Origin: Pseudorhodobacter turbinis
GTDB lineage: Bacteria; Pseudomonadota; Alphaproteobacteria; Rhodobacterales; Rhodobacteraceae
Length of the DNA: 64,000 nucleotides
Assembly (NCBI RefSeq): GCF_005234135.1
Contig: NZ_CP039964.1
Coordinates: forward strand, 1,302,001-1,366,000
Reading direction: 5' to 3'
Shown here: positions 1 to 64,000 of the stretch, in pieces
Layout: each line of letters begins with the position of its first letter
Numbering within the stretch: the stretch's first letter is position 1
Translations under genes and position numbers: made by a program
Notes under the pieces: model-generated
Told to the model about the DNA's origin: nothing
Seen by the model: the letters and a program-made list of their open reading frames with translations, nothing else
The model's database searches: none

Positions 1-444
1 GGTGACATCCCCAGCAGCGATGGCGACAGCCCGGTCTTGCCGGAGTTGCTCGACCAGATCCCCGAGGGCGAAGTGATCGGCACGGTGACCGCAGATGGCG
101 CCTATGACACCCGCCGCTGCCACACGGCCATCATCGACCGCCAGGCCACGCCGATCATCCCCATCCGCAAGAATGGGCGGCCGTGGAAAGAGGATTGCCC
201 GGCGGCGATTGCGAGAAACGATACCCTGCGGGCCACTCGGCACTACGGCAGGGCGTTCTGGAAGCGCTGGACCGGATATCACGCACGAAGTCGGATCGAG
301 GCAAAGATGCGGTGCCTCAAGGCCTTTGGGGAGCGGATCGCCGCGAGAGACCCAGACCGGCAAACTGCCGAAATCCAAGTCCGCATCGCCCTCATAAACC
401 GCTTCAACGCACTCGGCACCGCCGAGATCGTTCGCGTGGCCTGA
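1..444 (+). CDS. IS5-family transposase, C-terminal part (cut by window edge)
   Basis: The frame is open from base 1. It covers the end of a DDE transposase of the IS5 family: ADGAYD contains the second catalytic Asp, and the later stretch HARSRIEAKMRC carries the conserved R and E of the Y-R-E signature. The N-terminal half lies outside the window. A matching N-terminal piece of the same protein type (starting MSKPSPARYRTTNW) is found on the minus strand at 44032-44217. The C-terminus looks complete. Whether the whole gene is intact cannot be seen. Confidence 0.8.
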   Translation, partial: GDIPSSDGDSPVLPELLDQIPEGEVIGTVTADGAYDTRRCHTAIIDRQATPIIPIRKNGRPWKEDCPAAIARNDTLRATRHYGRAFWKRWTGYHARSRIEAKMRCLKAFGERIAARDPDRQTAEIQVRIALINRFNALGTAEIVRVA

Positions 445-499
445 AGCCAACGAGGAAAGGGGAAGTCATGCCCTTAGGCTGCAGTTGCGCAACAATGCC
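1..499 (+). mobile_element. Right part of an IS5-type insertion sequence
   Basis: The window opens inside an insertion sequence. The transposase C-terminus ends at 444, and the element appears to end at 499 with a terminal repeat that reads GGCATTGTTGCGCAA on the minus strand. The same kind of end recurs at 25259 (GGCTCTGTTGCGCAAATC) and near 44280 on the minus strand, so fragments of this IS family lie at three places in the window. The thiX stop codon is only about 85 bases beyond the end of the element, so the insertion lies just downstream of the thiamin operon. Confidence 0.75.
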
Positions 500-584
500 G
501 TTTGCATGTGTGGCTCCTAATTTTTTGGAAAGCAGCGCAGGTCACCGAACCGATCGATAAAAGCTGCGAACCAGTTGGCGGGCT

Positions 585-1328
585 TCAAGAGACTTCCGAA
601 CGATCCAGTGTCCTTTCGCATAGCTTGTTTACGGCCGCATGCAGAAGTATTGTTAACACTGCCAGCACGATTAGAGCGGCAAACATGAGGTCGGTTTTGG
701 CACGTCCGTTGGCTAAAAGCATCAGATACCCCAATCCTTTCGAGGCTCCGACCCATTCGCCAATGATCGCACCAATCGGCGCATAAACAGCCGCCAACCG
801 CAGGCCAGATGCAAAGCCGGGTAAGGCCGCGGGCACCCGGATATGCCACATGATGCGCGCGGGGCTTGCGCCCATTACCTTAGCCAAACCGATCCAATCG
901 CGGTTCGTCCGCATAAGCGCGTCAAAAAAGGACGACGTCACCGGAAAGTAGATGATGATCAGGGCCATCGTGATCTTGGACCAAAGCCCGAATCCCAACC
1001 AAAGTGTCAAAATTGGCGCGAGTGCAAAGACAGGCACCGCTTGGCTGAACACCAAGATCGGCCGCACAAGCGCGCGGGCGGTTGGCCATGCGACCAGCGC
1101 GATTGCAGAAACAAACCCAAGTGCTGCGCCCAATGCGAGGCCGATCAACACTTCGATCATCGTGATGATAGCGTGCTCTGCCAACAGCGCGCGGCTTTCC
1201 CAAATTGTTTGTGCGACCAACGCGGGTGGCGGCAGAATGAAACGTGCGACATCCGTGCTCCAGATCACCATCTGCCACAGCGCCAACACCAGACAGGTTG
1301 CTGCAAGGCCTGCGCGCCAACCCGTCAC
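585..1328 (-). CDS. thiX: ABC transporter permease for thiamin precursor (ThiX-like)
   Basis: A 247-residue membrane protein of the binding-protein-dependent permease family with about six hydrophobic segments. An EAA-type loop lies around residues 150-170 (GASPARIMWHIRVPAALPG). It is the last gene of the thiamin operon and its ATG overlaps the stop of the preceding tenA paralogue (ATGA). Together with the ATPase at 1975 and the binding protein at 3338 it forms a ThiXYZ-type importer. That family is thought to import formyl-aminopyrimidine or another HMP precursor. The assignment as a pyrimidine-precursor permease rests on operon context. The permease fold itself is clear. Confidence 0.85.
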   Translation of the reverse strand: MTGWRAGLAATCLVLALWQMVIWSTDVARFILPPPALVAQTIWESRALLAEHAIITMIEVLIGLALGAALGFVSAIALVAWPTARALVRPILVFSQAVPVFALAPILTLWLGFGLWSKITMALIIIYFPVTSSFFDALMRTNRDWIGLAKVMGASPARIMWHIRVPAALPGFASGLRLAAVYAPIGAIIGEWVGASKGLGYLMLLANGRAKTDLMFAALIVLAVLTILLHAAVNKLCERTLDRSEVS

Positions 1329-1978
1329 TTGGCGACCGTAAAGCCAGCCCAGGATGCATCAAAGAACGCGCGTTCCAAGCGCACCGCTTGCGTGAAGGTC
1401 GCGGAGACTTCTGCGCGCGCAGTATCGTCCAGTGTTTCCCAAGCCGTATCGAGTTGGCCACGCAAATAGGCGACGACCTGCGTAAAGCCTTCGCCTGAGT
1501 GAAGCGTGATCCATTCACCGAACCAAAACGGCAAATCATCTGCTCGGCCCTCGAACGGCGTAGCCCAGTCGAGGTAAATCCATTCCGCAACCACGAGGAC
1601 CGAAAGCATGATCTCATACCGCCCAGAATGCCGTGCTTGATCCATCAGCTCTTGGAAGGCGCGCGTTTCCGGCGCGGGCTTGGCGGTTGATGTGACCTCA
1701 AGCGCCTCTAATGAGCGCAAAAAGTAAGTGTTCTCGGGGCCGCAAATCAAACCCAAAAACTGCGCTGCGGGAACCGCGTCTGCTAAGGTGGGCGCGTTTG
1801 CGACGGCAGATGCAAGAAGCCGCACAAAGCCTTCGACAAAGAGATAATCCTGTTGCAGATAACCTGCCATCTTTTCTTGGCTTAATGTGCCATCCGCCAA
1901 GGCATCGGTGAATGCGTGGTGCGTTGCGACCTTCCAGTCTTCAGCGGCAAGCAATTGTAGATAATGGGTGGCACTCAT
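1325..1978 (-). CDS. TenA/Thi-4 family protein lacking the active-site Cys (TenA_E-like)
   Basis: A 217-residue TenA-family helical protein. The family hydrolyses aminopyrimidines in thiamin salvage. The GYLQQDYLFV motif (about 39-48) carries the conserved substrate-binding Asp. At the position of the catalytic Cys of classical TenA (Cys137 of the second paralogue at 2673) this protein has Ala131 followed by Glu132 in VLVVAEWIYLDWA. This fits the TenA_E class, which uses Glu in place of Cys and has been linked to amidohydrolase or aminohydrolase steps on formylamino-pyrimidines. Its ATG overlaps the thiZ stop. Having both types in one operon suggests successive salvage steps; that is an inference. 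Confidence 0.85.
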   Translation of the reverse strand: MSATHYLQLLAAEDWKVATHHAFTDALADGTLSQEKMAGYLQQDYLFVEGFVRLLASAVANAPTLADAVPAAQFLGLICGPENTYFLRSLEALEVTSTAKPAPETRAFQELMDQARHSGRYEIMLSVLVVAEWIYLDWATPFEGRADDLPFWFGEWITLHSGEGFTQVVAYLRGQLDTAWETLDDTARAEVSATFTQAVRLERAFFDASWAGFTVAK

Positions 1979-2676
1979 GTCGGTCTCCGAAGTTGGTCAA
2001 AAAGATCTGTCTGCGCGCGCAGCACATCTGGGGCGCTTATATCGCGCGGGATGGGGCTTGTGGGGGCGGCGACGTCAACAAGCCCTGACGGCGTCATGAT
2101 AAGGATTGTCTGGCCCAATCGCGCCGCCTCATTCGGGTCATGCGTGACCAGCAACACGGTGCAGCCACTCAACAGCTCAGCAGTCAGTTCCTGCATTTGC
2201 GCACGGGTCAAAGCGTCGAGCGCCGAGAATGGTTCATCCAACAAGACAACCGCGCGATCTTCCATCAAAGTGCGCGCTAAAGCTACGCGTTGGCGTTGGC
2301 CACCTGACAGGGCGATGGGCAATTTTTCGGCATGATCCGCCAATCCAACCTGCGCCAGTCTATCACGGGCGCGGCCCTTGTCTGGGCGATCCCCCCGCAG
2401 ACGTGCGCCGACCAGTACGTTGTCCAATACGTTCAACCAAGGCAGCAACAAATCCTGCTGCGCCATCATCGCAACACGACCGGGATCGCTAAGGTATCCA
2501 GTAAAGGTAACGCCCTCTGCCAGACCGGCAAAGAGGCGCAAGACGGTGGATTTTCCCACCCCACTTGCCCCCAGAAGGCAGGTCCAGCTGTGCGGTGTCA
2601 GGGTCAGATCAAGCTGTGAGAAGATCGTCGTCCCCTCAATCGCCGCTGATCCTGTCATTCGCAGGGATTGGTTCAC
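1975..2676 (-). CDS. thiZ: ABC transporter ATP-binding protein (ThiZ-like)
   Basis: An ABC ATPase of the nitrate/taurine/pyrimidine-precursor subfamily. Walker A is GASGVGKST, the signature is LSGGQRQRVALA, Walker B is VVLLDEPFSALD, and a switch His occurs in LLVTHDPNEA. I place the start at a GTG (2676) that overlaps the stop of the upstream tenA as GTGA; an ATG at 2658 is the alternative. A longer reading frame upstream runs inside tenA and is unlikely. It should energise import with the permease at 585 and the binding protein at 3338. It is rather short (about 233 residues), which is usual for this subfamily. Confidence 0.88.
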   Translation of the reverse strand: MNQSLRMTGSAAIEGTTIFSQLDLTLTPHSWTCLLGASGVGKSTVLRLFAGLAEGVTFTGYLSDPGRVAMMAQQDLLLPWLNVLDNVLVGARLRGDRPDKGRARDRLAQVGLADHAEKLPIALSGGQRQRVALARTLMEDRAVVLLDEPFSALDALTRAQMQELTAELLSGCTVLLVTHDPNEAARLGQTILIMTPSGLVDVAAPTSPIPRDISAPDVLRAQTDLFDQLRRPT

Positions 2677-3341
2677 GGATCTAACCCCATGTCCCAAAAC
2701 CCAACTTCCAACTGTGTGGCCATCGCAAACCGCGCCTGAAGGGTGGTCCAACGTGGGCTGGCCGTCGGGTCATTGCCCAAACGCCGCGCAACGGCCCCGT
2801 CAATCAGCACGCCCACATCGTGGCAAACCTGCTGATATTCGGCGCTTGCATAGGTGTTGATCCACTCTGCGTAGGTGTCCGAGGTCTTGGTTGCTGCCAG
2901 ATGGCGACCAATTTCACCGTAGCCCATGACGCAGGGTGCCAAAGCAGCCAGCAAATCCAGTAGATCTCCAGAATGACCCGCGTCCAGAACATAGCGGGTG
3001 TAGGCTAGGTTCTCTTGGCGTTCCTGCGTGGCAAACAGTGTAGCCTCATCAATGCCGACTTTCGCGCAGGTCTTGATGTGCAGCGCGATCTCCCCGTTGA
3101 TCAGCCCGTTCACAGTGCCCGCAGCGAAGCGCATTTCCTCAACCGTATCGGCTTTGGTGATGGCCAAAGCCCAAGCTCGCGAAAAGTGGATCAGAAAGAC
3201 ATAATCCTGTTTGAGGTAGTGCAAGAAAGCGGCGTGCGGCAGGGTCCCGTCACCCAAACCCTGCACGAACTTATGGCGCGAATATGCTGGCCAGGCGGAC
3301 GTGTTATCGCGCCAGACCGTAAAGGTGTTGCCGTACGTCAT
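2673..3341 (-). CDS. tenA: Thiaminase II / aminopyrimidine aminohydrolase (TenA_C type)
   Basis: A 222-residue TenA with the classical active site. LAALAPCVMGYGEIG around residues 131-145 carries the nucleophilic Cys137, and KQDY (about 44-47) carries the substrate-binding Asp. The family converts amino-HMP and related thiamin breakdown products to HMP, which ThiD can use. It lies between thiY and thiZ, with the thiY stop overlapping its ATG. A second, Cys-less paralogue is two genes downstream. Function by homology is firm; the exact substrate is not visible. Confidence 0.9.
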   Translation of the reverse strand: MTYGNTFTVWRDNTSAWPAYSRHKFVQGLGDGTLPHAAFLHYLKQDYVFLIHFSRAWALAITKADTVEEMRFAAGTVNGLINGEIALHIKTCAKVGIDEATLFATQERQENLAYTRYVLDAGHSGDLLDLLAALAPCVMGYGEIGRHLAATKTSDTYAEWINTYASAEYQQVCHDVGVLIDGAVARRLGNDPTASPRWTTLQARFAMATQLEVGFWDMGLDP

Positions 3342-4273
3342 TCTGAACCAAGGTCGACGGCAAGTGCTGACACCGGTCGCGTGCCCTCTACAAGACCGCT
3401 CTCAGACAGGAAGGCTTCGAACCGCGTATAGCGACCTTCATCCAAGGCCTCGGGGCGCAGGGCGAAACGGGGCAGTGTATCAACCCATGCCTTTGCATTC
3501 AGCTCATCGTCCAGTTCAGGCGCATAGCCCTTGAACAGCTCCCATGATGCTTCTGGGTTGTTGATAATGTACTGCGCCGCCAGTTCTGTCGCACGCAGGA
3601 AGCGGCGGGTTTGATCCGTATCCATGCGGTCAGGGTTCGCCACATAGATCAATTCGTCATAGGTCGGTACGCCTTCTTCTTCGACGTAGAAACAGCGGCC
3701 TTCGACGCCTTCAATTTCCATCTGGTTCAACTCAAAATTACGGTAAGCGCCGATGACCGCATCGACCTGCCCCGACATCAAAGAGGGGCTAAGCGAGAAG
3801 TTCACATTGACCATCTCGACATCATCCAGCGTGACACCGTGGCGACCTAACATCGCCGATAAAACGGCTTCCTCGACACCGGCCACGGAAAAGCCGATTG
3901 TCCCGCCTTTCAGCTGGCTGATCTCTTGAATAGGGCCGTCTTTGAGAACCAGTAGACAGTTCAGCGGTGTCGCCACCAAAGTGCCAACCCGAGTAAGTGG
4001 CAGACCTTCTGCGACATGCAAATGCAGGCTTGGCTGATAGCTGACGGCGATATCGCCTTGGCCGGCCGCGACCAGTTTAGGCGGGGCGGACGGATCGGCG
4101 GGGGCGATGATCTCGACTTCAAGCCCTTGATCGGCGAAATAGCCCAGCTCTTCGGCCACGATGATTGGTCCGTGATCGGGGTTGATAAACCAGTCCAATA
4201 GCAAGGTCATCTTGTCTTGCGCCAAGGCAGGTGTAGCGATCAATATTGCCGCTGCGGTGATGAGGTGTTTCAT
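3338..4273 (-). CDS. thiY: Periplasmic thiamin-precursor binding protein (ThiY-like)
   Basis: A 311-residue NMT1/THI5-like binding protein. I choose the ATG at 4273: it is preceded by AAGGA at a good distance and begins a signal peptide (MKHLITAAAILIATPALAQ). A longer frame upstream would add about 55 residues with no sense as a leader. The mature protein starts DKMTLLLDWFINPDHGP, typical of the ThiY/THI5-like family that binds formylaminopyrimidine or HMP in the periplasm. It lies ten bases after thiF and overlaps the first tenA. It is the receptor of the importer formed with ThiX and ThiZ. Confidence 0.9.
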   Translation of the reverse strand: MKHLITAAAILIATPALAQDKMTLLLDWFINPDHGPIIVAEELGYFADQGLEVEIIAPADPSAPPKLVAAGQGDIAVSYQPSLHLHVAEGLPLTRVGTLVATPLNCLLVLKDGPIQEISQLKGGTIGFSVAGVEEAVLSAMLGRHGVTLDDVEMVNVNFSLSPSLMSGQVDAVIGAYRNFELNQMEIEGVEGRCFYVEEEGVPTYDELIYVANPDRMDTDQTRRFLRATELAAQYIINNPEASWELFKGYAPELDDELNAKAWVDTLPRFALRPEALDEGRYTRFEAFLSESGLVEGTRPVSALAVDLGSE

Positions 4274-4283
4274 ATGGGTTTCC

Positions 4284-5240
4284 TTACCCTCCGAGAGCGA
4301 GAAGTTTGATCTCACCCTGCCAGTGTTGTGAAAGCCGGTCAGCCGCCTGCCAGGCGCGAAGGCCCGACCGACACGCCAGAACGGCACGTTGGTTATCATG
4401 TGGTGTGGGTCCATGTGGTCCAAAGTCGGACACAACATAACGGGTTGCTTGCGGCAGATCCGGTCCCTGTTCGCCGCTCGCGCGCAGGTCGATCAGGAAA
4501 TCAGTCGCGGCAATATCATTAGCGGCGATAAAGGCAGGATTGGGACGCGGGTCAGGTGCCATGTCAAAACGGAACCCGCCAAACCTGAGCGTGCGGGCAT
4601 CATAGGTCACAAGCTGTCCCAAACTTTGGGTGTCACCGGTCAAGATCGCCATGGCCATCTGTGCTTGCAGGCTGCCAATGACACCAACGCTTGGCCCCAG
4701 AACACCATCTGTGTCGCAAGACCCAAGCTGATCTGGCAGATCAGGAAAGACAGCGCGCAGCCCTGGTTTACGCCCGCAAAAACCACCTACATAGCCGTCC
4801 CGACCGACCACGCTGGCGCTGACAAGGGGTTGGCCTGTTTCAAGGCAATGATCAGACGCGATATAGCTGACAGCGAAGCTGTCTGCACAATCAAGGATCA
4901 GTGTCATGCCCGCACAAAGTGCTTTAATGTTGGCAGGATCGACGCGTTGTTGCACCGGCTCCATGGTCGTGTCGGGGTTCAATGCCGCCATTGTTTGCGC
5001 GATCACATCGACCTTCGGCAGGCCGATGTCCGCCTCGCGAAACAACGTTTGTCGGTGCAGGTTGGACAGGCTCACGCCATCTGCATCTGCGATACGGATA
5101 TGACCAACGCCCGCGCCGACCAGATACTGCATCACAGGTGCGGCCAATCCTCCGGCACCGATGACAAGGACCGATGCCCCGGCCAACTGATTTTGCGCGG
5201 CGTCACCTAGGACCGCTGTTTGTCGAACATATCGGTTCAC
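4284..5240 (-). CDS. thiF: ThiF-type sulfur carrier adenylyltransferase with C-terminal rhodanese-like domain
   Basis: A 318-residue E1-like enzyme that adenylates the C-terminus of ThiS. The nucleotide loop [12 protein letters not shown] lies at 25-36, and the conserved [13 protein letters not shown] lies at 52-64. Cys175, in [14 protein letters not shown], is the likely catalytic or sulfur-relay Cys. The paired CxxC zinc motifs of many ThiF/MoeB proteins are missing. Residues from about 244 form a rhodanese-like tail with Cys290 in [10 protein letters not shown], so it may also carry the persulfide. It overlaps thiE by ATGA. It is placed in the thiazole branch; this fusion suggests it can do both activation and sulfur transfer. 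Confidence 0.88.
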
Positions 5241-5833
5241 GCGCAGGCCTCAAGCCATGCCCTGACGCGGCCCTCTGGGTCGTCGTGGAGCGTAATATCA
5301 GTGACAGCAGAGATGATATCGGCCCCAGCAGCAAAAGCACCCGGCGCGCGTTCTGTGGTCATGCCACCAATCGCGATGAGGGGGGTATCCCCGACAAGAT
5401 CCTTCCAAACGCTCAGCTTTTCAACGCCCTGTTGGTGCCATTTCATCTTTTTCAGAATGGTCGGATAGATCGGGCCGAGGGCAATATAATCTGGCGCAAG
5501 TGCAAGCGCGCGGGCCAGTTCGGCCTTGTCATGGGTCGAGATGCCAAGCTTAAGGCTCGCCGCACGAATTGCATCCACATCTGCATCATCAAGGTCCTCT
5601 TGTCCCAGATGCACCCAGTCGCACCCCAAGTCGATTGCCAGTTGCCAGTGGTCATTGACCACCAGCACCGCATCATGGGCCGCGCACAAATCACGGGCCT
5701 CGGTTAATTGGGCGCGCAGATCGTCTTGGGATTTGTCTTTGAGGCGCATTTGCACCAGCTTTACACCCAAAGGCAGCATGCGCCGCAGCCAGACCACATC
5801 ATCAAAAATCGGGTAAAAGCGGGGCAGAGTCAT
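5237..5833 (-). CDS. thiE: Thiamine-phosphate synthase
   Basis: A 198-residue TIM-barrel enzyme that joins HMP-PP and thiazole phosphate to give thiamin monophosphate. Recognisable elements are [26 protein letters not shown] (about 55-80, with the DVHLGQ-type loop), the GISTHD motif, IALGPIYPT, and the phosphate-binding [11 protein letters not shown] followed by GADIISAV. Its length is typical. It overlaps thiG upstream and thiF downstream by ATGA, so it is probably translationally coupled. I see nothing unusual. Confidence 0.93.
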
Positions 5834-6600
5834 AACGTGGCCTTTCCAAAAACGGGTGTCGACGGGGCGGCCATATCGCGGGCATCCATAGGGTCCGCTT
5901 GGGCGGCCAGTGCGCCGGCTTCAACCGCAAGCGCAAAGGCTTGGGCCATCGCGACGGGATCACCGGCTTTTGCGACGGCGGTGTTCAATAAAACGGCGTC
6001 ATACCCCAGCTCCATCGCTTGCGCCGCGTGCGAGGGCAGGCCCAGCCCGGCATCAACAACCAGTGGAATATTTGGAAAATGGGCGCGCAGACTGCGCAGA
6101 CCGTAAATATTATTCAGGCCCCGTCCGGTGCCAATAGGCGCGCCCCATGGCATCAAGACCTTGCAACCGACCTCAACCAGCCGTTCGCACAGCACCAGAT
6201 CCTCGGTGCAATAAGGAAAGACCTCAAACCCGTCCTCGGTCAGTTGCGCGGCGGCATCGACCAGCCCAAAGGGGTCGGGTTGCAAAGTATCTGCGTGACC
6301 GATGACCTCAAGTTTGATCCAGTTGGTATCAAACAGCTCACGCGCCATTTGTGCAGTGGTCACCGCCTCGCGCGCTGAATAGCAACCGGCGGTGTTGGGA
6401 AGGATCGACACCCCCAAATCCCGTATCAACGTCCAGAAATCCTGCCCCGCCTGATCGCCACCCGCTTCGCGCCGCACGGACACCGTTGCGATGCCCGCGC
6501 CGGAACGGCGAAAGGCATCTGCCAGAATTGCGGGTGACGGATATTGCGCGGTGCCCAGCATCAATTGGGATGTCACTTCGGTGCCGTAGAATGTCGGCAT
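5830..6600 (-). CDS. thiG: Thiazole synthase
   Basis: A 256-residue TIM barrel that builds the thiazole phosphate of thiamin from DXP, dehydroglycine and ThiS thiocarboxylate. Lys96, in NWIKLEVIG, is the expected Schiff-base lysine. [13 protein letters not shown] (about 69-80), [13 protein letters not shown] and the phosphate-binding [12 protein letters not shown] are all present. The glycine oxidase gene thiO, ThiS and ThiF lie beside it, so dehydroglycine should come from the oxygen-dependent ThiO route rather than from ThiH. It lies one base after thiS. Confidence 0.95.
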
Positions 6601-6601
6601 A

Positions 6602-6799
6602 TTATCCTCCTTGCCGGGGTGCTACGATTTCAACGCGATCCCCGTCTTGCAGCGTGTGATCTGCGCGCTGATGTTTGGGCACAAAAGCCTCATTGACTGA
6701 GGTGGCAACTTTGGCCTCGCCTTTTCCAAGGGTATCCAACAGCGCTGCCAGCGTGGGCGCACTGGTCTCGTGTGCTTCACCGTTCACGATGATCTTCAT
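6602..6799 (-). CDS. thiS: Sulfur carrier protein ThiS
   Basis: A 65-residue beta-grasp protein ending in QGG. Its C-terminal Gly-Gly is adenylated by ThiF and turned into the thiocarboxylate that donates sulfur to Thi[12 protein letters not shown] at the start and VNEAFVP in the middle are typical. Its start overlaps the end of thiO by 23 bases, and its stop lies one base before thiG. Confidence 0.93.
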
Positions 6800-7757
6800 A
6801 CCAAACCTCCGGTATTTTGCCTTCCAACACGAGGTCCGCCGTCATCTGCGCCACCGCAGGTGCAAGCAGAAACCCGTGCCGAAAAAGGCCGTTTGCATAA
6901 ATACGTTCACCAATCCGGCGAATGCGCGGTTGATTGTCGGGAAAGGCAGGCCGCGCATCAACGCCGATTTCCAACAGCTCTGCCTCACCAAAAGCGGGGT
7001 GCAGCGCGTAGGCGGCATTCATCAGCTCCATGACCGACCGCAACGTCGCACGGCCCCGTTCGCTGGTCTCGATCTGTGTCGCCCCCAACATGAAAACACC
7101 ATCGCCACGGGGCACGACATAAAGTGGAAACCGCGGATGAAGGAGGCGGACAGGGCGCGACAGGGTAACGTCAGGGCTGCGGATGACAAGCATCTCGCCC
7201 TTCACACCGCGTAAATCACGAAGCGTATCGCGCGCGACAAGCCCACGGCAATCGATCACCTGACCCGCGATATCACCGCCAAAGCGGACGCCCCTTTGCG
7301 ACAGCCGCTCGTGCAATGCGGTCAGGGTTGCACGGGGATCAAGATGTCCCTCGTCAGGTAAAAACAACGCCTTAGAATAGCGTTCGGCCAGATGGGGTTC
7401 TAAAGCGCCGATCTGTGCCTTGGAAAGGGTTTGTCCGTTCGGCGCGCGGCGTGCAAAAGTCGTCAAGTCACTTTGATCGCGACCCAGTGCCACAACAATG
7501 GTCCCTTCGTGGTGGACGGTTCCGCCTTGGCTTTCCCACCATGCCGCGGCCTTACGACCTTGCCGCACGATTTCAGGTTCCGCACTCACCCCTTCGCAAT
7601 CAGGGGCCAACATACCACCTGCCCACCATGAACAGGCATGATCCCCGGGCGCGCCATTTGGGTCAATCACAGTCACCTGCGCACCGCGTGAGGACAGCTC
7701 TGCCGCCATGGCCAGACCGCAGACGCCGCCGCCGATGATGGTGCAAATGTCGCTCAT
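6777..7757 (-). CDS. thiO: Glycine oxidase ThiO
   Basis: An FAD-dependent amine oxidase of about 326 residues of the DAO family. The dinucleotide-binding motif is TIIGGGVCGLAMA at the N-terminus. WWAGGMLAP is the family-typical stretch, and a C-terminal NGLFRHGFLLAPAVA contacts FAD. It oxidises glycine to iminoglycine for ThiG. I choose the ATG at 7757 because it overlaps the thiD stop as ATGA; an ATG two codons upstream is also possible. Its end overlaps thiS. Confidence 0.92.
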   Translation of the reverse strand: MSDICTIIGGGVCGLAMAAELSSRGAQVTVIDPNGAPGDHACSWWAGGMLAPDCEGVSAEPEIVRQGRKAAAWWESQGGTVHHEGTIVVALGRDQSDLTTFARRAPNGQTLSKAQIGALEPHLAERYSKALFLPDEGHLDPRATLTALHERLSQRGVRFGGDIAGQVIDCRGLVARDTLRDLRGVKGEMLVIRSPDVTLSRPVRLLHPRFPLYVVPRGDGVFMLGATQIETSERGRATLRSVMELMNAAYALHPAFGEAELLEIGVDARPAFPDNQPRIRRIGERIYANGLFRHGFLLAPAVAQMTADLVLEGKIPEVWYEDHRER

Positions 7758-8533
7758 GTCCAAAACGCGTGAAAGTGATGAACAGGCCCGTGACCCTGTC
7801 CGACGTGCAATTTATCGGCCTGCAAGATCGCTTGATGCAGCCACGCATGCGCACGCGATACGGCATCGTTCAACGCCATTCCTTGGGCCAAACCCGCCGC
7901 AATTGCAGAGGAATAGGAACATCCAGTTCCATGGGTATTGCGCGTGTTCACACGCTGTGCAGAAAATTCATGTCTCCCCGTTGGCGACACCAGATGATCG
8001 GTGCAGACCTCACCGTCTGCGTGCCCGCCCTTCATCAAAACCGCGCCGACACCGAGGTGTAAAAGCGCCTTTGCCTGCGCGTGTAGAGATCCATCGCCCA
8101 CCAGTTTTGCGGCTTCCGGTAGGTTGGGTGTTAACAATGTTGCGCGCCTAAAGAGCGATGACTTCAACGCGGCGATGGCACTGTCTTCCAGCAGCGTATC
8201 ACCCGATTTTGCAACCATCACCGGATCGAGCACAATCGGACCTTCATAGCCATTCAGGGCGTCGGCCACCGCCTCAATCAGCGACGGTGTCCCCAGCATC
8301 CCGATCTTGATCGCATCAATCCGAATGTCATCCAGAACAGTTTTGATCTGCGCTACGACAACATCATCCGGAATCGGATGAATGGCTGTGACAGCTTTGG
8401 TGTTCTGTGCCGTAACCGCAGTCACAACAGAGGCACCATAAATTCCCATTGCCGAAAATGCTTTGAGATCTGCCTGAATCCCGGCACCACCACCGGAATC
8501 AGAACCAGCTATCGTTAACGCGTTGGCCACCAT
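7754..8533 (-). CDS. thiD: Hydroxymethylpyrimidine kinase / HMP-phosphate kinase
   Basis: A 259-residue ribokinase-fold enzyme that phosphorylates HMP twice. LTIAGSDSGGGAGIQADLK at the start is the substrate loop. DPVMVAKSG and the C-terminal NTHGTGCSYSSAIAAGLA, with the catalytic anion hole and Asp/Cys region, are typical. I choose the ATG at 8533, preceded by AAGGGA. An upstream extension would run into the riboswitch. It is the first gene of the operon. No thiC is present in the window, so HMP would come from salvage, or from a thiC elsewhere. Confidence 0.93.
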   Translation of the reverse strand: MVANALTIAGSDSGGGAGIQADLKAFSAMGIYGASVVTAVTAQNTKAVTAIHPIPDDVVVAQIKTVLDDIRIDAIKIGMLGTPSLIEAVADALNGYEGPIVLDPVMVAKSGDTLLEDSAIAALKSSLFRRATLLTPNLPEAAKLVGDGSLHAQAKALLHLGVGAVLMKGGHADGEVCTDHLVSPTGRHEFSAQRVNTRNTHGTGCSYSSAIAAGLAQGMALNDAVSRAHAWLHQAILQADKLHVGQGHGPVHHFHAFWT

Positions 8534-8603
8534 GCAATCGTCCCTTGTTTCAGGGGGCAGGATGCAACGGGTGTAGACCAGAACGGACGCAAGGTCCGCC
8601 AAC

Positions 8604-8684
8604 TGTTCCCTCCGCCGGTCCTAACCGGTTCAGGTTCAATGGGTTCGCAGCTTGTGCATCTCAGCCCGGAAACGGGCACCCCAA
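8604..8684 (-). promoter_or_regulatory. TPP riboswitch (THI element)
   Basis: On the minus strand the leader reads GGGGTGCCCG, then CGGGCTGAGATG, then ACCCATTGAACCTGA, then CCGGTTAGGACCGG, and ends GGAGGGAA. These are the conserved blocks of the thiamin pyrophosphate riboswitch in order, including the CTGAGA pyrimidine-sensing loop and the GAACCTGAnC loop. It lies about 70 bases upstream of the thiD start. A CCCCCT/AAGGG pairing just before thiD could hide the ribosome-binding site, so control at translation initiation is plausible. The whole operon should be switched off by TPP. Confidence 0.95.
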
Positions 8685-8699
8685 CAGATTTCAAACAGA

Positions 8700-9399
8700 T
8701 TGTTAGATGGATCGTGCGCAGGCGTCAAACGATAAAAATATCCGAGAGAACTGCCCCGTAGATTTGTGTTGTTGAATCCCAAAAGCGGTCGCAAGCTACC
8801 AAAATTGAACAAATCGTTTTACCTCACCACAAGAATTGCTCTGTGATTGTTAAGTCGCTACGTCGCTTTTGTTCACGAAGGTCACGTTCCGCGGCGATTT
8901 GCCTTTATGCTTAAGACGAGAAGTCTCTCCGTATTGCGATGTGTTTGCGCCCTGATCTTCGGCTGCCCTATTCTTTGTGCCAATTGCTTGAATTTCCAAT
9001 TCTTACGCTGCGCTGCAACATCATACAGAAAGCAAATGCAGCGCGTATCATACTGCGTGGACACGCAGCGACAATTTGGCAAGGCGGCTTGGGTGTAGGT
9101 TTCTCGGACGCCCCGCACGGACGTTTGTGTGGCGCGTATCATTGCCTGGCGTCGGAGAAGCGCTCAAGCGAGAAATCGCGGGGTTGGTCTTGGTGGATCA
9201 GTGGCGTCTATGGGGATTTGTGGGGTTTGGGTGCTCTGGATCCGCCTGGACAGGCTGGTTGCACAGGGCATTTTCGGGCAAACGCCTTATGAATCTTTCT
9301 GACCTTTGGCGGATATGCACCGCATCGCATCGGTGTCATCGACTTCTGTCGCTTCAATATATTGATTTGCGCATGACCGTTGGTCCGCAGACGTTGTAG
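8700..9399. other. Gene-poor stretch upstream of the thiamin operon
   Basis: The first hundred bases or so must hold the promoter of the thiamin operon (minus strand). I could not place clear -35/-10 boxes. The rest has only short frames without recognisable homology on either strand. The part nearest 9400 may be the decayed 3' flank of the IS91-type remnant. Confidence 0.5.
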
Positions 9400-9831
9400 C
9401 GTGCGGCTGAGACTACAATTTATGACGTGCGGCGCTCTGGGGTGCTGAGCGGGTGCGATTGTGTTGATGATGATCAACTGGCCACCGCAACACGGGCATG
9501 GCAGCGCGAGGACACGGGGCGGTCCATTGGTATCGCTGGTGCTGTCGTCATCACCGCGACCTTGGTCTGATATGTTTGCGCCAAGCAGCTGCCGGATCCT
9601 GGCGATATTGGCCGCGCGGTTACCGTTTCCGAAGAACCCGTAGTGGCGGTGCGGTGCTGGCCTTTCGGGAGCACGTGGATCAGGAAGCGGCGGATGAACT
9701 CATTTGTGGCCAGCGTCATGGTGGTGTGGCGGCCTGCGCCTTTAAGACGGTAATCTTTGACGCGGAAGGTGACGCTGCGCGCATCAAAACGGATCAGGCG
9801 GCTGTTGGATATTGCCCCCCTCTCATGGTTT
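9400..9831 (-). pseudogene. IS91-family transposase remnant
   Basis: Pieces of a Y2/IS91-type transposase can be read on the minus strand in two frames. First comes SRLIRFDARSVTFRVKDY and then TLATNEFIRRFLIHVLPKG. After a frameshift follow GNRAANIARIRQLLG and the terminal zinc-type PCPCCGGQLIIINTI. Order and spacing match the C-terminal third of these proteins. The N-terminal part is gone, and the IS256 element begins exactly where the frame is cut. No function is expected. Confidence 0.8.
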
Positions 9832-9864
9832 GAGAGCTATGCCCGAAAGTTGGTGACAGCGTGA

Positions 9865-11070
9865 TTAGGCGGCCTTTTTAAGTTGCTTGATACCGTCCTT
9901 GAATTCAATCCCCTGGATGATCTCAGGCATACGGTTTGCGCCGTCGAGTTTGCGCCATTTGGTCTGGGCTGACAGCATCAGCTTGAACGCCATGGCAAGG
10001 CCCGTTTTGCGGCTGAGGCATCCTTTGGTTTTGCCGGTGCGATGCCGAACCGTGGCGAAGGTGCTTTCGATTGGGTTGGTAGTTCTGATGTGTTTCCAAT
10101 GCTCAGCAGGAAAATCATAGAACGCCAGTAGCACGTCGCGGTCTTTGGTCAATTTGGCGACGGCCTTGTCGTATTTCACACCATATGTCGCGACGAAGTA
10201 GTCGAATGCAGCCTCAGCGTCGACACGGCTTTCAGCCTGCCAGCCTCTCGGGCCATTGCTGCGCAACGCCCTGTCGGCCAGTGGATATCGTGCAGATGGC
10301 CCTTTGCTTTGGCCTGAACCGACGTGGGCATCGCATTCAGTGCATTGCCCCGTTTTGTGGAACCAACATCGCTGCTCTTTCGTGGAACCAAAGACCTCGC
10401 GCAGGGCATTCCAGAAGCCCAAGGCACCACTCGTCTGTCACCGGCAGTGGTTTGCCTGCAAACCACGAGAGGCGCCCCGATCAGCACCATAACGCATTGT
10501 TTTTTCCTCAGCCATTCGGGGGCGGAAGTAGACACCATCGGCCCAGATGTAGACGAAACGACGTGCGCTCAGATCGCGTCGTTGCCAACGGTCATACTCA
10601 TCCCACCAATCAGATTTGAGCCTTGAGATCGTCGTCGAAGACAGCCCCGCCGCGTTTGGGCCAAGCAGAGCGGCGAGCGCTTCTTGGAAGTCGCCCGTGG
10701 AAATACCCTTGAGGTAAAGCCAGGGCAGTAGGTCCTCGATGGATTTGGTTTTGCGCAAATAGGGCGGCAGGATTGTTGACGCGAACCGGACATTCTCTTC
10801 GCCATCGCCTCGGTCCCGCACGCGCGGCACTCTGACCGGCACTGCGCCGACCCCAGTCACAATCTCGCGTTCAGGCAGGTGACCGTGGCGCACGAGCCGA
10901 GCACGACCATCATCCGTCTTGTCGGAGGCATAGGCCTCCAGCAGAACTGCAAGTTCGGCTTCAACGGCTTGCTCAATCAGACGCTGCGCGCCCGATCGGA
11001 GCAGCTCCGTCAGTGGATCATGCGAAAATCCCTGTGGATCGGTCAGCTGGGTAACGGTAGTTGTCGTCAT
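9865..11070 (-). pseudogene. IS256-family (mutator type) transposase, internally deleted
   Basis: The N-terminal piece (11070-10438) starts MTTTTVTQLTDP and contains the motif VYIWADGVYF with the first catalytic Asp. The C-terminal piece (10422-9865) contains LGFWNALREVFG, HWKHIRTTNPIESTFATVR with the last catalytic Glu, and a normal end. Between them the segment with the second catalytic Asp is lost and is replaced by a palindromic repeat at 10436-10473, leaving a stop and a frame change. A further shift occurs near the CWFHKTG stretch. The gene cannot give an active transposase. Confidence 0.85.
10436..10473 (-). repeat. Palindromic repeat, copy A
   Basis: Read on the minus strand it has TCTC, then GTGGTTTG, a four-base loop, then CAAACCAC, followed by TGCCGG. 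The 8-bp stem is perfect, and its second base pair (T-A) differs from that of copies B and D in a compensatory way. The second half of the repeat, after TGCCGG, has diverged. It lies at the deletion point within the IS256 transposase gene. Confidence 0.75.
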
Positions 11071-11224
11071 GTGGCATATCCTTTTCTCGGTCGAGAATTG
11101 CGGCGCGTGAACAACGCCATGATATGCCGCCCCTCAAGGGCCATCACCAACTTTGAGCTATATCTCCATGGTTTGCCGCCGAACTAGGCATCTCGACGGT
11201 CATTTGCCCTACGACTGCATTCGA

Positions 11225-11445
11225 GCCTTTCGGCTCACTATCGCAGCAAGATCCGCAATCTGTCGTCTGCGCTGCAAGATCCATGCCTCAAGATGGAGGC
11301 CACCGAGACGCTGCGCGGACTGATTTCCAGGGTGCGTATGATCCCTGAGGCTGACGCGCGACATGGTCACCGCATTGAACATGAAGGGGAATTGGCGGGG
11401 ATTTTGTCATTGGGGGATGTGGGTGCGACAAATCCCGCAGGGTTT
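11225..11445 (+). pseudogene. C-terminal remnant of a large serine recombinase
   Basis: In one frame the text reads HYRSKIRNLSSALQDP, then EATETLRGLISRVRMIPE, then a terminal EGELAGILSLGD. This is the usual end of large serine recombinases (a coiled coil followed by a beta-strand tail). No catalytic domain is present. It differs from the ends of the recombinases at 51001 and 60741, so it derives from another element. Confidence 0.65.
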
Positions 11446-11463
11446 GCGGGCATTAGGTCGGAT

Positions 11464-11500
11464 TTTTTTGGTTACGGAAGCTCGATTGGGATACTATTTC
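11464..11500 (+). repeat. 37-bp direct repeat, left copy
   Basis: Starts TTTTTTGGTTACGGAAGCTC and ends ATACTATTTC. It matches 33 of 37 bases with 43716-43752 in the same orientation. It lies just beyond the serine-recombinase remnant. Confidence 0.75.
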
Positions 11501-11745
11501 ACGGACTTGAGTGACGTCCGAATTGAAAGGTGATGTCGCCGACCTTGAAGGCTTTTTTAACGCCCCTCTAAGGTGGTGTTCCGACCAAAAGATCGGCACT
11601 GTTGAGAAAGCAGCCCTTCGCTGCGAACCATAGATCATGCCCTGCCACTGACATGCATAACCCCTTATCAAGACCGGCCGTGGAGTGCGCTTCTGCGTGG
11701 AGTTGACGAAGCGCACCCCGATTATTTAGATTCCGACGGCACCTA
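11501..11745. other. Intergenic remnant, no gene recognised
   Basis: Several short frames cross this stretch on the minus strand, but none resembles a known family or has a convincing start. The SDR gene begins its terminal codons at 11746. Confidence 0.4.
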
Positions 11746-12516
11746 TCAAACCGATTTGATAGCACCCCCATCAATTCTAACGCGTGAGCCAGTCACATAT
11801 GCGGCCCGCTCCGATGCAAGAAAGGTGACCACATCGGCAAATTCCTGGGGTTTCCCGTAGCGCCCGACCGGGATCGTCGCACGAGACTTGGCTGCAACCT
11901 CCTCAACTTCAGCGCCAGTTCGTTTGGCAGCGGCCCCATCCAACTCATCAACGCGCTGGGTGTGGATACGGCCGGGCATCACGACATTTACCGTAATGCC
12001 GTCACTCGCAACTTCGTTCGCAAGTGTTTTGGACCAGCCAACGACAGCCGCCCGCACCCCGTTGGAAACCGCAAGATTGGGGATCGGCTGTTCAACCCCG
12101 GACGAGGTGATCGAGATGATGCGCCCCCAACGGCGCTCTTTCATCATCGGCAACAACCTCGTGTTAAGATGGAACAGATTGGCAGCCATCGCCTCGAAGT
12201 TCGCAAGCCATACCCCGCGTTCGGTTTTCTCTGCCGTACCGGGGGGTGGTCCGCCGCTGTTGTTGACAATAATATCGACACCACCATCAGCCAACAAACC
12301 GTCAACGGCTTGATCAACTTCATCAAGCTTGCTCAGATCCAGTTGCAGGGGGTGTACATTTTCCATCCCTTTTGCCCAGTCAGCAATCTTGTCATGACTG
12401 CGGGCGGCTGCAAAAACGGTCACGCCTTCTGCGGCCAATGATTGCGCAATCGCCATTCCAAGCCCACGGCTCGCACCCAAGACAAGCGCGCGCTTTCCAC
12501 CAATACCAAGATCCAT
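11746..12516 (-). CDS. SDR-family oxidoreductase with substituted YxxxK motif
   Basis: A 256-residue short-chain dehydrogenase. The NAD(P) loop is GASRGLG (14-20), and VNNSGG (85-90) replaces the usual NNAG. The catalytic Ser lies in SITSSG (135-140). Where classical enzymes have Tyr and Lys, this one has Ser151 and Arg155 (SNGVRAAVVGW). A subgroup of SDRs is known with this kind of change, so it may be a variant catalyst or a binding protein. The C-terminus YVTGSRVRIDGG is normal. Its ATG overlaps the stop of the DapA-like gene (TAATG). It is the last gene of the hydantoin cluster. Confidence 0.85.
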   Translation of the reverse strand: MDLGIGGKRALVLGASRGLGMAIAQSLAAEGVTVFAAARSHDKIADWAKGMENVHPLQLDLSKLDEVDQAVDGLLADGGVDIIVNNSGGPPPGTAEKTERGVWLANFEAMAANLFHLNTRLLPMMKERRWGRIISITSSGVEQPIPNLAVSNGVRAAVVGWSKTLANEVASDGITVNVVMPGRIHTQRVDELDGAAAKRTGAEVEEVAAKSRATIPVGRYGKPQEFADVVTFLASERAAYVTGSRVRIDGGAIKSV

Positions 12517-13439
12517 TAACCAAGCTCCTCCAAGCGTTTTTCTTGCCGCGCGATCAGTCGATCAACTTCGTCGCGGCACTGTTTTGAAAGCGCTGCACCG
12601 GGTTTGCGCAGCGCGTCATGGGCGATAATCCCACGTTTTGCCAAAGTGTATTTTCGAATTGCCAGCCCAAGCCCGGGCTGCTGTTCAAAGCGTGCAAGCG
12701 GCAGATAGGCATCAAAGATATCCCGCCCGCGCTCTGCCTGCCCCTTTGCGAAATGCTCGACCACATTCACCATCATTTCGGGATAGGCAAATCCAGTCAT
12801 CGCACCATCGGCACCGCGCACCATCTCTTCCGGCAGGAACAAACCGCCATTGCCGCATAAAATGGATATGCGTTTGTTCAAAACACCCTCAGCGCGCAGG
12901 GCCGTAATCTTTTCCAAGCCCGGCCAGTCTTCGTGTTTCAGGCAAACGCATGTCGGCAGGTCATTCACGATGCGGGCAATCACCTTGTTGCTCATCTGCA
13001 CGCCGGTCACCAAGGGGAAATCCTGCAATACAAAGGGAACATCGCCGATCAACTCGGCGACTTGGGTGTAATAGGTCACGATCTGATCATCCGTGCGCAA
13101 CCCACCGGGCGGCGCAATCATGACGCCGGCGGCACCAAGATCCATCACCATCTTTGTCAGCCCGGCAATCTGCGCGAAACCGGGCGCCGATACGCCAACG
13201 ACCACAGGAACCCTGCCGTTCACGCGCGCCAGAATACGCGCAACAACATCGCGGGATTCGTCAACCGTCAGCTTCGGAGCCTCTCCCATCATGCCAAGTA
13301 CGGTCAACCCTGTCGCGCCCGCGTCCAGATAGAAATCAACCATCCGGTCACAGCTTTCCATGTCGATGCGTCCGTCTGGATGAAACGGGGTTACCGCAAT
13401 CACAAAAACGCCCGCCGCAGAAGTGGTTAGTCGTGTCAT
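12516..13439 (-). CDS. DapA/dihydrodipicolinate-synthase-family lyase
   Basis: A TIM-barrel aldolase of about 307 residues. The Schiff-base Lys168 lies in CVCLKHEDWP. GLTVLGMMGEAPKL (about 45-58) corresponds to the substrate-binding GTTGE loop but lacks the paired Thr of true DapA. The usual catalytic Tyr position reads VLQDFPLVTG (about 138-146), so it is not a lysine-pathway DapA. It should cleave or form a 2-oxo acid adduct in the catabolic pathway. I choose the ATG at 13439, because the longer frame overlaps the racemase gene. Confidence 0.85.
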   Translation of the reverse strand: MTRLTTSAAGVFVIAVTPFHPDGRIDMESCDRMVDFYLDAGATGLTVLGMMGEAPKLTVDESRDVVARILARVNGRVPVVVGVSAPGFAQIAGLTKMVMDLGAAGVMIAPPGGLRTDDQIVTYYTQVAELIGDVPFVLQDFPLVTGVQMSNKVIARIVNDLPTCVCLKHEDWPGLEKITALRAEGVLNKRISILCGNGGLFLPEEMVRGADGAMTGFAYPEMMVNVVEHFAKGQAERGRDIFDAYLPLARFEQQPGLGLAIRKYTLAKRGIIAHDALRKPGAALSKQCRDEVDRLIARQEKRLEELG

Positions 13440-13447
13440 AAGCTTTC

Positions 13448-14107
13448 CTATCGTGTTTTTTGAAGAGCAACCCGCCCGATCGCCATTGCAGTTGCGGCTT
13501 GGCACGGTTCAACCACCGGAATTCCAAGGTATGCTTCCAGGTCCGTGCGGAAATTCGTCATTCCGGCACATCCAAGGATCACAACATTCGCCATAGCCTC
13601 GTCGCGCAACCGCGTGCCGACGGCCTTGAGGCGTTCAAACGTGCGGGTTTCATCCGCAAGTTCCAACACGCCCAGCTCTAACGGGAGGTCCGCGGCAAGC
13701 CGGTCCTTCACCCCCATCGCGCCGATATAGCGCATATGGCGCGGGACGCTTTTGGACAAAATCGAGATGATCCCGAACTGCTGGCCAAGCGACATGGCCG
13801 TCAGAATCGACGCCTCGGCAATGCCCAGCACCGGGCGGGATGACTGTTCGCGCAGCGCCGCAAGGCCGGGGTCAGAATAACACGCCACGACAAAGGCGCT
13901 TGCCTGGCTCTCAAGCGCGGCACAATGCGCCAAAAGAGGCAGAACAACGCCGTCCACATGGGCTTGGCTTTCAATTCCGGGCGGCCCCTCGGTCAGGGTA
14001 CGCGCCTCGATGGGGACGGGACTGCTACTGCGCATCGGGTCTACTGCGCGGCTGATGCCATCGGTCACATGCTGGCTGCTGTTGGGGTTCACCACATAGA
14101 TTGTCAT
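13448..14107 (-). CDS. Asp/Glu/hydantoin racemase family protein
   Basis: A 219-residue protein with the two catalytic cysteines of cofactor-independent racemases: Cys76 in VACYSDPG and Cys180 in ILGCAGM. The start VVNPNSS is typical of hydantoin/allantoin racemases. With the hydantoinase on the other strand, it should let both enantiomers of a 5-substituted hydantoin enter the pathway. It overlaps the upstream amidohydrolase gene by ATGA. Confidence 0.9.
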   Translation of the reverse strand: MTIYVVNPNSSQHVTDGISRAVDPMRSSSPVPIEARTLTEGPPGIESQAHVDGVVLPLLAHCAALESQASAFVVACYSDPGLAALREQSSRPVLGIAEASILTAMSLGQQFGIISILSKSVPRHMRYIGAMGVKDRLAADLPLELGVLELADETRTFERLKAVGTRLRDEAMANVVILGCAGMTNFRTDLEAYLGIPVVEPCQAATAMAIGRVALQKTR

Positions 14108-15549
14108 GCCCGTGCTCCTTCATTTCCCCAAAAATCTTGTGGCAATGCAAGGTCGCGCTCCGCACCGATACGCGTTATCATAAGCTGCGCCTGATCTGCG
14201 GCATCTTGCAAAATGGTGTCTTCATCGACGCGCACAGCTTTGCCATTTTGCAGCACAAGCTCCCCCCCAACCATGACGTTGGTCACGTCATTGCCATTGG
14301 CAAAGCAAACCAAACGATGAAGCGCCATGTTTGGCGGGTAAAGATGCGCACGGCGCAGATCGACCGTCACAATGTCGGCCTGCTTGCCAACCTCCAGAGA
14401 GCCGACACGGTCCGCCATCCCAAGCGCCTGTGCCCCGCCGATGGTACACATCTCCAGCACTTTGCCGATGGGCAACACGCTGGCATCACGGAAATGCCTG
14501 CGGTGATAATGCATGGCCTGCTGCATATGCCGGAACATATCCCCTGACCGGTCGGGCGCCGTCGCATCAGACCCAAGCGCCACACAGGCCCCCGCCGCCA
14601 TCATCTCGGTCGCGGGGCAACGACCGGAAATCGAGGCATTGGCCGAAGGGTTATGGGCAATCTTGGTACCAGTTGCGGCGACCAGCGCGATTTCATCCTC
14701 ATGCAGGTCGATGCAATGCGACAACAGCGTGTTGGCGCCCAACAGGCCAAGCGCATTTGCCCGCCGAATAGAGCCACGCCAATGGCCGTCCTGGGTGAAC
14801 ACAAGGCCTTTCTCATAGGCATGATCGCGCACCGCCTGCGACTGCGCACAAGCATCAGCATAATCCGAAGAGGTCATGTCGCGCTCATGCTCATCGCGCA
14901 AGACGGGATACAGCATCGCAATATGAATGCGGCCTGCATGTGTGTTGTGCCATTCGCCCTCAATCGCTTTGCAGGTCTGAAACTGCTGCTCGAACGTGAC
15001 AGGATAGGGGTGGCGCTGACCTTGCGCCCAATCGGCATAGCTGCGGGGATGCGGCGCGCGTGTCGGGCCAACGGCAACCACGCTGCGCGTGCCAACCTCT
15101 ACCACGCCGCGACAATGCGCGGCGGCATATTCGGGCCGGTCCGTGCGCATGATCGTATCACCACCGCCCAGCAGCGACACGCCTGTTGTCACCCCGAACC
15201 GCAGGCGTTCAAGCGCCGCAAGCCGCGCCTCGGCATACCAGAACTTTGGCGGGGAGGCTTGGGTGTAAACTTCGCCGCAAATATCTTCCCAACGGTCGCC
15301 GCCATGCATCCCCAACGACTTGATCAACCCGTGACCTGCGTGTGCATGCACATCAATAAGTCCCGGTATCAAAATATGGCCCGTACAATCAATGACATGA
15401 TCGGCCTGCACCTGATCAAGCATTGCAGCCGCCGCGCCCACCGCAACGATTTTGCCATCAGCAACCGCCACGGCCCCATTTTCGATCACATTGCGCGCGG
15501 CATCCATCGTGACGATGGTCCCTCCGGTTAAAAGCGTGTCGACCTTCAT
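14104..15549 (-). CDS. Metal-dependent amidohydrolase (TrzN/guanine-deaminase-like)
   Basis: A 481-residue enzyme of the cytosine-deaminase/chlorohydrolase group. The metal-binding H-x-H is His68-Ala69-His70 in LIDVHAHAGHG. Later come SHCIDLHEDE and HNPSANASISG with further metal or base-acting residues, and LGSDATAPDRSGDM with the catalytic Asp. These enzymes deaminate or dehalogenate nitrogen heterocycles. Within a hydantoin cluster it may prepare the substrate ring. The substrate cannot be read from the sequence. It is coupled to its neighbours by overlaps at both ends. Confidence 0.85.
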   Translation of the reverse strand: MKVDTLLTGGTIVTMDAARNVIENGAVAVADGKIVAVGAAAAMLDQVQADHVIDCTGHILIPGLIDVHAHAGHGLIKSLGMHGGDRWEDICGEVYTQASPPKFWYAEARLAALERLRFGVTTGVSLLGGGDTIMRTDRPEYAAAHCRGVVEVGTRSVVAVGPTRAPHPRSYADWAQGQRHPYPVTFEQQFQTCKAIEGEWHNTHAGRIHIAMLYPVLRDEHERDMTSSDYADACAQSQAVRDHAYEKGLVFTQDGHWRGSIRRANALGLLGANTLLSHCIDLHEDEIALVAATGTKIAHNPSANASISGRCPATEMMAAGACVALGSDATAPDRSGDMFRHMQQAMHYHRRHFRDASVLPIGKVLEMCTIGGAQALGMADRVGSLEVGKQADIVTVDLRRAHLYPPNMALHRLVCFANGNDVTNVMVGGELVLQNGKAVRVDEDTILQDAADQAQLMITRIGAERDLALPQDFWGNEGARA

Positions 15550-16982
15550 GCGCTTGACCCCTCCAAAAGCGGAAGCCGCGCGACATCGATCACCCCGTCT
15601 GCAGGCATCGCGAAATCTGGATGCTCCCCCGCCAGCCCGATAACACGGATCGGGTTGTAAAGCGTCAGCCAGGCCGGATCATCTTGCAAAAGCGCATAGG
15701 CCTGCTGCCAAATCCCGGCCCGCGCCGCGCGGTCGGTGGTCACACGGCCCTGGTCGATCAGCGCCTCGACCTTCGGGTTTGCATAGCCTTGCCACCATGA
15801 CCCCGCCACACGCGAGTCGATCTTTTCATAAAGGACGCGGTAGGTACTCATCGGACTAGAATCAAAGACGCACATGTCGCGAATTTCCTTGCGCCGCACC
15901 ATATGGGCGTAATCCTCGCGCTCAGCATGGATGTGGACGTTCAGGCGGATGCCTACCTCAGCCAGCTGCGCGCCCAAGGCGGCGGTAAGACGTTCAGCCT
16001 CATCGGGCAGCCGCGTCGGGCAATCCACCTCCAACGTCAAGCCGTCGGCGAACCCGGCCTCGGCCAACAACTGCCGCGCCAGCGCGCGGTCCATATTGGC
16101 ACCGCTGCCCTGCCCTGCGCCAAAATGGTTGGGGCTGACAAAGCCACGTAGCGGCGTAGCGGCCCCTGCCATCACCGTTTCCACAATCGCCTCGCGGTCA
16201 ACGGCAAGGCTAAGCGCACGCCGCACGCGGCTGTCGGCCAACGGGCCTTTGGCCGCGTTCAGCAAATAGATGATTGCAACGGGTGACAAGAACGTATGCC
16301 GCATCTGGCCAAGACTGCGCGAGCCCTCAAAATCCAGCGCATTGGCAACCGCCACCTCACCACGTTGCAACAAGGCCAAACGGTCCGCACCATCGGGAAC
16401 AAGCCTCCATGTGATCGTCGCATTGGCAGGCAAGCCTGCGAAATGCGCGCCCACCCGTGTAACCGTAATCTGCTCTGCCATGACGGACGTCAGGCGATAT
16501 GGCCCGGACCCGATTTGCACCGTATAGTCCTTGGCATCAAGCGCCGCAAAAGCTGCGGGTGATACGATAAACCCCTGTTCCAAAACGTCCAGAAGATCGG
16601 CCATCGGGGCCGCCAGCGTGACGATCAATGTCGTCGTATCTACGGCGTTTAGCCCGGCATCGCCCAGAAACTGCCGCCAGACCGCAGGCGCCCCAAGCGT
16701 ATAACCCTTATCCTGCCGCGCCATACGCTCCAATGATCGCGCCACGGCCTTTGCATCGCAAACAGTTCCATCATGGAACAAAACACCGGCCTGCAAATGA
16801 AACGTCCAGACCCGCGCATCATCGGAAACAGTCCAGCTTTGTGCCAGATGCGGTACATAATCCTGCCCGACACGCCGCACCAGCGTGTCATAGATGGCAT
16901 GCAGAACAGTCAGCTCGTCATTGGCATCGGTACAATCATGCGGATCGTGAATTCCCAATCTGGCCTGTGCGATAATGGTCAT
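15546..16982 (-). CDS. Family 5 solute-binding-like protein without signal peptide
   Basis: A 478-residue protein with the dipeptide/oligopeptide-binding fold: VWTFHLQAGVLFHDGTVCDA (about 63-82), GSGPYRLTS, and [15 protein letters not shown]. It begins MTIIAQARLGIHDPHD, with no hydrophobic leader, and the ATG overlaps the stop of the ATPase gene, so a longer start is unlikely. It is the second binding-protein gene of the cluster; the other, at 20935, has a proper signal peptide. It may act in the cytoplasm, for example as a sensor, or the leader may have been lost. Confidence 0.8.
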   Translation of the reverse strand: MTIIAQARLGIHDPHDCTDANDELTVLHAIYDTLVRRVGQDYVPHLAQSWTVSDDARVWTFHLQAGVLFHDGTVCDAKAVARSLERMARQDKGYTLGAPAVWRQFLGDAGLNAVDTTTLIVTLAAPMADLLDVLEQGFIVSPAAFAALDAKDYTVQIGSGPYRLTSVMAEQITVTRVGAHFAGLPANATITWRLVPDGADRLALLQRGEVAVANALDFEGSRSLGQMRHTFLSPVAIIYLLNAAKGPLADSRVRRALSLAVDREAIVETVMAGAATPLRGFVSPNHFGAGQGSGANMDRALARQLLAEAGFADGLTLEVDCPTRLPDEAERLTAALGAQLAEVGIRLNVHIHAEREDYAHMVRRKEIRDMCVFDSSPMSTYRVLYEKIDSRVAGSWWQGYANPKVEALIDQGRVTTDRAARAGIWQQAYALLQDDPAWLTLYNPIRVIGLAGEHPDFAMPADGVIDVARLPLLEGSSA

Positions 16983-18007
16983 GCCTTGTCCCTTTCCGGC
17001 TCATCAACAAGGTGGCAAGCCACCGTTTGCCCATCGCCCACGTCTTGCAGCCTCGGGCGCTCGCTGGCGCAGCGGTCCCATGCGAATGGGCAGCGCGTTC
17101 TGAAACAACAGCCTGATGGCAAATGCAGGGCCGAAGGCACCTCGCCACTTAGCACAATCTCTTCGACATCGCGCTTTGGCCGAATGCTGGGCGCCGCCGA
17201 CAGCAGGGCGCGCGTGTAAGGATGGCGCGGCTTTGCAAACAGTACGTCACGCGGTGCATTTTCGACCATAAAGCCCAGATACATCACGCCCACCCGATCA
17301 GCGATGTGATGCACGACCGACAAATCATGGCTGATGAACAGATACGCGAGACCAAACTCGTCGCGCAAATCCTTCATAAGGTTCAGAATTTGCGCCTGAA
17401 TGGATACGTCCAACGCAGATACCGGCTCATCCGCCACGATCAAGCCGGGCGTAACAGAAAGCGCGCGCGCAATACCGATACGCTGGCGCTGACCGCCCGA
17501 AAACTGGTGCGGATAGCGGCCTGCATGCTCGGCATTCAGGCCCACCTTGGCCAAAAGTGCCGCAATCCGCGCCGGTACATCCTTGCGCTCTTCGGCAGTC
17601 TTTGTCTGTTCCAGCAAAGGTTCGGCAACAATGTCGCGCACCCGTTGCCGCGGATTGAGAGAGGCATAGGGATCTTGAAAGATCATCTGCATCTTGGCGC
17701 GCACGGGCAGCATGTCGGCAAAACCGTAACCCGCCACATCCTCACCATCAATACGAACCTCGCCGGCGGTTGGCTTGTAAATCCGGGCAATCGTTTTGGC
17801 GACAGTCGATTTTCCGCAACCGCTTTCGCCAACCAATGCCATGATTTCACCGCGTGCGATCTTGAAGCTCACGCCATTCACAGCACGCACCACCGGCCGC
17901 TGCGCACCGGCTTTGCCGAACCCAAGCGAACTTAGAAATCCGGCGTCCATGGCGAAATGCATTTTCAGATCGCGAACTTCCAACATAGGGGGAAGGCTAT
18001 TGGTCAT
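16979..18007 (-). CDS. Dipeptide-type ABC transporter ATP-binding protein (OppF/DppF-like)
   Basis: An ABC ATPase of about 342 residues. Walker A is GESGCGKST, the signature is FSGGQRQRIGIARAL, Walker B is LIVADEPVSALD, and the C-terminal oligopeptide-specific region carries the Cys cluster (GCCFRTRCPFAWDRC). That tail usually binds an iron-sulfur cluster in DppF/OppF. I choose the ATG at 18007, which overlaps the preceding stop. It pairs with the ATPase at 18004. Confidence 0.92.
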   Translation of the reverse strand: MTNSLPPMLEVRDLKMHFAMDAGFLSSLGFGKAGAQRPVVRAVNGVSFKIARGEIMALVGESGCGKSTVAKTIARIYKPTAGEVRIDGEDVAGYGFADMLPVRAKMQMIFQDPYASLNPRQRVRDIVAEPLLEQTKTAEERKDVPARIAALLAKVGLNAEHAGRYPHQFSGGQRQRIGIARALSVTPGLIVADEPVSALDVSIQAQILNLMKDLRDEFGLAYLFISHDLSVVHHIADRVGVMYLGFMVENAPRDVLFAKPRHPYTRALLSAAPSIRPKRDVEEIVLSGEVPSALHLPSGCCFRTRCPFAWDRCASERPRLQDVGDGQTVACHLVDEPERDKA

Positions 18008-19002
18008 GCGGGGTCTCCCGGCTTCAGGGGGAAATGACAGGCCGCCCACAGGGACGTATGTTGTTTGGTCAACACCGGTTCGACCTCGGCGCAGAGGGCT
18101 TGCGCCCGCGGGCAGCGTTCGCGGAAGTTGCAGCCCTTGGGCAAGTTCCGGATGTCTGGCACAGAGCCGGGTATTTGCATCAGCCGTTCATGCCGGTTGG
18201 ACGTATCGGGGATGCTGTCGATCAACCCACGCGTATAAGGATGCGACGGGGCCTCTATCAGATCCCGTGTTTTGCCACGCTCAACCACGTTCCCACAGTA
18301 CAGCACCGTGATATGGTCCGCCATCTCGGACACCACGGCAAGATCATGGGTAATCAGGATCATCGACGCGCCTTTTTCGGCAATCTGCTGGCGCATCAGT
18401 TTCAAGATCTGGCTTTGGATCGTAACATCCAGCGCTGTCGTCGGCTCATCCGCGATGATCAGCCGAGGCCGCGCCAACAGCGCAATCGCGATCACGACAC
18501 GCTGGCGCATACCGCCCGAAAATTGATGTGGATAGGCCCGCAACCGTTCCGCCGCATGGCTGATGCCAACGCTTTCCAGCATCTCGATGCAGGCCTGCTG
18601 GCGCGCATCTGCATCCAGATCAGAGTGCAACCGAAGCACTTCATCCATTTGCCGCCCAACAGTGTGCAGCGGGTTCAGCGATGTCATCGGGTCCTGGAAA
18701 ACCATCGAGATTTCACGCCCGCGCACCTTGCGTAACGCGGCCTCGCTTGCGGTCACAAGGTCCAGCCCATCCAGCAAAATCTCGCCGCCCTCGATCTTGC
18801 CGGGGCTGTCGATCAACCCGAGGATAGAAAAGCCGACAACCGACTTGCCGCCACCGCTTTCGCCGACCAAGCCCATGACCTCGCCTGCGCTGATCTCAAA
18901 ACTCACGCCGTTAACGGCCTTCACAACGCCGGAAAATGTATGAAAATATGTCCGCAAATCACGCACTGCCAACAACGGTTTTTGTGTCATATCCACCATC
19001 AT
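18004..19002 (-). CDS. Dipeptide-type ABC transporter ATP-binding protein (OppD/DppD-like)
   Basis: A 332-residue ABC ATPase. Walker A is GESGGGKSV, the signature is FSGGMRQRVVIA, Walker B is LIIADEPTTALD, and the C-terminal Cys cluster is GCNFRERCPRAQALC. The ATG overlaps the stop of the permease gene. Together with the gene at 16979 it powers the two-permease importer upstream in the same operon. Confidence 0.92.
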   Translation of the reverse strand: MMVDMTQKPLLAVRDLRTYFHTFSGVVKAVNGVSFEISAGEVMGLVGESGGGKSVVGFSILGLIDSPGKIEGGEILLDGLDLVTASEAALRKVRGREISMVFQDPMTSLNPLHTVGRQMDEVLRLHSDLDADARQQACIEMLESVGISHAAERLRAYPHQFSGGMRQRVVIAIALLARPRLIIADEPTTALDVTIQSQILKLMRQQIAEKGASMILITHDLAVVSEMADHITVLYCGNVVERGKTRDLIEAPSHPYTRGLIDSIPDTSNRHERLMQIPGSVPDIRNLPKGCNFRERCPRAQALCAEVEPVLTKQHTSLWAACHFPLKPGDPA

Positions 19003-19883
19003 TTCAGCCTCGGGTTTAATTCATCGCGCAGAAAGTCACCAAACAGGTTGATGCCAAAGACCAGCATCATGATCGCCACTCCCGGAAAGACCGATGTCCA
19101 CCACAAGCCGCTGAACAAAACGTCAAACCCGTTCTTGATCAGCAACCCAAGTGACGGCTGGGTGATCGGCACGCCCACGCCCAGAAAGCTCAACGAAGCC
19201 TCGATCAGGACAAATGTGCCAACTTGGATGGTCGCGATCACGATCAGCGGGGTCAGCACATTCGGCAACACGTGTTTGCGAATGATCTTGCGATTAGGCA
19301 GGCCCGCAACTTTGGCAGCTTGCACATATTCTTTTTCAATCTCGGACAGGGTGGATCCGCGCACGGTTCGTGCGTAAACAACCCAGCCAACCGCTGTCAG
19401 TGCGATCAGCACCTTATCCACGCCCGTTCCAACCGCCGACATCAAAAACAGCGCGATCAGGATGGACGGGAACGACAATTGAATATCGGCAATCCGCATG
19501 ATGACGGAATCGACAATCCCGCCATAGAACCCCGCAAGAAGCCCCAAAAGCGTGCCAATGATGCACGAGGCAATCATAGCGACCAAACCGATGAAGACCG
19601 AAATGCGCGCACCGTAAAGGATCGACGCCCAGACATCCCTGCCCTGCCCGTCTGTCCCAAGAATAAAACGCGGGTCGCCGCCATCAAGCCACATTGGCGG
19701 TTTGTAACTGTCCATAAGATCAAGCGAGGCGATGTCATATGGATTCTGATCAACCAAAAACGGCCCGAAAATCACGGCAAACGCGAAACCTATCATCAAA
19801 GCGCTGCCAATGATCGCAGATGCGCTGTGCTTGTAGTTGTGAAAAAACTCTGACTTGAAGAAACCTGTCATCATGGCCTGCAC
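18999..19883 (-). CDS. Dipeptide-type ABC transporter permease (DppC-like)
   Basis: A 294-residue permease with the family-typical N-terminal domain (HNYKHSASAIIGSALMIG) and the LGTDGQGRDVWASILYGAR stretch that marks DppC/OppC proteins. An EAA loop lies around GLPNRKIIRKHVLPN. It is separated by one base from the DppB-like gene and overlaps the ATPase gene downstream. Confidence 0.92.
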   Translation of the reverse strand: MQAMMTGFFKSEFFHNYKHSASAIIGSALMIGFAFAVIFGPFLVDQNPYDIASLDLMDSYKPPMWLDGGDPRFILGTDGQGRDVWASILYGARISVFIGLVAMIASCIIGTLLGLLAGFYGGIVDSVIMRIADIQLSFPSILIALFLMSAVGTGVDKVLIALTAVGWVVYARTVRGSTLSEIEKEYVQAAKVAGLPNRKIIRKHVLPNVLTPLIVIATIQVGTFVLIEASLSFLGVGVPITQPSLGLLIKNGFDVLFSGLWWTSVFPGVAIMMLVFGINLFGDFLRDELNPRLK

Positions 19884-19884
19884 C

Positions 19885-20850
19885 TCATTTCAACGTGATG
19901 CGCGGGTCGATCAACGTATAGACGATGTCGACAAGGAAATTGATCACGACAAAAATCAGCGCCACCAACATCAGGTAGACAACGATCACCGGGCGATCAG
20001 CGCGATAAATGGAATCGATCAACAACTTGCCCATACCCGGCCAGGAAAAGATCGTCTCGGTGATAGTGGCGAAGGCGATCAGATCCCCAAGCTGCAATCC
20101 AAAAATGGTCACCACCGGGATCAGGGCATTTTTCAACCCGTGCTGGTACAATACATCGCGGCGTGACACCCCTTTAGCGCGTGCAAACTTCATGAAGTCC
20201 TGTCGGCCAACCTCCATCATGCCGGCACGGGTCATACGCAGCAGGATCGCCATTGTTCCCAGCGACAGCGTAACCGCAGGCAAGATAATGTGGTGCCAGC
20301 CGTCCCAGGTTAGCAAGCTGATGCGCAGACCGAAAAGCTCTGCCGTGTCGCCCCGCCCCGAGGATGGGAAAATGCCCCAATGCACAGCGAACAGATAGAT
20401 CAGTACCATGCCGACCCAGAACCCCGGCAGGGATATCCCCAAAAGGGAGCCCGCCATGATAACGCGGCTTACCCGGCCATCCGGGTTTGCACCGGCATAA
20501 ACACCCAGCGGGATCGCGACTGCAATCGCCATCACCATGGCAACAAGGACCATCTCAACGGTTGCAGGCAGGCGTTCAAGGATCAAGGTCATCGCGGGCT
20601 GGCGGAAGACGTAAGAGTAGCCGAAATCGCCCTGCAGCAGACTTGTCAGGAAACGCCAGTATTGCACCGCCAAGGAGTGATCCAGACCAAGCAGGCGGCG
20701 GGCCTGAGCGATCTCGGAATCAGTTGCGTCAATGGGGACGATCATGAACACGGGATCGCCGGTAAAGCTCATCATCAGAAAGACAATGACTGATACGACC
20801 CAGAGGACAAACGTCATCTGCATCAATCGCCTTAAGAGATATCCGAACAT
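19885..20850 (-). CDS. Dipeptide-type ABC transporter permease (DppB-like)
   Basis: A 321-residue permease with six membrane segments. The N-terminus (MFGYLLRRLMQ) and RLLGLDHSLAVQYWRFL are typical of DppB/OppB. The EAA loop region reads ARAKGVSRRDVLYQHGLKNA. A strong hairpin separates it from the binding-protein gene upstream, so the receptor gene may be expressed more strongly than the rest. Confidence 0.92.
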   Translation of the reverse strand: MFGYLLRRLMQMTFVLWVVSVIVFLMMSFTGDPVFMIVPIDATDSEIAQARRLLGLDHSLAVQYWRFLTSLLQGDFGYSYVFRQPAMTLILERLPATVEMVLVAMVMAIAVAIPLGVYAGANPDGRVSRVIMAGSLLGISLPGFWVGMVLIYLFAVHWGIFPSSGRGDTAELFGLRISLLTWDGWHHIILPAVTLSLGTMAILLRMTRAGMMEVGRQDFMKFARAKGVSRRDVLYQHGLKNALIPVVTIFGLQLGDLIAFATITETIFSWPGMGKLLIDSIYRADRPVIVVYLMLVALIFVVINFLVDIVYTLIDPRITLK

Positions 20851-20890
20851 CAGTTAGCACCAATCATTGGCGGGAATTGGAAAAAATGAA

Positions 20891-20916
20891 GCCCCGGCGA
20901 TGATACCCGCCGGGGC
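20891..20916 (-). terminator. Stem-loop between binding-protein and permease genes
   Basis: Nine-base arms GCCCCGGCG/CGCCGGGGC enclose an eight-base loop. On the minus strand the stem is followed by TTCATTTTTT. It sits 18 bases after the receptor gene stop and 40 bases before dppB. It probably acts as an attenuator or a 3'-end stabiliser, which often gives excess receptor in ABC operons. Confidence 0.7.
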
Positions 20917-20934
20917 CTTAACTTCTATTGCAAC

Positions 20935-22494
20935 CTAGTCGACGTCCATCTCATAGGCCGACAGGAACTTATCCACGCGCGGCGAGAGGGTGATGCCATC
21001 CCGAACGGCATAGATGTCCTGTTCATAGTGAACCGGGATCATCGGAATATCGGCCATCAGGATTTTGGTCGCCTCTTGCAGATAAGCGTCGCGCTCATTG
21101 ACATCCGCAGAGGAGTCCGCTTTGTCGACCAGCGCATCCATTTCAGGGTTGGAATAGGAGCCGCGGTTCACCTGACCGTAGCCATCCTTGGTATCACGCG
21201 TATAGAACAACGCCCCATACATGGATCCCGCATCGCCCGAGGGAACATCCCAACCGCTCATGATAAAGCTGGATTGCTCGGTCGGGACGCGAATATAGCC
21301 CCAAAAGCTGGATTTCGGCATGATGTTCAAGACAAGCGTCACATTGATCTTGGCCAGCATCGACGCGAGCGCCTGCGCGATTTGCGCATCATTCACGTAA
21401 CGGTTGTTGGTCGCATCCAGCGTCATCGTAAAGCCATCCGGATATCCCGCCTCGGCCATCAGCGCCTTGGCTTTCTCAATATCTACCGGATACATCTCAC
21501 GGAAGCTCATGCCATCGACATAGCCGATATGGGACGACGGAACGAATTGTTCACTTGGCGTTGCCAAGCCATTCATAACGATCTTGTCAATCGCCTCTAC
21601 ATCCACCGCCCGTGCAATAGCTTCCCTCACGCGCTGGTCCATCATCGGGTTCTTGCCCTCAATGGTTGGCGACTTTTCCCGCATGTCCATCGCAAGCACG
21701 ATGTTCAACAGGCTGGGGCGTGTGATCACCGTGAACCCGGATTCCCGTTCTACCCGGTCCACGTCACGCACGGCGAGATCCTGGATCACGTCAACCTCAC
21801 CCGTCAGCAATGCCGCGGTACGGGTTGCAGGGTTCGTGATCGGCCGGAAGGTTACGTTTTTAATGCCTGCCGCACCGGCCCAATAATTGTCGAATGCGTT
21901 AAGGGTCAGCTTCTCTTCTTTGATCCATTCACCCAGCATATAAGGCCCCGTGCCCATCGGCATCAGGTCCATTTTCTCATCGCCGGTTGCGGTCGTATAT
22001 TCCTCATCCAGGATCAGGATTTCGGCCAGGTCGTTGGGCAATACGGCATAGGGCTTCGGCGTTTTGATTTCGACGGTCAGGTCATCGACCGCGCGGACCT
22101 CGGCAATATTGGCGACCAGATCAGGGCGGATAGAAGCACGCGCCTTTTCAATGGTGAACACCACGTCTGATGCGGTAAATGCGTTGCCATTGTGGAAAGT
22201 AACGCCCGGGCGCAGCTTAAAAAGCCACGTCGTCTCGTCAACATTTTCCCAGCTTTCGGCAAGGCCCGGATCAAAAGACAGATCAGGGCCGCGCTTCACC
22301 AGCGGGTCATAAAGGTGATAGTACATGATATTGGAGGACAATTCCTCACCCGCCAACGGGTAAAGGTGGCTTGGGTCGGAGGTCAATCCGATCGTGACGG
22401 ACTTTTCCTGCGCAAAAGCGGGCAAGGCTGTCGTGGCAAGCAAGGCCACACCCAGCGCACCAAGACCGAGCGAAGTCTGAGATAGATATTTCAT
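20935..22494 (-). CDS. Dipeptide-type ABC transporter substrate-binding protein
   Basis: A 519-residue family 5 binding protein. The signal peptide is MKYLSQTSLGLGALGVALLA and continues to a cleavage site after PAFAQ. ESWENVDETTWLFKLRPGV and DVEAIDKIV are typical blocks. It should deliver the substrate of the hydantoin cluster to the permease pair. Which ligand (peptide, cyclic amide or opine-like compound) cannot be told. Confidence 0.92.
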   Translation of the reverse strand: MKYLSQTSLGLGALGVALLATTALPAFAQEKSVTIGLTSDPSHLYPLAGEELSSNIMYYHLYDPLVKRGPDLSFDPGLAESWENVDETTWLFKLRPGVTFHNGNAFTASDVVFTIEKARASIRPDLVANIAEVRAVDDLTVEIKTPKPYAVLPNDLAEILILDEEYTTATGDEKMDLMPMGTGPYMLGEWIKEEKLTLNAFDNYWAGAAGIKNVTFRPITNPATRTAALLTGEVDVIQDLAVRDVDRVERESGFTVITRPSLLNIVLAMDMREKSPTIEGKNPMMDQRVREAIARAVDVEAIDKIVMNGLATPSEQFVPSSHIGYVDGMSFREMYPVDIEKAKALMAEAGYPDGFTMTLDATNNRYVNDAQIAQALASMLAKINVTLVLNIMPKSSFWGYIRVPTEQSSFIMSGWDVPSGDAGSMYGALFYTRDTKDGYGQVNRGSYSNPEMDALVDKADSSADVNERDAYLQEATKILMADIPMIPVHYEQDIYAVRDGITLSPRVDKFLSAYEMDVD

Positions 22495-22575
22495 AATAAC
22501 CCCTCTGTTTTCGACTGTTTTTTTGAATTATTTGCGGGGCGGTTCGCCGCCCTTCTCAATTTGGTTATGAACGCT

Positions 22576-22977
22576 TCAATGACCGGGCTTCGCAGTCTGC
22601 ACTTCGATCTGGTATCCTTCGGGATCGCTCATCGCGAATGCACGGATTCCAAGCTCTTCACTGTCGCGAAGCTCTGTCAGGCCATCGACCTTATTTGCGA
22701 CTGCCCAGTCATACCAGGCATCCACATCCGGCACGCGCAGGCACAACTGCACGGTCTTGACCTCGGCCCATTTCTGCATGCCGCGAGTTTCATCAACCAG
22801 CCCAACATGGGCCTGGCCATCAATCCGGTAAATTTTGGACCATCCCTGATCGATAGCCAGATCAAACCCCAAGACGTTCTCATAGAACGCCATCGCGACG
22901 GGCAGGTCACGATAATACTGAAAGGTAATCGCAAGAACGATTCCGCCCGCTGGCCGTTGAGCCGCCTGTACTGACAT
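22576..22977 (-). CDS. Glyoxalase/VOC-family protein
   Basis: A 133-residue protein with the beta-alpha-beta-beta-beta pattern of the vicinal oxygen chelate family: LPVAMAFYENVLGFDLA (about 25-41) and the end FAMSDPEGYQIEVQTA, where Glu is the usual metal ligand. It is the first gene behind operator 1, so it heads the transport/catabolic operon. A hairpin (GGGCGGcgaaCCGCCC type) lies between it and the binding-protein gene. Its reaction is unknown. Confidence 0.8.
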   Translation of the reverse strand: MSVQAAQRPAGGIVLAITFQYYRDLPVAMAFYENVLGFDLAIDQGWSKIYRIDGQAHVGLVDETRGMQKWAEVKTVQLCLRVPDVDAWYDWAVANKVDGLTELRDSEELGIRAFAMSDPEGYQIEVQTAKPGH

Positions 22978-23015
22978 CCCGGATTCTCCAAATTTCTATC
23001 GCTTGAACCCAAGTG

Positions 23016-23032
23016 GTATACACACGGTATAC
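23016..23032. promoter_or_regulatory. Likely GntR operator 1 (VOC/transport operon)
   Basis: Two GTATAC hexamers start 11 bases apart (23016 and 23027), each preceded by G or TG. The same arrangement (GTATAC then GTATAT, 11 apart) occurs at 23800 before the hydantoinase gene. GTATAC-centred dyads are common operators of FCD-type GntR regulators, and such a regulator is encoded between the two sites. Confidence 0.75.
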
Positions 23033-23080
23033 AATGTCAAGAACCCAGTCGGAAATTTCCCCGCAAAATGGGTTGGCACC

Positions 23081-23731
23081 TCAAAATGGGTGATAAATGT
23101 GCGAGATGATCGAAAAACGGGCATTCGCAAGATGGGCCTTCATCAATGAGGCAGCCGAATCGGGATCCTGATCCAGAATCGCATCGATGAGGGCAATGTG
23201 CTCATGGCAACCCGGGATCATGCGATCCGGCAAAGAGCCCTGATCATACATCCTCGTCTTTATCTTGAGGCCGTCAATCAACTCGGTCAGCAGCTTCGAA
23301 TTGGCAAGCCGGGCAATCGCAGAATGCAACTGCATGTCTATGGCAGTATGGTCCTCGGCACTTGGCCGCGGCCCCGTAAGAAAGCCCGAAATTATGGACT
23401 TTAGCGATAAAAGCTCATCCTTTGGCTGCGCCGAAAGTGCTGCTTTTCTAGCGGCTTCGCATTCAAGCAAGCTGCGCACATGCAAAATTTCCATAATGTC
23501 GTTCAGGGAAATGCTGTTAACAACCGGCGTGCCTCCCGCGCTCCGGACAGCAAGACCTTCGCTAACAAGCTGCGCGATCGCCTCACGGACGGGCGTACGG
23601 GACACCCCCAAGCTGTCTGCAAATTTCTTTTCGCTCAGCCGCGCCCCCGCCTTCAGCCGACCATCTAAAATCATCGCCTTAAGTTGCTTGAACGTGGAAT
23701 CACCCAATGTCTCTATGATATCAGTCATCAA
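23081..23731 (-). CDS. GntR-family regulator (FadR/FCD subgroup)
   Basis: A 216-residue regulator. The winged helix includes GARLSEKKFADSLGVSRTPVREAIAQL (about 28-54) and is followed by a helical FCD ligand domain with the metal-binding residues of the family (DDL/H pattern, for example HEHIALIDAI). It lies between the hydantoinase gene and the transport operon and shares its upstream region with the hydantoinase. Probably it represses both until a pathway compound binds. The start could be either of two adjacent ATG codons. Confidence 0.9.
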   Translation of the reverse strand: MMTDIIETLGDSTFKQLKAMILDGRLKAGARLSEKKFADSLGVSRTPVREAIAQLVSEGLAVRSAGGTPVVNSISLNDIMEILHVRSLLECEAARKAALSAQPKDELLSLKSIISGFLTGPRPSAEDHTAIDMQLHSAIARLANSKLLTELIDGLKIKTRMYDQGSLPDRMIPGCHEHIALIDAILDQDPDSAASLMKAHLANARFSIISHIYHPF

Positions 23732-23799
23732 TCAATCTCCTCCCCGCATAGGACACTTGGTCTCTTTATTGCGTACAGCCTTCCATTTCGTCTCACATG

Positions 23800-23816
23800 G
23801 TATACACTTGGTATAT
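23800..23816. promoter_or_regulatory. Likely GntR operator 2 (hydantoinase/GntR promoters)
   Basis: TGGTATACACTTGGTATAT carries two GTATAY hexamers starting 11 bases apart (23800, 23811), as in operator 1. It lies 30 bases upstream of the hydantoinase ATG and 70 bases upstream of the regulator start, so one site could control both directions. Confidence 0.75.
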
Positions 23817-23846
23817 CAATAGCCAAGCCAAAGCGTCGAGAGTCAC

Positions 23847-25253
23847 ATGCAAAACACAAAATTCGATACAATCATTCATGGCGGCATTGCTGTAACGCCC
23901 CAAAAAACGTCGCAAACCAGTATCGGTATTATTGACGGCAAGATAGCCGCAATTGGCGAAAACCTGGCGGGCACAGCCGAGACAGTGATCGATGCAACAG
24001 GTCATTTCGTCCTGCCCGGCGGCGTGGATACCCACTGTCATATCGAGCAGATCTCTGGCGCGGGCCTGCTAAACGCGGATACATTCGAGACCGCAACACG
24101 GTCGGCAGCCTATGGTGGTACGACGACGGTCGTCTCTTTTGCAGCCCAGCACCCCGGTCAAAAGATGAAACAGGTGGTTGGTGACTATGCCGAGCTCGCC
24201 CGCAAAGGCGCGATGATTGACTACGCCTTTCATATGATTGTGGCGGACACAGGCGACGGCAACCTTGCCAAAGACATCCCGCAGCTGATCGCCCAGGGCC
24301 ATCGGTCCATCAAAATCTTCACCACCTATGATAAAGTTCGCCAAGACGATAAATCCATCCTCGAAATTCTTGATCTCGCCAAACGTGACGGGGCGGTTGT
24401 GTGTTTTCATGCTGAAAATGACGGGCTCATCCGAAATATGACCGAGAAACTTCTGGCAGCGGGCAAAACCGCGCCGAAGTACCACGCAGAGTCGCACCCG
24501 CGCGAGGCCGAGATCGAAGCAATCGAACGCATGTGCCGCTTTGCCGAATTCACCGGAGCACGGATCGTAATCTTCCACGTCTCGACCGTTGAGGGGGCCG
24601 AGATCATTCGCAAGGCCCGTTCGCGTGGGGTGAAGGTTCAAGCCGAAACCTGTCCCCACTATTTGTTCATGACAACCGACATCTTGAATAGCGATGCTGC
24701 TGCCCGTTTTCTATGCTCTCCACCACAGCGAACGGTCAAAGATCAGGAGGCCCTTTGGGCTGCAATGGAAGATGGCACGATCGAAATGATAACGTCTGAC
24801 CACGCCCCATACCGGATGGATAAAACCGGCAAGTTTGCGAATGGCACAGACGTGGCATTCAACCGGATCGCCAATGGAATGCCCGGCTTGGAAACACGGC
24901 TTCCGCTGATGTTTAATGCGATGGTCACCGAGGGCCGCATGGGGCTAGAAGCATTTGTGGCTTTGACGGCAACGACACCTGCAAAAGTGTTCGGGCTGCC
25001 AGGCAAGGGGCAACTGGCTGAAGGGTTCGACGCAGACATAGCAATCTGGGATCCCAACCTTACTCGTACCTATGGGGCCAATGATCTGCACGATAACGTC
25101 GGTTATAACCCATTCGAAGGCACGATGGTCAAAGGTGCGCCAATCACCATATTTTCAGGCGGGCGGATCATAGTAAAAGATGGCGTGTTAGACGCCGAAC
25201 CCGGCTCTGGTAGATTGTTGCAAATGAGTGCCCTACGGTCGCACCAATCGTAG
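23847..25253 (+). CDS. Dihydropyrimidinase / hydantoinase
   Basis: A 468-residue cyclic amidohydrolase. His63-Cys64-His65 (DTHCHIEQ) binds metal; the usual motif is HxH. Lys156 (SIKIFTTYD) is the expected carbamylated bridging lysine. VVCFHAENDG, VIFHVSTVEG and ETCPHYLF carry further metal ligands, and MITSDHAPY carries the catalytic Asp. It opens hydantoin or dihydropyrimidine rings to N-carbamoyl acids. No carbamoylase gene is seen nearby. It is transcribed away from the regulator, with operator 2 in its promoter region. Confidence 0.92.
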   Translation: MQNTKFDTIIHGGIAVTPQKTSQTSIGIIDGKIAAIGENLAGTAETVIDATGHFVLPGGVDTHCHIEQISGAGLLNADTFETATRSAAYGGTTTVVSFAAQHPGQKMKQVVGDYAELARKGAMIDYAFHMIVADTGDGNLAKDIPQLIAQGHRSIKIFTTYDKVRQDDKSILEILDLAKRDGAVVCFHAENDGLIRNMTEKLLAAGKTAPKYHAESHPREAEIEAIERMCRFAEFTGARIVIFHVSTVEGAEIIRKARSRGVKVQAETCPHYLFMTTDILNSDAAARFLCSPPQRTVKDQEALWAAMEDGTIEMITSDHAPYRMDKTGKFANGTDVAFNRIANGMPGLETRLPLMFNAMVTEGRMGLEAFVALTATTPAKVFGLPGKGQLAEGFDADIAIWDPNLTRTYGANDLHDNVGYNPFEGTMVKGAPITIFSGGRIIVKDGVLDAEPGSGRLLQMSALRSHQS

Positions 25254-25258
25254 AAGGG

Positions 25259-25313
25259 GGGCTCTGTTGCGCAAATCCGTGTGGGAGGATTCATCATGTG
25301 AATCCAAAGTGGT
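25259..25313 (+). mobile_element. Solo left end of an IS5-type element
   Basis: GGCTCTGTTGCGCAAATC is a terminal repeat of the IS type seen at 499 and 44280. It is followed by the inner hairpin GGATTCATCATGTGAATCC, which also occurs (with CGA/TCG in the centre) beside the IS5 start at 44240. No transposase follows; IS110 sequence begins at about 25370. Confidence 0.65.
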
Positions 25314-25413
25314 AGCTGGGCGTGGCTTTGTTTGAAGTGGTCGCCCCCACCTACCGGCATCGTAATGTGCCACTATGATGTTTCAGAAAGCATCACGCCA
25401 AGGGAGAGCATCC

Positions 25414-25910
25414 ATGTCAGACGTTAGCATAATCGGCATGAACCTTGTAAAACGCGTGTTTCAACTTCACGGGTCTTGCGCAAACGGAGCGGTTATTTTT
25501 CGCAAGAAACTGACGCGTGTTCAGCTTCTCGCATTTATGAGCCGAATGCACTGTTGCGATGGAGGCCTGTGCGACAGCCCATAGCTCGGGCCGCGAAATT
25601 GAGAAGCTCGGCCATACGGTGCGGCTGAATTGCACCAAACTATGTGAAGACGTTTGTAAAAAGACAGAAGAACGATGTTGCTGAATCCATCGTTAAAGCA
25701 GCCTCACGGCCAACAATGCGGTTTGTTGCGTTGAAGTCCGAGGATCAACAGGCGCGCGCCATGCTGTTTCGTACACGACAGATGTTTATCGGTCAGCGCA
25801 CCCAGACGATCAACGCACGGCGTCGTTGCGCCAAAGCGAGCCATCCAGGTCAAACGCTTGGCCGACGCAGTTGCGGATGAGACCATAGGCTTGCCCAAAG
25901 ACGTCCAGGA
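25414..25910 (+). pseudogene. IS110-family transposase, N-terminal remnant
   Basis: It starts MSDVSIIGMNLVKRVFQLHG, the typical start of IS110 transposases (the usual Asp of the DEDD site is Asn here). After frame changes it continues HTVRL, FVKRQKNDVAESIVKAASRP and SEDQQARAMLFRTRQ. In a third frame it continues VKRLADAVADETIGLP. The C-terminal Tnp_20 domain is missing. Shadow frames on the other strand are not genes. Confidence 0.8.
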
Positions 25911-26128
25911 ACCCGCGGATACGCGAAGTCGTGGTCTTGACTGCGGGGGACCGACCTAGATCATAAGGTTCCAGACCCATTAATTTACTTGAGCCCGTCA
26001 GGCTTGCATGATTCAAACTCCCAAATCTTGGGGGCGTTATGAGCAATCTTTACTGGCTGAGCGAAGACCAAATTGCGCGGCTGCGGCCTTTCTTTCCGAA
26101 GAAGCATGGCAAGCCACGGGTGGATGAT

Positions 26129-26170
26129 CCGTTGCCCGGCAACGGTTTGTTTTCAAACCGTGAGAGCGGG
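26129..26170 (-). repeat. Palindromic repeat, copy B
   Basis: Read on the minus strand: CTCTCACGGTTTG, loop AAAA, CAAACCGT, then TGCCGGGCAACGG. Stem 1 is ACGGTTTG/CAAACCGT. Stem 2 is CCGTTGCC-G-GGCAACGG, and the two share the CCGT segment. It is inserted in frame in the first IS5 transposase. Confidence 0.85.
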
Positions 26171-26449
26171 CGGGTTTTGAGCGGCATTATATTCATCAAT
26201 CGCAATGGTTTGCGTTGGTGCGACGCTCCGAAAGAGTATGGTCCTGCCAAGACGCTCTACAACCGTTGGAAGCGGTGGGGCGACATGGGAATTTTTGCCC
26301 GAATGATGGAAGGTCTCGCCTCCGAGGCCACCGTTCCAAAGACGGTGATGATTGATGCGACCTATCTCAAAGCGCACCGCACGGCTTCAAGCCTTGGGGT
26401 AAAAAGGGGGGCGCGGTCGTCTGATTGGTCGCACCAAGGGGGGCATGAA

Positions 26450-26488
26450 CCGTTGCCCGGCAGAGGATTGGAACAATCGGCGAGAGGG
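26450..26488 (-). repeat. Palindromic repeat, copy C
   Basis: Read on the minus strand: CCCTCTCGCCGATTG, short loop, CAATC, then CTCTGCCGGGCAACGG. The first stem is shorter (GATTG/CAATC) and the loop has lost a base. The segment after it (TGCCGGGCAACGG) is identical to copy B. It lies between codons for Met-Asn and Thr-Lys-Leu-His of the transposase. Confidence 0.8.
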
Positions 26489-26869
26489 ACCAAATTACAC
26501 GCAGTCACTGATGAAAACGGCCGCCCGATCCGTTTCTTCATGACCGCGGGCGAGATCAGTGACTATTCCGGCGCAATGGCTTCTGGCCGACCGGGGCTAT
26601 GATGCGGACTGGTTCCGGGAAGCTTTCGAAAACAAGGGGATAAAGCCGTGCATCCCAGGTCGTAAGTCTCGAACAAAGCCCCTCAAATACGACAAGCGGC
26701 GATACAAGCGTCGCAACAGAATTGAGATTATGTTCGGCCGCCTGAAGGATTGGCGTCGTGTGGCAACGCGCTATGACAGATGCCCGAAAGTCTTCCTCTC
26801 AGCCGTCGCCTTGACAGCAACGGTTCTGTTCTGGCTATGGAGTTTAACGAGCCTGGAGCCTAGCGACCA

Positions 26870-27517
26870 GCGCGGCATCGTATGGTCCGGCCAAAACCCT
26901 CTACAACCGTTGGAAACGCTGGAATGAAAAGGGCGTCTTCGCCCGGATCATGGCGGGCCTGGCCGCTGAAGGCGCCGAACACAAGACCATCATGATTGAC
27001 GCGACATATTTGAAAGCGCACCGCACGGCCTCGAGCCTACGGGCAAAAAGGGGGGCGTGCTCGCCAAATCGGGCGCGCGAAGGGCGGCATGAATACGAAG
27101 TTACATGCCGTCACTGATGCGAAGGGCCGCCCGATCCGGATCTTCATGTCGGCTAGACCCTCTCTCGCGGTTTGCATGCAAACCGCTGCCGGGCAGCGGG
27201 TCAGCGATTACACCGGTGCAGCGGCGCTGCTGAGTAGCCTGCCGAAGGCGGATTGGCTCTTGGGGGATCGTGGATACGATGCCGACTGGCTGCGGGAAGC
27301 CTTGAAAGACAAAGGGATAAAAGTTTGCATCCCCAGCCGAAAGTTCCGAAAGAAAGCCGTGAAATATGACAGGCGGCGGTACAAAAGGCGCAACCGGATC
27401 GAGATCATGCTTGGCCGCCTCAAGGACTGGCGACGCGCCGCAACACGATACGACCGATATCCCGATGCCTTCCTCTCCGCAATAGCTCTCGCAGCAACGA
27501 TCCTCTTCTGGCTTTGA
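26870..27517 (+). pseudogene. Second IS5-family (IS427-like) transposase, 5'-truncated
   Basis: Homology begins abruptly at YGPAKTLYNRWKRW (about 26885), without the N-terminal 60 residues. It continues IMIDATYLKAHRTASSLRA, shifts frame at an A5G6 run near 27042, and then reads MNTKLHAVTDAKGRPIRIFM. Palindromic repeat copy D follows in frame at 27158. The C-terminus with LLGDRGYDADWLREAL and RIEIMLGRLKDWRRAATRYD is complete. It is close to, but distinct from, the preceding copy. Confidence 0.85.
27158..27199 (+). repeat. Palindromic repeat, copy D
   Basis: CTCTCGCGGTTTG, loop CATG, CAAACCGC, then TGCCGGGCAGCGG. Both stems are perfect: GCGGTTTG/CAAACCGC and CCGCTGCC-G-GGCAGCGG, sharing the CCGC segment, so they exclude each other. 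It adds about 12-13 residues (RPSLAVCMQTA and flanks) in frame to the second IS5 transposase. Confidence 0.88.
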
Positions 27518-27576
27518 AAATCAATGAGTCCTGCTACTGCGGCTCACAGGGGGCAAATAATGTAATAAAACTAACA

Positions 27577-27598
27577 TTATGTAATGAAAGTTACATAA
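27577..27598. promoter_or_regulatory. Palindromic operator candidate before the autotransporter
   Basis: TTATGTAA, six bases, TTACATAA: a perfect 8-bp dyad in an AT-rich stretch, 79 bases upstream of the autotransporter ATG. A related half site (AATGTAATAA) lies just before it. This suggests binding of a dimeric regulator. The DeoR-type gene behind the autotransporter is one candidate, without proof. Confidence 0.55.
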
Positions 27599-27676
27599 AA
27601 ATTGGTTAAAAGAGCATTACGCCACGTCGCTTTGACGTTTGGTACCGCTCTTTTTAGTTAAATCTCGCAGGATCCA

Positions 27677-30600
27677 ATGACCCAACAAGCCCCCCAAGCG
27701 CCGCCAGAGCTGCGCCACTCACACACTTCCCTGAAACTTGCCCTGTTGAGCGGAGTCGCGGCCATCGGCCTACTCGGCACGCCCGCGATGGCACAGGATA
27801 GCGCGGCACTGCGCGTCCTCACCTTCAACACGTGGTTCGACCAGTTCAGAAATAACCTCGATGACATCGCTCCGCTCTTCGTCGATGGCGGCTACGATGT
27901 AATCGCATTTCAGGAGCTGTACAGTGAGACCTATTTAAGCGGCCTGCAACAACGCCTGCGCGATGCGGGCCTTGGCGAGTATGCCTATGTCAAAATGGGG
28001 GATACGGGGATTCTCAGCCGCGTGGAGGGCGTCACCGGAACCAATTCTTCGGGGGATTCAGTCGCCTATCAGATAACGGACGAAAGCAGTGCCATCCCCG
28101 AAACCGTCTTTGGATCTGTTCACCTCGACTACCGCGACACCTCTGACCGGCGGTTGGACGAAGTAGAGGGCCTCGCGGAATGGGCCAAGTCGACCAATCG
28201 CTCCGTGGTGCTTGTGGGCGACTATAACGCCGCGGATACCTCGGAGCGCGGCCTCAACCGGGCCAGCCAGCAGAAGCTGATCCTGCAAAACTACTTGCAG
28301 TCGGGCAACAGTTTCTACGGCACCTTGCTTGAACAATACGCCGTTGATCCAGCCGCGATGACACAGTTCATTTCCGACCACAGCGGGGAATATCTCGCAC
28401 TCACCGACATTCCCGATACGCTCTTTACGGATGAGATGTACCCCGTTCAGGACAACCTGCCTGTCACGATGAACAAGATGAAGCACGACTTCATCATGCT
28501 TGAGACCGAAGCACAGCGAGAGCCCTTCGCCCCCCACACTTTGGGCGACGGCAGCACAACCTGGACCTCGGTTGAAGAGGATCATACCAACGTCTGGCCA
28601 AGCTGGGATCGTAGCGCGATCGATCACTTCATGGTATCGCGCCCCTTTGGGAAATGGTGGAAAATCGTCAACGAAGAAGATGACCCATACACAGGCGTTC
28701 TGGGCAAAACCGACGTAACCGCCAGCGGCAAAGCCTATTCTGATCACGAGCTTGTTGCGCATGATCTTGCCTGGGTCGGCCCGAAGCTGGAATATGAAAC
28801 GGCTGAGGGTGATGTCGAATTGACCCGCCTCGTGTGGAGCGAAGACGTCGCGGTCTTTGACGAAAGCGAGGGCGAATTCTATCTGTCGCGCAACAACATG
28901 CGCCAGGATGTGTATCTCGGTCAGGTTTCTGACGCCGAGGGCAACCCGATCCTCGACTGGCTTAGTGATAGCGAAAAGCAGACCTTGCTGGACTGTGAAA
29001 CAACGGATTCCCGTCTGGCCCAAGCTGTCAGCGACTATTGCATCGACGATCACAGCTTTATCTCCGAAACGCTCGTTCAGGATGGCGGTACGCTGCGTGT
29101 GGACGAAGACGCAGCCCTTGGCACCTCGGCCGCGACATTGCGCCTCAACGATGGTGGTCTTGCAATCTCCGGCACGCAAATGGTGACGCTGGATCGCAAC
29201 GTCAGCCTTGAGGGCACCACGGGCGGTTGGCTCGATATCCGCGACGCCAATGCCACAGTTGTGGCACTCCAGGAGATTTCGGGCGATGGGGCGCTTGAAA
29301 AGCGCGGCGAGGGCACACTCACGCTTGAGGCCGACAACAGCTACACCGGGGCGACCGTTGCATCGGCCGGCCTTTTGGTCGTCAACGGGTCGATCGCCCA
29401 ATCTTCGGGCGTCAGCCTCATGGATGGTGCAACTATCGGCGGCAGTGGCACGATCAGCTCATTGACATTGGGCAGTGGCGCCACCTTGGCCGCAGGCAAC
29501 AGCATCGGCGCGTTGAACATTGACGGCGATCTGACCATCGGGTCCGGTGCGCGCTTTGAAATCGAAGTCAACGCCGAGGGCGACTCTGACATCGTGACGG
29601 CCACTGGCGACATTACAATCGGTGATGCAACCGCGCTGGCGATGGCCGCAGCGGGCGACTATGCCCCGCGCACCAGCTATGTCGTCTTGCAATCCGGGGG
29701 CGCTGTAACCGGCCGCTTTGCGGAGGTGACATCCTCGCTTGCCTTCCTGGATGCCGATCTGAGCTATGGAGAGCAGGATGTCTCCCTGAGCCTTGAGCGC
29801 AACGACACGGCCTTTGACCGGGTCGCGACAACGGCAAACCGGGCGGCCACGGCGGCAGCTGTCGAAAGCCTCGGCTTTGACAATGCGCTTTTCGACAAGG
29901 CCGTAATGCTCGATGCCGCATCTGCGGATCAGGCTTTTGACGCTCTTTCGGGAGAGATTTACGCCGCCACCATGACGTCCCTCGTCGATCAGGGGAACGA
30001 TCTGCGCGCAACGGCATTGTCGCAACTGCGCGGCTATAAGGGCAGTGAGGCACCAACTTTCTGGATGCAAAGCTATGGCGGCCAGTCCGATATTGACGGC
30101 GATGATACACGTAACCTGAGCCATTCCTCCTTTGGCACACTCGTTGGGGTCAACGGTATGCTCGGGGGTGAATGGGTTTATGGCGCGATGCTTGGCTATG
30201 GCAAAGGCACGACCAGCCTGGACGGCACACACAACACGTCAGAGAACGACTTCACCACTCTTGGCGTCATTGCCGGCCGTGATTTCGGCGCGGCGCGCCT
30301 TACGGCCGGGGCGAGCTGGACCCACAGCCAGATCGACAGCACACGCGGCGTCGCCTTCCCTGACTTCGCCGATACATTAACCGCAGATTACGGCGCGGAC
30401 ACAAAGCAGATCTTTGCCGAGGCGTCCTATAACTTCGCGGTTGGCACATCGATTATTCAACCCTATGGCAGCATCGCCCATGTTGCGGTTAAAACCGACG
30501 CTGTTTCGGAAAATGGCGGCGACGCGGCGCTGAACGTTCAGGGCAATGACTTTGACGCCACGGTGGGCGAACTGGGTGTGCGCGGGCAGATGCAACTTTC

Positions 30601-30868
30601 TGACGGTGCAATGCCTGTGCGCCTGTCGGGTGGCCTGGGGTGGCGGCATGTCTTTGACGCGAATGCCCCGGCGGCCGACATGGCCTTTGCGGGTGGCGAT
30701 GCCTTCAACATCAGCGGCACCAGCCTTGCCGAAGATGTGGTCAAGGTGAACCTTTCGGTCGGCATCGACCTGACGCAGAGTACGGCGCTTTCGCTCGGCT
30801 ATGCCGGGGAATTCGGTGACGGCGGGCGTGGCAATAGCCTTGCAGCGCGCTTGCAAGTAAACTTCTGA
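27677..30868 (+). CDS. Autotransporter with exonuclease/endonuclease/phosphatase (sphingomyelinase-like) passenger
   Basis: A 1063-residue type V secreted protein. The leader (about 17-40, ending PAMAQ) follows an N-terminal extension. Residues about 43-370 form an EEP-fold domain: LTFNTWF, DVIAFQELYSETY (metal Glu), VVLVGDYNAADTSE (Asp/Asn) and GKAYSDHELVAHDL (catalytic Asp-His). This pattern is shared by bacterial sphingomyelinases and DNase I. Around 535-575 is a passenger-associated repeat (GALEKRGEGTLTLEADNSY). From about 790 follows the 12-strand beta-barrel (FWMQSYGGQSDIDGD), ending LAARLQVNF with the terminal Phe needed for outer-membrane insertion. It probably exposes a phosphodiesterase at the surface. 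The substrate (phospholipid, nucleic acid or sugar phosphate) is open. Confidence 0.9.
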   Translation: MTQQAPQAPPELRHSHTSLKLALLSGVAAIGLLGTPAMAQDSAALRVLTFNTWFDQFRNNLDDIAPLFVDGGYDVIAFQELYSETYLSGLQQRLRDAGLGEYAYVKMGDTGILSRVEGVTGTNSSGDSVAYQITDESSAIPETVFGSVHLDYRDTSDRRLDEVEGLAEWAKSTNRSVVLVGDYNAADTSERGLNRASQQKLILQNYLQSGNSFYGTLLEQYAVDPAAMTQFISDHSGEYLALTDIPDTLFTDEMYPVQDNLPVTMNKMKHDFIMLETEAQREPFAPHTLGDGSTTWTSVEEDHTNVWPSWDRSAIDHFMVSRPFGKWWKIVNEEDDPYTGVLGKTDVTASGKAYSDHELVAHDLAWVGPKLEYETAEGDVELTRLVWSEDVAVFDESEGEFYLSRNNMRQDVYLGQVSDAEGNPILDWLSDSEKQTLLDCETTDSRLAQAVSDYCIDDHSFISETLVQDGGTLRVDEDAALGTSAATLRLNDGGLAISGTQMVTLDRNVSLEGTTGGWLDIRDANATVVALQEISGDGALEKRGEGTLTLEADNSYTGATVASAGLLVVNGSIAQSSGVSLMDGATIGGSGTISSLTLGSGATLAAGNSIGALNIDGDLTIGSGARFEIEVNAEGDSDIVTATGDITIGDATALAMAAAGDYAPRTSYVVLQSGGAVTGRFAEVTSSLAFLDADLSYGEQDVSLSLERNDTAFDRVATTANRAATAAAVESLGFDNALFDKAVMLDAASADQAFDALSGEIYAATMTSLVDQGNDLRATALSQLRGYKGSEAPTFWMQSYGGQSDIDGDDTRNLSHSSFGTLVGVNGMLGGEWVYGAMLGYGKGTTSLDGTHNTSENDFTTLGVIAGRDFGAARLTAGASWTHSQIDSTRGVAFPDFADTLTADYGADTKQIFAEASYNFAVGTSIIQPYGSIAHVAVKTDAVSENGGDAALNVQGNDFDATVGELGVRGQMQLSDGAMPVRLSGGLGWRHVFDANAPAADMAFAGGDAFNISGTSLAEDVVKVNLSVGIDLTQSTALSLGYAGEFGDGGRGNSLAARLQVNF

Positions 30869-30890
30869 TCCTGCAGAAGACAACAGAGAG

Positions 30891-30921
30891 GGGCTGCGGC
30901 AGGACACTGCCGCGGCCCTTT
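30891..30921 (+). terminator. Terminator after the autotransporter
   Basis: GGGCTGCGGCAG, loop GACA, CTGCCGCGGCCC with one wobble, followed by TTTGATT. It lies 22 bases past the autotransporter stop. Confidence 0.75.
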
Positions 30922-30967
30922 GATTGAAAAAGCTTGCGATACAGGCAATAGTTGGTCCGAGGTCGAG

Positions 30968-31762
30968 ATGAGTGGCCCTGATATGGTCGTCGAAGATAAA
31001 AAGAGCCAAAGGCAGCGCCTGTTGTTAGAGCAACTTGAGGCACAACGCTACATTTCGCTCGACGAGGTGGCGCGCCGGTTCTGCGTGACCCAGCAAACTG
31101 CCCGCCGCGATATCATGGAACTGGAACGCCATGGCAAATTGCGCCGTCTGCATGGCGGTGCGATGATTTCAAATTCAATCGAGCCGAGCGAACTGCGCTG
31201 TCGGCGTATCCGCAATGCTCAGGCCAAGGAACGGATCGGCGCCTGTGTGGCCGACCTTGTTGCGGACGGGGCATCTCTCTTTCTCGATACCGGCACCACC
31301 TGCGAAGCCGTTTCCCGCGCCCTTGTTCGCCGCCGGAACTTGCGCGTGGTCAGCTATAGCCTGCGCATCGCCGCCTATCTCAGTGAGGTGACCGATTTCA
31401 CCATCGCCGTTCCGGGAGGCTTCGTGCGTCAGGTTGACGGCGGTGTTTTCCAGGAACAGTCACAGTCATTCATCACCGGCTTCAATTTCGACTTGGCAAT
31501 CCTGTCGGTCTCCGGGGTCGATGACGAGGGGGATCTCGGTGACGATGATCAGGCCGAGGTGGAGACAGTACGCTCAGCCATGGCTCGGTCACAAAAGATC
31601 CTGCTGGCAGTGGACAGCAGCAAGTTCGGCCATCGCGGCCTCGTGCGCCTCGGCTCACTCTCTGATGTCGATTTTCTGGTTTCGGACGCGCCCCCCTCCA
31701 CCGGCACCGCCATCGCTGCGGCGGTAAGAGCAGGCCGCCTAAAGTTTCACCAAGCGGGTTGA
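30968..31762 (+). CDS. DeoR-family transcriptional regulator
   Basis: A regulator of about 264 residues. The HTH is ISLDEVARRFCVTQQTARRD, followed by LRRLHGGAMI. The sugar-phosphate sensing domain contains LFLDTGTTCEAVSRAL and ILSVSGVDDEGDLGDDD, as in GlpR-like proteins, with LAVDSSKFGHRGLVRLG near the end. I choose the ATG at 30968; 30983 and a start inside the terminator (30920) are alternatives. It is transcribed in the same direction as the autotransporter, beyond a terminator. Confidence 0.88.
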   Translation: MSGPDMVVEDKKSQRQRLLLEQLEAQRYISLDEVARRFCVTQQTARRDIMELERHGKLRRLHGGAMISNSIEPSELRCRRIRNAQAKERIGACVADLVADGASLFLDTGTTCEAVSRALVRRRNLRVVSYSLRIAAYLSEVTDFTIAVPGGFVRQVDGGVFQEQSQSFITGFNFDLAILSVSGVDDEGDLGDDDQAEVETVRSAMARSQKILLAVDSSKFGHRGLVRLGSLSDVDFLVSDAPPSTGTAIAAAVRAGRLKFHQAG

Positions 31763-31851
31763 TCAAGCTGGTTCTATCGCAAAGCTTGGCGAAAATCGGA
31801 TTGGTGGCTTACCTAAAGAGCCGCGCGCAGCACCAATTCACACGTCCCCCG

Positions 31852-31876
31852 AACCCGCTCGCAAGGCGGGTTTTTT
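31852..31876 (+). terminator. Intrinsic terminator
   Basis: AACCCGC, loop TCGCAAG, GCGGGTT, then a run of T. It lies 90 bases after the DeoR gene. Confidence 0.85.
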
Positions 31877-31909
31877 CTTGCCCGGCGACGGGAGAAAGGA
31901 ACCATATCA

Positions 31910-32040
31910 TGACCTCCGACACCCACGACCCCAAAGACACCGAGGCCAGGAAGGCAGAAGTGGACAGCATGATCATCGCCGTGGAGGATCCGAGATTCAT
32001 TTCCAAGAGAGATGACTCATACCCGGCGATGTATTCAGTG
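31910..32040 (+). pseudogene. Short gene fragment of unknown family
   Basis: An ATG behind a good ribosome site (GGAGAAAGGA) opens MTSDTHDPKDTEARKAEVDS and about 20 further residues. The frame then runs antisense into the LysR gene, where it has no meaning as a protein. I think it is the 5' part of a gene that was cut. Its family is not recognised. Confidence 0.4.
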
Positions 32041-32919
32041 GAAACCTTTCACGTCTTCTCGAATGCTCCTCGCAGCAAACTCAAAGAATGCATGAACTTT
32101 GGCGTTTCTACGCATGTCGGGATGCGCCAGCATCCAAAGGTCAGATCCAAACCCTGCGTCAGGATCCCTGACTTTGACAAGTTCAGGGCATGTCTCACCC
32201 AGATAACAAGGCAGTACGCCAATTCCCAAACCTGCCCGGACAAGATCAAACAGGCCCATCATCGTATTAGCAACGGTTATTGGTGCGCCTTCGGCCTGCT
32301 GCAACACTGTGATCTGGCTCATCGGGGATTGATTAAGGCTGTCATTCAATCTGATCCAACGGTGTTGTTGATCAGGCAGATCCAGCAACACATCTGCATA
32401 CTCGCCACGCGCGTAGGTCGCATAGCCGATCGAACACAGATTGCGACCTATCCAGTGTTCGGGCGGATTGCGGGTTGGCCGCATTGCAATGTCGGCATCT
32501 CTTTGCATTAAGTCGAGAGGGCGTGATCCAGATAGAAGTCGTAACTCAACGTCAGGATATTTGAGCTGAAAGGCTGCAAAAACCGGTGTCAGACAGTATA
32601 GAAGTGAATCCGTTGTGGTGATCGTCAACGCCCCTTCAAGACGCAGATCTTGGCCACCCAATTCCCGCTGAATACTGTTGACTCCATCACGAAGCTGCAG
32701 CCCATTCTTTTGGAAATGCTCTCCAGCTGCGGTCATGACGTAACCGTGGCTTAACCGCTCGAACAAGGTCACGCCCAAGCGAGCTTCGACAGCTTCGATA
32801 CGACGAAACACGGTCGAATGATTGACACCTAGTTGACGCGCCGCGCCTGACAGGCTGCCTGCTTCGCAGACGGCAAGGACAAACGGTATGTCACTCCAAT
32901 CCAATGTCTGTGCGTTCAT
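32035..32919 (-). CDS. LysR-family transcriptional regulator
   Basis: A 294-residue regulator. The HTH lies at about 17-60 (AGSLSGAARQLGVNHSTVFRRIEAVEARLG, read as two halves), and the C-terminal domain is of the periplasmic-binding type (DIAMRPTRNPPEHWIG, GLGIGVLPCYLGE). It is divergent from the DUF5519 gene and the solute-binding protein, so it probably controls them. The intergenic space is about 95 bases. Confidence 0.9.
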   Translation of the reverse strand: MNAQTLDWSDIPFVLAVCEAGSLSGAARQLGVNHSTVFRRIEAVEARLGVTLFERLSHGYVMTAAGEHFQKNGLQLRDGVNSIQRELGGQDLRLEGALTITTTDSLLYCLTPVFAAFQLKYPDVELRLLSGSRPLDLMQRDADIAMRPTRNPPEHWIGRNLCSIGYATYARGEYADVLLDLPDQQHRWIRLNDSLNQSPMSQITVLQQAEGAPITVANTMMGLFDLVRAGLGIGVLPCYLGETCPELVKVRDPDAGFGSDLWMLAHPDMRRNAKVHAFFEFAARSIREDVKGFH

Positions 32920-32951
32920 GCAATATCTCCTTGCGTCATCAGTGAATTACT

Positions 32952-33485
32952 TTGCGAAAAAAATCAATCTATCTACGGCGTACACCGAATTGGAGATACG
33001 CCATTACACAGACATTGAACCTCCCTCAGCGTGTTGGCCCGAGGCCAAAGACGACACATGGGCTACCGCACTCCCAAGTCACGCAGCACGGCCTCAACCA
33101 TATCGTGGATCAAATGCGCGATTGGGCATTTGCGCTGCCGGACGTTGAAAATCAACACAGCCTCGCTTCTGTTCCCGGAGCACGTGCCATGGTCATGCAC
33201 GAGGGCGCTGAGTGCAATCACGACGCCTTTATGATCGGTCGCGAGATCGCCCATATCCACCCGCATCCCGACAATGGGAGCATGCATGTACAGCTTCCGA
33301 AAGACGACGCATTGGAAGTCGTCGAAAAAGGCTGGGGCGAACATCACACGCTGGTTGATTTAGGCCGCCGTCCTGTTGGTCTTGTGATGGTCTACTCCCC
33401 CCGCGATGAGGCCGATCTGGCCATCATCAAATCTATTCTTGGTCGTTCATATGACTATGCGACCGGCACGAGACTTGCAGCGTAA
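32952..33485 (+). CDS. DUF5519 (luciferase-domain) protein
   Basis: A protein of about 157-177 residues. The core GREIAHIHPHPDNGSMHVQLP and EVVEKGWGEHHTL, and the end VMVYSPRDEADL, match the small family annotated as luciferase domain or DUF5519, whose function is unknown. No good ATG exists upstream of the conserved part; TTG at 33015 (LNLPQRVGPRPKTTHGLP) is the better start and 32952 the outermost. It is followed by a binding-protein gene after 23 bases and is divergent from the LysR gene. Confidence 0.75.
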   Translation: MRKKSIYLRRTPNWRYAITQTLNLPQRVGPRPKTTHGLPHSQVTQHGLNHIVDQMRDWAFALPDVENQHSLASVPGARAMVMHEGAECNHDAFMIGREIAHIHPHPDNGSMHVQLPKDDALEVVEKGWGEHHTLVDLGRRPVGLVMVYSPRDEADLAIIKSILGRSYDYATGTRLAA

Positions 33486-34581
33486 CCCCTGAAACAAAAG
33501 GAAAGATCATGAAACGGATTGCTCTAGCGATACTGACCTCAGTGCTCTTGGTGCCAAGCGCCTTTGCACAGGAGATCGAAACCAAATCACTGGATCAGCT
33601 CTATGCCGACGCGATTGCGGAGGGTGGCGAACTTGTCATCCGCGCAGGTGGCGATAAGGACGATCAGGCTGACTACTATCTGGATATGTTCAAGAAACGT
33701 TTCCCAGATATCAAGCTGACGCACAGCGTTGATCTGAGCTTTTATCATGCATCACGTTATGATAATGCGCGCAAAGACGACGACACATCAGATGTGCCAG
33801 ACATCATCCAGCTGCAAACCCTGCACGACTTTGATTACTATGCTGAGCGTGGCTTGCTAGAACGGTACAAGCCAAAGAACTGGGAGATGGTCTATCCGGA
33901 CTACAAAGATCCCCACGGCAATTGGACAGGTCTGTTTGGCGTTGCGTTTACCAACGTTTACAACAACAGCGTCATTGCTGATGCTGACGCGCCGCATGAT
34001 GCGTTGGATTATCTTGATCCAGCACTGAAGGGCAAACTGATCCTGACCTACCCACACACGGATGACGCGGTACTCTACCAATTCTGGAACCTCAAAGAAA
34101 AATACGGCTGGGAGTATCTGGAAAAACTGGTCGCGACTGATCCAACTTGGGTGCGTGGCACCTCCATGCCCTATGTCGCAATTGACAATGGCTGGTACGG
34201 CGCGAGCTTCACCACATCCTGGGCGTTTGTACCATGGGATGGCAGTGATACGCGACTTGTGCTGCCCGAAGAGGACTTCTTCCTGACATGGTTCCAGGTT
34301 GCCGCCATTCCAACGGATGCCAAGAACAAAGCGGCGGCCAAGCTCTATCTGAACTGGATGCTGTCTGAGGAGTTCCAAGGCAAATGGCTGCAATTTCCCG
34401 CGCGCATGGATATTGAGGCACCCGGCGGTTACAAGCCCGTCCGCCACTACAACACGTCGCCCGCAGATTTCCATCGTTTCATGCTGAAACGTGATCTGGT
34501 TGAGCGTTTCCGGTTGCAAATGGAGCAACTTGTCGGTCCCGCGGTAATCGCCCCCTTTTTAACGGGGTGCATCTGTAGAAC

Positions 34582-35415
34582 TTACGCGGCCATTTTCAGT
34601 TTCATAGCGGGTGTGATGCCGCCGATGCCCATGTTCGGGCGGTCGTTGTTATATGTCCAGAGCCATTGTGTGGCCTGATCCTGAGCCTCCTCGATGCTTT
34701 CGATGATGTATTGATCCAGCCATTCATGCCGAACCGTCCGGTTGTAGCGCTCGACATAGGCGTTCTGCTGGGGCTGTCCGGGTTGGATGTGCTGGATCGT
34801 AACACTATGTTTCTCAGCCCATTTTCTCAGTGTTTCGCTGATATATTCCGGCCCATTGTCGACCCTGATCGTGCCCGGTTTTCCGCGCCATTCGATAATG
34901 CGATCAAGGCTGCGGATGACCCGTTCGGCAGGGAGCGAGAAATCAACCTCGATCCCCAGCCCTTCGCGGTTGAAGTCGTCCAACACATTCAAAAGCCGAA
35001 AAGCCCTGCCGTCGCCGAGGCGATCCGCCATGAAGTCCATGGACCAGGTCACATTCGGTCTGTTCGGGACCGCCAGAACGTCAGGCTTCTCCCGTTTCAG
35101 CCGCTTGCGCGGCTTGATGCGCAGGTTCAGTTCCAGCTCACAGTAGATCCGGTAGACCCGCTTGTGGTTCCACGGATGCCCCTTCACGTTGCGCAAATGC
35201 AGGAAACACAGGCCAAATCCCCAAGTCTTGCGCGCATCCGTCAGCCCTGTCAGCAGATCGGCGATCACCTCGTTCTCGTCTTTCAGCTTCGGGCTGTAAC
35301 GATAGCAGGTCTCGCTGACCTCGAAGGCCCGGCACGCCAGCGCGATGCTGACGCCCCGTCGCTCTACCGCCGTTTCGGCCATCTCGCGGCGCTGAGATGG
35401 CCCCGTTACTTTTTT
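34582..35415 (-). CDS. IS3-family transposase OrfB (via frameshift)
   Basis: An rve-type DDE integrase: [15 protein letters not shown] (first Asp), [13 protein letters not shown] (second Asp), and [19 protein letters not shown] (Glu). The frame joins OrfA at GGAAAAAAGTAA (35406-35418 region). The A6G run allows a -1 shift so that [10 protein letters not shown] follows OrfA. The C-terminus [12 protein letters not shown] is complete. The protein looks intact. Confidence 0.9.
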
Positions 35416-35669
35416 CCGAGGGCTTCCTTCAATAAGTCCGCCTGCATGCTCAGATCTGCATACATCCGCTTCAGCCTGCGGTTCTCTTCCTCCATGGCTT
35501 TCATCTGGCTGACCATGGATGCATCCATGCCACCATACTTCGCACGCCATTTGTAAAACGACGCATTGCTCATGCCATGTTCACGGCAAAGCTCGGCCAC
35601 CGGCACACCACCTTCGGCTTGGCGCAGGATCGCAAGGATCTGGGGTTCGCTATATCTGGTCATTTTCAT
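35406..35669 (-). CDS. IS3-family transposase OrfA
   Basis: An 87-residue HTH protein with a leucine-zipper-like end: [20 protein letters not shown] (HTH start), [16 protein letters not shown], then [18 protein letters not shown]. It ends LGKK and stop within the A6G slippery site, as expected for -1 frameshifting into OrfB. Confidence 0.92.
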
Positions 35670-35864
35670 TCAAAATCTCCTCGTTCATCTTGCCGAGAAA
35701 ATTCTACTTCCGCAGCCCCTTACTTTCGGGGGGGATTACCCCGCCACCGGACCTGCACCGCTCGACATGGACTACAGCGTCAAGCCGTAATCGCCCTCAA
35801 ACACCTACCGTTGTCCAGTAACCTACAGGGCAGCGCTGACCACATATCAATTCGGAGAAATACC

Positions 35865-36467
35865 ATGAAAATTCTTATCGTAGGCGCAACTGGTCTTATC
35901 GGCGGCGCTGTTGCAAATGCCCTGTCCGCAAATCACGAAATTATCAGTGCTGGATACAGCGATGGCGACGTCAAAGTTGACCTCGGTTCCAAAGCTTCTA
36001 TCAATGCGATGTTTACCGCGATTGGCAAGGTTGACGCGGTCATTAGCACTGCAGGTCTGGCGGGTTTCGCCCCCTTCAACGAGCTCGACGATGCGGCCTA
36101 TGATCTGGCACTTAGCAACAAGCTGATGGGTCAGGTCAATCTGGTTCGGGTTGGACAGGATCATGTCAGCGACGACGGGTCATTTGTCCTGACTGCGGGC
36201 ATTCTGTCTCGTCAACCAATGCCCGGATCAGTTGTGATCAGCATGGCAAACGGCGCGTTGGAGTCTTTCGCAAAAGCGGCATCGCTGGAACTTGACCGGG
36301 GATTGCGTGTCAACACCGTTAGCCCGGTGTTTGTTAAAGAGACAATGGTAAAAATGGGCATGGACCCAAGATCCGGTCTTTCTGCTGCGGACACTGCCAA
36401 AGCTTATGTCGCCGCTGTAACTGGCAACATGAACGGCGAAACCCTGGACGCACCAGATTTTGCCTAG
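35865..36467 (+). CDS. Short SDR-family oxidoreductase
   Basis: A 200-residue protein with an N-terminal GATGLIGGAVANAL nucleotide loop, VDAVISTAGLAGF, and a C-terminal VNTVSPVFVKET. The Ser of the active site and the YxxxK block read PGSVVISMANGALESFAKAA, so the catalytic Tyr and Lys are not in their usual form. RBS GGAGAA precedes the ATG at 35865. It stands 74 bases after the end of the interrupted binding-protein gene and may have belonged to its operon. Confidence 0.85.
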   Translation: MKILIVGATGLIGGAVANALSANHEIISAGYSDGDVKVDLGSKASINAMFTAIGKVDAVISTAGLAGFAPFNELDDAAYDLALSNKLMGQVNLVRVGQDHVSDDGSFVLTAGILSRQPMPGSVVISMANGALESFAKAASLELDRGLRVNTVSPVFVKETMVKMGMDPRSGLSAADTAKAYVAAVTGNMNGETLDAPDFA

Positions 36468-36747
36468 CGGTAATCATCAATACAGTTTGGGCCGGCCGTT
36501 GGTTGGCTCAATCCTAAGTTCTTAGATTTCATCCGAATTAAGTCAACAGAGATAGCCGTCGGTTCAGACATACACTTCCGTGAGCGGCCATTCATGCACA
36601 CGCGGCGAATTCGCGCTAAGTCCAGCAGACCGACGTTCACCCACCGAAAATGCTGCACGGTGGACGAATGGCCGGTCTGGTGAAGCTGCACCGTAGCGCT
36701 CGGCAATGAAGCGAACGGCAGCTTTGGGCCGAAATCGCCAATCAACG

Positions 36748-36945
36748 TTAACCGGTGAGTTGATTTTCCCATACGACACGCTTTCGCGCGACCCAAATAT
36801 GCTCCGGTTTTTGTTGAATGATCGCGTTTTTAAAGCCTGACAGTGACTTCGCCTCGTCCGCAGTATGCGCCAATGCCCAACCGTGGATAGATAGGCTGTT
36901 GGCGGCTGCTGAGGGGACTTCAATTTTCCATACCTGTAATATCAT
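36748..36945 (-). CDS. Small hypothetical protein
   Basis: A 65-residue frame beginning MILQVWKIEVPSAAANSLSI behind GGAAGAG. It includes HGWALAHTADEAKSLSG and ends WVARKRVVWENQLTG. Codon use looks like real coding, and the ribosome site is good, but I do not recognise the family. It has no evident partner gene. Confidence 0.5.
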   Translation of the reverse strand: MILQVWKIEVPSAAANSLSIHGWALAHTADEAKSLSGFKNAIIQQKPEHIWVARKRVVWENQLTG

Positions 36946-37138
36946 GCCTACTCTTCCCACATCACGGTTAACAAAACGTTGCAGCTAAAATCCATTCATG
37001 GACGCGCGCAACCAAACGCTGAACGAACGGCTGCTTTGAAGAGCCCCAACCGAGCACACCGATCACAGGGAGTGTCGGCTTTGGGCCGGAAACGACATGC
37101 GTCGACTTCTACGGAGCGCGGGTCATTTACTCACTAAG

Positions 37139-37177
37139 TAGCTCGCACTTCGGCCCTTCGGTTCTGCGTGCGAGCTA
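37139..37177. repeat. Inverted repeat in the gene-poor stretch 36946-37308
   Basis: TAGCTCGCAC and GTGCGAGCTA flank a 19-base centre. The surrounding 360 bases carry no gene. They contain two copies of a GGCnGCTTTGGGCCG motif (about 36717 and 37074, the second lacking one base), which look like intergenic repeats. Confidence 0.55.
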
Positions 37178-37308
37178 CGCATTCGCCAAGGGCAAGCCCC
37201 TGGACCCTGGCCGTCCGTTTCATTAAATATCTGAGTGACGTTCGTCCGCCGCATTGCAAGGATGCCCTAGGCGGTGACTTCCGAGCTCTGGCCCATGCCT
37301 GAAGCTGA

Positions 37309-38127
37309 TCAGTTTGCTTCCAGAACAGCGCTTAGGAATTGCTGGGTGCGTTCTCTTTCGGGGTTGTCGAACAGCACTTCGGGGGAGCCTTGTTCTTCGA
37401 TGCTGCCGTCAAAAAAGAAACAGACCCGGTCCGAAATTTCTTTGGCAAAACCCATCTGATGGGTCACCATCAGCATGGTCAGGTTGTGCTGATCCACCAG
37501 CTTGCGGATAACACCGGTGACTTCGCTAATTACCTCCGGGTCAAGCGCCGATGTGACCTCATCGAACAACATGACCTTGGGCCGCATGGCAAGTGCACGG
37601 GCGATGGCAACGCGTTGCTGTTGGCCACCAGATAGGCGCGCGGGATGCTGATCACGCTTTTCGGACATGCCGACCATGTCCAACAGTTCAAGCGCGCGCA
37701 ACTCGGCCTCCTTCTTCGGGATGCCAAGAACCTGCACCGGGCCTTCCATACAGTTCCCAAGCGCGGTCATGTGCGGGAACAGGTTGAAATGCTGAAAGCA
37801 CATGCCGATCTTGCTGCGCATCCGGCGCATGTGTGCGGCATTCGCTCGCACGAGTTTTCCATCTTTTTCCATATGGGTCAGCGGTTCGCCGTCCACATAG
37901 ATCACGCCGCTGTCAATCGTTTCTAGCGTCATCAACATGCGCAAAACAGTGGTCTTTCCCGACCCCGAGGGGCCGATGATCGTCACCATTTCCCCCGCTG
38001 CAACATCCAGATCCAGGCGATCGAGTACGGTCAGATCGCCATACTTCTTGGTTACGTTTTGAAACCGCACCATAGGCGCGTCGTCGCCTTCCAGCGTCAG
38101 GGGGTATTGGCTCATGTCGTGTGTCAT
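37309..38127 (-). CDS. ehuA: Ectoine/hydroxyectoine ABC transporter ATP-binding protein
   Basis: A 272-residue polar amino-acid-type ATPase. Walker A is GPSGSGKTT, the signature is LSGGQQQRVAIARAL, Walker B is VMLFDEVTSALD, and the D-loop plus switch His occurs in MLMVTHQMGF. It is the last gene of ehuBCDA; its ATG overlaps the ehuD stop. No eut ectoine-degradation genes follow; the sequence becomes gene-poor at 37308. The EhuA assignment rests on the gene set. Confidence 0.88.
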   Translation of the reverse strand: MTHDMSQYPLTLEGDDAPMVRFQNVTKKYGDLTVLDRLDLDVAAGEMVTIIGPSGSGKTTVLRMLMTLETIDSGVIYVDGEPLTHMEKDGKLVRANAAHMRRMRSKIGMCFQHFNLFPHMTALGNCMEGPVQVLGIPKKEAELRALELLDMVGMSEKRDQHPARLSGGQQQRVAIARALAMRPKVMLFDEVTSALDPEVISEVTGVIRKLVDQHNLTMLMVTHQMGFAKEISDRVCFFFDGSIEEQGSPEVLFDNPERERTQQFLSAVLEAN

Positions 38128-38795
38128 TTGATCAGTCCCAGTTTGCGGCGCACGGAGATTTCAAAACGGCGGATAACCCATGCTGTCGGCAGCGATATGG
38201 CCAGAAACAACAAGCCGACAATTGTGTAAGGTTCAAGATAGCGATAATTCTCGGCACCGATGGAATTGGCGGTGTGCATCAACTCGCCCACCCCGATCAC
38301 CGACAACATCGGCGTGTCCTTGAAGATGCCGACCAGATAATTCCCCATGCCCGACAAGGCAGGAGGCAGCGCCTGCGGGATGATAATGCGCCGGTAGGTC
38401 TTCATCGTCGACAGGTTGATCGCCTTCGCCGCCTCCCATTGCCCCTTCGGCACGCCTTCGATGCCGCCGCGATAGACCTCCGACAGATAGGCCGCATAGT
38501 GCAACCCGATGGCCAGCAGCCCGGCGGTCCAGGGTGACAAGCGCAGGCCGATTTGCGGGCCGACATAGTAGATGAAGAAGATCTGCAACAGCAGCGGGGT
38601 CGAGCGGATGAATTCCACCACCTCGCGAGTGATCACCGTCAGCGGCCGAAACGGCGTGCGCTGCGCCAGCGCGAACACCAGCCCCAGCACCAGCGCTACA
38701 GCATAGCCGCCGCCCGCCGCCATAAGCGTGTTGCCTGTCGCAACTATAAGACGCGGCAGGATCTCCCAAGTAAAGTCCCATTTCCAGCCCAGCAT
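38124..38795 (-). CDS. ehuD: Ectoine/hydroxyectoine ABC transporter permease EhuD
   Basis: A 223-residue permease of the His/Glu/Gln family. VEFIRSTPLLLQIFFIYYV and the EAA-loop region EVYRGGIEGVPKGQWEAAKA are typical. YRYLEPYTIVGLLFLAISLP near the end and MLGWKWDFTWEILPRL at the start are like EhuD. It is three bases from ehuC and overlaps ehuA. Confidence 0.88.
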   Translation of the reverse strand: MLGWKWDFTWEILPRLIVATGNTLMAAGGGYAVALVLGLVFALAQRTPFRPLTVITREVVEFIRSTPLLLQIFFIYYVGPQIGLRLSPWTAGLLAIGLHYAAYLSEVYRGGIEGVPKGQWEAAKAINLSTMKTYRRIIIPQALPPALSGMGNYLVGIFKDTPMLSVIGVGELMHTANSIGAENYRYLEPYTIVGLLFLAISLPTAWVIRRFEISVRRKLGLIK

Positions 38796-38798
38796 TGT

Positions 38799-39464
38799 TC
38801 AGGCCCTCCCGATCTTGCGGGCCATGATCCGTTCCACCCAACGCATGAGCGGGGTGATCAGGAAACGGGCAAAAATGTAATAGATGATCAGCGCGGTGCC
38901 AAAGGCCTGTGCGGACAAGAAAGTGTTGTTGTTGATCTGGCGGGTTTCAAACATCAGGTCCGTGACCGAGATCAACGCGACCAGTGCCGTGCCCTTGAGG
39001 ATTTCAACCATAAGATTGCCCCAGGCCGGAAGCATCCCCACCAATGCCTGTGGCAGGATAATGCGCCACATACGGCGAGCGGGCGACATATTCAGCGCCA
39101 GCGCCGCCTCCCACTGGCCCTTGGGCACCGACACGATGGCACCGCGAACCAGTTCCGCCCCATAGGCGCCATAGCAAAGTCCCACGGTGACGAATCCGGC
39201 GGTGAATTTGTCGAGATTGATCCCTAACAGGGGCAGAACAAAGAAGATCCAATACAGTTGCACCAAAAGAGAAGTGCCGCGAAAGATCTCGATGTAAACG
39301 GTGGCCGCGCCGCGCACCGTCTTTGATGGAGAAAGTTTCATCAGCCCCGACAATACCGCCGCTGTAACGGCTACAAGCGCAGCCAAAACAAACTGTCCGA
39401 TGGTAATCAGTGTTCCGTCAATCAGGCGATCGCTGTGGTCGGCGAGGAAATCCAGATAGGACAT
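38799..39464 (-). CDS. ehuC: Ectoine/hydroxyectoine ABC transporter permease EhuC
   Basis: A 221-residue permease. EIFRGTSLLVQLYWIFFVLP and LVRGAIVSVPKGQWEAALAL are the two typical blocks; the C-terminus is basic (RWVERIMARKIGRA). It forms the membrane pore with EhuD. A strong hairpin lies between it and ehuB. Confidence 0.88.
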   Translation of the reverse strand: MSYLDFLADHSDRLIDGTLITIGQFVLAALVAVTAAVLSGLMKLSPSKTVRGAATVYIEIFRGTSLLVQLYWIFFVLPLLGINLDKFTAGFVTVGLCYGAYGAELVRGAIVSVPKGQWEAALALNMSPARRMWRIILPQALVGMLPAWGNLMVEILKGTALVALISVTDLMFETRQINNNTFLSAQAFGTALIIYYIFARFLITPLMRWVERIMARKIGRA

Positions 39465-39488
39465 CTCTGGTCAAATCCCTTGACTCGG

Positions 39489-39523
39489 AAAAGCAAAACC
39501 GGACGGCGGTGATCGCCGTCCGG
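39489..39523 (-). terminator. Attenuator-like stem-loop between ehuB and ehuC
   Basis: CCGGACGGCG/CGCCGTCCGG, ten-base arms around five bases. On the minus strand it is followed by TTTTGCTTTT. It is 24 bases after the ehuB stop. It should leave more receptor mRNA than permease mRNA. Confidence 0.8.
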
Positions 39524-39547
39524 CTGTTTGGTGCTGTGCGGGGCGGC

Positions 39548-40396
39548 TTAGTTTGCCTTGCACGCCTCGGCGGTGGTCTGACCGTCAGGCAGGAACGCCG
39601 GGATATAGTTTTCCTGAGCTACCTTGGCCATCATTTCGTCCGAGCCGAGATATTCGGCCAGCGCTGCGTTGAACGCCTCGCGGAATGCATCGTCGTCGGT
39701 ATGGAAGCCAACGGCGACCGGCGTGCGACTTTCAGGCGGAAAGGCCAGCGGATCAGTCATTTCAACTGCGTCCGACATGTCTGCCACCCGCTGCGCCTCA
39801 AGCGCGTTGGTGGCACCGGCATCAGCGCGGCCTGCGCGGATCGCTGCCAGCATTTCGGTCGTGCCCGGCACTTCCATAATGTTGCCAGTGGGAACGCCGG
39901 CCGCCTTCGCATCAGCAATGGTGTTATAGCCCGAGGGCGAGACCATGATCAGATCCTGATCAATGATATCCTGATAGGTGCTCACACCCTTGGGATTGCC
40001 GGCAGGCACGACAAAAGCGTCACCAAACACGCCGATCGGCTCGGAAAAATCCATGTTGGCGCAGCGTGCCGCCAGAACATACATGCCCCCGGTCACGATA
40101 TCGACGCGCGACGCGTTCAGGCTGGGAATAAGACCAGCCCAGTCGGTCAACACGGGTTCGACATCCGTGTGACCCATCCGCTTCAGGACATCGATGGTGA
40201 TATCGTTGACGAAACCTTTCGCGGCCCCGTCATCACCGGCATAGGCCCAAGGCGGAGCCGCGGCAAAACCCAGCCGGATCGGCTCACCGGCTTCGACCCG
40301 GTCTTCAAGCGGACCAGCCTGCGCGGTAGTAGCAGCCATCGTGGCACCCAGTATAAATCCTAATGATTTCTTGATTGTCGTTTGAATGAAGTTCAT
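39548..40396 (-). CDS. ehuB: Ectoine/hydroxyectoine-binding protein EhuB
   Basis: A 282-residue periplasmic receptor with a signal peptide ending TTAQAG. IRLGFAAAPPWAY, DWAGLIPSLNASRVDIVTGG and RCANMDFSEPIG match EhuB proteins closely. RBS TAAGGA lies eight bases before the ATG. It takes up ectoine or hydroxyectoine as osmoprotectant or nutrient, which fits a marine organism. It is the first gene of the operon; no regulator gene lies beside it. Confidence 0.9.
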   Translation of the reverse strand: MNFIQTTIKKSLGFILGATMAATTAQAGPLEDRVEAGEPIRLGFAAAPPWAYAGDDGAAKGFVNDITIDVLKRMGHTDVEPVLTDWAGLIPSLNASRVDIVTGGMYVLAARCANMDFSEPIGVFGDAFVVPAGNPKGVSTYQDIIDQDLIMVSPSGYNTIADAKAAGVPTGNIMEVPGTTEMLAAIRAGRADAGATNALEAQRVADMSDAVEMTDPLAFPPESRTPVAVGFHTDDDAFREAFNAALAEYLGSDEMMAKVAQENYIPAFLPDGQTTAEACKAN

Positions 40397-40714
40397 CGGA
40401 TTTCCTTATTTTAGCGCCTTGGCGGCGACCGAAGGGAAATGGTCTGAAACCGGAGAACCCCACCAGACCTGGCACCACCTTACAACAAAGCACCCCGCAC
40501 GAAACGCGCAGATCCTAAGCTGTTCTTATGCAACGCCGCTGCCAGTTTAGCAACTGATTCGCAAAACTTGACCGAAATGCTCGCTTGGGCAATCGTTATT
40601 TAGAGTGATCTTCCTAGTCTCAGTGAAGGTATCTTAAACGGCAAGACCGTACCCATTCCTGCGACTCGTCAGCTCTCAAGCCGCTTGGAACTTTGTTCCT
40701 CGCTCAAGCGGCGA

Positions 40715-40729
40715 GTTCATTATTTGTTC
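40715..40729 (+). promoter_or_regulatory. LexA (SOS) box of alphaproteobacterial type
   Basis: GTTCATTATTTGTTC is an exact GTTC-N7-GTTC. The following 250 bases have no intact SOS gene. The next reading frame is the cut gene at 40981. The box may be a remnant of a prophage or damage-inducible gene replaced by rearrangement. Confidence 0.7.
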
Positions 40730-40980
40730 TCTTTCAACATTTCCTGATCGCCCCCCCCCTCTTGTTCCGAATCGTTGCCCCGTGCAGTTTGCACGCATGG
40801 AGCGAGCAGTCCTTAATCAAAAAGCATGACAGGACGTATCATCCGGCACATCAGGTCGAAGAAGGCGCTTTGGCGTCATGATCACTTTTGCCGTTGCGCC
40901 CTGTTTTAAACATAAAAAACTTGACCAGCAGGCGGCACAGGCACGTTCCCCTCTTTGGTCCTTTTGAGGGCGGATTCATC

Positions 40981-41178
40981 GTGGCACTCCCACAACGCGT
41001 TTTCTTCACTCTACACGAAGCCTCAGCCCGCTGGTGTTGTTCCATTGCCGATATCGCGGGCTGGGCCGCGATCGGCAAACTCAAAATCATGACCGGCATC
41101 GGGCTTGTTCACTGCGACGACGCCGTTTTCGCAGGCCAGGTAGCCCTGTCAGCCATGGACTTAATGCCGCTGTTTCGG
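40981..41178 (+). pseudogene. Truncated conserved roseobacter protein fused to IS110 sequence
   Basis: A GTG start opens VALPQRVFFTLHEASARWCC, SIADIAGWAAIGKLKIMTG and MDLMPLFRRCGTGP. The order (an HTH-like helix, then a short sheet) suggests an N-terminal DNA-binding or sensory part of a regulator, though I cannot name it with certainty. At 41178 the frame passes straight into IS110 transposase sequence (QSAEKQARAVAFRTHQ), so the gene was cut there. Confidence 0.55.
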
Positions 41179-41857
41179 CGATGTGGCACTGGCCCGGTGC
41201 AGAGCGCTGAGAAACAAGCGCGCGCCGTGGCTTTTCGGACGCACCAGTGCTTTGTGAGGCAACGTACGCAACTGATCAATGCGCTCAGGGGCATCTGGCC
41301 GAGTTCTTGCTGGTTGCCCAAAAGGTCCGATTTATCTGAAGCTTCTGCAAGCAGCTCTAAATGGACCGCAGATTGATCTGCCCACAACAGTGCGCGAGAT
41401 GGAGTAGCTTTATCTGCAGCAGATCGGCGAGTTGACCAAGGTGATCACGCGTCTGGCTGATGAACTTGAAGTCGCACCGAAAACGGATGACGAGTTGCGC
41501 CGTCTTTGCACGGTGCCCGGCATCGGCCCAGTAACCGCTGGCGCAATCGCTGCCATCGCCCCCGATCTTGAGACATTCGACAATGGCCGCAATTTTGCTG
41601 CCTGGTTGGGTCTCGTCCCACGACAACATGCGACGGGAGGCAAAACACGCCTCGGCGCTGTCAGCGCAATGGGTCAATGTGACATCTGTAAGCTGCTGAT
41701 CATCGGAGCCATGAGCGTGATCCGATGGGTTGTGCGCGGGGGGGACAGCACCAACCGCTGGCTTGCCAGCCTTGTCGCCCGCAAGCCTCGAATGGTTGCC
41801 GCGGTCGCCCTAGAAAACAAGATGGCACGGATGGTTTGGGCACGGCGCGCGCAATAA
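41178..41857 (+). pseudogene. IS110-family transposase, C-terminal part
   Basis: It starts within the conserved SEDQQARAM-type region (here SAEKQARAVAFRTHQCFVRQ). A stop and a frame change occur near 41330-41410. It then reads MTKVITRLADELEVA and LRRLCTVPGIGPVTAGAIAA, with the helix-hairpin-helix and the Tnp_20 domain NFAAWLGLVPRQHATGGK. The N-terminal catalytic part is absent. It complements the N-terminal remnant at 25414 but is too different in context to be the same copy. Confidence 0.85.
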
Positions 41858-42396
41858 AAGCACTGCTGGCCGCCAATGGTCCCGCGGCCTCCCAGGCACC
41901 GCTGGGCCCATTGCCCTGGATCACGGAAGCCAAATCCGCGTTTGGCCGCCACGAGGCCCGCGATCGGTCCTGGTTGATGGTTTGGCTCAAACGCGATGGC
42001 CGAAGTTTAGGCGACCCGTCAAAAACCCCTTGGTGCGGCGATTTCGTGGAAACCTGCATTCGTATGGGGTTACCGGACGAGCCTTTGCTAGGTGCGCTGG
42101 GGATCAATCCCTATTGGGCGCGAAACTGGCTCTTGTTCGGGCAAGCGGTCCAGCCGGTGACAGGCGCCGTTTTGATCTTCGCACGCGGGTCTGGCGGTCA
42201 TGTCGGCTTCGCCATCGGTCAGGACGACACGCATTTCTACGTGCTCGGCGGCAACCAATCCGATGCCGTCACCATCGCCCGCATCGCCAAATCACGCCTG
42301 CTCGGCGCGCGCTGGCCAGCAACCTTTCCGCCCCGCCCGCAGCGCCTGCCAACGATGAAGCCGGGCGAATACCTCGCAACCACCAATGAAAGCTGA
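41854..42396 (+). CDS. Phage-type peptidoglycan hydrolase (TIGR02594 family), 5' end lost
   Basis: About 180 residues: LPWITEAKSAFGRHEA, DPSKTPWCGDFVETCI with the catalytic Cys, GAVLIFARGSGGHVGFAIGQ with the His, and VLGGNQSDAVTIARI. This is the TIGR02594/CHAP-like amidase family found at phage and gene-transfer-agent lysis loci. The first residues (IKALLAANGP) follow directly on the IS110 stop, so the original start was removed by the insertion. A holin-like gene follows 13 bases later. Confidence 0.8.
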   Translation: MKALLAANGPAASQAPLGPLPWITEAKSAFGRHEARDRSWLMVWLKRDGRSLGDPSKTPWCGDFVETCIRMGLPDEPLLGALGINPYWARNWLLFGQAVQPVTGAVLIFARGSGGHVGFAIGQDDTHFYVLGGNQSDAVTIARIAKSRLLGARWPATFPPRPQRLPTMKPGEYLATTNES

Positions 42397-42409
42397 ACAG
42401 GAGAAAACC

Positions 42410-42577
42410 ATGCTGAAACCTGCAATTCTGGCGCTGGTGCGCCAAGTCCTGACTGTCGTTGGCACTGCTCTCGTCGCCAAGGGGTATGTCGAAGCCTCTG
42501 ATGTTGAGCCCGTGATCGGCGCGTTGCTGACCATTGGGTCGGTGGTCTGGTCGGTGGCATACAAGCGGGCGAGGTAG
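42410..42577 (+). CDS. Holin-like small membrane protein
   Basis: A 55-residue protein, MLKPAILALVRQVLTVVGTA at the start with two short hydrophobic segments. The charge pattern is LVAKGYVEASDVEPVIGALL, then a basic end (YKRAR). It is similar in plan to the Pam3-gp28 type of putative holins. RBS GGAGAA lies before the ATG. With the hydrolase upstream it forms a lysis pair left from a prophage. Confidence 0.65.
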   Translation: MLKPAILALVRQVLTVVGTALVAKGYVEASDVEPVIGALLTIGSVVWSVAYKRAR

Positions 42578-42758
42578 AGCCAGTTACAGCGGTGCGGTCA
42601 TTCAGGGCATTCAGCTTGAGTGACCGCACTGCGGGACTTAGTTGCCGTTCGCTGTGCTACGAAATAGCGTATAACGGTGGCTATCGCGTCCAGTGACGCT
42701 TCAACACGGCCATTTGGCGTTTTCCAACTGCGTGCTCCAATTACAGTGCAAGACTAAT

Positions 42759-42790
42759 GCGGGCAGGCAAAAATTATCCCACCTGCCCGC
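42759..42790 (-). repeat. Stem-loop downstream of the nucleoside permease remnant
   Basis: GCGGGCAGG and CCTGCCCGC enclose 14 bases. It lies 25 bases past the end of the permease remnant on the minus strand. The T run after the stem is poor, so terminator function is uncertain. A second inverted repeat (GTGCGGTCA/TGACCGCAC) lies at about 42593-42630. Confidence 0.5.
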
Positions 42791-42814
42791 CCGCGTAATT
42801 TAATCAGAGCTCGT

Positions 42815-43680
42815 TCAGTTGTGTGTTGGCGCTGGAGCGCCTGTCCGCCAATTGTCCCAATCCGACACAATCGCATCCACTACTGGCGCACCTACAAGGG
42901 TGATGTTGGCAACGGTTTCAGCGAAACCACCCGCCGTTTCCCCCGGGGCGGGGTCAAGATGCTGCTGCGTGGTTTCGTTCGGGTTACCCTGATCGAAGTT
43001 CACTGCGCCGCGAAGGCTGAGAATCCGCTCCGTGCCGTGGGTGCGGTTAATGACCAAAGCCAAGGCCGCAGCTTCCATTTCCGTAATCAGGTAATCGTCC
43101 GCCCCATAAAGGTTCGCGATATACTGTGCTTCGTTCGACAGGCCCGGTCCATGGAAGAAGGTATCGCCCGTCATGTGGGTTCCAGTCTTTACCGAGGGCG
43201 CAGCCTGCGCCGCCGCATCGGGATACCGCATGCGGTAAGCCTGCGCCGACTCTGAGTCCTGAAGCTCAACGTCGTTGGAAGGTCGACGGCCGCAGCTACC
43301 AAAGCGGGGTTCATTTCGAACAAGCGGTAGGCTTCATATCCCTTGCGGGGAATGAAGACCGGCGCGTCGGCATTCCCTTCCTCAGGTGCCCAGCGATGGC
43401 CGAGGTCATAATCGACTAGCCAAGTCGCCCAGCTTACGTCCGCGATGGTGCCGCGCGAAGGAGGCGTCCCGGCAACACCTGAAAGAACGTAGTAGGCTTC
43501 GGAGAAATCAAAGTTTGGGTTCAGCAGGATGGCTTGCATCGAAGCGGAAGAATTGACCTTACCCATCCCAAGAACCGAACCGCATACGCCATCATCGTTG
43601 CAATGGACGCCCCGCAGTGCACCCGGCACGTCAATGAGTTGGGCACCTTGACGTAAAACGCGCAGGCTTATACACAAGCG
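42815..43680 (-). pseudogene. Purine nucleoside permease (NUP family) remnant, frameshifted
   Basis: The upstream half reads SVLGMGKVNSSASMQAILLN, FSEAYYVLSGVAGTPPSRGT and WATWLVDYDLGHRW. After a frameshift near 43235, the downstream half reads MRYPDAAAQAAPSVKTGTHM, MTGDTFFHGPGLS and YLITEMEAAALALV, and ends WRTGAPAPTHN. These are blocks of the NUP (periplasmic nucleoside permease) family in order. The N-terminus with the signal peptide is missing beyond 43680, where IS remnants begin. Confidence 0.85.
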
Positions 43681-43715
43681 AGACGCTTAACACTTAAATA
43701 TTTGTTTTATATATA

Positions 43716-43752
43716 TTTTTTGTTTGCGGAGGCTCGATTTGGATACTATTTC
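43716..43752 (+). repeat. 37-bp direct repeat, right copy
   Basis: 33 of 37 bases match 11464-11500 in the same orientation: TTTTTTGTTTGCGGAGGCTC, then GATTTGGATACTATTTC. It lies between the nucleoside permease remnant and an IS3 OrfA remnant. Confidence 0.75.
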
Positions 43753-43839
43753 GCCAGATTGAGCCAAATTCAGATAGAGCGTTGACGTCGATAGGATTTG
43801 TTTTTGCCGCAGCGTAGGATACTCGTGAGAAAGATCTGC

Positions 43840-44030
43840 CATGTACCATACATCCGCAATCAGGCGCTTGGAATCGGACAAATCCATCCCGCCATACTTG
43901 GCCTTCACTTTGTAAAACTTCGCAGGCCTCAATCCATGCTTTCGGCACAGCTCAGCAGTTGGCAAACCCGCCTCCCGTTCCTTGATCGTCCCGATAATCT
44001 GTCCATCAGTAAAAGACTATCCCTCATTCG
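43840..44030 (-). pseudogene. IS3-family OrfA remnant
   Basis: On the minus strand: SFTDGQIIGTIKEREAGLPT, AELCRKHGLRPAKFYKVKAK and YGGMDLSDSKRL. This is the HTH part of an IS407/IS3-type OrfA. The start codon region is shifted by one base, and OrfB is absent. Confidence 0.7.
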
Positions 44031-44031
44031 C

Positions 44032-44282
44032 CTACTCCTTCAGAGTTGTGCAGACCGTGTCGGAGAATACTGCAGGCCGACCCAGGCCGCCGTCATACGG
44101 CGCGAGCCAGGTCATCTCCTTGTCCAGCAATATCAGCAGCGACCCAGGGTTGCGCAGCGAAGCCGTGTAGCTGGACCAGTTCGTCGTGCGGTAGCGGGCG
44201 GGTGATGGCTTGCTCATGCCGCCTATCTAACCGCATGGATTCACGATGTGAATCCTCGGCAGACAGAGTTATGCAACAACGC
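44032..44282 (-). pseudogene. IS5-family transposase N-terminus with left IS end
   Basis: From 44217 the minus strand codes MSKPSPARYRTTNWSSYTAS, LRNPGSLLILLDKEMTW and a short diverged tail. This is the standard start of IS5 (IS903-like) transposases. About 65 bases before it is the terminal repeat GGCGTTGTTGCATAACTC, and between them the hairpin GGATTCACATCGTGAATCC. The rest of the gene is lost. The C-terminal part of such an element forms the start of the window. Confidence 0.8.
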
Positions 44283-44437
44283 CGAGATTGACTCAAGATC
44301 GCGCGGTGACCGCAACCACATCAATGGGTCCAGGGCCTAACAAGACCGCAAACAGTATTTCCGACTGTGGTCGACGGCGTCTCCAGGCGACATTTTCTTC
44401 TGACAGATCAATCCGAAGTAACCGCCGACCTATCGTA

Positions 44438-44569
44438 TTACTTTGATTTGAGCTTTGTCGCTGTCGTCGCGACAACGTTTTTCATGCTCGGTGCGGCGGC
44501 GATGGTTTTCACGACTTCTTTCTTCGGTTTCTTTTCGTCACGTCGTCGTTTATTCAGACCCTTGGCCAT
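44438..44569 (-). CDS. Small basic protein (43 residues)
   Basis: MAKGLNKRRRDEKKPKKEVV, then KTIAAAPSMKNVV and a Lys-rich end. RBS AAGGAAG lies eight bases before the ATG. Small proteins of this kind (MAKG...KKPKK) are widespread in proteobacteria and have no assigned function; binding to nucleic acid or ribosomes is a guess from the charge. Confidence 0.7.
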   Translation of the reverse strand: MAKGLNKRRRDEKKPKKEVVKTIAAAPSMKNVVATTATKLKSK

Positions 44570-44691
44570 GATTCACTTCCTTTTGAAAAGGCTGCCATCA
44601 TTGACAGCGCATCGCGCCTTACCTGTTTGTCTTGATAAGGCCATAGTTATTTCTCACTATTCACAACACGTTAAATAAAGTCAGATGAAGA

Positions 44692-44880
44692 CTACGCAGC
44701 TGCATCTGGCTTTGAAATACAGATCGCACGCCGGAGGCGTTCTACGCGCCCTCCGTCATTTTCCCATCGGTCGAAACACTCCTTGTCTGATCGCGAAGCC
44801 GCGGCTTTCGCAGGGCTAGGCGGCTCAACCGTAAAGATGTGTGGAAACAGCTCTTGGAAGTCGGCTTTGCAAATCATCAT
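44692..44880 (-). CDS. Small hypothetical protein (62 residues)
   Basis: MMICKADFQELFPHIFTVEP at the start, a middle rich in Ala/Ser, then RLRRAICISKPDAAA. RBS AAGGAG lies seven bases before the ATG, and the next gene upstream on the strand is the DUF1127 gene. I do not recognise a family. Confidence 0.55.
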   Translation of the reverse strand: MMICKADFQELFPHIFTVEPPSPAKAAASRSDKECFDRWENDGGRVERLRRAICISKPDAAA

Positions 44881-44974
44881 CAGTCAGTCTCCTTAGCAAG
44901 TGGGGTTTTGGGCAAAATGGGCCAACGACGCGCTTTGCCGTATTGGCGGCACGGCGCTCCCTCAACGACAGCGA

Positions 44975-45256
44975 TCAGGTAGCCCGCCTGAAAGACTGAT
45001 CGATCTGCGCGTTTGCTTTTGGCGGCGCCAGCGGGATCATCTGAAGTTCACGCTCATCAAATCCCTTCACGATGCGCTCGATGTCACAGCGCTCAATACC
45101 AATGTCTTGGAGTATCCAGTTGTCCAGTGCGTTGAAGGCTGCAATCATTTTGCGCTGCTGCCATTTCCGAACTGAAAGGCCCATCCAGCGGCGGATCAAT
45201 CCGCCGTTCGCCCTGTGAACGGAGATCGCTTGTGGGTAAGATTGAACCGGATTCAT
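44975..45256 (-). CDS. DUF1127-family small protein
   Basis: A 93-residue protein with the DUF1127 core near the centre (KMIAAFNALDNWILQDIGIE, then RCDIERIVKG). I choose the ATG at 45256 because AAGGAG precedes it by eight bases; the longer frame has no ribosome site. DUF1127 proteins are Arg-rich, RNA-binding, stress-related proteins in alphaproteobacteria. This gene lies in a cluster of small genes (44438-45936). Confidence 0.82.
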   Translation of the reverse strand: MNPVQSYPQAISVHRANGGLIRRWMGLSVRKWQQRKMIAAFNALDNWILQDIGIERCDIERIVKGFDERELQMIPLAPPKANAQIDQSFRRAT

Positions 45257-45689
45257 GTCACGCTCCTTATGTAAAAGTAATGGATCCAGAATCGACGACA
45301 CCGACCCGTCCAAAGACCGGACAAGACACGTCTGGGCGGGGGCTAGCCGCAAGGCTTGCATCCATTCTGGTATGATCTGTAAGAGATCGGAATGACCCCC
45401 GAGGTAGGAACCGACGTCGCGCGCCGTCCCCGCTCGGGGTTACCGGCGGTTCAGTCTGTTTCCTGCGTAAAGCAGGAACCTCATATCAATACTGAACATC
45501 ATCATGCACCCAATATGCGGCTTGAGAGTGCGGCTTTCAATCCGTCTCGGCTTGCCTGCGACCTTTCGGCCCGAAAGCGCCCCAAGGTGGGCCATTTATG
45601 CGACAAACGGATAGGGTCGCCCGCATGCAGACGCCGCCAATTGACACAATCGTCATGCCTTCCTACATTGGAACCATGATAACTTATGC

Positions 45690-45825
45690 AGCTCATTTCC
45701 GGTTTCCTTTACTGAACCGCCTGCTTCCCCGGGCGGCATAGGCGCGTCTGCGCCTGACGACATCCCCGGGGCCTCCTCAAATTCTTGAAATGAGCGTGTG
45801 ACGTTGCGACGTCCGAGGAGTAGCA
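45690..45825 (+). ncRNA. Candidate structured leader before a small ORF
   Basis: Within about 70 bases there are three helices: CCGCC...GGGCGG, GGCGCgtctGCGCC, and CCCCGGGG, which could pair back to TTCCCCGGG of the first. A one-line peptide frame (ATGCAGCTCATT to TGA, 45686-45715) precedes the first helix. The ORF at 45826 follows a GAGGAG site. I cannot match it to a named RNA family. It could be a metal- or stress-sensing leader, or chance pairing in GC-rich DNA. Confidence 0.35.
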
Positions 45826-45936
45826 ATGACCAACATTAATTCATTCCGTTTGACAAACACCGCCCATAGCGGCCCGCCGATGAGACGCATGCCAACGTCC
45901 TCACTGGCGGTCTTCAAGACGACTCCTCCCACTTAA
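45826..45936 (+). CDS. Very small ORF (36 residues)
   Basis: MTNINSFRLTNTAHSGPPMR followed by 16 more residues, behind GAGGAGTAGCA. The ribosome site is good, but there is no recognised family. It is given only as a candidate because of the structured stretch upstream. Confidence 0.35.
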   Translation: MTNINSFRLTNTAHSGPPMRRMPTSSLAVFKTTPPT

Positions 45937-46052
45937 ACTACAGAAATTTTTGCACCATTCCACAGCCTGATCCTAGGATCGGGAACTTATCAACATGTCA
46001 TCGCTACAAGGGCATACCCCATGAACATCCAAATGTCTGAATCCCGAAAATC

Positions 46053-46445
46053 GTGATCCGTAAAGACGAGATCATCCATGTTAAAACGCTGACCGAAGGC
46101 GCCATGCTGCGCAACCCCGCATTGGCGGATCGCATGCTGGAAGAGCTTGGCCACGCAAGGACCGTCAAGTCGAACCCAGCACCCAAGAATGTCGTGTCGA
46201 TCGGCAACACCGTGACATACCGCGATGAAGCAACCGGCCAGACTAATACTGTAACACTGGTTTATCCCGAACATGCCGACATCTTGCGCAATCGGATTTC
46301 GATTATGACCCCGGTCGGTGTTGCGCTTTTTGGGCTATCTGTCGGGGCCGCCTCCTATTGCGATACGCGCAGCGATCAACGCCGTCTCTTAACTGTTATC
46401 GACGTGGTGCCGCCATCCGAGAACGAAAGCGACAATCCGTTATGA
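46053..46445 (+). CDS. Nucleoside diphosphate kinase regulator (Rnk/GreA-type)
   Basis: About 130 residues: MLRNPALADRMLEELGHART, VVSIGNTVTYRDEATGQT, VTLVYPEHADILRNRISIMT, then PVGVALFGLSVGA. This is the Rnk group that binds RNA polymerase through its GreA/GreB-like C-terminal domain. The start is a GTG (46053) without a clear ribosome site. An ATG at 46033 in another frame would fit better if one base were lost, so the start may be damaged. The C-terminal remnant of a second such protein lies at 48961-49120. Confidence 0.75.
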   Translation: MIRKDEIIHVKTLTEGAMLRNPALADRMLEELGHARTVKSNPAPKNVVSIGNTVTYRDEATGQTNTVTLVYPEHADILRNRISIMTPVGVALFGLSVGAASYCDTRSDQRRLLTVIDVVPPSENESDNPL

Positions 46446-46585
46446 GCCCACCACGAACATCTACCCCCACCCGACCTCCTTAACCCCGACCAAGCAAACC
46501 AGCGTTGTCATCCTCACTGGCGGGTTTGTTCGGGGCAATATCAAACATCTTTTGCATCCAACAATCACATCCCGGAGTAAGGCCA

Positions 46586-46819
46586 ATGCCACCACAATTC
46601 GCCCGCAGTTACTGTGCCTCTTGTCACCAAGCGCTTCCCAGATCGGCCTCTTTTCGATGCCCCTTCTGCCGTGAGAGTATTCAGTCGGCAAACCTGTCCT
46701 TTGGCCAGATCTGCCATCTGTGCAGGGATCCGATACCACGCGCACATGCAGGAAAGTGCCCATGTACCGCTGCCGCAAACCTCAATCATGCAGGCACCCG
46801 TGAAAGGAGCCGGAAATGA
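46586..46819 (+). CDS. Small Cys-rich (zinc-ribbon-like) protein
   Basis: A 77-residue protein with paired cysteines: YCASC, RCPFC, ICHLC and KCPC. Two pairs would make one zinc ribbon and four pairs two. RBS GGAGTAAGG precedes the ATG. Its stop overlaps the MscS ATG (ATGA), which speaks for a real gene coupled to the channel. I do not know the family. Confidence 0.55.
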   Translation: MPPQFARSYCASCHQALPRSASFRCPFCRESIQSANLSFGQICHLCRDPIPRAHAGKCPCTAAANLNHAGTRERSRK

Positions 46820-47748
46820 CCGCGCAACAACATGCACGCCGCCTCGTGTGGCCAACCGCCCTTGTCATTTTGACGCTTGGGTTGATCCTATTTCTCTTTT
46901 ACGCTGATATCAGCGCCCTTGTCGAAGACGATGAAACCTTACTGCTAGGGGTCACAGGACTGGCCTATTTTGCCGCGGCATGGTTTGCGAGCAGGCTTTT
47001 GGCGCTTGCGCTTGATCAAGCAACGGCGCGTCGGCGGCCCTACCCACGACTGCTCAAAGATTTGATTGCCGTAATGCTATTTTTGTTCGCTTTTGCAGCG
47101 ACGGTGGCCTTGTTTATGGGACAAGGCGCAACCGGCGCACTTGCAGGATCAGGTCTGGTTATTGCAATGCTGGGGTTCGCCATACGAAACGTTGTGGCCG
47201 ACACGCTGTCGGGGATTGCCCTTGGTGTCGAGGGCCCTTTCCGCATTGGCGATTGGGTGGATATCGACGGGCTAGCGCGCGGTAAAGTCGTTGAGATTGG
47301 CTGGAGAACCACCCGCGTTCTGACCCGTGATCAAACTTACCTCATCATTCCCAACAGTGAAATCGCACGCCAGCGCATCACCAACTATTCCGCCCCAAAG
47401 CCGCAATATCGCGCACAAGTCTCTATCATGCTTGACCATGTCATACCGATTGAACTGGCAAAAAGGGTAATGCTAGACGCCGTCAAAGAAGCCAAGCTGA
47501 TCCAGCAAGATCCGTCCCCAGATGTGCGCGTTCTTTCATATGATGAAGGCGGTATCGTCTATGGGCTGCGCTATTGGCTGACACGTTTCGACCGAGATAT
47601 AGACTGCCGCGACGAAGTCTATAGTTTGATCGACAGCGCTTTGCGCAAAATTGGCAACACGGTGCCACACCGGCGCATTGAGTTGATCGCAGCCGAAGCA
47701 CGGGATTTCGACAACATTGAGGGATTGGACCTCATCAAATCACCATGA
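46816..47748 (+). CDS. Small-conductance mechanosensitive channel (MscS family)
   Basis: A 310-residue protein. There are three membrane segments in the first 125 residues, a pore-lining TM3 (GLVIAMLGFAIRNVVADTLS) rich in Ala/Gly, then GVEGPFRIGDWVDIDG and TYLIIPNSEIARQRITNY of the beta domain, and the typical C-terminal alpha/beta domain. It relieves turgor on osmotic downshock. It overlaps the Cys-rich gene upstream. Confidence 0.92.
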   Translation: MTAQQHARRLVWPTALVILTLGLILFLFYADISALVEDDETLLLGVTGLAYFAAAWFASRLLALALDQATARRRPYPRLLKDLIAVMLFLFAFAATVALFMGQGATGALAGSGLVIAMLGFAIRNVVADTLSGIALGVEGPFRIGDWVDIDGLARGKVVEIGWRTTRVLTRDQTYLIIPNSEIARQRITNYSAPKPQYRAQVSIMLDHVIPIELAKRVMLDAVKEAKLIQQDPSPDVRVLSYDEGGIVYGLRYWLTRFDRDIDCRDEVYSLIDSALRKIGNTVPHRRIELIAAEARDFDNIEGLDLIKSP

Positions 47749-47868
47749 GCCAAGTAGGCTGATCATTGGGCTGCCTGGTTGTTCGCAAATGCGAGCGTCG
47801 CTCCGCCTAGAGGGTGGCGGGATTTGGAATGAAACCGTCACATACTTCACAATAAGGAACTGACCATT

Positions 47869-48654
47869 ATGCCTACTGATCTGGCCATCGAACTTTTGGT
47901 TCGCGTTCTTTCAACGGCGGGCATCGTCATTGGCATTACGTTGGCGGTTGAGCGGCTTGGCCCGAAGATCGGCGGCGCGCTTGCAGGCTTGCCGATCGTT
48001 ATCGGTCCAGCTTTTTTCTTTATTGTGCGCGACCACAGTGTTGCATTCAGTGCCAATGCGGCGGCCGCTTCCCTGATATCTCTGACTGCGACACAGGCAT
48101 TTTTAATAGGGTATATCGCTGTTGCGGCCAAATCCCGTGCGGCCATTTTCGCGGCCACACTGGCGTGGGTGGTGTGCGCTTGGGTTTTATCCTGGATTCC
48201 ACCATCACCATGGACCGGATTGCTGATTTTCCTGCCTGCAATGATCGCCGTTCGCTTTTGTTCGCGGCGGTTCCTGCGCCCCTTCACGCCAGGCCGCGCC
48301 AGAGGCACGTTGACCTTATTGGTTGTACGAGGCGTGGCAGCAGGCCTGCTCGTAGCGGGGGTCACTGCAGCTTCATGGCGGCTGGGATCTGTATGGGCAG
48401 GGTTGCTTATTTCATATCCCATCGGCCTAACCGTCATTGCGATGACCATTCATCACCGCTCCGGCGCGGCTATGGTAATATCGACCTTGCGAGCTGTTAT
48501 ACTGGGGGTTCTCAGCCCTGTTGCGTTCACGTTTGTGCTTGCAGTTCTGCTAGAACCCTTGGGGGCAGTCCTATCGTTCTTCCTAGCACTCATTGCTGGT
48601 GTTCTCGCCACCGCTGGGTTGATTAACGTGCAACGGACTGGCGCCAGCGCCTAA
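47869..48654 (+). CDS. Polytopic membrane protein of unknown function
   Basis: A 261-residue protein with about eight hydrophobic segments. The N-terminus is MPTDLAIELLVRVLSTAG. Conserved-looking loops are LGPKIGGALAGLPIVIGPAF and WAGLLISYPIGLTVIAMTIH, repeated in plan as two halves, suggestive of an inverted- or direct-repeat transporter. No family recognised. It follows the MscS gene after about 120 bases with its own ribosome site (AAGGAA). Confidence 0.75.
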   Translation: MPTDLAIELLVRVLSTAGIVIGITLAVERLGPKIGGALAGLPIVIGPAFFFIVRDHSVAFSANAAAASLISLTATQAFLIGYIAVAAKSRAAIFAATLAWVVCAWVLSWIPPSPWTGLLIFLPAMIAVRFCSRRFLRPFTPGRARGTLTLLVVRGVAAGLLVAGVTAASWRLGSVWAGLLISYPIGLTVIAMTIHHRSGAAMVISTLRAVILGVLSPVAFTFVLAVLLEPLGAVLSFFLALIAGVLATAGLINVQRTGASA

Positions 48655-48733
48655 CTCTGACGCAACCTCTGGTCGTGCCCCGTTTTAGTTCCTGTCTCTT
48701 TCGAGCAATGTTTGCTATGAAAGTGATTAAGAA

Positions 48734-48880
48734 TGGCACCGAGATACACAGACGCGTTTCGGCGTGATGCAGTGCGGTTACAAGTCGCCTACCACGACCG
48801 TAAGTTTCATCAGATTTGGGCGTGGGTCTTTCGACTTTGAACAAATGGGTTCAGAAGCATCCGTTGGCTGGAAGGCGTGT
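48734..48880 (+). pseudogene. IS3-type OrfA remnant
   Basis: MAPRYTDAFRRDAVRLQVA is the usual beginning. After a frameshift follows DLGVGLSTLNKWVQKH, the end of the HTH. Nothing further of the element can be read before 48960. Confidence 0.65.
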
Positions 48881-48960
48881 TTACACGCCGAGAAGGGGGC
48901 AGCGGATGAGCGATCGTCATTCTCAAGGGGGCTGATTTGAGGAAATTGATGGATGAGGGC

Positions 48961-49120
48961 CTAGAGGTGAAGGTCACCAAAGGATTCCGGTTGGTAGATC
49001 ACCTTCTCGATGCGGATCCGGCGCGTGCGATCTCTGACCACCCAATCGATAGCGTCGCCTTCCTGATAGCCCAAAAATCGCCGTACCGACATCGGAGAGA
49101 ACTGAGAGCTTTCCCGCACC
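48961..49120 (-). pseudogene. C-terminal remnant of an Rnk/GreA-type regulator
   Basis: On the minus strand: LSVLSDVGTAI, then after a frame change GYQEGDAIDWVVRDRTRRIR and IEKVIYQPESFGDLHL with stop. This is the end of an Rnk-like protein, different in sequence from 46053. It is joined at its 5' side to IS256 sequence. Confidence 0.65.
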
Positions 49121-49186
49121 GCAATCCGTCAGTGCGTCCGTCACCCCGTCTCGACGCGCAAATTCAACAATGTTAGTCGTTTCCAT
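49121..49186 (-). pseudogene. IS256-type transposase N-terminal scrap
   Basis: METTNIVEFARRDGVTDALT is the beginning of a common IS256-family transposase. It passes directly into the Rnk remnant, so this is a recombination joint. Confidence 0.55.
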
Positions 49187-49372
49187 GGTGGTGTATCTCC
49201 TTTGGTTGGGCTGCTGTCTCTCAACAACAAAGCAACCAGATACGCCGCCAACCTTCAAACCGCCCAAACACCAGATTCAGTCACAGCTCCTCAATGAGCG
49301 GTCGCAGATCATTTGGGTAAAGGACCGGCTGGTGCTCAGTCGTGGCGACTACGTTTCGAAAATGTTAATGGA

Positions 49373-49690
49373 TCATGACTGGTGGCAAAGCCGAAACGCG
49401 TCATAGATCGCGGTGTGGATGTTCCGGCTGGCCTGAGCATCGCCAATTCGGTGCAGCTCGTACCCTAATTGCCCGCGAGGCTGCGGCGTGTTCGCGATCA
49501 GCGACTTGATATCGGTAACGCCGCCATTCCCGGCCACCTCGCGCAACGCGTTGAACAACTCGTTGTCCGGGACCGTTCCCATATCGACGATTACCTGATC
49601 GACCGTCAGTTCGGTGTGTTGACGCGTCAGTTCATTGATAAGCGTCGCGACCAGCTTATTTGACCCACGCGCAATGGAAACCAACCGCAT
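49373..49690 (-). pseudogene. C-terminal remnant of an NAD(P)/FAD oxidoreductase (old yellow enzyme-type)
   Basis: Reads LTVDQVIVDMGTVPDNELFN, then YELHRIGDAQASRNIHTAIY and DAFRLCHQS with stop. Ending on GDA..SRN..AAI.DA.R is typical of the FAD/NAD domain of dienoyl-CoA reductase or trimethylamine dehydrogenase-like proteins. The large N-terminal barrel is missing; the joint to the next gene lies near 49690. Confidence 0.7.
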
Positions 49691-50147
49691 GTCCGTACAG
49701 CCCAAGCGCCGCCCTTGTCTGGTGCTCGACGTCTTCGACATAAACGGCACCAACTTCGTCGAACTTGCCTACGGGACTTCGTCCCCCACAAAAGCCAACC
49801 GCGGCTATGAGGTCCGGGTCAACCAGACGGCTTCTTGCCACGCCGCAGGCCTTGATCGCCCCTCACGCTTTGTTTGCGCACGCCGCGTCATCGTCAGCGT
49901 GAACCATCCTGGCTTCGATGGCGGTGATAATCGCGGCACACTCATCGGTCGCCTTGATCCACCGCTGATCGAGCGCATGAACGATGTGCGCGCGCGCATT
50001 CATGCAGAAGCAGACATCCACGCCGAGGCCCTGCGGGAGCATAGAGAAGAACAAGAGCGCTGGCAGCGCGAAGAGCACGGTTTCCTTTTGCGGAACCGCG
50101 CATCTCGCGAAGCCACCCCACCCAAACTTAAAGGAGGTCTTTCATGA
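49689..50147 (+). CDS. PemK/MazF-like growth-inhibitor protein, possibly 5'-truncated
   Basis: About 152 residues. KRRPCLVLDVFDINGTNFVE at the start and VELAYGTSSPTKANRGYEVR match PemK-like proteins of the MazF fold (RNA-cleaving toxins or derived proteins). The usual first 20 residues before KxRPC are missing, as the ATG at 49689 sits right at the joint to the oxidoreductase remnant. The C-terminus is a charged helix (REEQERWQREEHG). It overlaps the next gene by ATGA. Confidence 0.6.
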   Translation: MSVQPKRRPCLVLDVFDINGTNFVELAYGTSSPTKANRGYEVRVNQTASCHAAGLDRPSRFVCARRVIVSVNHPGFDGGDNRGTLIGRLDPPLIERMNDVRARIHAEADIHAEALREHREEQERWQREEHGFLLRNRASREATPPKLKGGLS

Positions 50148-50587
50148 CCCAACTTCTTCCCATCACTTACGACAACATCGACGCCCTGGCGGCATCAGCC
50201 TTTGCCAAGTCGCGTGACTGCCTCACCGCAATCCAGCAGGACATCTTGCACAACATCCACCCAAAGGAACGCGTCGGGTTTCAGCGGCTTGTCGATGCGA
50301 TTGAGAACCGCAAAATCTTCACCCAAGCGATGGTGGACGAACTCGATGTGCAGATCGACGTTCTGTCGCGCCATATCGAAGGTGGCACGACAGTGATCTC
50401 ACATGTGGACTACGACGAATGCAATGTGTCAGCCCCCGCCTGCTGGAATGAGGCGCGCCAGACGCAACAAGCGCAGGACTGCGCGCGGGCATTTTTTATC
50501 CTGCTGGATTTGCACGAGACACTGATGGCTGTGCACGACCTTATGCACGCCGAGACTGCTTTATCAGAGCTGCGCCAAACGCTCTGA
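50144..50587 (+). CDS. Hypothetical protein coupled to the PemK-like gene
   Basis: A 147-residue, mainly helical protein. It starts MTQLLPITYDNIDALAASAF, contains CNVSAPACWNEARQTQQAQD, and ends AETALSELRQTL. No family recognised. Translation is probably coupled to the preceding gene. An antitoxin role is possible by position, but such an order (toxin first) is not usual. Confidence 0.6.
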   Translation: MTQLLPITYDNIDALAASAFAKSRDCLTAIQQDILHNIHPKERVGFQRLVDAIENRKIFTQAMVDELDVQIDVLSRHIEGGTTVISHVDYDECNVSAPACWNEARQTQQAQDCARAFFILLDLHETLMAVHDLMHAETALSELRQTL

Positions 50588-50681
50588 CCTCCCGAGACAC
50601 GCAGGATTAGACATCCTGCGTCAGGGCGCGCCGGTCCCCCACCTTCTGCTGCTACAGATATCGGCCGCCCGCAAAACAAAA

Positions 50682-50712
50682 ACGCCCGCACAGATCAACT
50701 CTGTGCGGGCGT
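50682..50712 (-). terminator. Strong stem-loop with T run on the minus side
   Basis: ACGCCCGCACAG/CTGTGCGGGCGT, perfect 12-base arms, loop of seven. The T run (TTTTTGTTTT) follows on the minus strand, so it would end transcripts coming from the right. No minus-strand gene is apparent there, so it may have been separated from its gene by rearrangement. Confidence 0.75.
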
Positions 50713-50787
50713 AAACGACCAACCGTAGCAGGCCAGTGTTCTCATCGTGTTGTTGGTTTTCGGTGTCCACAACCGAAAGAGAAGCAC

Positions 50788-51000
50788 ATGACCCTCACAA
50801 ATCTGATCGACCTGATTGCCGAAGTCGCCGCCAAGCGGGCCACCCAGAAGGACGGAACGAAGGAAGAAACACCGAACGCAGTGACATGGATAATAGAGGC
50901 AATCCTGGCCGGACTAAGGCGCCTGCCTCCATACTTTGCTCAAATTGAATTTGTATTTCTTCCGCACCTGCCGCAGCTTCATGACACAAGGAGAATCTGA
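50788..51000 (+). CDS. Small protein ahead of the recombinase
   Basis: A 70-residue protein, MTLTNLIDLIAEVAAKRATQ at the start and LPPYFAQIEFVFLPHLPQLH near the end. Its stop codon (TGA) directly precedes the recombinase ATG, so the two are co-translated. No family recognised; it might be a directionality or accessory factor. Confidence 0.5.
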   Translation: MTLTNLIDLIAEVAAKRATQKDGTKEETPNAVTWIIEAILAGLRRLPPYFAQIEFVFLPHLPQLHDTRRI

Positions 51001-52716
51001 ATGACTGATAAGCCCCGCGTGGCAATCTATGCGCGCTACTCCTCGGACATGCAAAACCCCAAGTCTGTCGATGATCAGTTCAGCGAATGCCGCAAACACG
51101 CAGAACGCAACGGGTATGAAGTGGTCAAAGAATACGCCGACGCCAAGATGTCTGGCGCCCTGCGGGACCGGCCCGGGTTTCAGGCGCTTCTGGACGCAGT
51201 TCACGCACGCTCCTTTGATATTGTTCTGTTCGAACACGTCGATCGCCTTGGCCGTGATCTTGAACGGGCCTCGAACTTCTACAAGGCCGCGACCTTCGCA
51301 GACATTGAACTTCACCAACTGGGCAAAGGCAAACTCGGCCTGCTCGACATCGGCATTATGTCCACGATGGCACAGATATTTCTTGAAGACCTCGCCCTCA
51401 AAACACGGCGCGGTCTGCGCGGAAAGTTTGAACGCGGCCAAAGCGCAGGCGGCAAATCTTACGGCTATGCCCTCCGCATCGGACAAGATGGTCTGGTTCA
51501 AAAAGGTCACGTCGATATTGACGACAACGAAGCCGCCATCGTGCGCCGCATCTTCACTGAATACGCGTCCGGCGTGTCACCACTCAAGATCGCGGCACAG
51601 CTGAATGCAGACGGCATCCCGTCTCCTGCCGCCAACACCAAACGCGCGACCAGCGGCCACTGGAAGCAAAACACAATCAACGGCAACCCCACCCGCGGCA
51701 CCGGCATCTTAAATAATGAGCTTTATGTCGGGCGTCGGGTCTGGAACAGGCTGCGCTATTCTAAACACCCCGACACAGGGGAGCGCGTTTCACGTCTCAA
51801 CGCCGTCGAAGACTGGGAGATCCAAGACGCGCCCGACCTGCGCATCATCGACCAAGATCTCTGGGATGCCGTCAAAGCCGTGCAAGCGGGACACAGAAAG
51901 GTGCGCAGCGCCAAACCGGCCACGGACAAGAAAGGCCTCTCGGTCGGGCAATCATTTCGGCGGCGTAAATACTTGCTGTCCGGTTTGATGAGCTGCGGCC
52001 AATGCGGCGGTAATCTTACCGTGGCAGGCAGCGGCAAAGCGCGCCGCTACTACTGCGCCAACGCCAAAGAGAAAGGCGCTTCTGTCTGCACCGGAATGCG
52101 TGGCCTCAAGGAGCACGATGCGGCCACCTCAATTCTCTCGGGCCTCAAGTTTGGCTTGATGCAGGATGAGGCTTATGCAGATTTTCGGGAAAAGTTTCTG
52201 GCTCGCAAAAAGGCGGAAGACGAAGAGAACGGCAAAGTGCTCAAATTGCACGACCGCAACATTCACCAGATGGAGACGAAGATCGCTAACATCGTGCGAT
52301 CAGTCGAGGATGGCGATGGCCTGGCTTCATTCAAACAGCGCCTTAAAGAGTTGGAAGCTGATCTCCAAGCAACGCGCGCCAAACGCGAGGCCATCAAACC
52401 TGAACCAGTCACGCTCCCGGCGGACCTCCCTGCCCTCTACAGAGCGCACATAGATGATCTTGCGGCAACCCTGTCAAATGAGGCCGTAACGGGACGCGCA
52501 AGCGACGAGCTACACCAAATGATCGACACGGTTGTTGTGAACTGGAACGCGGAGGCCAAGCATCACGAGCTTGAGCTGCGCGGTAAGCTCTTGGAGATGC
52601 TGAACAAAGCAAAACCCGCCGGAGAGGCGGGTTTGGGTAAAGTCGAAAGTTCGCTAAAGTTGGTTGCGGGGGGCCGCAACCGCCGTAATCTACCTGCGCT
52701 AAGGTGTGGGATATAG
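51001..52716 (+). CDS. Large serine recombinase
   Basis: A 571-residue site-specific recombinase. The N-terminal catalytic domain starts VAIYARYSSDMQNPKSVDDQ with nucleophile Ser14, followed by LFEHVDRLGRDLE. The recombinase domain is at about 165-280 (SYGYALRIGQDG, ILNNELYVGRRVWNRLRY). The zinc ribbon is at 330-365 (LMSCGQCGGNLTVAG, YYCANA). A coiled coil follows, then a C-terminal tail. All parts are present, so it should be able to integrate or excise DNA. From codon 343 onward its sequence is repeated, about 98-99% identical, at 60741. RBS AAGGAG precedes the ATG. Confidence 0.93.
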   Translation: MTDKPRVAIYARYSSDMQNPKSVDDQFSECRKHAERNGYEVVKEYADAKMSGALRDRPGFQALLDAVHARSFDIVLFEHVDRLGRDLERASNFYKAATFADIELHQLGKGKLGLLDIGIMSTMAQIFLEDLALKTRRGLRGKFERGQSAGGKSYGYALRIGQDGLVQKGHVDIDDNEAAIVRRIFTEYASGVSPLKIAAQLNADGIPSPAANTKRATSGHWKQNTINGNPTRGTGILNNELYVGRRVWNRLRYSKHPDTGERVSRLNAVEDWEIQDAPDLRIIDQDLWDAVKAVQAGHRKVRSAKPATDKKGLSVGQSFRRRKYLLSGLMSCGQCGGNLTVAGSGKARRYYCANAKEKGASVCTGMRGLKEHDAATSILSGLKFGLMQDEAYADFREKFLARKKAEDEENGKVLKLHDRNIHQMETKIANIVRSVEDGDGLASFKQRLKELEADLQATRAKREAIKPEPVTLPADLPALYRAHIDDLAATLSNEAVTGRASDELHQMIDTVVVNWNAEAKHHELELRGKLLEMLNKAKPAGEAGLGKVESSLKLVAGGRNRRNLPALRCGI

Positions 52717-52730
52717 TCAAACTGCCCACA
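52027..52730 (+). repeat. Long direct repeat, left copy (recombinase 3' part)
   Basis: About 700 bases, from GGCAGCGGCAAAGCG in the zinc-ribbon region through the stop at 52716 to GTCAAACTGCC. The other copy is at 60741-61443, same orientation, with roughly ten base differences that I could count. Weaker similarity (GCGGTAGGGA-CGGA) continues beyond the end in both. Confidence 0.9.
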
Positions 52731-53094
52731 CTTTGCCGCGGCGGTAGGGAACGGATCCGTCTTGTTTTATATGTAAACTATTGAAAGATATGGGCATCGT
52801 GTCGTTCATGCTTGCGGGGCAGCCACAGTTTGATGCCACACTTTATAGGGGTCTCACGGACATGCGACAATGGAAGAAATGATGGGCGAAGCTGCCCTTC
52901 GCGCTGTCGCAACCTGAGAACGGGGGCGATTAGAACGATCAAAATAACGTTGCCGTCATCTACCGCATTGCGGGCCCGCCTTACGTAAACCCAGGGGGAG
53001 CAAACGAGGCTGAAGGCTTGACTTGGGTGATGCAGCCGCCAGAGCGGCAGAAGTGTATGTGCCTTCCGGCATTCCTCGGTGCAGCTGGTCCATG
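52731..53094. other. Gap between recombinase and hipA
   Basis: No gene recognised on either strand. GCGGTAGGGAACGGATCCG at 52740 resembles the text after the second recombinase copy (GCGGTAGGGATCGGAG) and might be part of an attachment site. Confidence 0.45.
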
Positions 53095-54411
53095 TCAGGC
53101 CTTTTTCATGCCCTCTGCAGCCGCAGCTTGTTTTGCGGTGAACGCTTCAACCCAGGCGCCTAGGTTCTCTTCTGTCTCTTTCAGGCCAGCTCTGACATGC
53201 CCGATGCGCGCGCGGATCTCGTCGCGGCAACATTCGGCCATGGCGCGTGCCTCGGCATCCATCCCGACGATTTCATCAAAGGTGCGGTCAAGTTGCTTTT
53301 CGACGTCGTTACAAAGTGTTGTTACCATCCGGATAAGCGCGGGCGCACCAAGGGAGCAGAGCAACGCCTCACGCTGCCAATGTCTGCCCATCAAATGATT
53401 ACCGTCCCGTTTTGTGGCAATCGAAACGGCCAGATACTTTGTGACCTTTGGCCAAACCGCGGCACACATGACGTCATAGATCGGGGTCAAGACCACGCCA
53501 TCACTACGGATCAGGATCGAATAGTTCTTAGCGTGGGCATCGGTGTTGCAAACCAGAATGTTGAAAATCGTATATTTCAGGAACGATAGCACCGCTGGCA
53601 GGCCTGATTGATCGCGCAAAACCGCGACGATGTCTCGAAGACCTGGCCCGCGGCGGCCAGCTTTGTTCAATTCATATTTCGTAGAAGGAAAGTGACCAAG
53701 GGCCTGGCACATGTCCTCTTGATGGATGCGGCGCCAAACGTCCCCCTCCCTTACTCTGTCGTAGCGCTCGATAAGGATGAATTTCCGAGTGACCGCACGC
53801 CCGATGCGGATTGCCGGAGCGTTCAGGCCGGAATTCAAGGCCAGCCTTAGGCAGTATGCCTCGTTATAGACGCTGCCCCAAAGCCGGTCTGTATCCGGTT
53901 TGAGGATCCATGTGGATGGGGACCCGTTGATCGGGATGCTGATCTGGCCTTGATCGTCGATATGAACGCCAATTTTGGTCTGGACGCCGGCCAGCGACAT
54001 AGATACCCCATCATCGCCCGCCAGAAAGGGTTTGCTTGGCAGTTCATTGATGATGCGCTCGAGCTCGTCCTTGGTTTCCACCGCGCGGTAATTCATGCGC
54101 GCAGTGCCGCGCTCGGCAAAAGACAGCGCCCCTGACGTATCGCGGCCAATCTCGGCAAGAATGCCAAGTGCGTCTGCTTTGGCGACCCCAGTTAGCCGCG
54201 CGATTGCTTCCAGATTTTCCTCTTCGGGCAGAATATTCACGAGCCAAGGCAGCACGATCGAGGGCGCATAAGACGCCTCTCTAAGCGGCATGCGCGTGGA
54301 AATCGGAAACGCCCCCGGCAGACGCAGCCATTCCGGATCATACATCAGGGAGGGGCCGATGTCCGACGGCACAAGCATGGCGACCTTCCTGCCCTCAAAG
54401 AATATCTGCAT
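53095..54411 (-). CDS. hipA: HipA-type serine/threonine kinase toxin
   Basis: A 438-residue HipA protein. SMSLAGVQTKIGV (137-149) is the loop that carries the autophosphorylated Ser in HipA. STWILKPD (166-173) holds the ATP-binding Lys, HQEDMCQALG (230-239) is the family signature, NTDAHAKNYSIL (289-300) is the catalytic loop with Asp291, and LTPIYDV (308-314) is the metal-binding DFG-like site. All catalytic residues are present. Such kinases phosphorylate aminoacyl-tRNA synthetases and halt growth. It follows hipB immediately (stop and start adjacent). Confidence 0.93.
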   Translation of the reverse strand: MQIFFEGRKVAMLVPSDIGPSLMYDPEWLRLPGAFPISTRMPLREASYAPSIVLPWLVNILPEEENLEAIARLTGVAKADALGILAEIGRDTSGALSFAERGTARMNYRAVETKDELERIINELPSKPFLAGDDGVSMSLAGVQTKIGVHIDDQGQISIPINGSPSTWILKPDTDRLWGSVYNEAYCLRLALNSGLNAPAIRIGRAVTRKFILIERYDRVREGDVWRRIHQEDMCQALGHFPSTKYELNKAGRRGPGLRDIVAVLRDQSGLPAVLSFLKYTIFNILVCNTDAHAKNYSILIRSDGVVLTPIYDVMCAAVWPKVTKYLAVSIATKRDGNHLMGRHWQREALLCSLGAPALIRMVTTLCNDVEKQLDRTFDEIVGMDAEARAMAECCRDEIRARIGHVRAGLKETEENLGAWVEAFTAKQAAAAEGMKKA

Positions 54412-54684
54412 TCAGTCCTCCAAGAACGGCAAGATGGTCGCCGTGGTGTCAGCCCCCTTAGCGGACATGGCATTGGCAAGTCCGGGAATGATACCAAGAT
54501 GGCGGGCAATCATCAGGGCCGGACCGAGCCGAGCGGTAGGCTTCCCCCCCTCAAGATCAATGAGATAACGCCTGCCTACGCCCGTTGCGAGAGCCACATC
54601 TTCCTGCCGAAGGCCCATGGCCTTTCGCTGGCTCCGGATCATCAACCCGAATGACTGTGCTTCCGCCTCGCCCATGGTTTGCAT
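54412..54684 (-). CDS. hipB: HipB-type XRE-family antitoxin
   Basis: A 90-residue protein. The Xre HTH is in the first 65 residues: IRSQRKAMGLRQEDVALATG, then VGRRYLIDLEGGKPT. A short C-terminal tail ends ATILPFLED, with Trp replaced by Leu in the usual final motif. It neutralises HipA and represses its own operon. Four regularly spaced operator-like sites lie upstream. Confidence 0.92.
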   Translation of the reverse strand: MQTMGEAEAQSFGLMIRSQRKAMGLRQEDVALATGVGRRYLIDLEGGKPTARLGPALMIARHLGIIPGLANAMSAKGADTTATILPFLED

Positions 54685-54698
54685 TAGGCCTCCTGAAT

Positions 54699-54859
54699 GT
54701 TACCAATCGGGAATATTTACATTAGTCGCAGCACAAGCACGACAAAGGTAACCGATCGGGAACTTTTATCAGCTTTTCACCAGCATAGCAAGGAATGTTC
54801 CTGACCGGAAACTTTTCTCCAAATCAGGAAACGCCGAGAGGAAAGTTGCCCTTCAGGAA
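54699..54859. promoter_or_regulatory. Array of four HipB operator-like sites
   Basis: Four 15-base sites of the form GTtnCCnnnCnGGAA lie in front of hipB: 54699 (GTTACCAATCGGGAA), 54748 (GTAACCGATCGGGAA), 54797 (GTTCCTGACCGGAAA) and 54845 (GTTGCCCTTCAGGAA). Start-to-start distances are 49, 49 and 48. Each is an imperfect TTCC/GGAA dyad. The hipBA promoter should lie among them. Confidence 0.8.
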
Positions 54860-54940
54860 CACTCAAGGTGAGCACTCTTCACCCCCGGCGGCCTATGCAG
54901 CGGCTTTAGGCGGCTCCCGACGACCTAATAGGTAGAGTTG

Positions 54941-55066
54941 CTAGTCAAGCCGCGCCACAATGCCTTTCAGCTCATCTGTGGCCGGGGGAAAGCGTTCCAT
55001 GATTTCAGGATCATGGCCCGGAACAACCATGGCATCACGATCAGAGGTGGTCGCGGAAATTCGGAC
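54941..55066 (-). pseudogene. C-terminal remnant of a metallo-beta-lactamase-fold hydrolase
   Basis: Reads DRDAMVVPGHDPEIMERFPP, then ATDELKGIVARLD and stop. PGHDP..M.R.P is the last metal-ligand region of lactonase-like MBL proteins. The rest is missing because the IS3 element begins at 55071. Confidence 0.7.
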
Positions 55067-55108
55067 CGGCTGTTAAGATGGATCGCATGATGAAAGTGAC
55101 GATCCAAA

Positions 55109-55417
55109 ATGACAAAACGAAAGAACCATTCGCCAGAATTCAAGGCCCGTGTTGCGCTTGAAGCGATCCGTGAGGAGATGACGCTGGCAGAGCTGTCCAA
55201 GAAATACGGCGTTCATCCGACTCAGATCGGCACATGGAAGCGGGCGGCGATAGAAAATATGGCGACGGCATTCACGCGCCGAGGTGCTGCACCAGAACAG
55301 GTTAACGCGGCTGAAGTCGATAAGCTGCATTCCAAGATTGGCCAGCTCGTGGTGGAGCGAGATTTTTTGGCCGATGCCTCGCACCAACTTCTCGGGACGC
55401 GAGGCAAGAAATGGTGA
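55109..55417 (+). CDS. IS3-family transposase OrfA
   Basis: A 102-residue HTH protein: MTKRKNHSPEFKARVALEAI, LAELSKKYGVHPTQIGTWKR, and a leucine-rich coiled end (KLHSKIGQLVVERDFLADAS). Its end overlaps the OrfB start. The pair is distinct from the IS3 element at 34543. Confidence 0.92.
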   Translation: MTKRKNHSPEFKARVALEAIREEMTLAELSKKYGVHPTQIGTWKRAAIENMATAFTRRGAAPEQVNAAEVDKLHSKIGQLVVERDFLADASHQLLGTRGKKW

Positions 55418-56241
55418 GCAAGGACCACAAGCTGAGCGTCCGCCGCCAATGTGCCCTGCTAACGCTGACGCGGTCCAGTCTTTACTATGAGCCAAAGGGC
55501 GAGAGTGCCGAGAACCTGCGGTTCATGGGGATCATTGATAAGCAGTTTTTGGAAACGCCATGGTATGGGTCACGCCAGATGGCTCGATACATGAAGCGCA
55601 ATAATCACCAATGTGGCCGTCACCGTGTCCGGCGATTGATGCGTCTTATGCGTCTGGTTCCGATTTATCAGGAACCCAACACCAGCAAAAAGCATCCGCA
55701 GCATAAGATCTGGCCATATCTGTTGCGCAATCTGGTGATCGACCGCCCGAACCAGGTCTGGTGCGCTGACATTACATACATCCCGATGCAGCGTGGCTTT
55801 CTGTATCTGGTGGCGATCATGGATTGGCACAATCGCAAGGTTCTGAGCTGGCGATTATCGAACAGCATGGACGCGGGGTTCTGCATCGAGGCCATGAAAG
55901 AGGCCTTGGCCAAACACGGCGCGCCGGAAATATTCAACACGGATCAGGGAAGCCAATTTACCAGCGGCGACTGGATCGACGTGCTCACCGAGGCAAAGGT
56001 AAAGATCAGCATGGATGGCAAAGGCGCATGGCGCGACAATCGCATGATCGAACGGCTGTGGCGGTCATTGAAGTATGAATGCGTCTACCTGCATGCCTTC
56101 GAAAGTGGTTCAGAGACAAAGGCTGGTATCAGAAAGTGGCTGGCCTATTACAACGGCGAACGCCCGCACTCGACGCACGGAATCTTGACCCCTGACGAGG
56201 CATATGCCAGCAAGACAGAACCAATGAGATTAGCGGCCTGA
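55411..56241 (+). CDS. IS3-family transposase OrfB
   Basis: A 276-residue DDE integrase: QVWCADITYIPMQRGFLYLV (first Asp), EIFNTDQGSQFTSGDW (second Asp), and DGKGAWRDNRMIERLWRSLK (Glu). The HTH_21 part is at about 45-80 (YGSRQMARYMKRNNHQCGRH). It is complete, so it is probably a functional transposase. Confidence 0.93.
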   Translation: MVSKDHKLSVRRQCALLTLTRSSLYYEPKGESAENLRFMGIIDKQFLETPWYGSRQMARYMKRNNHQCGRHRVRRLMRLMRLVPIYQEPNTSKKHPQHKIWPYLLRNLVIDRPNQVWCADITYIPMQRGFLYLVAIMDWHNRKVLSWRLSNSMDAGFCIEAMKEALAKHGAPEIFNTDQGSQFTSGDWIDVLTEAKVKISMDGKGAWRDNRMIERLWRSLKYECVYLHAFESGSETKAGIRKWLAYYNGERPHSTHGILTPDEAYASKTEPMRLAA

Positions 56242-56266
56242 AATGAAATCCTGATCCATCTTAACA

Positions 56267-56698
56267 AGGCTGCATACTGGTCGAAAATCCAGGACCACCT
56301 CTGTTCTGGGGTGAGGTCCAGTAGCCGTCTGAAGGAAGCGGAACAAAACGATACGCGCTCGATGAAAGCGCCAATGGGCCGAACGCGATGCGGCACATAG
56401 CGCCGCCGCTTCCGAATCGAACCTTCATGGACAGCGCGGCTAACGGCAGGTTCGAGGCCTCTTTTCCGAATTTCAGCTATGCAGCTAAGGTCTGCTATCA
56501 CGAGAGAGCCAAAAACCTTCAACAACGGGATGGGTTTGTGGCAGCGTTAGTCGGGGTGGTTTGCGCATGTTCCAAAACGAGGGTTTTTGGCATCTCCAAT
56601 CGGTTCTTCGTTACGCAGATTTGTCATCTTGAAACATTGAAGCTAATGAACGCCCAAACCTGATGGCCTCGCCACGAGGTCTATTCTTGGAGCATCTT
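56267..56698. other. Stretch right of the IS3 element with a cut minus-strand frame
   Basis: On the minus strand a frame reads KRRRYVPHRVRPIGAFIERV and LLDLTPEQRWSWIFDQYAAL up to the IS end, as if the 3' part of a gene had been cut by the element. I do not recognise it. No other gene is seen. Confidence 0.35.
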
Positions 56699-57484
56699 AT
56701 GATACCCATTCCAGTTCTGTCGCTCGAAGCCATCTTTATCATGTTTGCTTTTTACGCTGCCACTCTGGCTTGGCTGGTTTGGACACTACGTATCATTCTT
56801 AGCGCAAAGGCGCGACGTCGGTTGGGTCCATGGCGTATTTTGGTCTATGCCATTCTTGCGGCGATGAGTTGTCTCACAGCTTTGTATCACTACGATCTCC
56901 ATCAGCAGGCTGCCGACTTTAAAATGAAGTTTGAACCGGTGCTGTCTGAAAATAGCTTTATAGGAGGCATAGATATGCCAGCCGGTACTAAGCTGGTAGT
57001 AAATGCCCCCTACGATTTCGAAACCTTCAGAGAAGCCAAATTTCCTCATCCGGTACGCATTAGTGGTACCGATGCACTGTTCGCAGAGCGTTACATCACA
57101 ACAGAAACCGATGAAGAATTTAGCATATTGGATTACACGCCTCTCAATATCCGCCTGACGGGTATTGGTGAAGGTCTGGAAAATGAATGGCGATGTGATG
57201 CTACTCATCCGATAACCCTGCAAACCCACAGTGACGGCAGCGTCAAAGCATTCGAAAGCTGCATGGCGGCAGTTGGCAATCGTATTGAAAATCAACCTTT
57301 GCCAAAAGGGGCTGAGATTATAGCAACAGATGGAACCGTTTACACCGACGGGTTTGTCGCCTCGGATCGCTGGCTTATTTACTTACCAGCCGGCGCGGAG
57401 CTTAGCGTTGGGAACAAAACTCAATTTGGGGGCATGATCCGGCTTGATGCTGAGCGTAGGATTATTACGAAGCCTTTGAGGTAA
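56699..57484 (+). CDS. Membrane protein with large extracytoplasmic domain, unknown family
   Basis: A 261-residue protein. Two hydrophobic segments at about 8-30 and 45-65, then about 195 residues that should lie outside the membrane, including GGIDMPAGTKLVVNAPYDFE and TDGTVYTDGFVASDRWLIYL. The tail looks like a beta-rich domain with two similar halves (MPAGTKL / LPKGAEI, and DFETFREA / GFVASDRW). No homologue comes to mind. Base composition is more AT-rich than the operons, suggesting acquisition. I choose the internal ATG at 56699, just before the first hydrophobic segment. Confidence 0.65.
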   Translation: MIPIPVLSLEAIFIMFAFYAATLAWLVWTLRIILSAKARRRLGPWRILVYAILAAMSCLTALYHYDLHQQAADFKMKFEPVLSENSFIGGIDMPAGTKLVVNAPYDFETFREAKFPHPVRISGTDALFAERYITTETDEEFSILDYTPLNIRLTGIGEGLENEWRCDATHPITLQTHSDGSVKAFESCMAAVGNRIENQPLPKGAEIIATDGTVYTDGFVASDRWLIYLPAGAELSVGNKTQFGGMIRLDAERRIITKPLR

Positions 57485-57593
57485 ACCTTTTTCATAGGCA
57501 GCTGGATAAGACGTCAAAAACGACCATTTTGGGAAGGCGTCGGACCTGGCTGTCCCATAAAGTAGCATTTGGAATAGTCCGGATAGATAAGTT

Positions 57594-58109
57594 TCACGCC
57601 AGCTTTTGTGCATCAACGGGCGCCATTTTCGGCCTGACTTTAGAAGTCAGTTTTGTACCCATCTTTTGATTGAAATATCCGACAAGCAGTCTCTCAGCAT
57701 GCTGGGCTGCTTGTGTAATAATTTCGATATCTCGGGCAGACCAGCGCCGTTGTTTTAGCTCCACCGCACAAAAAACGCCTATGGCTTTGCCCTCATGTCC
57801 ATGCACCGGTACGCCAAGATAAGCCACTATTCCTAAATCTTGAAAAGCCAAATTGTCGCGCAACAATGGATGGGTGATAGTATTATCGATAATCAGTGGA
57901 AAATCCATTGCGACGGTATGATGACAAATCGAATGGCTCAAGGGTATTGAGCCGTTAAAGCGCGCAGGCACGGTTAGGCCTGAGTTGGCCAGGATCTCCT
58001 GTCCCGCCGCCGTCGTGTGTGTAACCAATATGCCTGCACAGCCTAACTGCGCGCAAACAAATGTTACCAGTTCATCCAAAGACTGAGTGCTGTGTAGATC
58101 ATCCACCAT
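57594..58109 (-). CDS. GAF-domain protein
   Basis: A 171-residue, single-domain protein: VTFVCAQLGCAGILVTHTTA, then SIPLSHSICHHTVAMDFPLI, IVAYLGVPVHGHEGKAIGVF, and CAVELKQRRWSARDIEIITQ. This is a stand-alone GAF of the type seen at the N-terminus of signalling proteins; SHSICHHTVA includes a Cys-His pair that could bind a ligand or redox-sense. No output domain is present. Confidence 0.85.
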   Translation of the reverse strand: MVDDLHSTQSLDELVTFVCAQLGCAGILVTHTTAAGQEILANSGLTVPARFNGSIPLSHSICHHTVAMDFPLIIDNTITHPLLRDNLAFQDLGIVAYLGVPVHGHEGKAIGVFCAVELKQRRWSARDIEIITQAAQHAERLLVGYFNQKMGTKLTSKVRPKMAPVDAQKLA

Positions 58110-58123
58110 TGAACATCCTGACT

Positions 58124-58297
58124 TTATAACTCACAAATATTAATCAGTTGCTGGATATGGTCAGGCTTGGCGACATCGTCCAGCCAAAACACGCGCGATG
58201 AGCGAGTTACAGCCGAGGGCTGCACTTCAAGGTTTGTACCGAACAACCACTGCCCCGTATAGGGATTCCACCAGCAGGGGTTGTGGGGGTGCTCCAA
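58124..58297 (-). CDS. Possible small Trp-rich protein before the GAF gene
   Basis: A 57-residue frame from a TTG start: LEHPHNPCWWNPYTGQWLFG, then TNLEVQPSAVTRSSRVFWLD, ending INICEL. The composition and the 14-base distance to the GAF start suggest it is coding. There is no ATG and no strong ribosome site. No known family. Confidence 0.35.
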   Translation of the reverse strand: MEHPHNPCWWNPYTGQWLFGTNLEVQPSAVTRSSRVFWLDDVAKPDHIQQLINICEL

Positions 58298-58518
58298 GTT
58301 TAGTTTTTATGGAAAGTGTTGGCACAACATGCAGGGCACTGAACATCATTTTCCACCTATCGGCACCGATGAGACCGCTGACAAAAACACAGAAAGAGTC
58401 AATAAAACAACAACCTGAATATTAGACGGGCATTGTAACTCTTTGTTTACCAAAGGCGAGCCAGCTAGGCATAGTTTTAAAAACCGACATGCACCATCAG
58501 AAAAAATTGGCTGAGAAT

Positions 58519-58680
58519 ATGAATACAAATAATATAAACTCAAAAGTTGCGACTGATTATGCTCCGTGGGAACCAACCGACCGGTTGCGTTCCAAGACTG
58601 AGCGTGACCTTGAGAATGAGTGCTATGATATACTGGTGGCTGAAACGCTGCGAATGATTGCCCAAAGAGACGTCAGGTAA
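58519..58680 (+). CDS. Possible small protein (53 residues)
   Basis: MNTNNINSKVATDYAPWEPT, then RLRSKTERDLENECYDILVA, ending AQRDVR. The amphipathic helix ERDLENECYDILVAETL looks protein-like. Start and ribosome site are weak. No family recognised. Confidence 0.4.
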   Translation: MNTNNINSKVATDYAPWEPTDRLRSKTERDLENECYDILVAETLRMIAQRDVR

Positions 58681-59035
58681 CAAGAGAACCTTCACAGAAG
58701 GTCGACTTGCTTGGCTCAGAGTGGACATTCACTGCGTTCAAGAACGGTCGTCTTGAAGCGCACTCGAGTGGAAGCTAATCTGCCTTGCGGTCTTGAAAGT
58801 TGCCGAGACAACGTTGCCCGTTTCGCAAAACTGCGCTTGCACATCACTTGAGCTTAGTGTCGCGATCCCTACGTGTCCCCGGCGTGAGATTGGTTTGCCT
58901 TATATCTGCGTGCTCGCGGTTTGTGCCGAGGTATAGGCACAAAGTATCAAGTGACAATCCGTTGAAGAGTGCGTAAATGCACAGACGCTGTTAGCGGGTA
59001 AGTTTGATGCCTGAAAGCAATCGGGCTGTGAATTT

Positions 59036-59079
59036 CTGTAACAAGTTACAGCACTTAAATTTCCATTTTACACTGTAAA
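59036..59079. promoter_or_regulatory. Two palindromes upstream of the small secreted protein
   Basis: CTGTAACAAGTTACAG (59036-59051) and TTTACACTGTAAA (59067-59079). The first has the CTGT-ACAG ends of LuxR-type boxes but with eight rather than ten or twelve bases between. They lie 177-220 bases before the ATG at 59256. Confidence 0.4.
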
Positions 59080-59255
59080 TTTAGGTATTTGCGCTATTTA
59101 AACCCTGACCATGTAGATGGCTACACGTGTGAAAAAATGTGCGTGATGTGCCGTGAGCGGCATGTGATTTGTAAAGCGATACGGCAAGGCGCATCTGTAT
59201 ATCACCAAGCCAAAGACGCTGGCTGTTTAGATATACACATGAAAAGGAAAACACC

Positions 59256-59498
59256 ATGAAACGCATTTTGATCGCAACTGTCCTTAGCCTTGCAGCTGCT
59301 GGTTCCGTATCCGCAATGACCTCGACAACCACGCTGTCGAACGCTGCAGCAGTACAGGCAAATCACATTTTGCCAAGCGCATCTTTCGATAATCTGACAG
59401 CAGACCAAGCTGCACGCATTGAAGGCCTGCTGACCGGCGGCAAGGACTTTCTGGATTCCGAATTGCGTCAACGCCTGAACACTGCGTTGGCTAGCTAA
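59256..59498 (+). CDS. Small secreted protein
   Basis: An 80-residue protein. The signal peptide is MKRILIATVLSLAAAGSVSA, and the mature part has LTADQAARIEGLLTGGKDFL and a short amphipathic helix. RBS AAAGGAAAA lies before the ATG. Roseobacters have many such small periplasmic proteins of unknown role. A clear terminator follows. Confidence 0.7.
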   Translation: MKRILIATVLSLAAAGSVSAMTSTTTLSNAAAVQANHILPSASFDNLTADQAARIEGLLTGGKDFLDSELRQRLNTALAS

Positions 59499-59543
59499 TA
59501 CCTGTTTGGCATGAGTACATCCCTGCCAGAACACAAGAGTAGA

Positions 59544-59568
59544 GGGCCAGCATCACGCTGGCCCTTTT
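59544..59568 (+). terminator. Intrinsic terminator
   Basis: GGGCCAGC, loop ATCAC, GCTGGCCC and TTTT, 46 bases after the small secreted protein gene. Confidence 0.9.
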
Positions 59569-59595
59569 GCATAACTTGTGTAGTTGAATATGCCC

Positions 59596-60060
59596 TTACA
59601 GAGGCACATCCTCTGCACAAGTAAATCCGCTCTCAAAAAGACGCTTTTTGGAGTGATGTCCACAGTGGCCTGGGGAGCAACTGCAGCGAACCAACACGTT
59701 GTTCGCATTGCAGACCTCGCTCACCACCGCCGCGAAGGCCCACCCCCGGCCTTCCAGTAGACTGATTATCAGCCCCGCCGCTACGACCAGCAACATGCGC
59801 CTGCACATGCCGTGTTCCCTGACATGCACCATCACCCCATCCCTGAGACCGGTGCGCCGGAACGCACCGCCGAGATCGACATTGCCGGCTGGTCGGAGGA
59901 TCTTAGCCCCCGCGTCCGTGGCGGTGGGATACTTGAGGACATGACCAATATCGCCACCAACCCGCTTGCGATGTTTCTCATAGCCCGCAAGGTTTTCTGG
60001 GCCGATACCCTCAAAGCGCAGGACAACAGGGTAACGTGTCTCAAAGTGTGAACCATCCAT
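59596..60060 (-). pseudogene. Possible mobilisation-protein remnant
   Basis: Only the first 40 residues look conserved: RYPVVLRFEGIGPENLAGYE, then KHRKRVGGDIGHV. A similar start (GYE.HR.R.GGDL.HVD) is seen in plasmid mobilisation/TraA-like proteins of rhodobacters. The following sequence in this frame does not look like such a protein, so a frameshift or fusion is likely near 59940. Confidence 0.35.
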
Positions 60061-60328
60061 TTTTCATCTCCTTGGTGGTGGAGACGAGAAAATGGATACG
60101 CCAATTCAGAGACCATAATTTGAATGATCGAAAGTTTCCGGAGAAAAAATTTGCTGCCGGGATGGTGTGCTACTGGACCATCAATCGTTAGCTCGTTTGG
60201 GCGGAAAGCGGCCATTCGCTGCTGGCGCGAAGTAAGTTATGCGCGCGGGCAAAAGCCGAACCGCTCCCCTAACAAATTAAATCTGGTGCTGGCTGTAAGG
60301 TGGCTAATCTAAACTTCTTTCACCATTC

Positions 60329-60738
60329 TTAATTCCCCCATATTTCGTCAAGGTCCACGTCGCTACTATCCGGTTCGCGTTCCTTTGGAAGCTTGTCGAT
60401 CTGCATAAGCATTGGGATATCAAAAGTAGTTCCGGTGACCACACAAGCGCCTTGTGGTAGAGTGGGTATCTGTCCTCGGGAAATACTATCCAACGTGGAA
60501 ATCGTATTTTCGAGGAGCGCGAGGTCTCTGTCATTTACAAGGCGATGAATGAAATAGTTGTGTAGCTGAGAAACGATGGTCGGAGAAATGTCTGCGGGCC
60601 TTTGACTCGCGAGCGTGATGAATATGCCGAACTTGCGGCCTTCTTTGATTATCTCTTCGAATAACTCCAAACGATAGTCTTTCCAACTCTCTGATTCGCG
60701 ATTGGATTGCTGAGAAAGTATGTTGTGCGCTTCGTCTA
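60329..60738 (-). pseudogene. HerA-type ATPase, C-terminal fragment
   Basis: The fragment starts at the recombinase joint with PLDEAHNILSQQSNRESESW (Walker B DEAHN). It continues FEEIIKEGRKFGIFITLASQ and RPADISPTIVSQLHNYFIHR (the sensor and arginine-finger region of HerA/FtsK-type hexameric ATPases), and ends VDLDEIWGN. The N-terminal barrel and Walker A are missing, replaced by the repeated recombinase segment. HerA proteins are found in bacterial defence systems with nuclease or SIR2 partners. No partner is left here. Confidence 0.8.
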
Positions 60739-60740
60739 GC

Positions 60741-61431
60741 GGGCAGCGGCAAAGCGCGCCGCTACTACTGCGCCAACGCCAAAGAGAAAGGCGCTTCTGT
60801 CTGCACCGGAATGCGTGGCCTCAAGGAGCACGATGCGGCCACCTCAATTCTCTCGGGCCTCAAGTTTGGGCTAATGCAGGATGAGGCTTATGCAGATTTT
60901 CGGGAAAAGTTTCTGGCACGCAAAAAGGCGGAAGACAAAGAGAACGGCAAAGTGCTCAAATTGCACGACCGCAACATTCACCAGATGGAGACGAAGATCG
61001 CTAACATCGTGCGATCAGTCGAGGATGGCGATGGCCTGGCTTCATTCAAACAGCGCCTTAAAGAGTTAGAAGCTGATCTCGAAGCAACGCGCGCCAAACG
61101 CGAGGCCATCAACCCTGAACCAGTCACGCTCCCGGCGGACCTCCCTGCCCTCTACAGAGCGCACATAGATGATCTTGCGGCAACCCTGTCAAATGAGGCC
61201 GTAGCGGGACGCGCAAGCGACGAGCTACACCAAATGATCGACACGGTTGTTGTGAACTGGAACGCGGAGGCCAAGCATCACGAGCTTGAGCTGCGCGGTA
61301 AGCTCTTGGAGATGCTGAACAAAGCAAAACCCGCCGGAGAGGCGGGTTTGGGTAAAGTCGAAAGTTCGCTAAAGTTGGTTGCGGGGGGCCGCAACCGCCG
61401 CAATCTACCTGCGCTAAGGTGTGGGATATAG
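60741..61431 (+). pseudogene. C-terminal part of a serine recombinase (second copy)
   Basis: Nearly identical to codons 343-571 of the recombinase at 51001: KARRYYCANAKEKGAS, MRGLKEHDAATSILSG and onward to the same end. The catalytic domain is absent. It lies head to head with the HerA fragment. Differences from the first copy are scattered, so it came from a related element rather than from a very recent duplication. Confidence 0.9.
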
Positions 61432-61443
61432 TCAAACTGCCAG
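60741..61443 (+). repeat. Long direct repeat, right copy
   Basis: Partner of 52027-52730. The left boundary is at GGCAGCGGCAAAGCG, preceded by HerA sequence; the right boundary is at GTCAAACTGCC, followed by text that differs (AGCTTTAGCTCC) and then a similar GCGGTAGGGATCGGA. Confidence 0.9.
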
Positions 61444-61720
61444 CTTTAGCTCCAGCGGTAGGGATCGGAGTACTTGTCGCACAATTGTCTGAAATATAAC
61501 GTTTATTTTTGGTCGGAAAGTGGGCTTGGTTTGGTCTTGTGTATCACTCACAGAGCATAATAGAGCCGACGTGCTGAGCGCAAGGGGGATTTCCGCGCTT
61601 GGTATCAACTGACGTGAACGGCCCTTGGCGGTCGGTCAGGCGTTGAATGTAAGATATAGCTTCACCTGCAACCCACTTTCTGCGAAGAAAGTAGCAAGGA
61701 TAGCTGGCTCGGATATAACT

Positions 61721-62113
61721 ATGTCGAATGAAGTTACATTAAGTGATGAATCTTTGGCCGGCTTCAGCCAGCCAGCCAAAGACCGCTTGCGTGCAGCCAC
61801 AGTTGATTACCTGGATGAACTGATATCAGAAAGCTATCGCCTCGAAGCAAGCATGAACTCAGATAACGGTCCCACCGAAATAACTCAGGGCATGGTTAAT
61901 GACGCGGTAGTTTTCAAGAAGCGGCTGCCGACAAAAAAGAAATGGAAATTTTGGAGAGTGGTAACCAGAGTTGCGGGATCATTACTGCCGTTGTTGGTCG
62001 GCTTCTTTTTCAATTCGGATAAATTGACCGACGGCAACAACCTCGTGCTCTTTGCCTTGCTCTTAGTCGTGACTGCGGTGGTTATCACCGTGTCCGTTCT
62101 CATGGATGTATAA
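61721..62113 (+). CDS. Membrane protein with histone-fold-like N-terminal domain
   Basis: A 130-residue protein. Residues 17-66 (PAKDRLRAATVDYLDELISE, SYRLEASM, then EITQGMVNDAV) form a long amphipathic helix, a loop beginning with Thr/Glu-Ile-Thr, and a short helix, in the order and spacing of the second and third helices of histone folds. A basic stretch (KKRLPTKKKWKFW) leads into two membrane segments at about 80-97 and 107-128. Histone-fold proteins with C-terminal membrane helices have been described in surveys of prokaryotic histones. It overlaps or touches the HEPN gene, so the two form one operon. Start ATG at 61721 has a weak GGAT site. Confidence 0.65.
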   Translation: MSNEVTLSDESLAGFSQPAKDRLRAATVDYLDELISESYRLEASMNSDNGPTEITQGMVNDAVVFKKRLPTKKKWKFWRVVTRVAGSLLPLLVGFFFNSDKLTDGNNLVLFALLLVVTAVVITVSVLMDV

Positions 62114-62732
62114 GATGCCGTTTAGCGATTCAGACGATCTTAAGATGGCACTTGCTGAGCAGGAAATGCTCCGGCAAAAACTGCGCAAGCGGTCTTATAT
62201 GGAGCTCGTCCTAAAGTTTTACGCATTTGCGGGAGCATTGACGGCCCTTTTTGGGGTATTCTACGTTGCCTATATTCTTCTGGACATCAACCTGTCTCGC
62301 GAAGTACAAATGGGGTTGATGATTGCATTCTTTGGCGCTGTAATGTCCGTGGTGTCCTTATTCGGGATATCATATCTTAGAGACCGCACTCAACGTGTCT
62401 CCCTGGAGCAATCCGACGAAATTATGAAGCTAGCACTCATCAACGAGTGGGCGCAGTTTGAGAGCATTGCTCGCTCTGTTTCTCGGGTGGATAAGGAAGA
62501 CCCAAGATACTTTTCAGTGCGCAGACTGCTCGAAAGCCTCAGGGTTGATGAAAAAATTGACGATCGTGATTTTCGCGCGCTCCTGACCGCGCTAGAAATG
62601 CGCAATAGAATTGCGCATGGAGTTGACGCATACGATATTGAAGTGTCGGAAGTTGACTATGTTTCAAGTCTTTTGCGGAGGATTGTTTCTCGCCTTGAGG
62701 AAACTGATTTGTCGAAAGAGACAACATCGTAA
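62106..62732 (+). CDS. Membrane-anchored HEPN-like protein
   Basis: A 208-residue protein. A charged N-terminus precedes two membrane segments at about 36-59 and 69-90. Then comes a cytosolic helical domain with Arg166-Asn-Arg-Ile-Ala-His171 (FRALLTALEMRNRIAHGVD). R-x4-H is the HEPN ribonuclease motif, and its place at the start of a late helix is right. Start is ATG at 62106, overlapping the previous stop, or ATG at 62115. HEPN domains are common in toxins and phage defence; some act only as binding modules. Target unknown. Confidence 0.7.
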   Translation: MYKMPFSDSDDLKMALAEQEMLRQKLRKRSYMELVLKFYAFAGALTALFGVFYVAYILLDINLSREVQMGLMIAFFGAVMSVVSLFGISYLRDRTQRVSLEQSDEIMKLALINEWAQFESIARSVSRVDKEDPRYFSVRRLLESLRVDEKIDDRDFRALLTALEMRNRIAHGVDAYDIEVSEVDYVSSLLRRIVSRLEETDLSKETTS

Positions 62733-62899
62733 GCGAGTAACGCCCCACGACGGTTTCGGAACACTGGTAAGCTGTTCAGCATAGTGTTGAAACAGATGTT
62801 GCTTCTGGCTTTCTTACAGCGTTCGAAAGTCGAGGTTGAGCCTTGGATCATGCGGGAAAGCTTCGGGACAGCCTTCTTGAATCCCTCGAAGAAAAGCAC

Positions 62900-62990
62900 G
62901 CGAAAGTTGGTGATGCCCTGAGGGGCAGCATAACATCGCGGAGTTCAGGGGGCGTCGATTCCCTGCTGAGAAAAGGATATGCCACATGAA
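62900..62990 (+). mobile_element. Solo left end of an IS256-type element
   Basis: AAAGTTGGTGATG, then CTGAGGGGCAGCATAACATC, then GAGAAAAGGATATGCCACAT. These match, in order and spacing, the left end of the IS256 element (11160 to 11070 on the minus strand). The transposase gene does not continue after the ATG, so only the end remains. Confidence 0.7.
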
Positions 62991-63078
62991 AGAGGGTAGA
63001 CTCTCCCATAGACAAAGCCACCTCAGCCGCCAACGTTGAGCAACGAGGTGTGATCACATCATGTGCCTCGCAGATCAC

Positions 63079-63512
63079 CTAATCGTGGTGGCCACATGTC
63101 ATGGAATACCTAGCCAAATGTTCTTTGCATAAACGGTCAAGTGCCGTGACATACTCAGGTGGACTGGTTGGTCCCATTTCCGGCATAAAAAGGCCTGCTT
63201 TTTCGCACTGTAGCTGGGCAGTATACAGTTGGCTGGAATTGAACAAGATTAGACGATTGTGGCACCGTCAATACGTTGGTGACCAACCGGCGCGAGAATT
63301 TCCTCGAGCCATGTAAAGGTTCGACCGCGTTCTTGGCAACACGAGAAGTAAGCTCGCTGCCGGGCGCGAGTATCAATAACAGTCGACTTGCCAGAGTTGT
63401 TTTTTCCAATAACGACTGAGATCGGAGAAAAAGAGAAAAACCCACTCCCACTGTCATCAAAACACTTGATGTTAACGCCTTGGATTTGAAAACCTTGCAA
63501 TGGATGTGACAT
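63079..63512 (-). pseudogene. AAA/OLD-like ATPase remnant, internally deleted
   Basis: From 63512 the minus strand codes MSHPLQGFQIQGVNIKCFDD, then PISVVIGKNNSGKSTVID, with Walker A GKNNSGKST of OLD/RecF-type ATPases. At about 63370 the homology stops. A tail in another frame (QLYTAQLQCEKAGLFMPEMG, then VTALDRLCKEHLARY) runs to a stop at 63079 and could be the C-terminus of the same gene, which would mean a large internal deletion. Such ATPases are typical of defence systems. Confidence 0.6.
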
Positions 63513-63564
63513 TACGTTCCTCGCATGTGCCTAAAAAGTCAGCCGACCTCAACAGACTGTATGG

Positions 63565-63675
63565 TTACTTGTTGCTAAGTTCCAGGTTGCCAAACTGAAC
63601 CGTGTCGGGATTTCCGGAGGCTGATTTGTCTTTGTTACGCCGCCATGTCGGATCTTTCCAGTGCCACGAGATGGT
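63565..63675 (-). pseudogene. C-terminal fragment of the gene preceding the ATPase
   Basis: Reads SWHWKDPTWRRNKDKSASGN and PDTVQFGNLELSNK with stop, 52 bases before the ATPase start on the same strand. Its upstream part is cut by serine-recombinase sequence at about 63676. The family is not recognised; position suggests a partner of the ATPase. Confidence 0.4.
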
Positions 63676-64000
63676 CCTCTCTATATCGGGCGCTAGGTCT
63701 GGAACCGGCTTACCTATGTCAAAGACCCCGAGACCGGCAAACGCATCTCGCGGCTTAATCCCGAAGCGGATTGGGTCATCACGGAGGTGCCGGAACTGCG
63801 CATCATCGACCAAGATCTATGGGACGCTGTGCGCGCCCGTCAGGGGGCGATGAAGGTCAAGAACACAGGCACGGCGGTTTGGGACCGGCGCAGACCAAAG
63901 ACATTGTTTTCAGGCTTGTTGGTGTGTGGATGCTGCGGCGGCGGCTTTGCCAAAGTATCGCAAAGCCAATTTGGCTGCTCAACCGCGCGCAACAAGGGCA
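63676..64000 (+). pseudogene. Third serine recombinase fragment (runs out of window)
   Basis: Reads LYIGR, an in-frame stop, then VWNRLTYVKDPETGKRISRL, EVPELRIIDQDLWDAVRARQ, and LFSGLLVCGCCGGGFAKVSQ. This is the recombinase and zinc-ribbon part of a large serine recombinase related to, but clearly different from, the one at 51001. The catalytic domain is missing on the left. Whether the right part is whole cannot be seen. Confidence 0.8.

Follow-up and report, generated by a model that had tools for sequence, protein, structure and literature searches.

Most known palindromic repeats lie in intergenic DNA; those of Rickettsia reside in ordinary genes. The GTAG REPs with their RAYT are short palindromes of high copy number for which a single-strand mobility has been proposed. 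The RPEs are described as palindromes inside coding sequences, present in many copies and some of them in frame (PMC10969869, PMC3733652), and the CGTC-tagged REPs of Alphaproteobacteria as repeats with a stem of 8–9 bp, a loop of 4–5, variable stems and no known dedicated transposase, for which tag variants such as CCTC are allowed (PMC3733652). The mitochondrial bypassing inserts of Magnusiomyces (PMC5009743) and the IESs of Paramecium (PMC3464196) are short, frame-breaking blocks in coding sequence that occur in many copies.

The window analysed here is a stretch of 64,000 nucleotides of Pseudorhodobacter turbinis (NZ_CP039964.1, positions 1,302,001 to 1,366,000, forward strand). Four copies of a palindromic repeat had been reported within its transposase genes by an earlier note made from the sequence alone; all four were present on the strands reported, with slightly shifted boundaries, and a fifth, degenerate copy was added. 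The copies and the genes that hold them are as follows, in window positions:

9865..11070, minus strand: broken transposase region, presumably IS256-like, host of element A, with ORFs 9865–10422 and 10438–11070
10243..10285, plus strand: fifth element, degenerate, about 41 nt, the model match taking in two flank bases as well; 22.7 bits, E 4.7e-4
10436..10473, minus strand: element A, 38 nt, variant 3′ end TGACA, stem GTGGTTTG/CAAACCAC; 47.7 bits
26039..26927, plus strand: IS5-type transposase in two reading frames, host of elements B and C
26130..26168, minus strand: element B, 39 nt, keeping the frame of the IS5-type transposase gene; 54 bits
26451..26488, minus strand: element C, 38 nt, frame-shifting, stem partly decayed; 30.9 bits
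26870..27517, plus strand: truncated second IS5-type transposase, host of element D, 5′ limit approximate
27160..27198, plus strand: element D, 39 nt, keeping the frame of the second IS5 transposase remnant; 61.1 bits

The host of element A is taken to be IS256-like from a motif and from homologous copies in the P. turbinis genome. A near-identical element occupies the same site in other copies within that genome (L001, L002 and L004), and the degenerate element, which lies in the same IS region as A, recurs at L205, L220 and L230. For the host of B and C, homologous ORFs of the same genome (L003 and L005) match PF13340 and PF01609, and for the host of D the homologous L005:1610–2122 matches PF01609. 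The homologous empty site of element C is found in the second IS5 of the window itself. Allowing up to 3 mismatches, CAAACCRYTGCCGGGCA has five matches in the window, one of which is copy C read on its opposite strand; 1.04 were expected, and none of 100 shuffles reached five. Elements B and D, at 39 nt each, do add 13 residues in frame as had been proposed, and A and C, at 38 nt, shift it. An exact CTCTCATGGTTTG was also seen at 9820–9832 on the plus strand with the rest of the element absent, which may be chance or a remnant.

That palindromes of one dispersed family are inserted in IS genes is hardly in doubt. The pattern CTCTC-TTTG-CAAA-TGCCGG has 13 matches (12 distinct) in the whole P. 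turbinis genome against none for its reversed control, and is present in 35 of 394 genomes of the host family, the control being zero in each. A covariance search of the genome and its relatives had been suggested at the outset, and with a model built from 56 copies it returned many scattered matches: at least 112 in P. turbinis with E up to 1 (150 of 4279 candidates scored), at least 95 of them with E < 1e-3, at no fewer than 93 places (two being opposite strands). The model matches 58 of 149 family genomes at E ≤ 1e-4, very unevenly (at E ≤ 0.001, 56 matches in G007, 38 in G067, 35 in G064, 33 in G013 and six in a Pseudorhodobacter congener). In a class-wide sample 7 of 289 genomes match at E ≤ 1e-6, four of these lying outside the host family. 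Among plasmids, one query matches 11 records and another 92, from Rhodobacterales and a single Hoeflea; pDSHI04 of Dinoroseobacter shibae DFL 12 has four such places. One 41-nt query had no match in phages. The fetched loci (1.33 Mb) hold 431 elements against 23 in the reversed control; at least 120 of these stretches (L043–L162) come from a genome contig scan and several are chance matches. Twelve places with poor stems were removed before counting, and the flank and score requirements dropped more. The prediction of a dispersed family with conserved structure in the transposase genes of roseobacters and their relatives is thus borne out, and its four copies are far exceeded. Four loci had no match in Rfam at gathering thresholds, and a search of open-licence papers found neither a description of such a palindrome family nor a described family matching hairpin inserts of about 40 nt in marine Rhodobacter-type bacteria. 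It should also be noted that one 28.2-bit element occurs at nine places of the P. turbinis genome (C1:7841, 214296, 1817625, 1818566; C2:746197, 755098, 763165, 774576, 808989), apparently in one multiplied IS.

The elements share a constant frame of CCCTCTC, a hairpin whose sequence varies with its pairing kept, and TGCCGGGCARYG, with a usual length of 37–41 nt (peak at 39, followed by 41, 37, 40 and 38). Stems such as ATGGTTTG, GGGCCATTGC, ACGCATG and GCCGATTG each lie opposite their own complement between these two ends. A simple finder detected a perfect stem of 6–10 bp in 193 of 285 copies, the others being interrupted or weakly paired, and the 285 copies hold 105 distinct perfect-stem sequences. 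Two covarying hairpins had been claimed for the window copies, and compensatory change in stem 1 is strong: in an alignment of 53 distinct rows, where the invariant anchors came from the search pattern and only the variable columns count as evidence, columns 9:28 and 10:27 are paired in all 53 rows with four and three pair types, respectively, the column pair 8:29 being unpaired in 30 rows. The second hairpin is weaker and partly kept only. Its pair 27:41 is unpaired in 18 of the 53 rows and its covariation score is 0.132 against 0.173 for one slid control, for which reasons a generally conserved stem 2 was rejected.

A rarer 3′ end, TAAYA or TGACA instead of CARYG, goes with G rather than C directly left of the insert; G was found there in 11 of 13 copies ending in A, and the left target base is tied to the last base of the element (z 16.7 and 8.8). 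This tie resembles guided single-strand systems, with no obvious pairing rule. A variant at L198 1564–1604, L196 1162–1202 and L229 1535–1575 has the 3′ part TGCCGGGCA replaced and reads CCCTCTC-stem-GAGAGGGCA overall, a near-perfect long palindrome. Repeats from Salipiger-type genomes (L059, L060, L088, L137 and L160), which look intergenic, have a CTCTC-hairpin-TGCCGG core that runs on into another hairpin, CAACACATCGC...GCGATGTGTGAGAGG.

After exact removal of the element, gap-free protein homology to another locus runs across the junction at 179 of 234 sites, in a protein-level comparison that tolerates a one-base shift. Empty homologous sites, proposed earlier as support for mobility, were found at the nucleotide level for 136 of the 234 sites, most of them joining gap-free, the best within the P. 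turbinis genome being 92.4% identical. It had been allowed that the segments might be normal parts of the genes, and diverged ISs do carry nearly identical elements at common sites (29 pairs, see below). However, the empty sites already refute this and the same element is common to unrelated IS families, which leaves this explanation with practically no chance of being right. Target-site duplication, a feature of MITEs, was not visible by eye at the junctions of the 136 aligned empty sites, and no pair of near-identical IS copies was seen to differ by a new insertion. Over 185 sites the target logo gives a weak motif (C 0.65 before the junction; G 0.80, A 0.52, T 0.51 and G 0.46 after it). Over the 179 sites, net length modulo 3 is 0 at 74, 1 at 50 and 2 at 55, by which most inserts break the frame; codon-phased insertion was rejected and in-frame coding does not hold as a rule. 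Relative to the gene the inserts point both ways (102 to 77), even within a single gene.

Where the host gene could be named, it was nearly always a transposase, and these came from many unrelated IS families. Pfam matches for 104 ORFs at or beside elements include rve (29), HTH_21 (19), Y2_Tnp (6), IS66 (5), HTH_Tnp_1 (4), IstB (3), DDE_Tnp_1 (3), Mutator (2), IS110 (2) and one Response_reg, with 25 of the 33 families listed and the counts given per family rather than as a union over ORFs. Single Pfam scans of 30 ORFs of the P. turbinis genome gave 17 transposase-type matches (one weak) and 13 ORFs with no match, and a re-scan of 20 ORFs, a chosen subset of the 104, gave 11 transposase-type matches (two weak), seven ORFs with no match and two with other families. 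The two non-transposase matches, Response_reg (L107) and a weak BPD_transp_1 (L135), belong to neighbouring ORFs that end before the element, and no canonical element was seen inside a named ordinary gene in the Pfam scans of element-associated ORFs. With 35 transposase queries, some taken from the same loci so that a site may match its own source, a match comes within 60 nt of 157 of the 213 sites with the canonical 3′ end and spans 123 of them, as compared with 31 and 21 of the 52 sites with other 3′ ends. This small query set left 56 of the 213 canonical sites without assignment. Many of these are presumably IS3, IS6, IS21, IS256 or IS481-like, as read from their motifs, and some, such as L037, L244, L310, L311 and L373, may lie outside ISs. 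Transposase genes clearly predominate among the hosts, with no claim to exclusivity, and the main oddity is this concentration in the IS genes of many unrelated families. Annotation is affected as well: among the 11 plasmid records of one query, no gene is annotated at the insert in eight and an IS transposase in three, in a gene table that omits pseudogenes. Within the P. turbinis genome, six model matches crowd into the roughly 1.1 kb of L205 5013–6081, an IS256-like region, and at L173/L267 (C1:1814218–1815312) a 365-codon DDE_Tnp_1 ORF stays open with a 39-nt element; L125 carries a similar element at the same site, in flanks 85% identical.

One possible source of this concentration is targeting, in which a defence system or hyperparasite would recognise transposase genes, or IS DNA in a special state, and would insert a disabling hairpin. 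The near-restriction of nameable hosts to transposases of unrelated families is consistent with this, as is the finding that one IS site can be hit by different stem types (L005 and L251, L026 and L124, L125 and L074). Furthermore, of 41 junctions that lie on the same strand, at a codon boundary and ahead of a D or E codon, about 14 precede what we take to be a catalytic residue, in a count by eye without statistics; however, the C/GA preference alone favours D and E codons. The target motif is weak, candidate machinery was not found, some in-frame copies leave the ORF open, and ISs bearing inserts multiplied nonetheless. Such targeting is considered unlikely.

The history of the inserts can be followed in same-site pairs of related ISs. 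In 29 of 128 such pairs the elements are at least 92% identical in flanks that are 66–85% identical, and 78 pairs whose flank identity is at most 86% have elements that differ in length or are less than 88% identical, some clearly being of another stem type. Element length is equal in 72 of the 128 pairs against 0.25 by chance. As same-site elements are more alike and of equal length beyond chance, many insertions appear to be inherited within IS lineages, and the presence of both near-identical and differing elements points to inherited insertions together with independent hits at one site. Mean flank identity within 10 nt on each side is 0.87 for near-identical elements against 0.69–0.85 further out, and 0.79 and 0.84 for differing elements against about 0.75. 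These values show no clear tract, and co-conversion around shared inserts was rejected.

ISs bearing inserts have multiplied. One IS of the P. turbinis genome is present in five copies, three of which carry the same three inserts, two of the three being found in the remaining two. G013 has six copies of a 1385-bp IS3. All of them carry the same four inserts, which are 38 or 40 nt long, and three of the six show a 3-bp target duplication. The orfB of this IS3 is open over 308 codons without the inserts, against 213 for the longest ORF there with them, and without them shares 92% identity with an insert-free homologue from another genome (L330). A full-length copy lacking the inserts was not found in G013, either with a 236-bp probe or with the end pattern at up to 3 mismatches; the end pattern found the IS3 copies and two truncated remnants only.

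These copies could suggest that inserts are removed or bypassed at low efficiency on expression, by ribosome or at the RNA or DNA level, and would be bearable only in lowly expressed transposase genes. The rest of the gene is indeed open about equally often with frame-breaking (12 of 52 and 13 of 63) and in-frame (31 of 109) inserts. However, the gene is otherwise open within 240 nt after insert removal at 56 of 224 sites, about three quarters retaining a stop or frame break, and both orientations occur even inside one gene. The differences among five aligned copies of the six in G013 comprise 10 non-synonymous and two synonymous, for which reason the copies do not look kept for function, no purifying selection being visible. 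A lost or unsampled intact copy acting in trans fits G013 as well as skipping does, and the latter seems decidedly improbable. That some prokaryotic system places hairpins specifically in IS genes, whether as a transposon-disabling defence or hyperparasite or as leaky skipped inserts that would aid IS persistence at very low transposase expression, is regarded as possible but doubtful.

The repeat had also been linked to REP elements moved by a RAYT (Y1) transposase, with a search for Y1 proposed as a check. The short palindrome, the lack of a visible target duplication and the tie between flank and element end are compatible with this, as are the five Salipiger repeats, which have the core in common and another 3′ end. 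The check did not favour the link. PF01797 is absent from the P. turbinis genome and from six of eight further genomes, that is from seven of nine, including the copy-rich G000, G013, G067 and G075, and no element lies at either locus with a Y1 match (L365 and L366), so that the RAYT arrangement of a Y1 gene flanked by its repeat was not seen. A GTAG no more than 12 nt from an end was seen in 4 of 285 copies, and the elements are located in genes. RAYT/Y1 as a present requirement is largely refuted by the seven genomes missing PF01797, and this origin is very unlikely. No mobiliser was found, the search covering PF01797 (Y1/RAYT) in the nine genomes.

The preferred reading, at moderate confidence, is that the family is a non-autonomous palindromic mobile element with RPE-like anatomy, which survives and spreads mainly on ISs and would be moved by a putative mobiliser. 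The elements would be miniature palindromes, usually of 37–41 nt, of Rhodobacterales and a few other Alphaproteobacteria, that insert cleanly and in either orientation at a weak site between C and GATG. Their ends, CCCTCTC and TGCCGGGCARYG, seem to serve for recognition, the enclosed hairpin being kept as structure rather than sequence, and a putative recombinase or transposase acting in trans may move them; the tie between target base and last base hints at a matching of end and target. Inserts in needed genes would be lost and those in ISs tolerated, which could explain why ISs predominate, and IS transposition would then copy the tolerated inserts and carry them between species. Most bearers of inserts would become defective, with some 39-nt copies persisting as 13 in-frame residues. 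The patchy distribution over genomes counts for a mobile element. Against it, neutral survival alone leaves the scarcity of canonical intergenic copies unexplained, the target preference is weak, no recent insertion was caught and 56 of 213 canonical sites are unassigned to a transposase. A large family concentrated in the transposase genes of unrelated ISs, cleanly inserted and with hairpins that covary, would be either a transposon parasite or a transposon-silencing device, a question that can already be tested in closed genomes with multicopy insert-bearing ISs.

Among described systems, the GTAG REPs share the short palindrome and high copy number, but their tag is found near an end in few copies here (4 of 285), the Y1 gene is absent in most carriers and the present elements are not extragenic. 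The CGTC REPs are alike in stem and loop sizes, in variable stems and in having no known dedicated transposase. They differ in the tag, no more than 10 of the 285 present copies having CGTC 12 nt or less from an end, in their CCA tail where the present elements have a 3′ TGCCGGGCARYG, and in that the latter are not mostly intergenic. The variants TGTC and CCTC and the CCA tail are absent beside the stem in the consensus, the frequency count covering CGTC only. As CCCTCTC contains CCTC, a distant tie to the CGTC REPs is left open. The Magnusiomyces inserts and Paramecium IESs are likewise short frame-breaking blocks in coding sequence with many copies, but these are skipped or excised and reside in many kinds of genes, whereas the present inserts are known from DNA sequence and lie mostly in transposase genes. 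The RPE likeness drawn in the earlier note stands for the intragenic palindrome, with many copies, some in frame, and with protein homology across the junction at 179 of 234 sites; it does not stand for a frame kept as a rule. For the RPEs, the literature gives in-frame inserts of unrelated genes, those of RPE-1 type being about 150 bp, whereas the present elements have a length of about 40 nt, break the frame in most cases (net length a multiple of 3 at 74 of 179 sites) and mostly occupy transposase genes. Two defining RPE features, the kept frame and the residence in ordinary unrelated genes, are thus missing from an element that otherwise works like an RPE.
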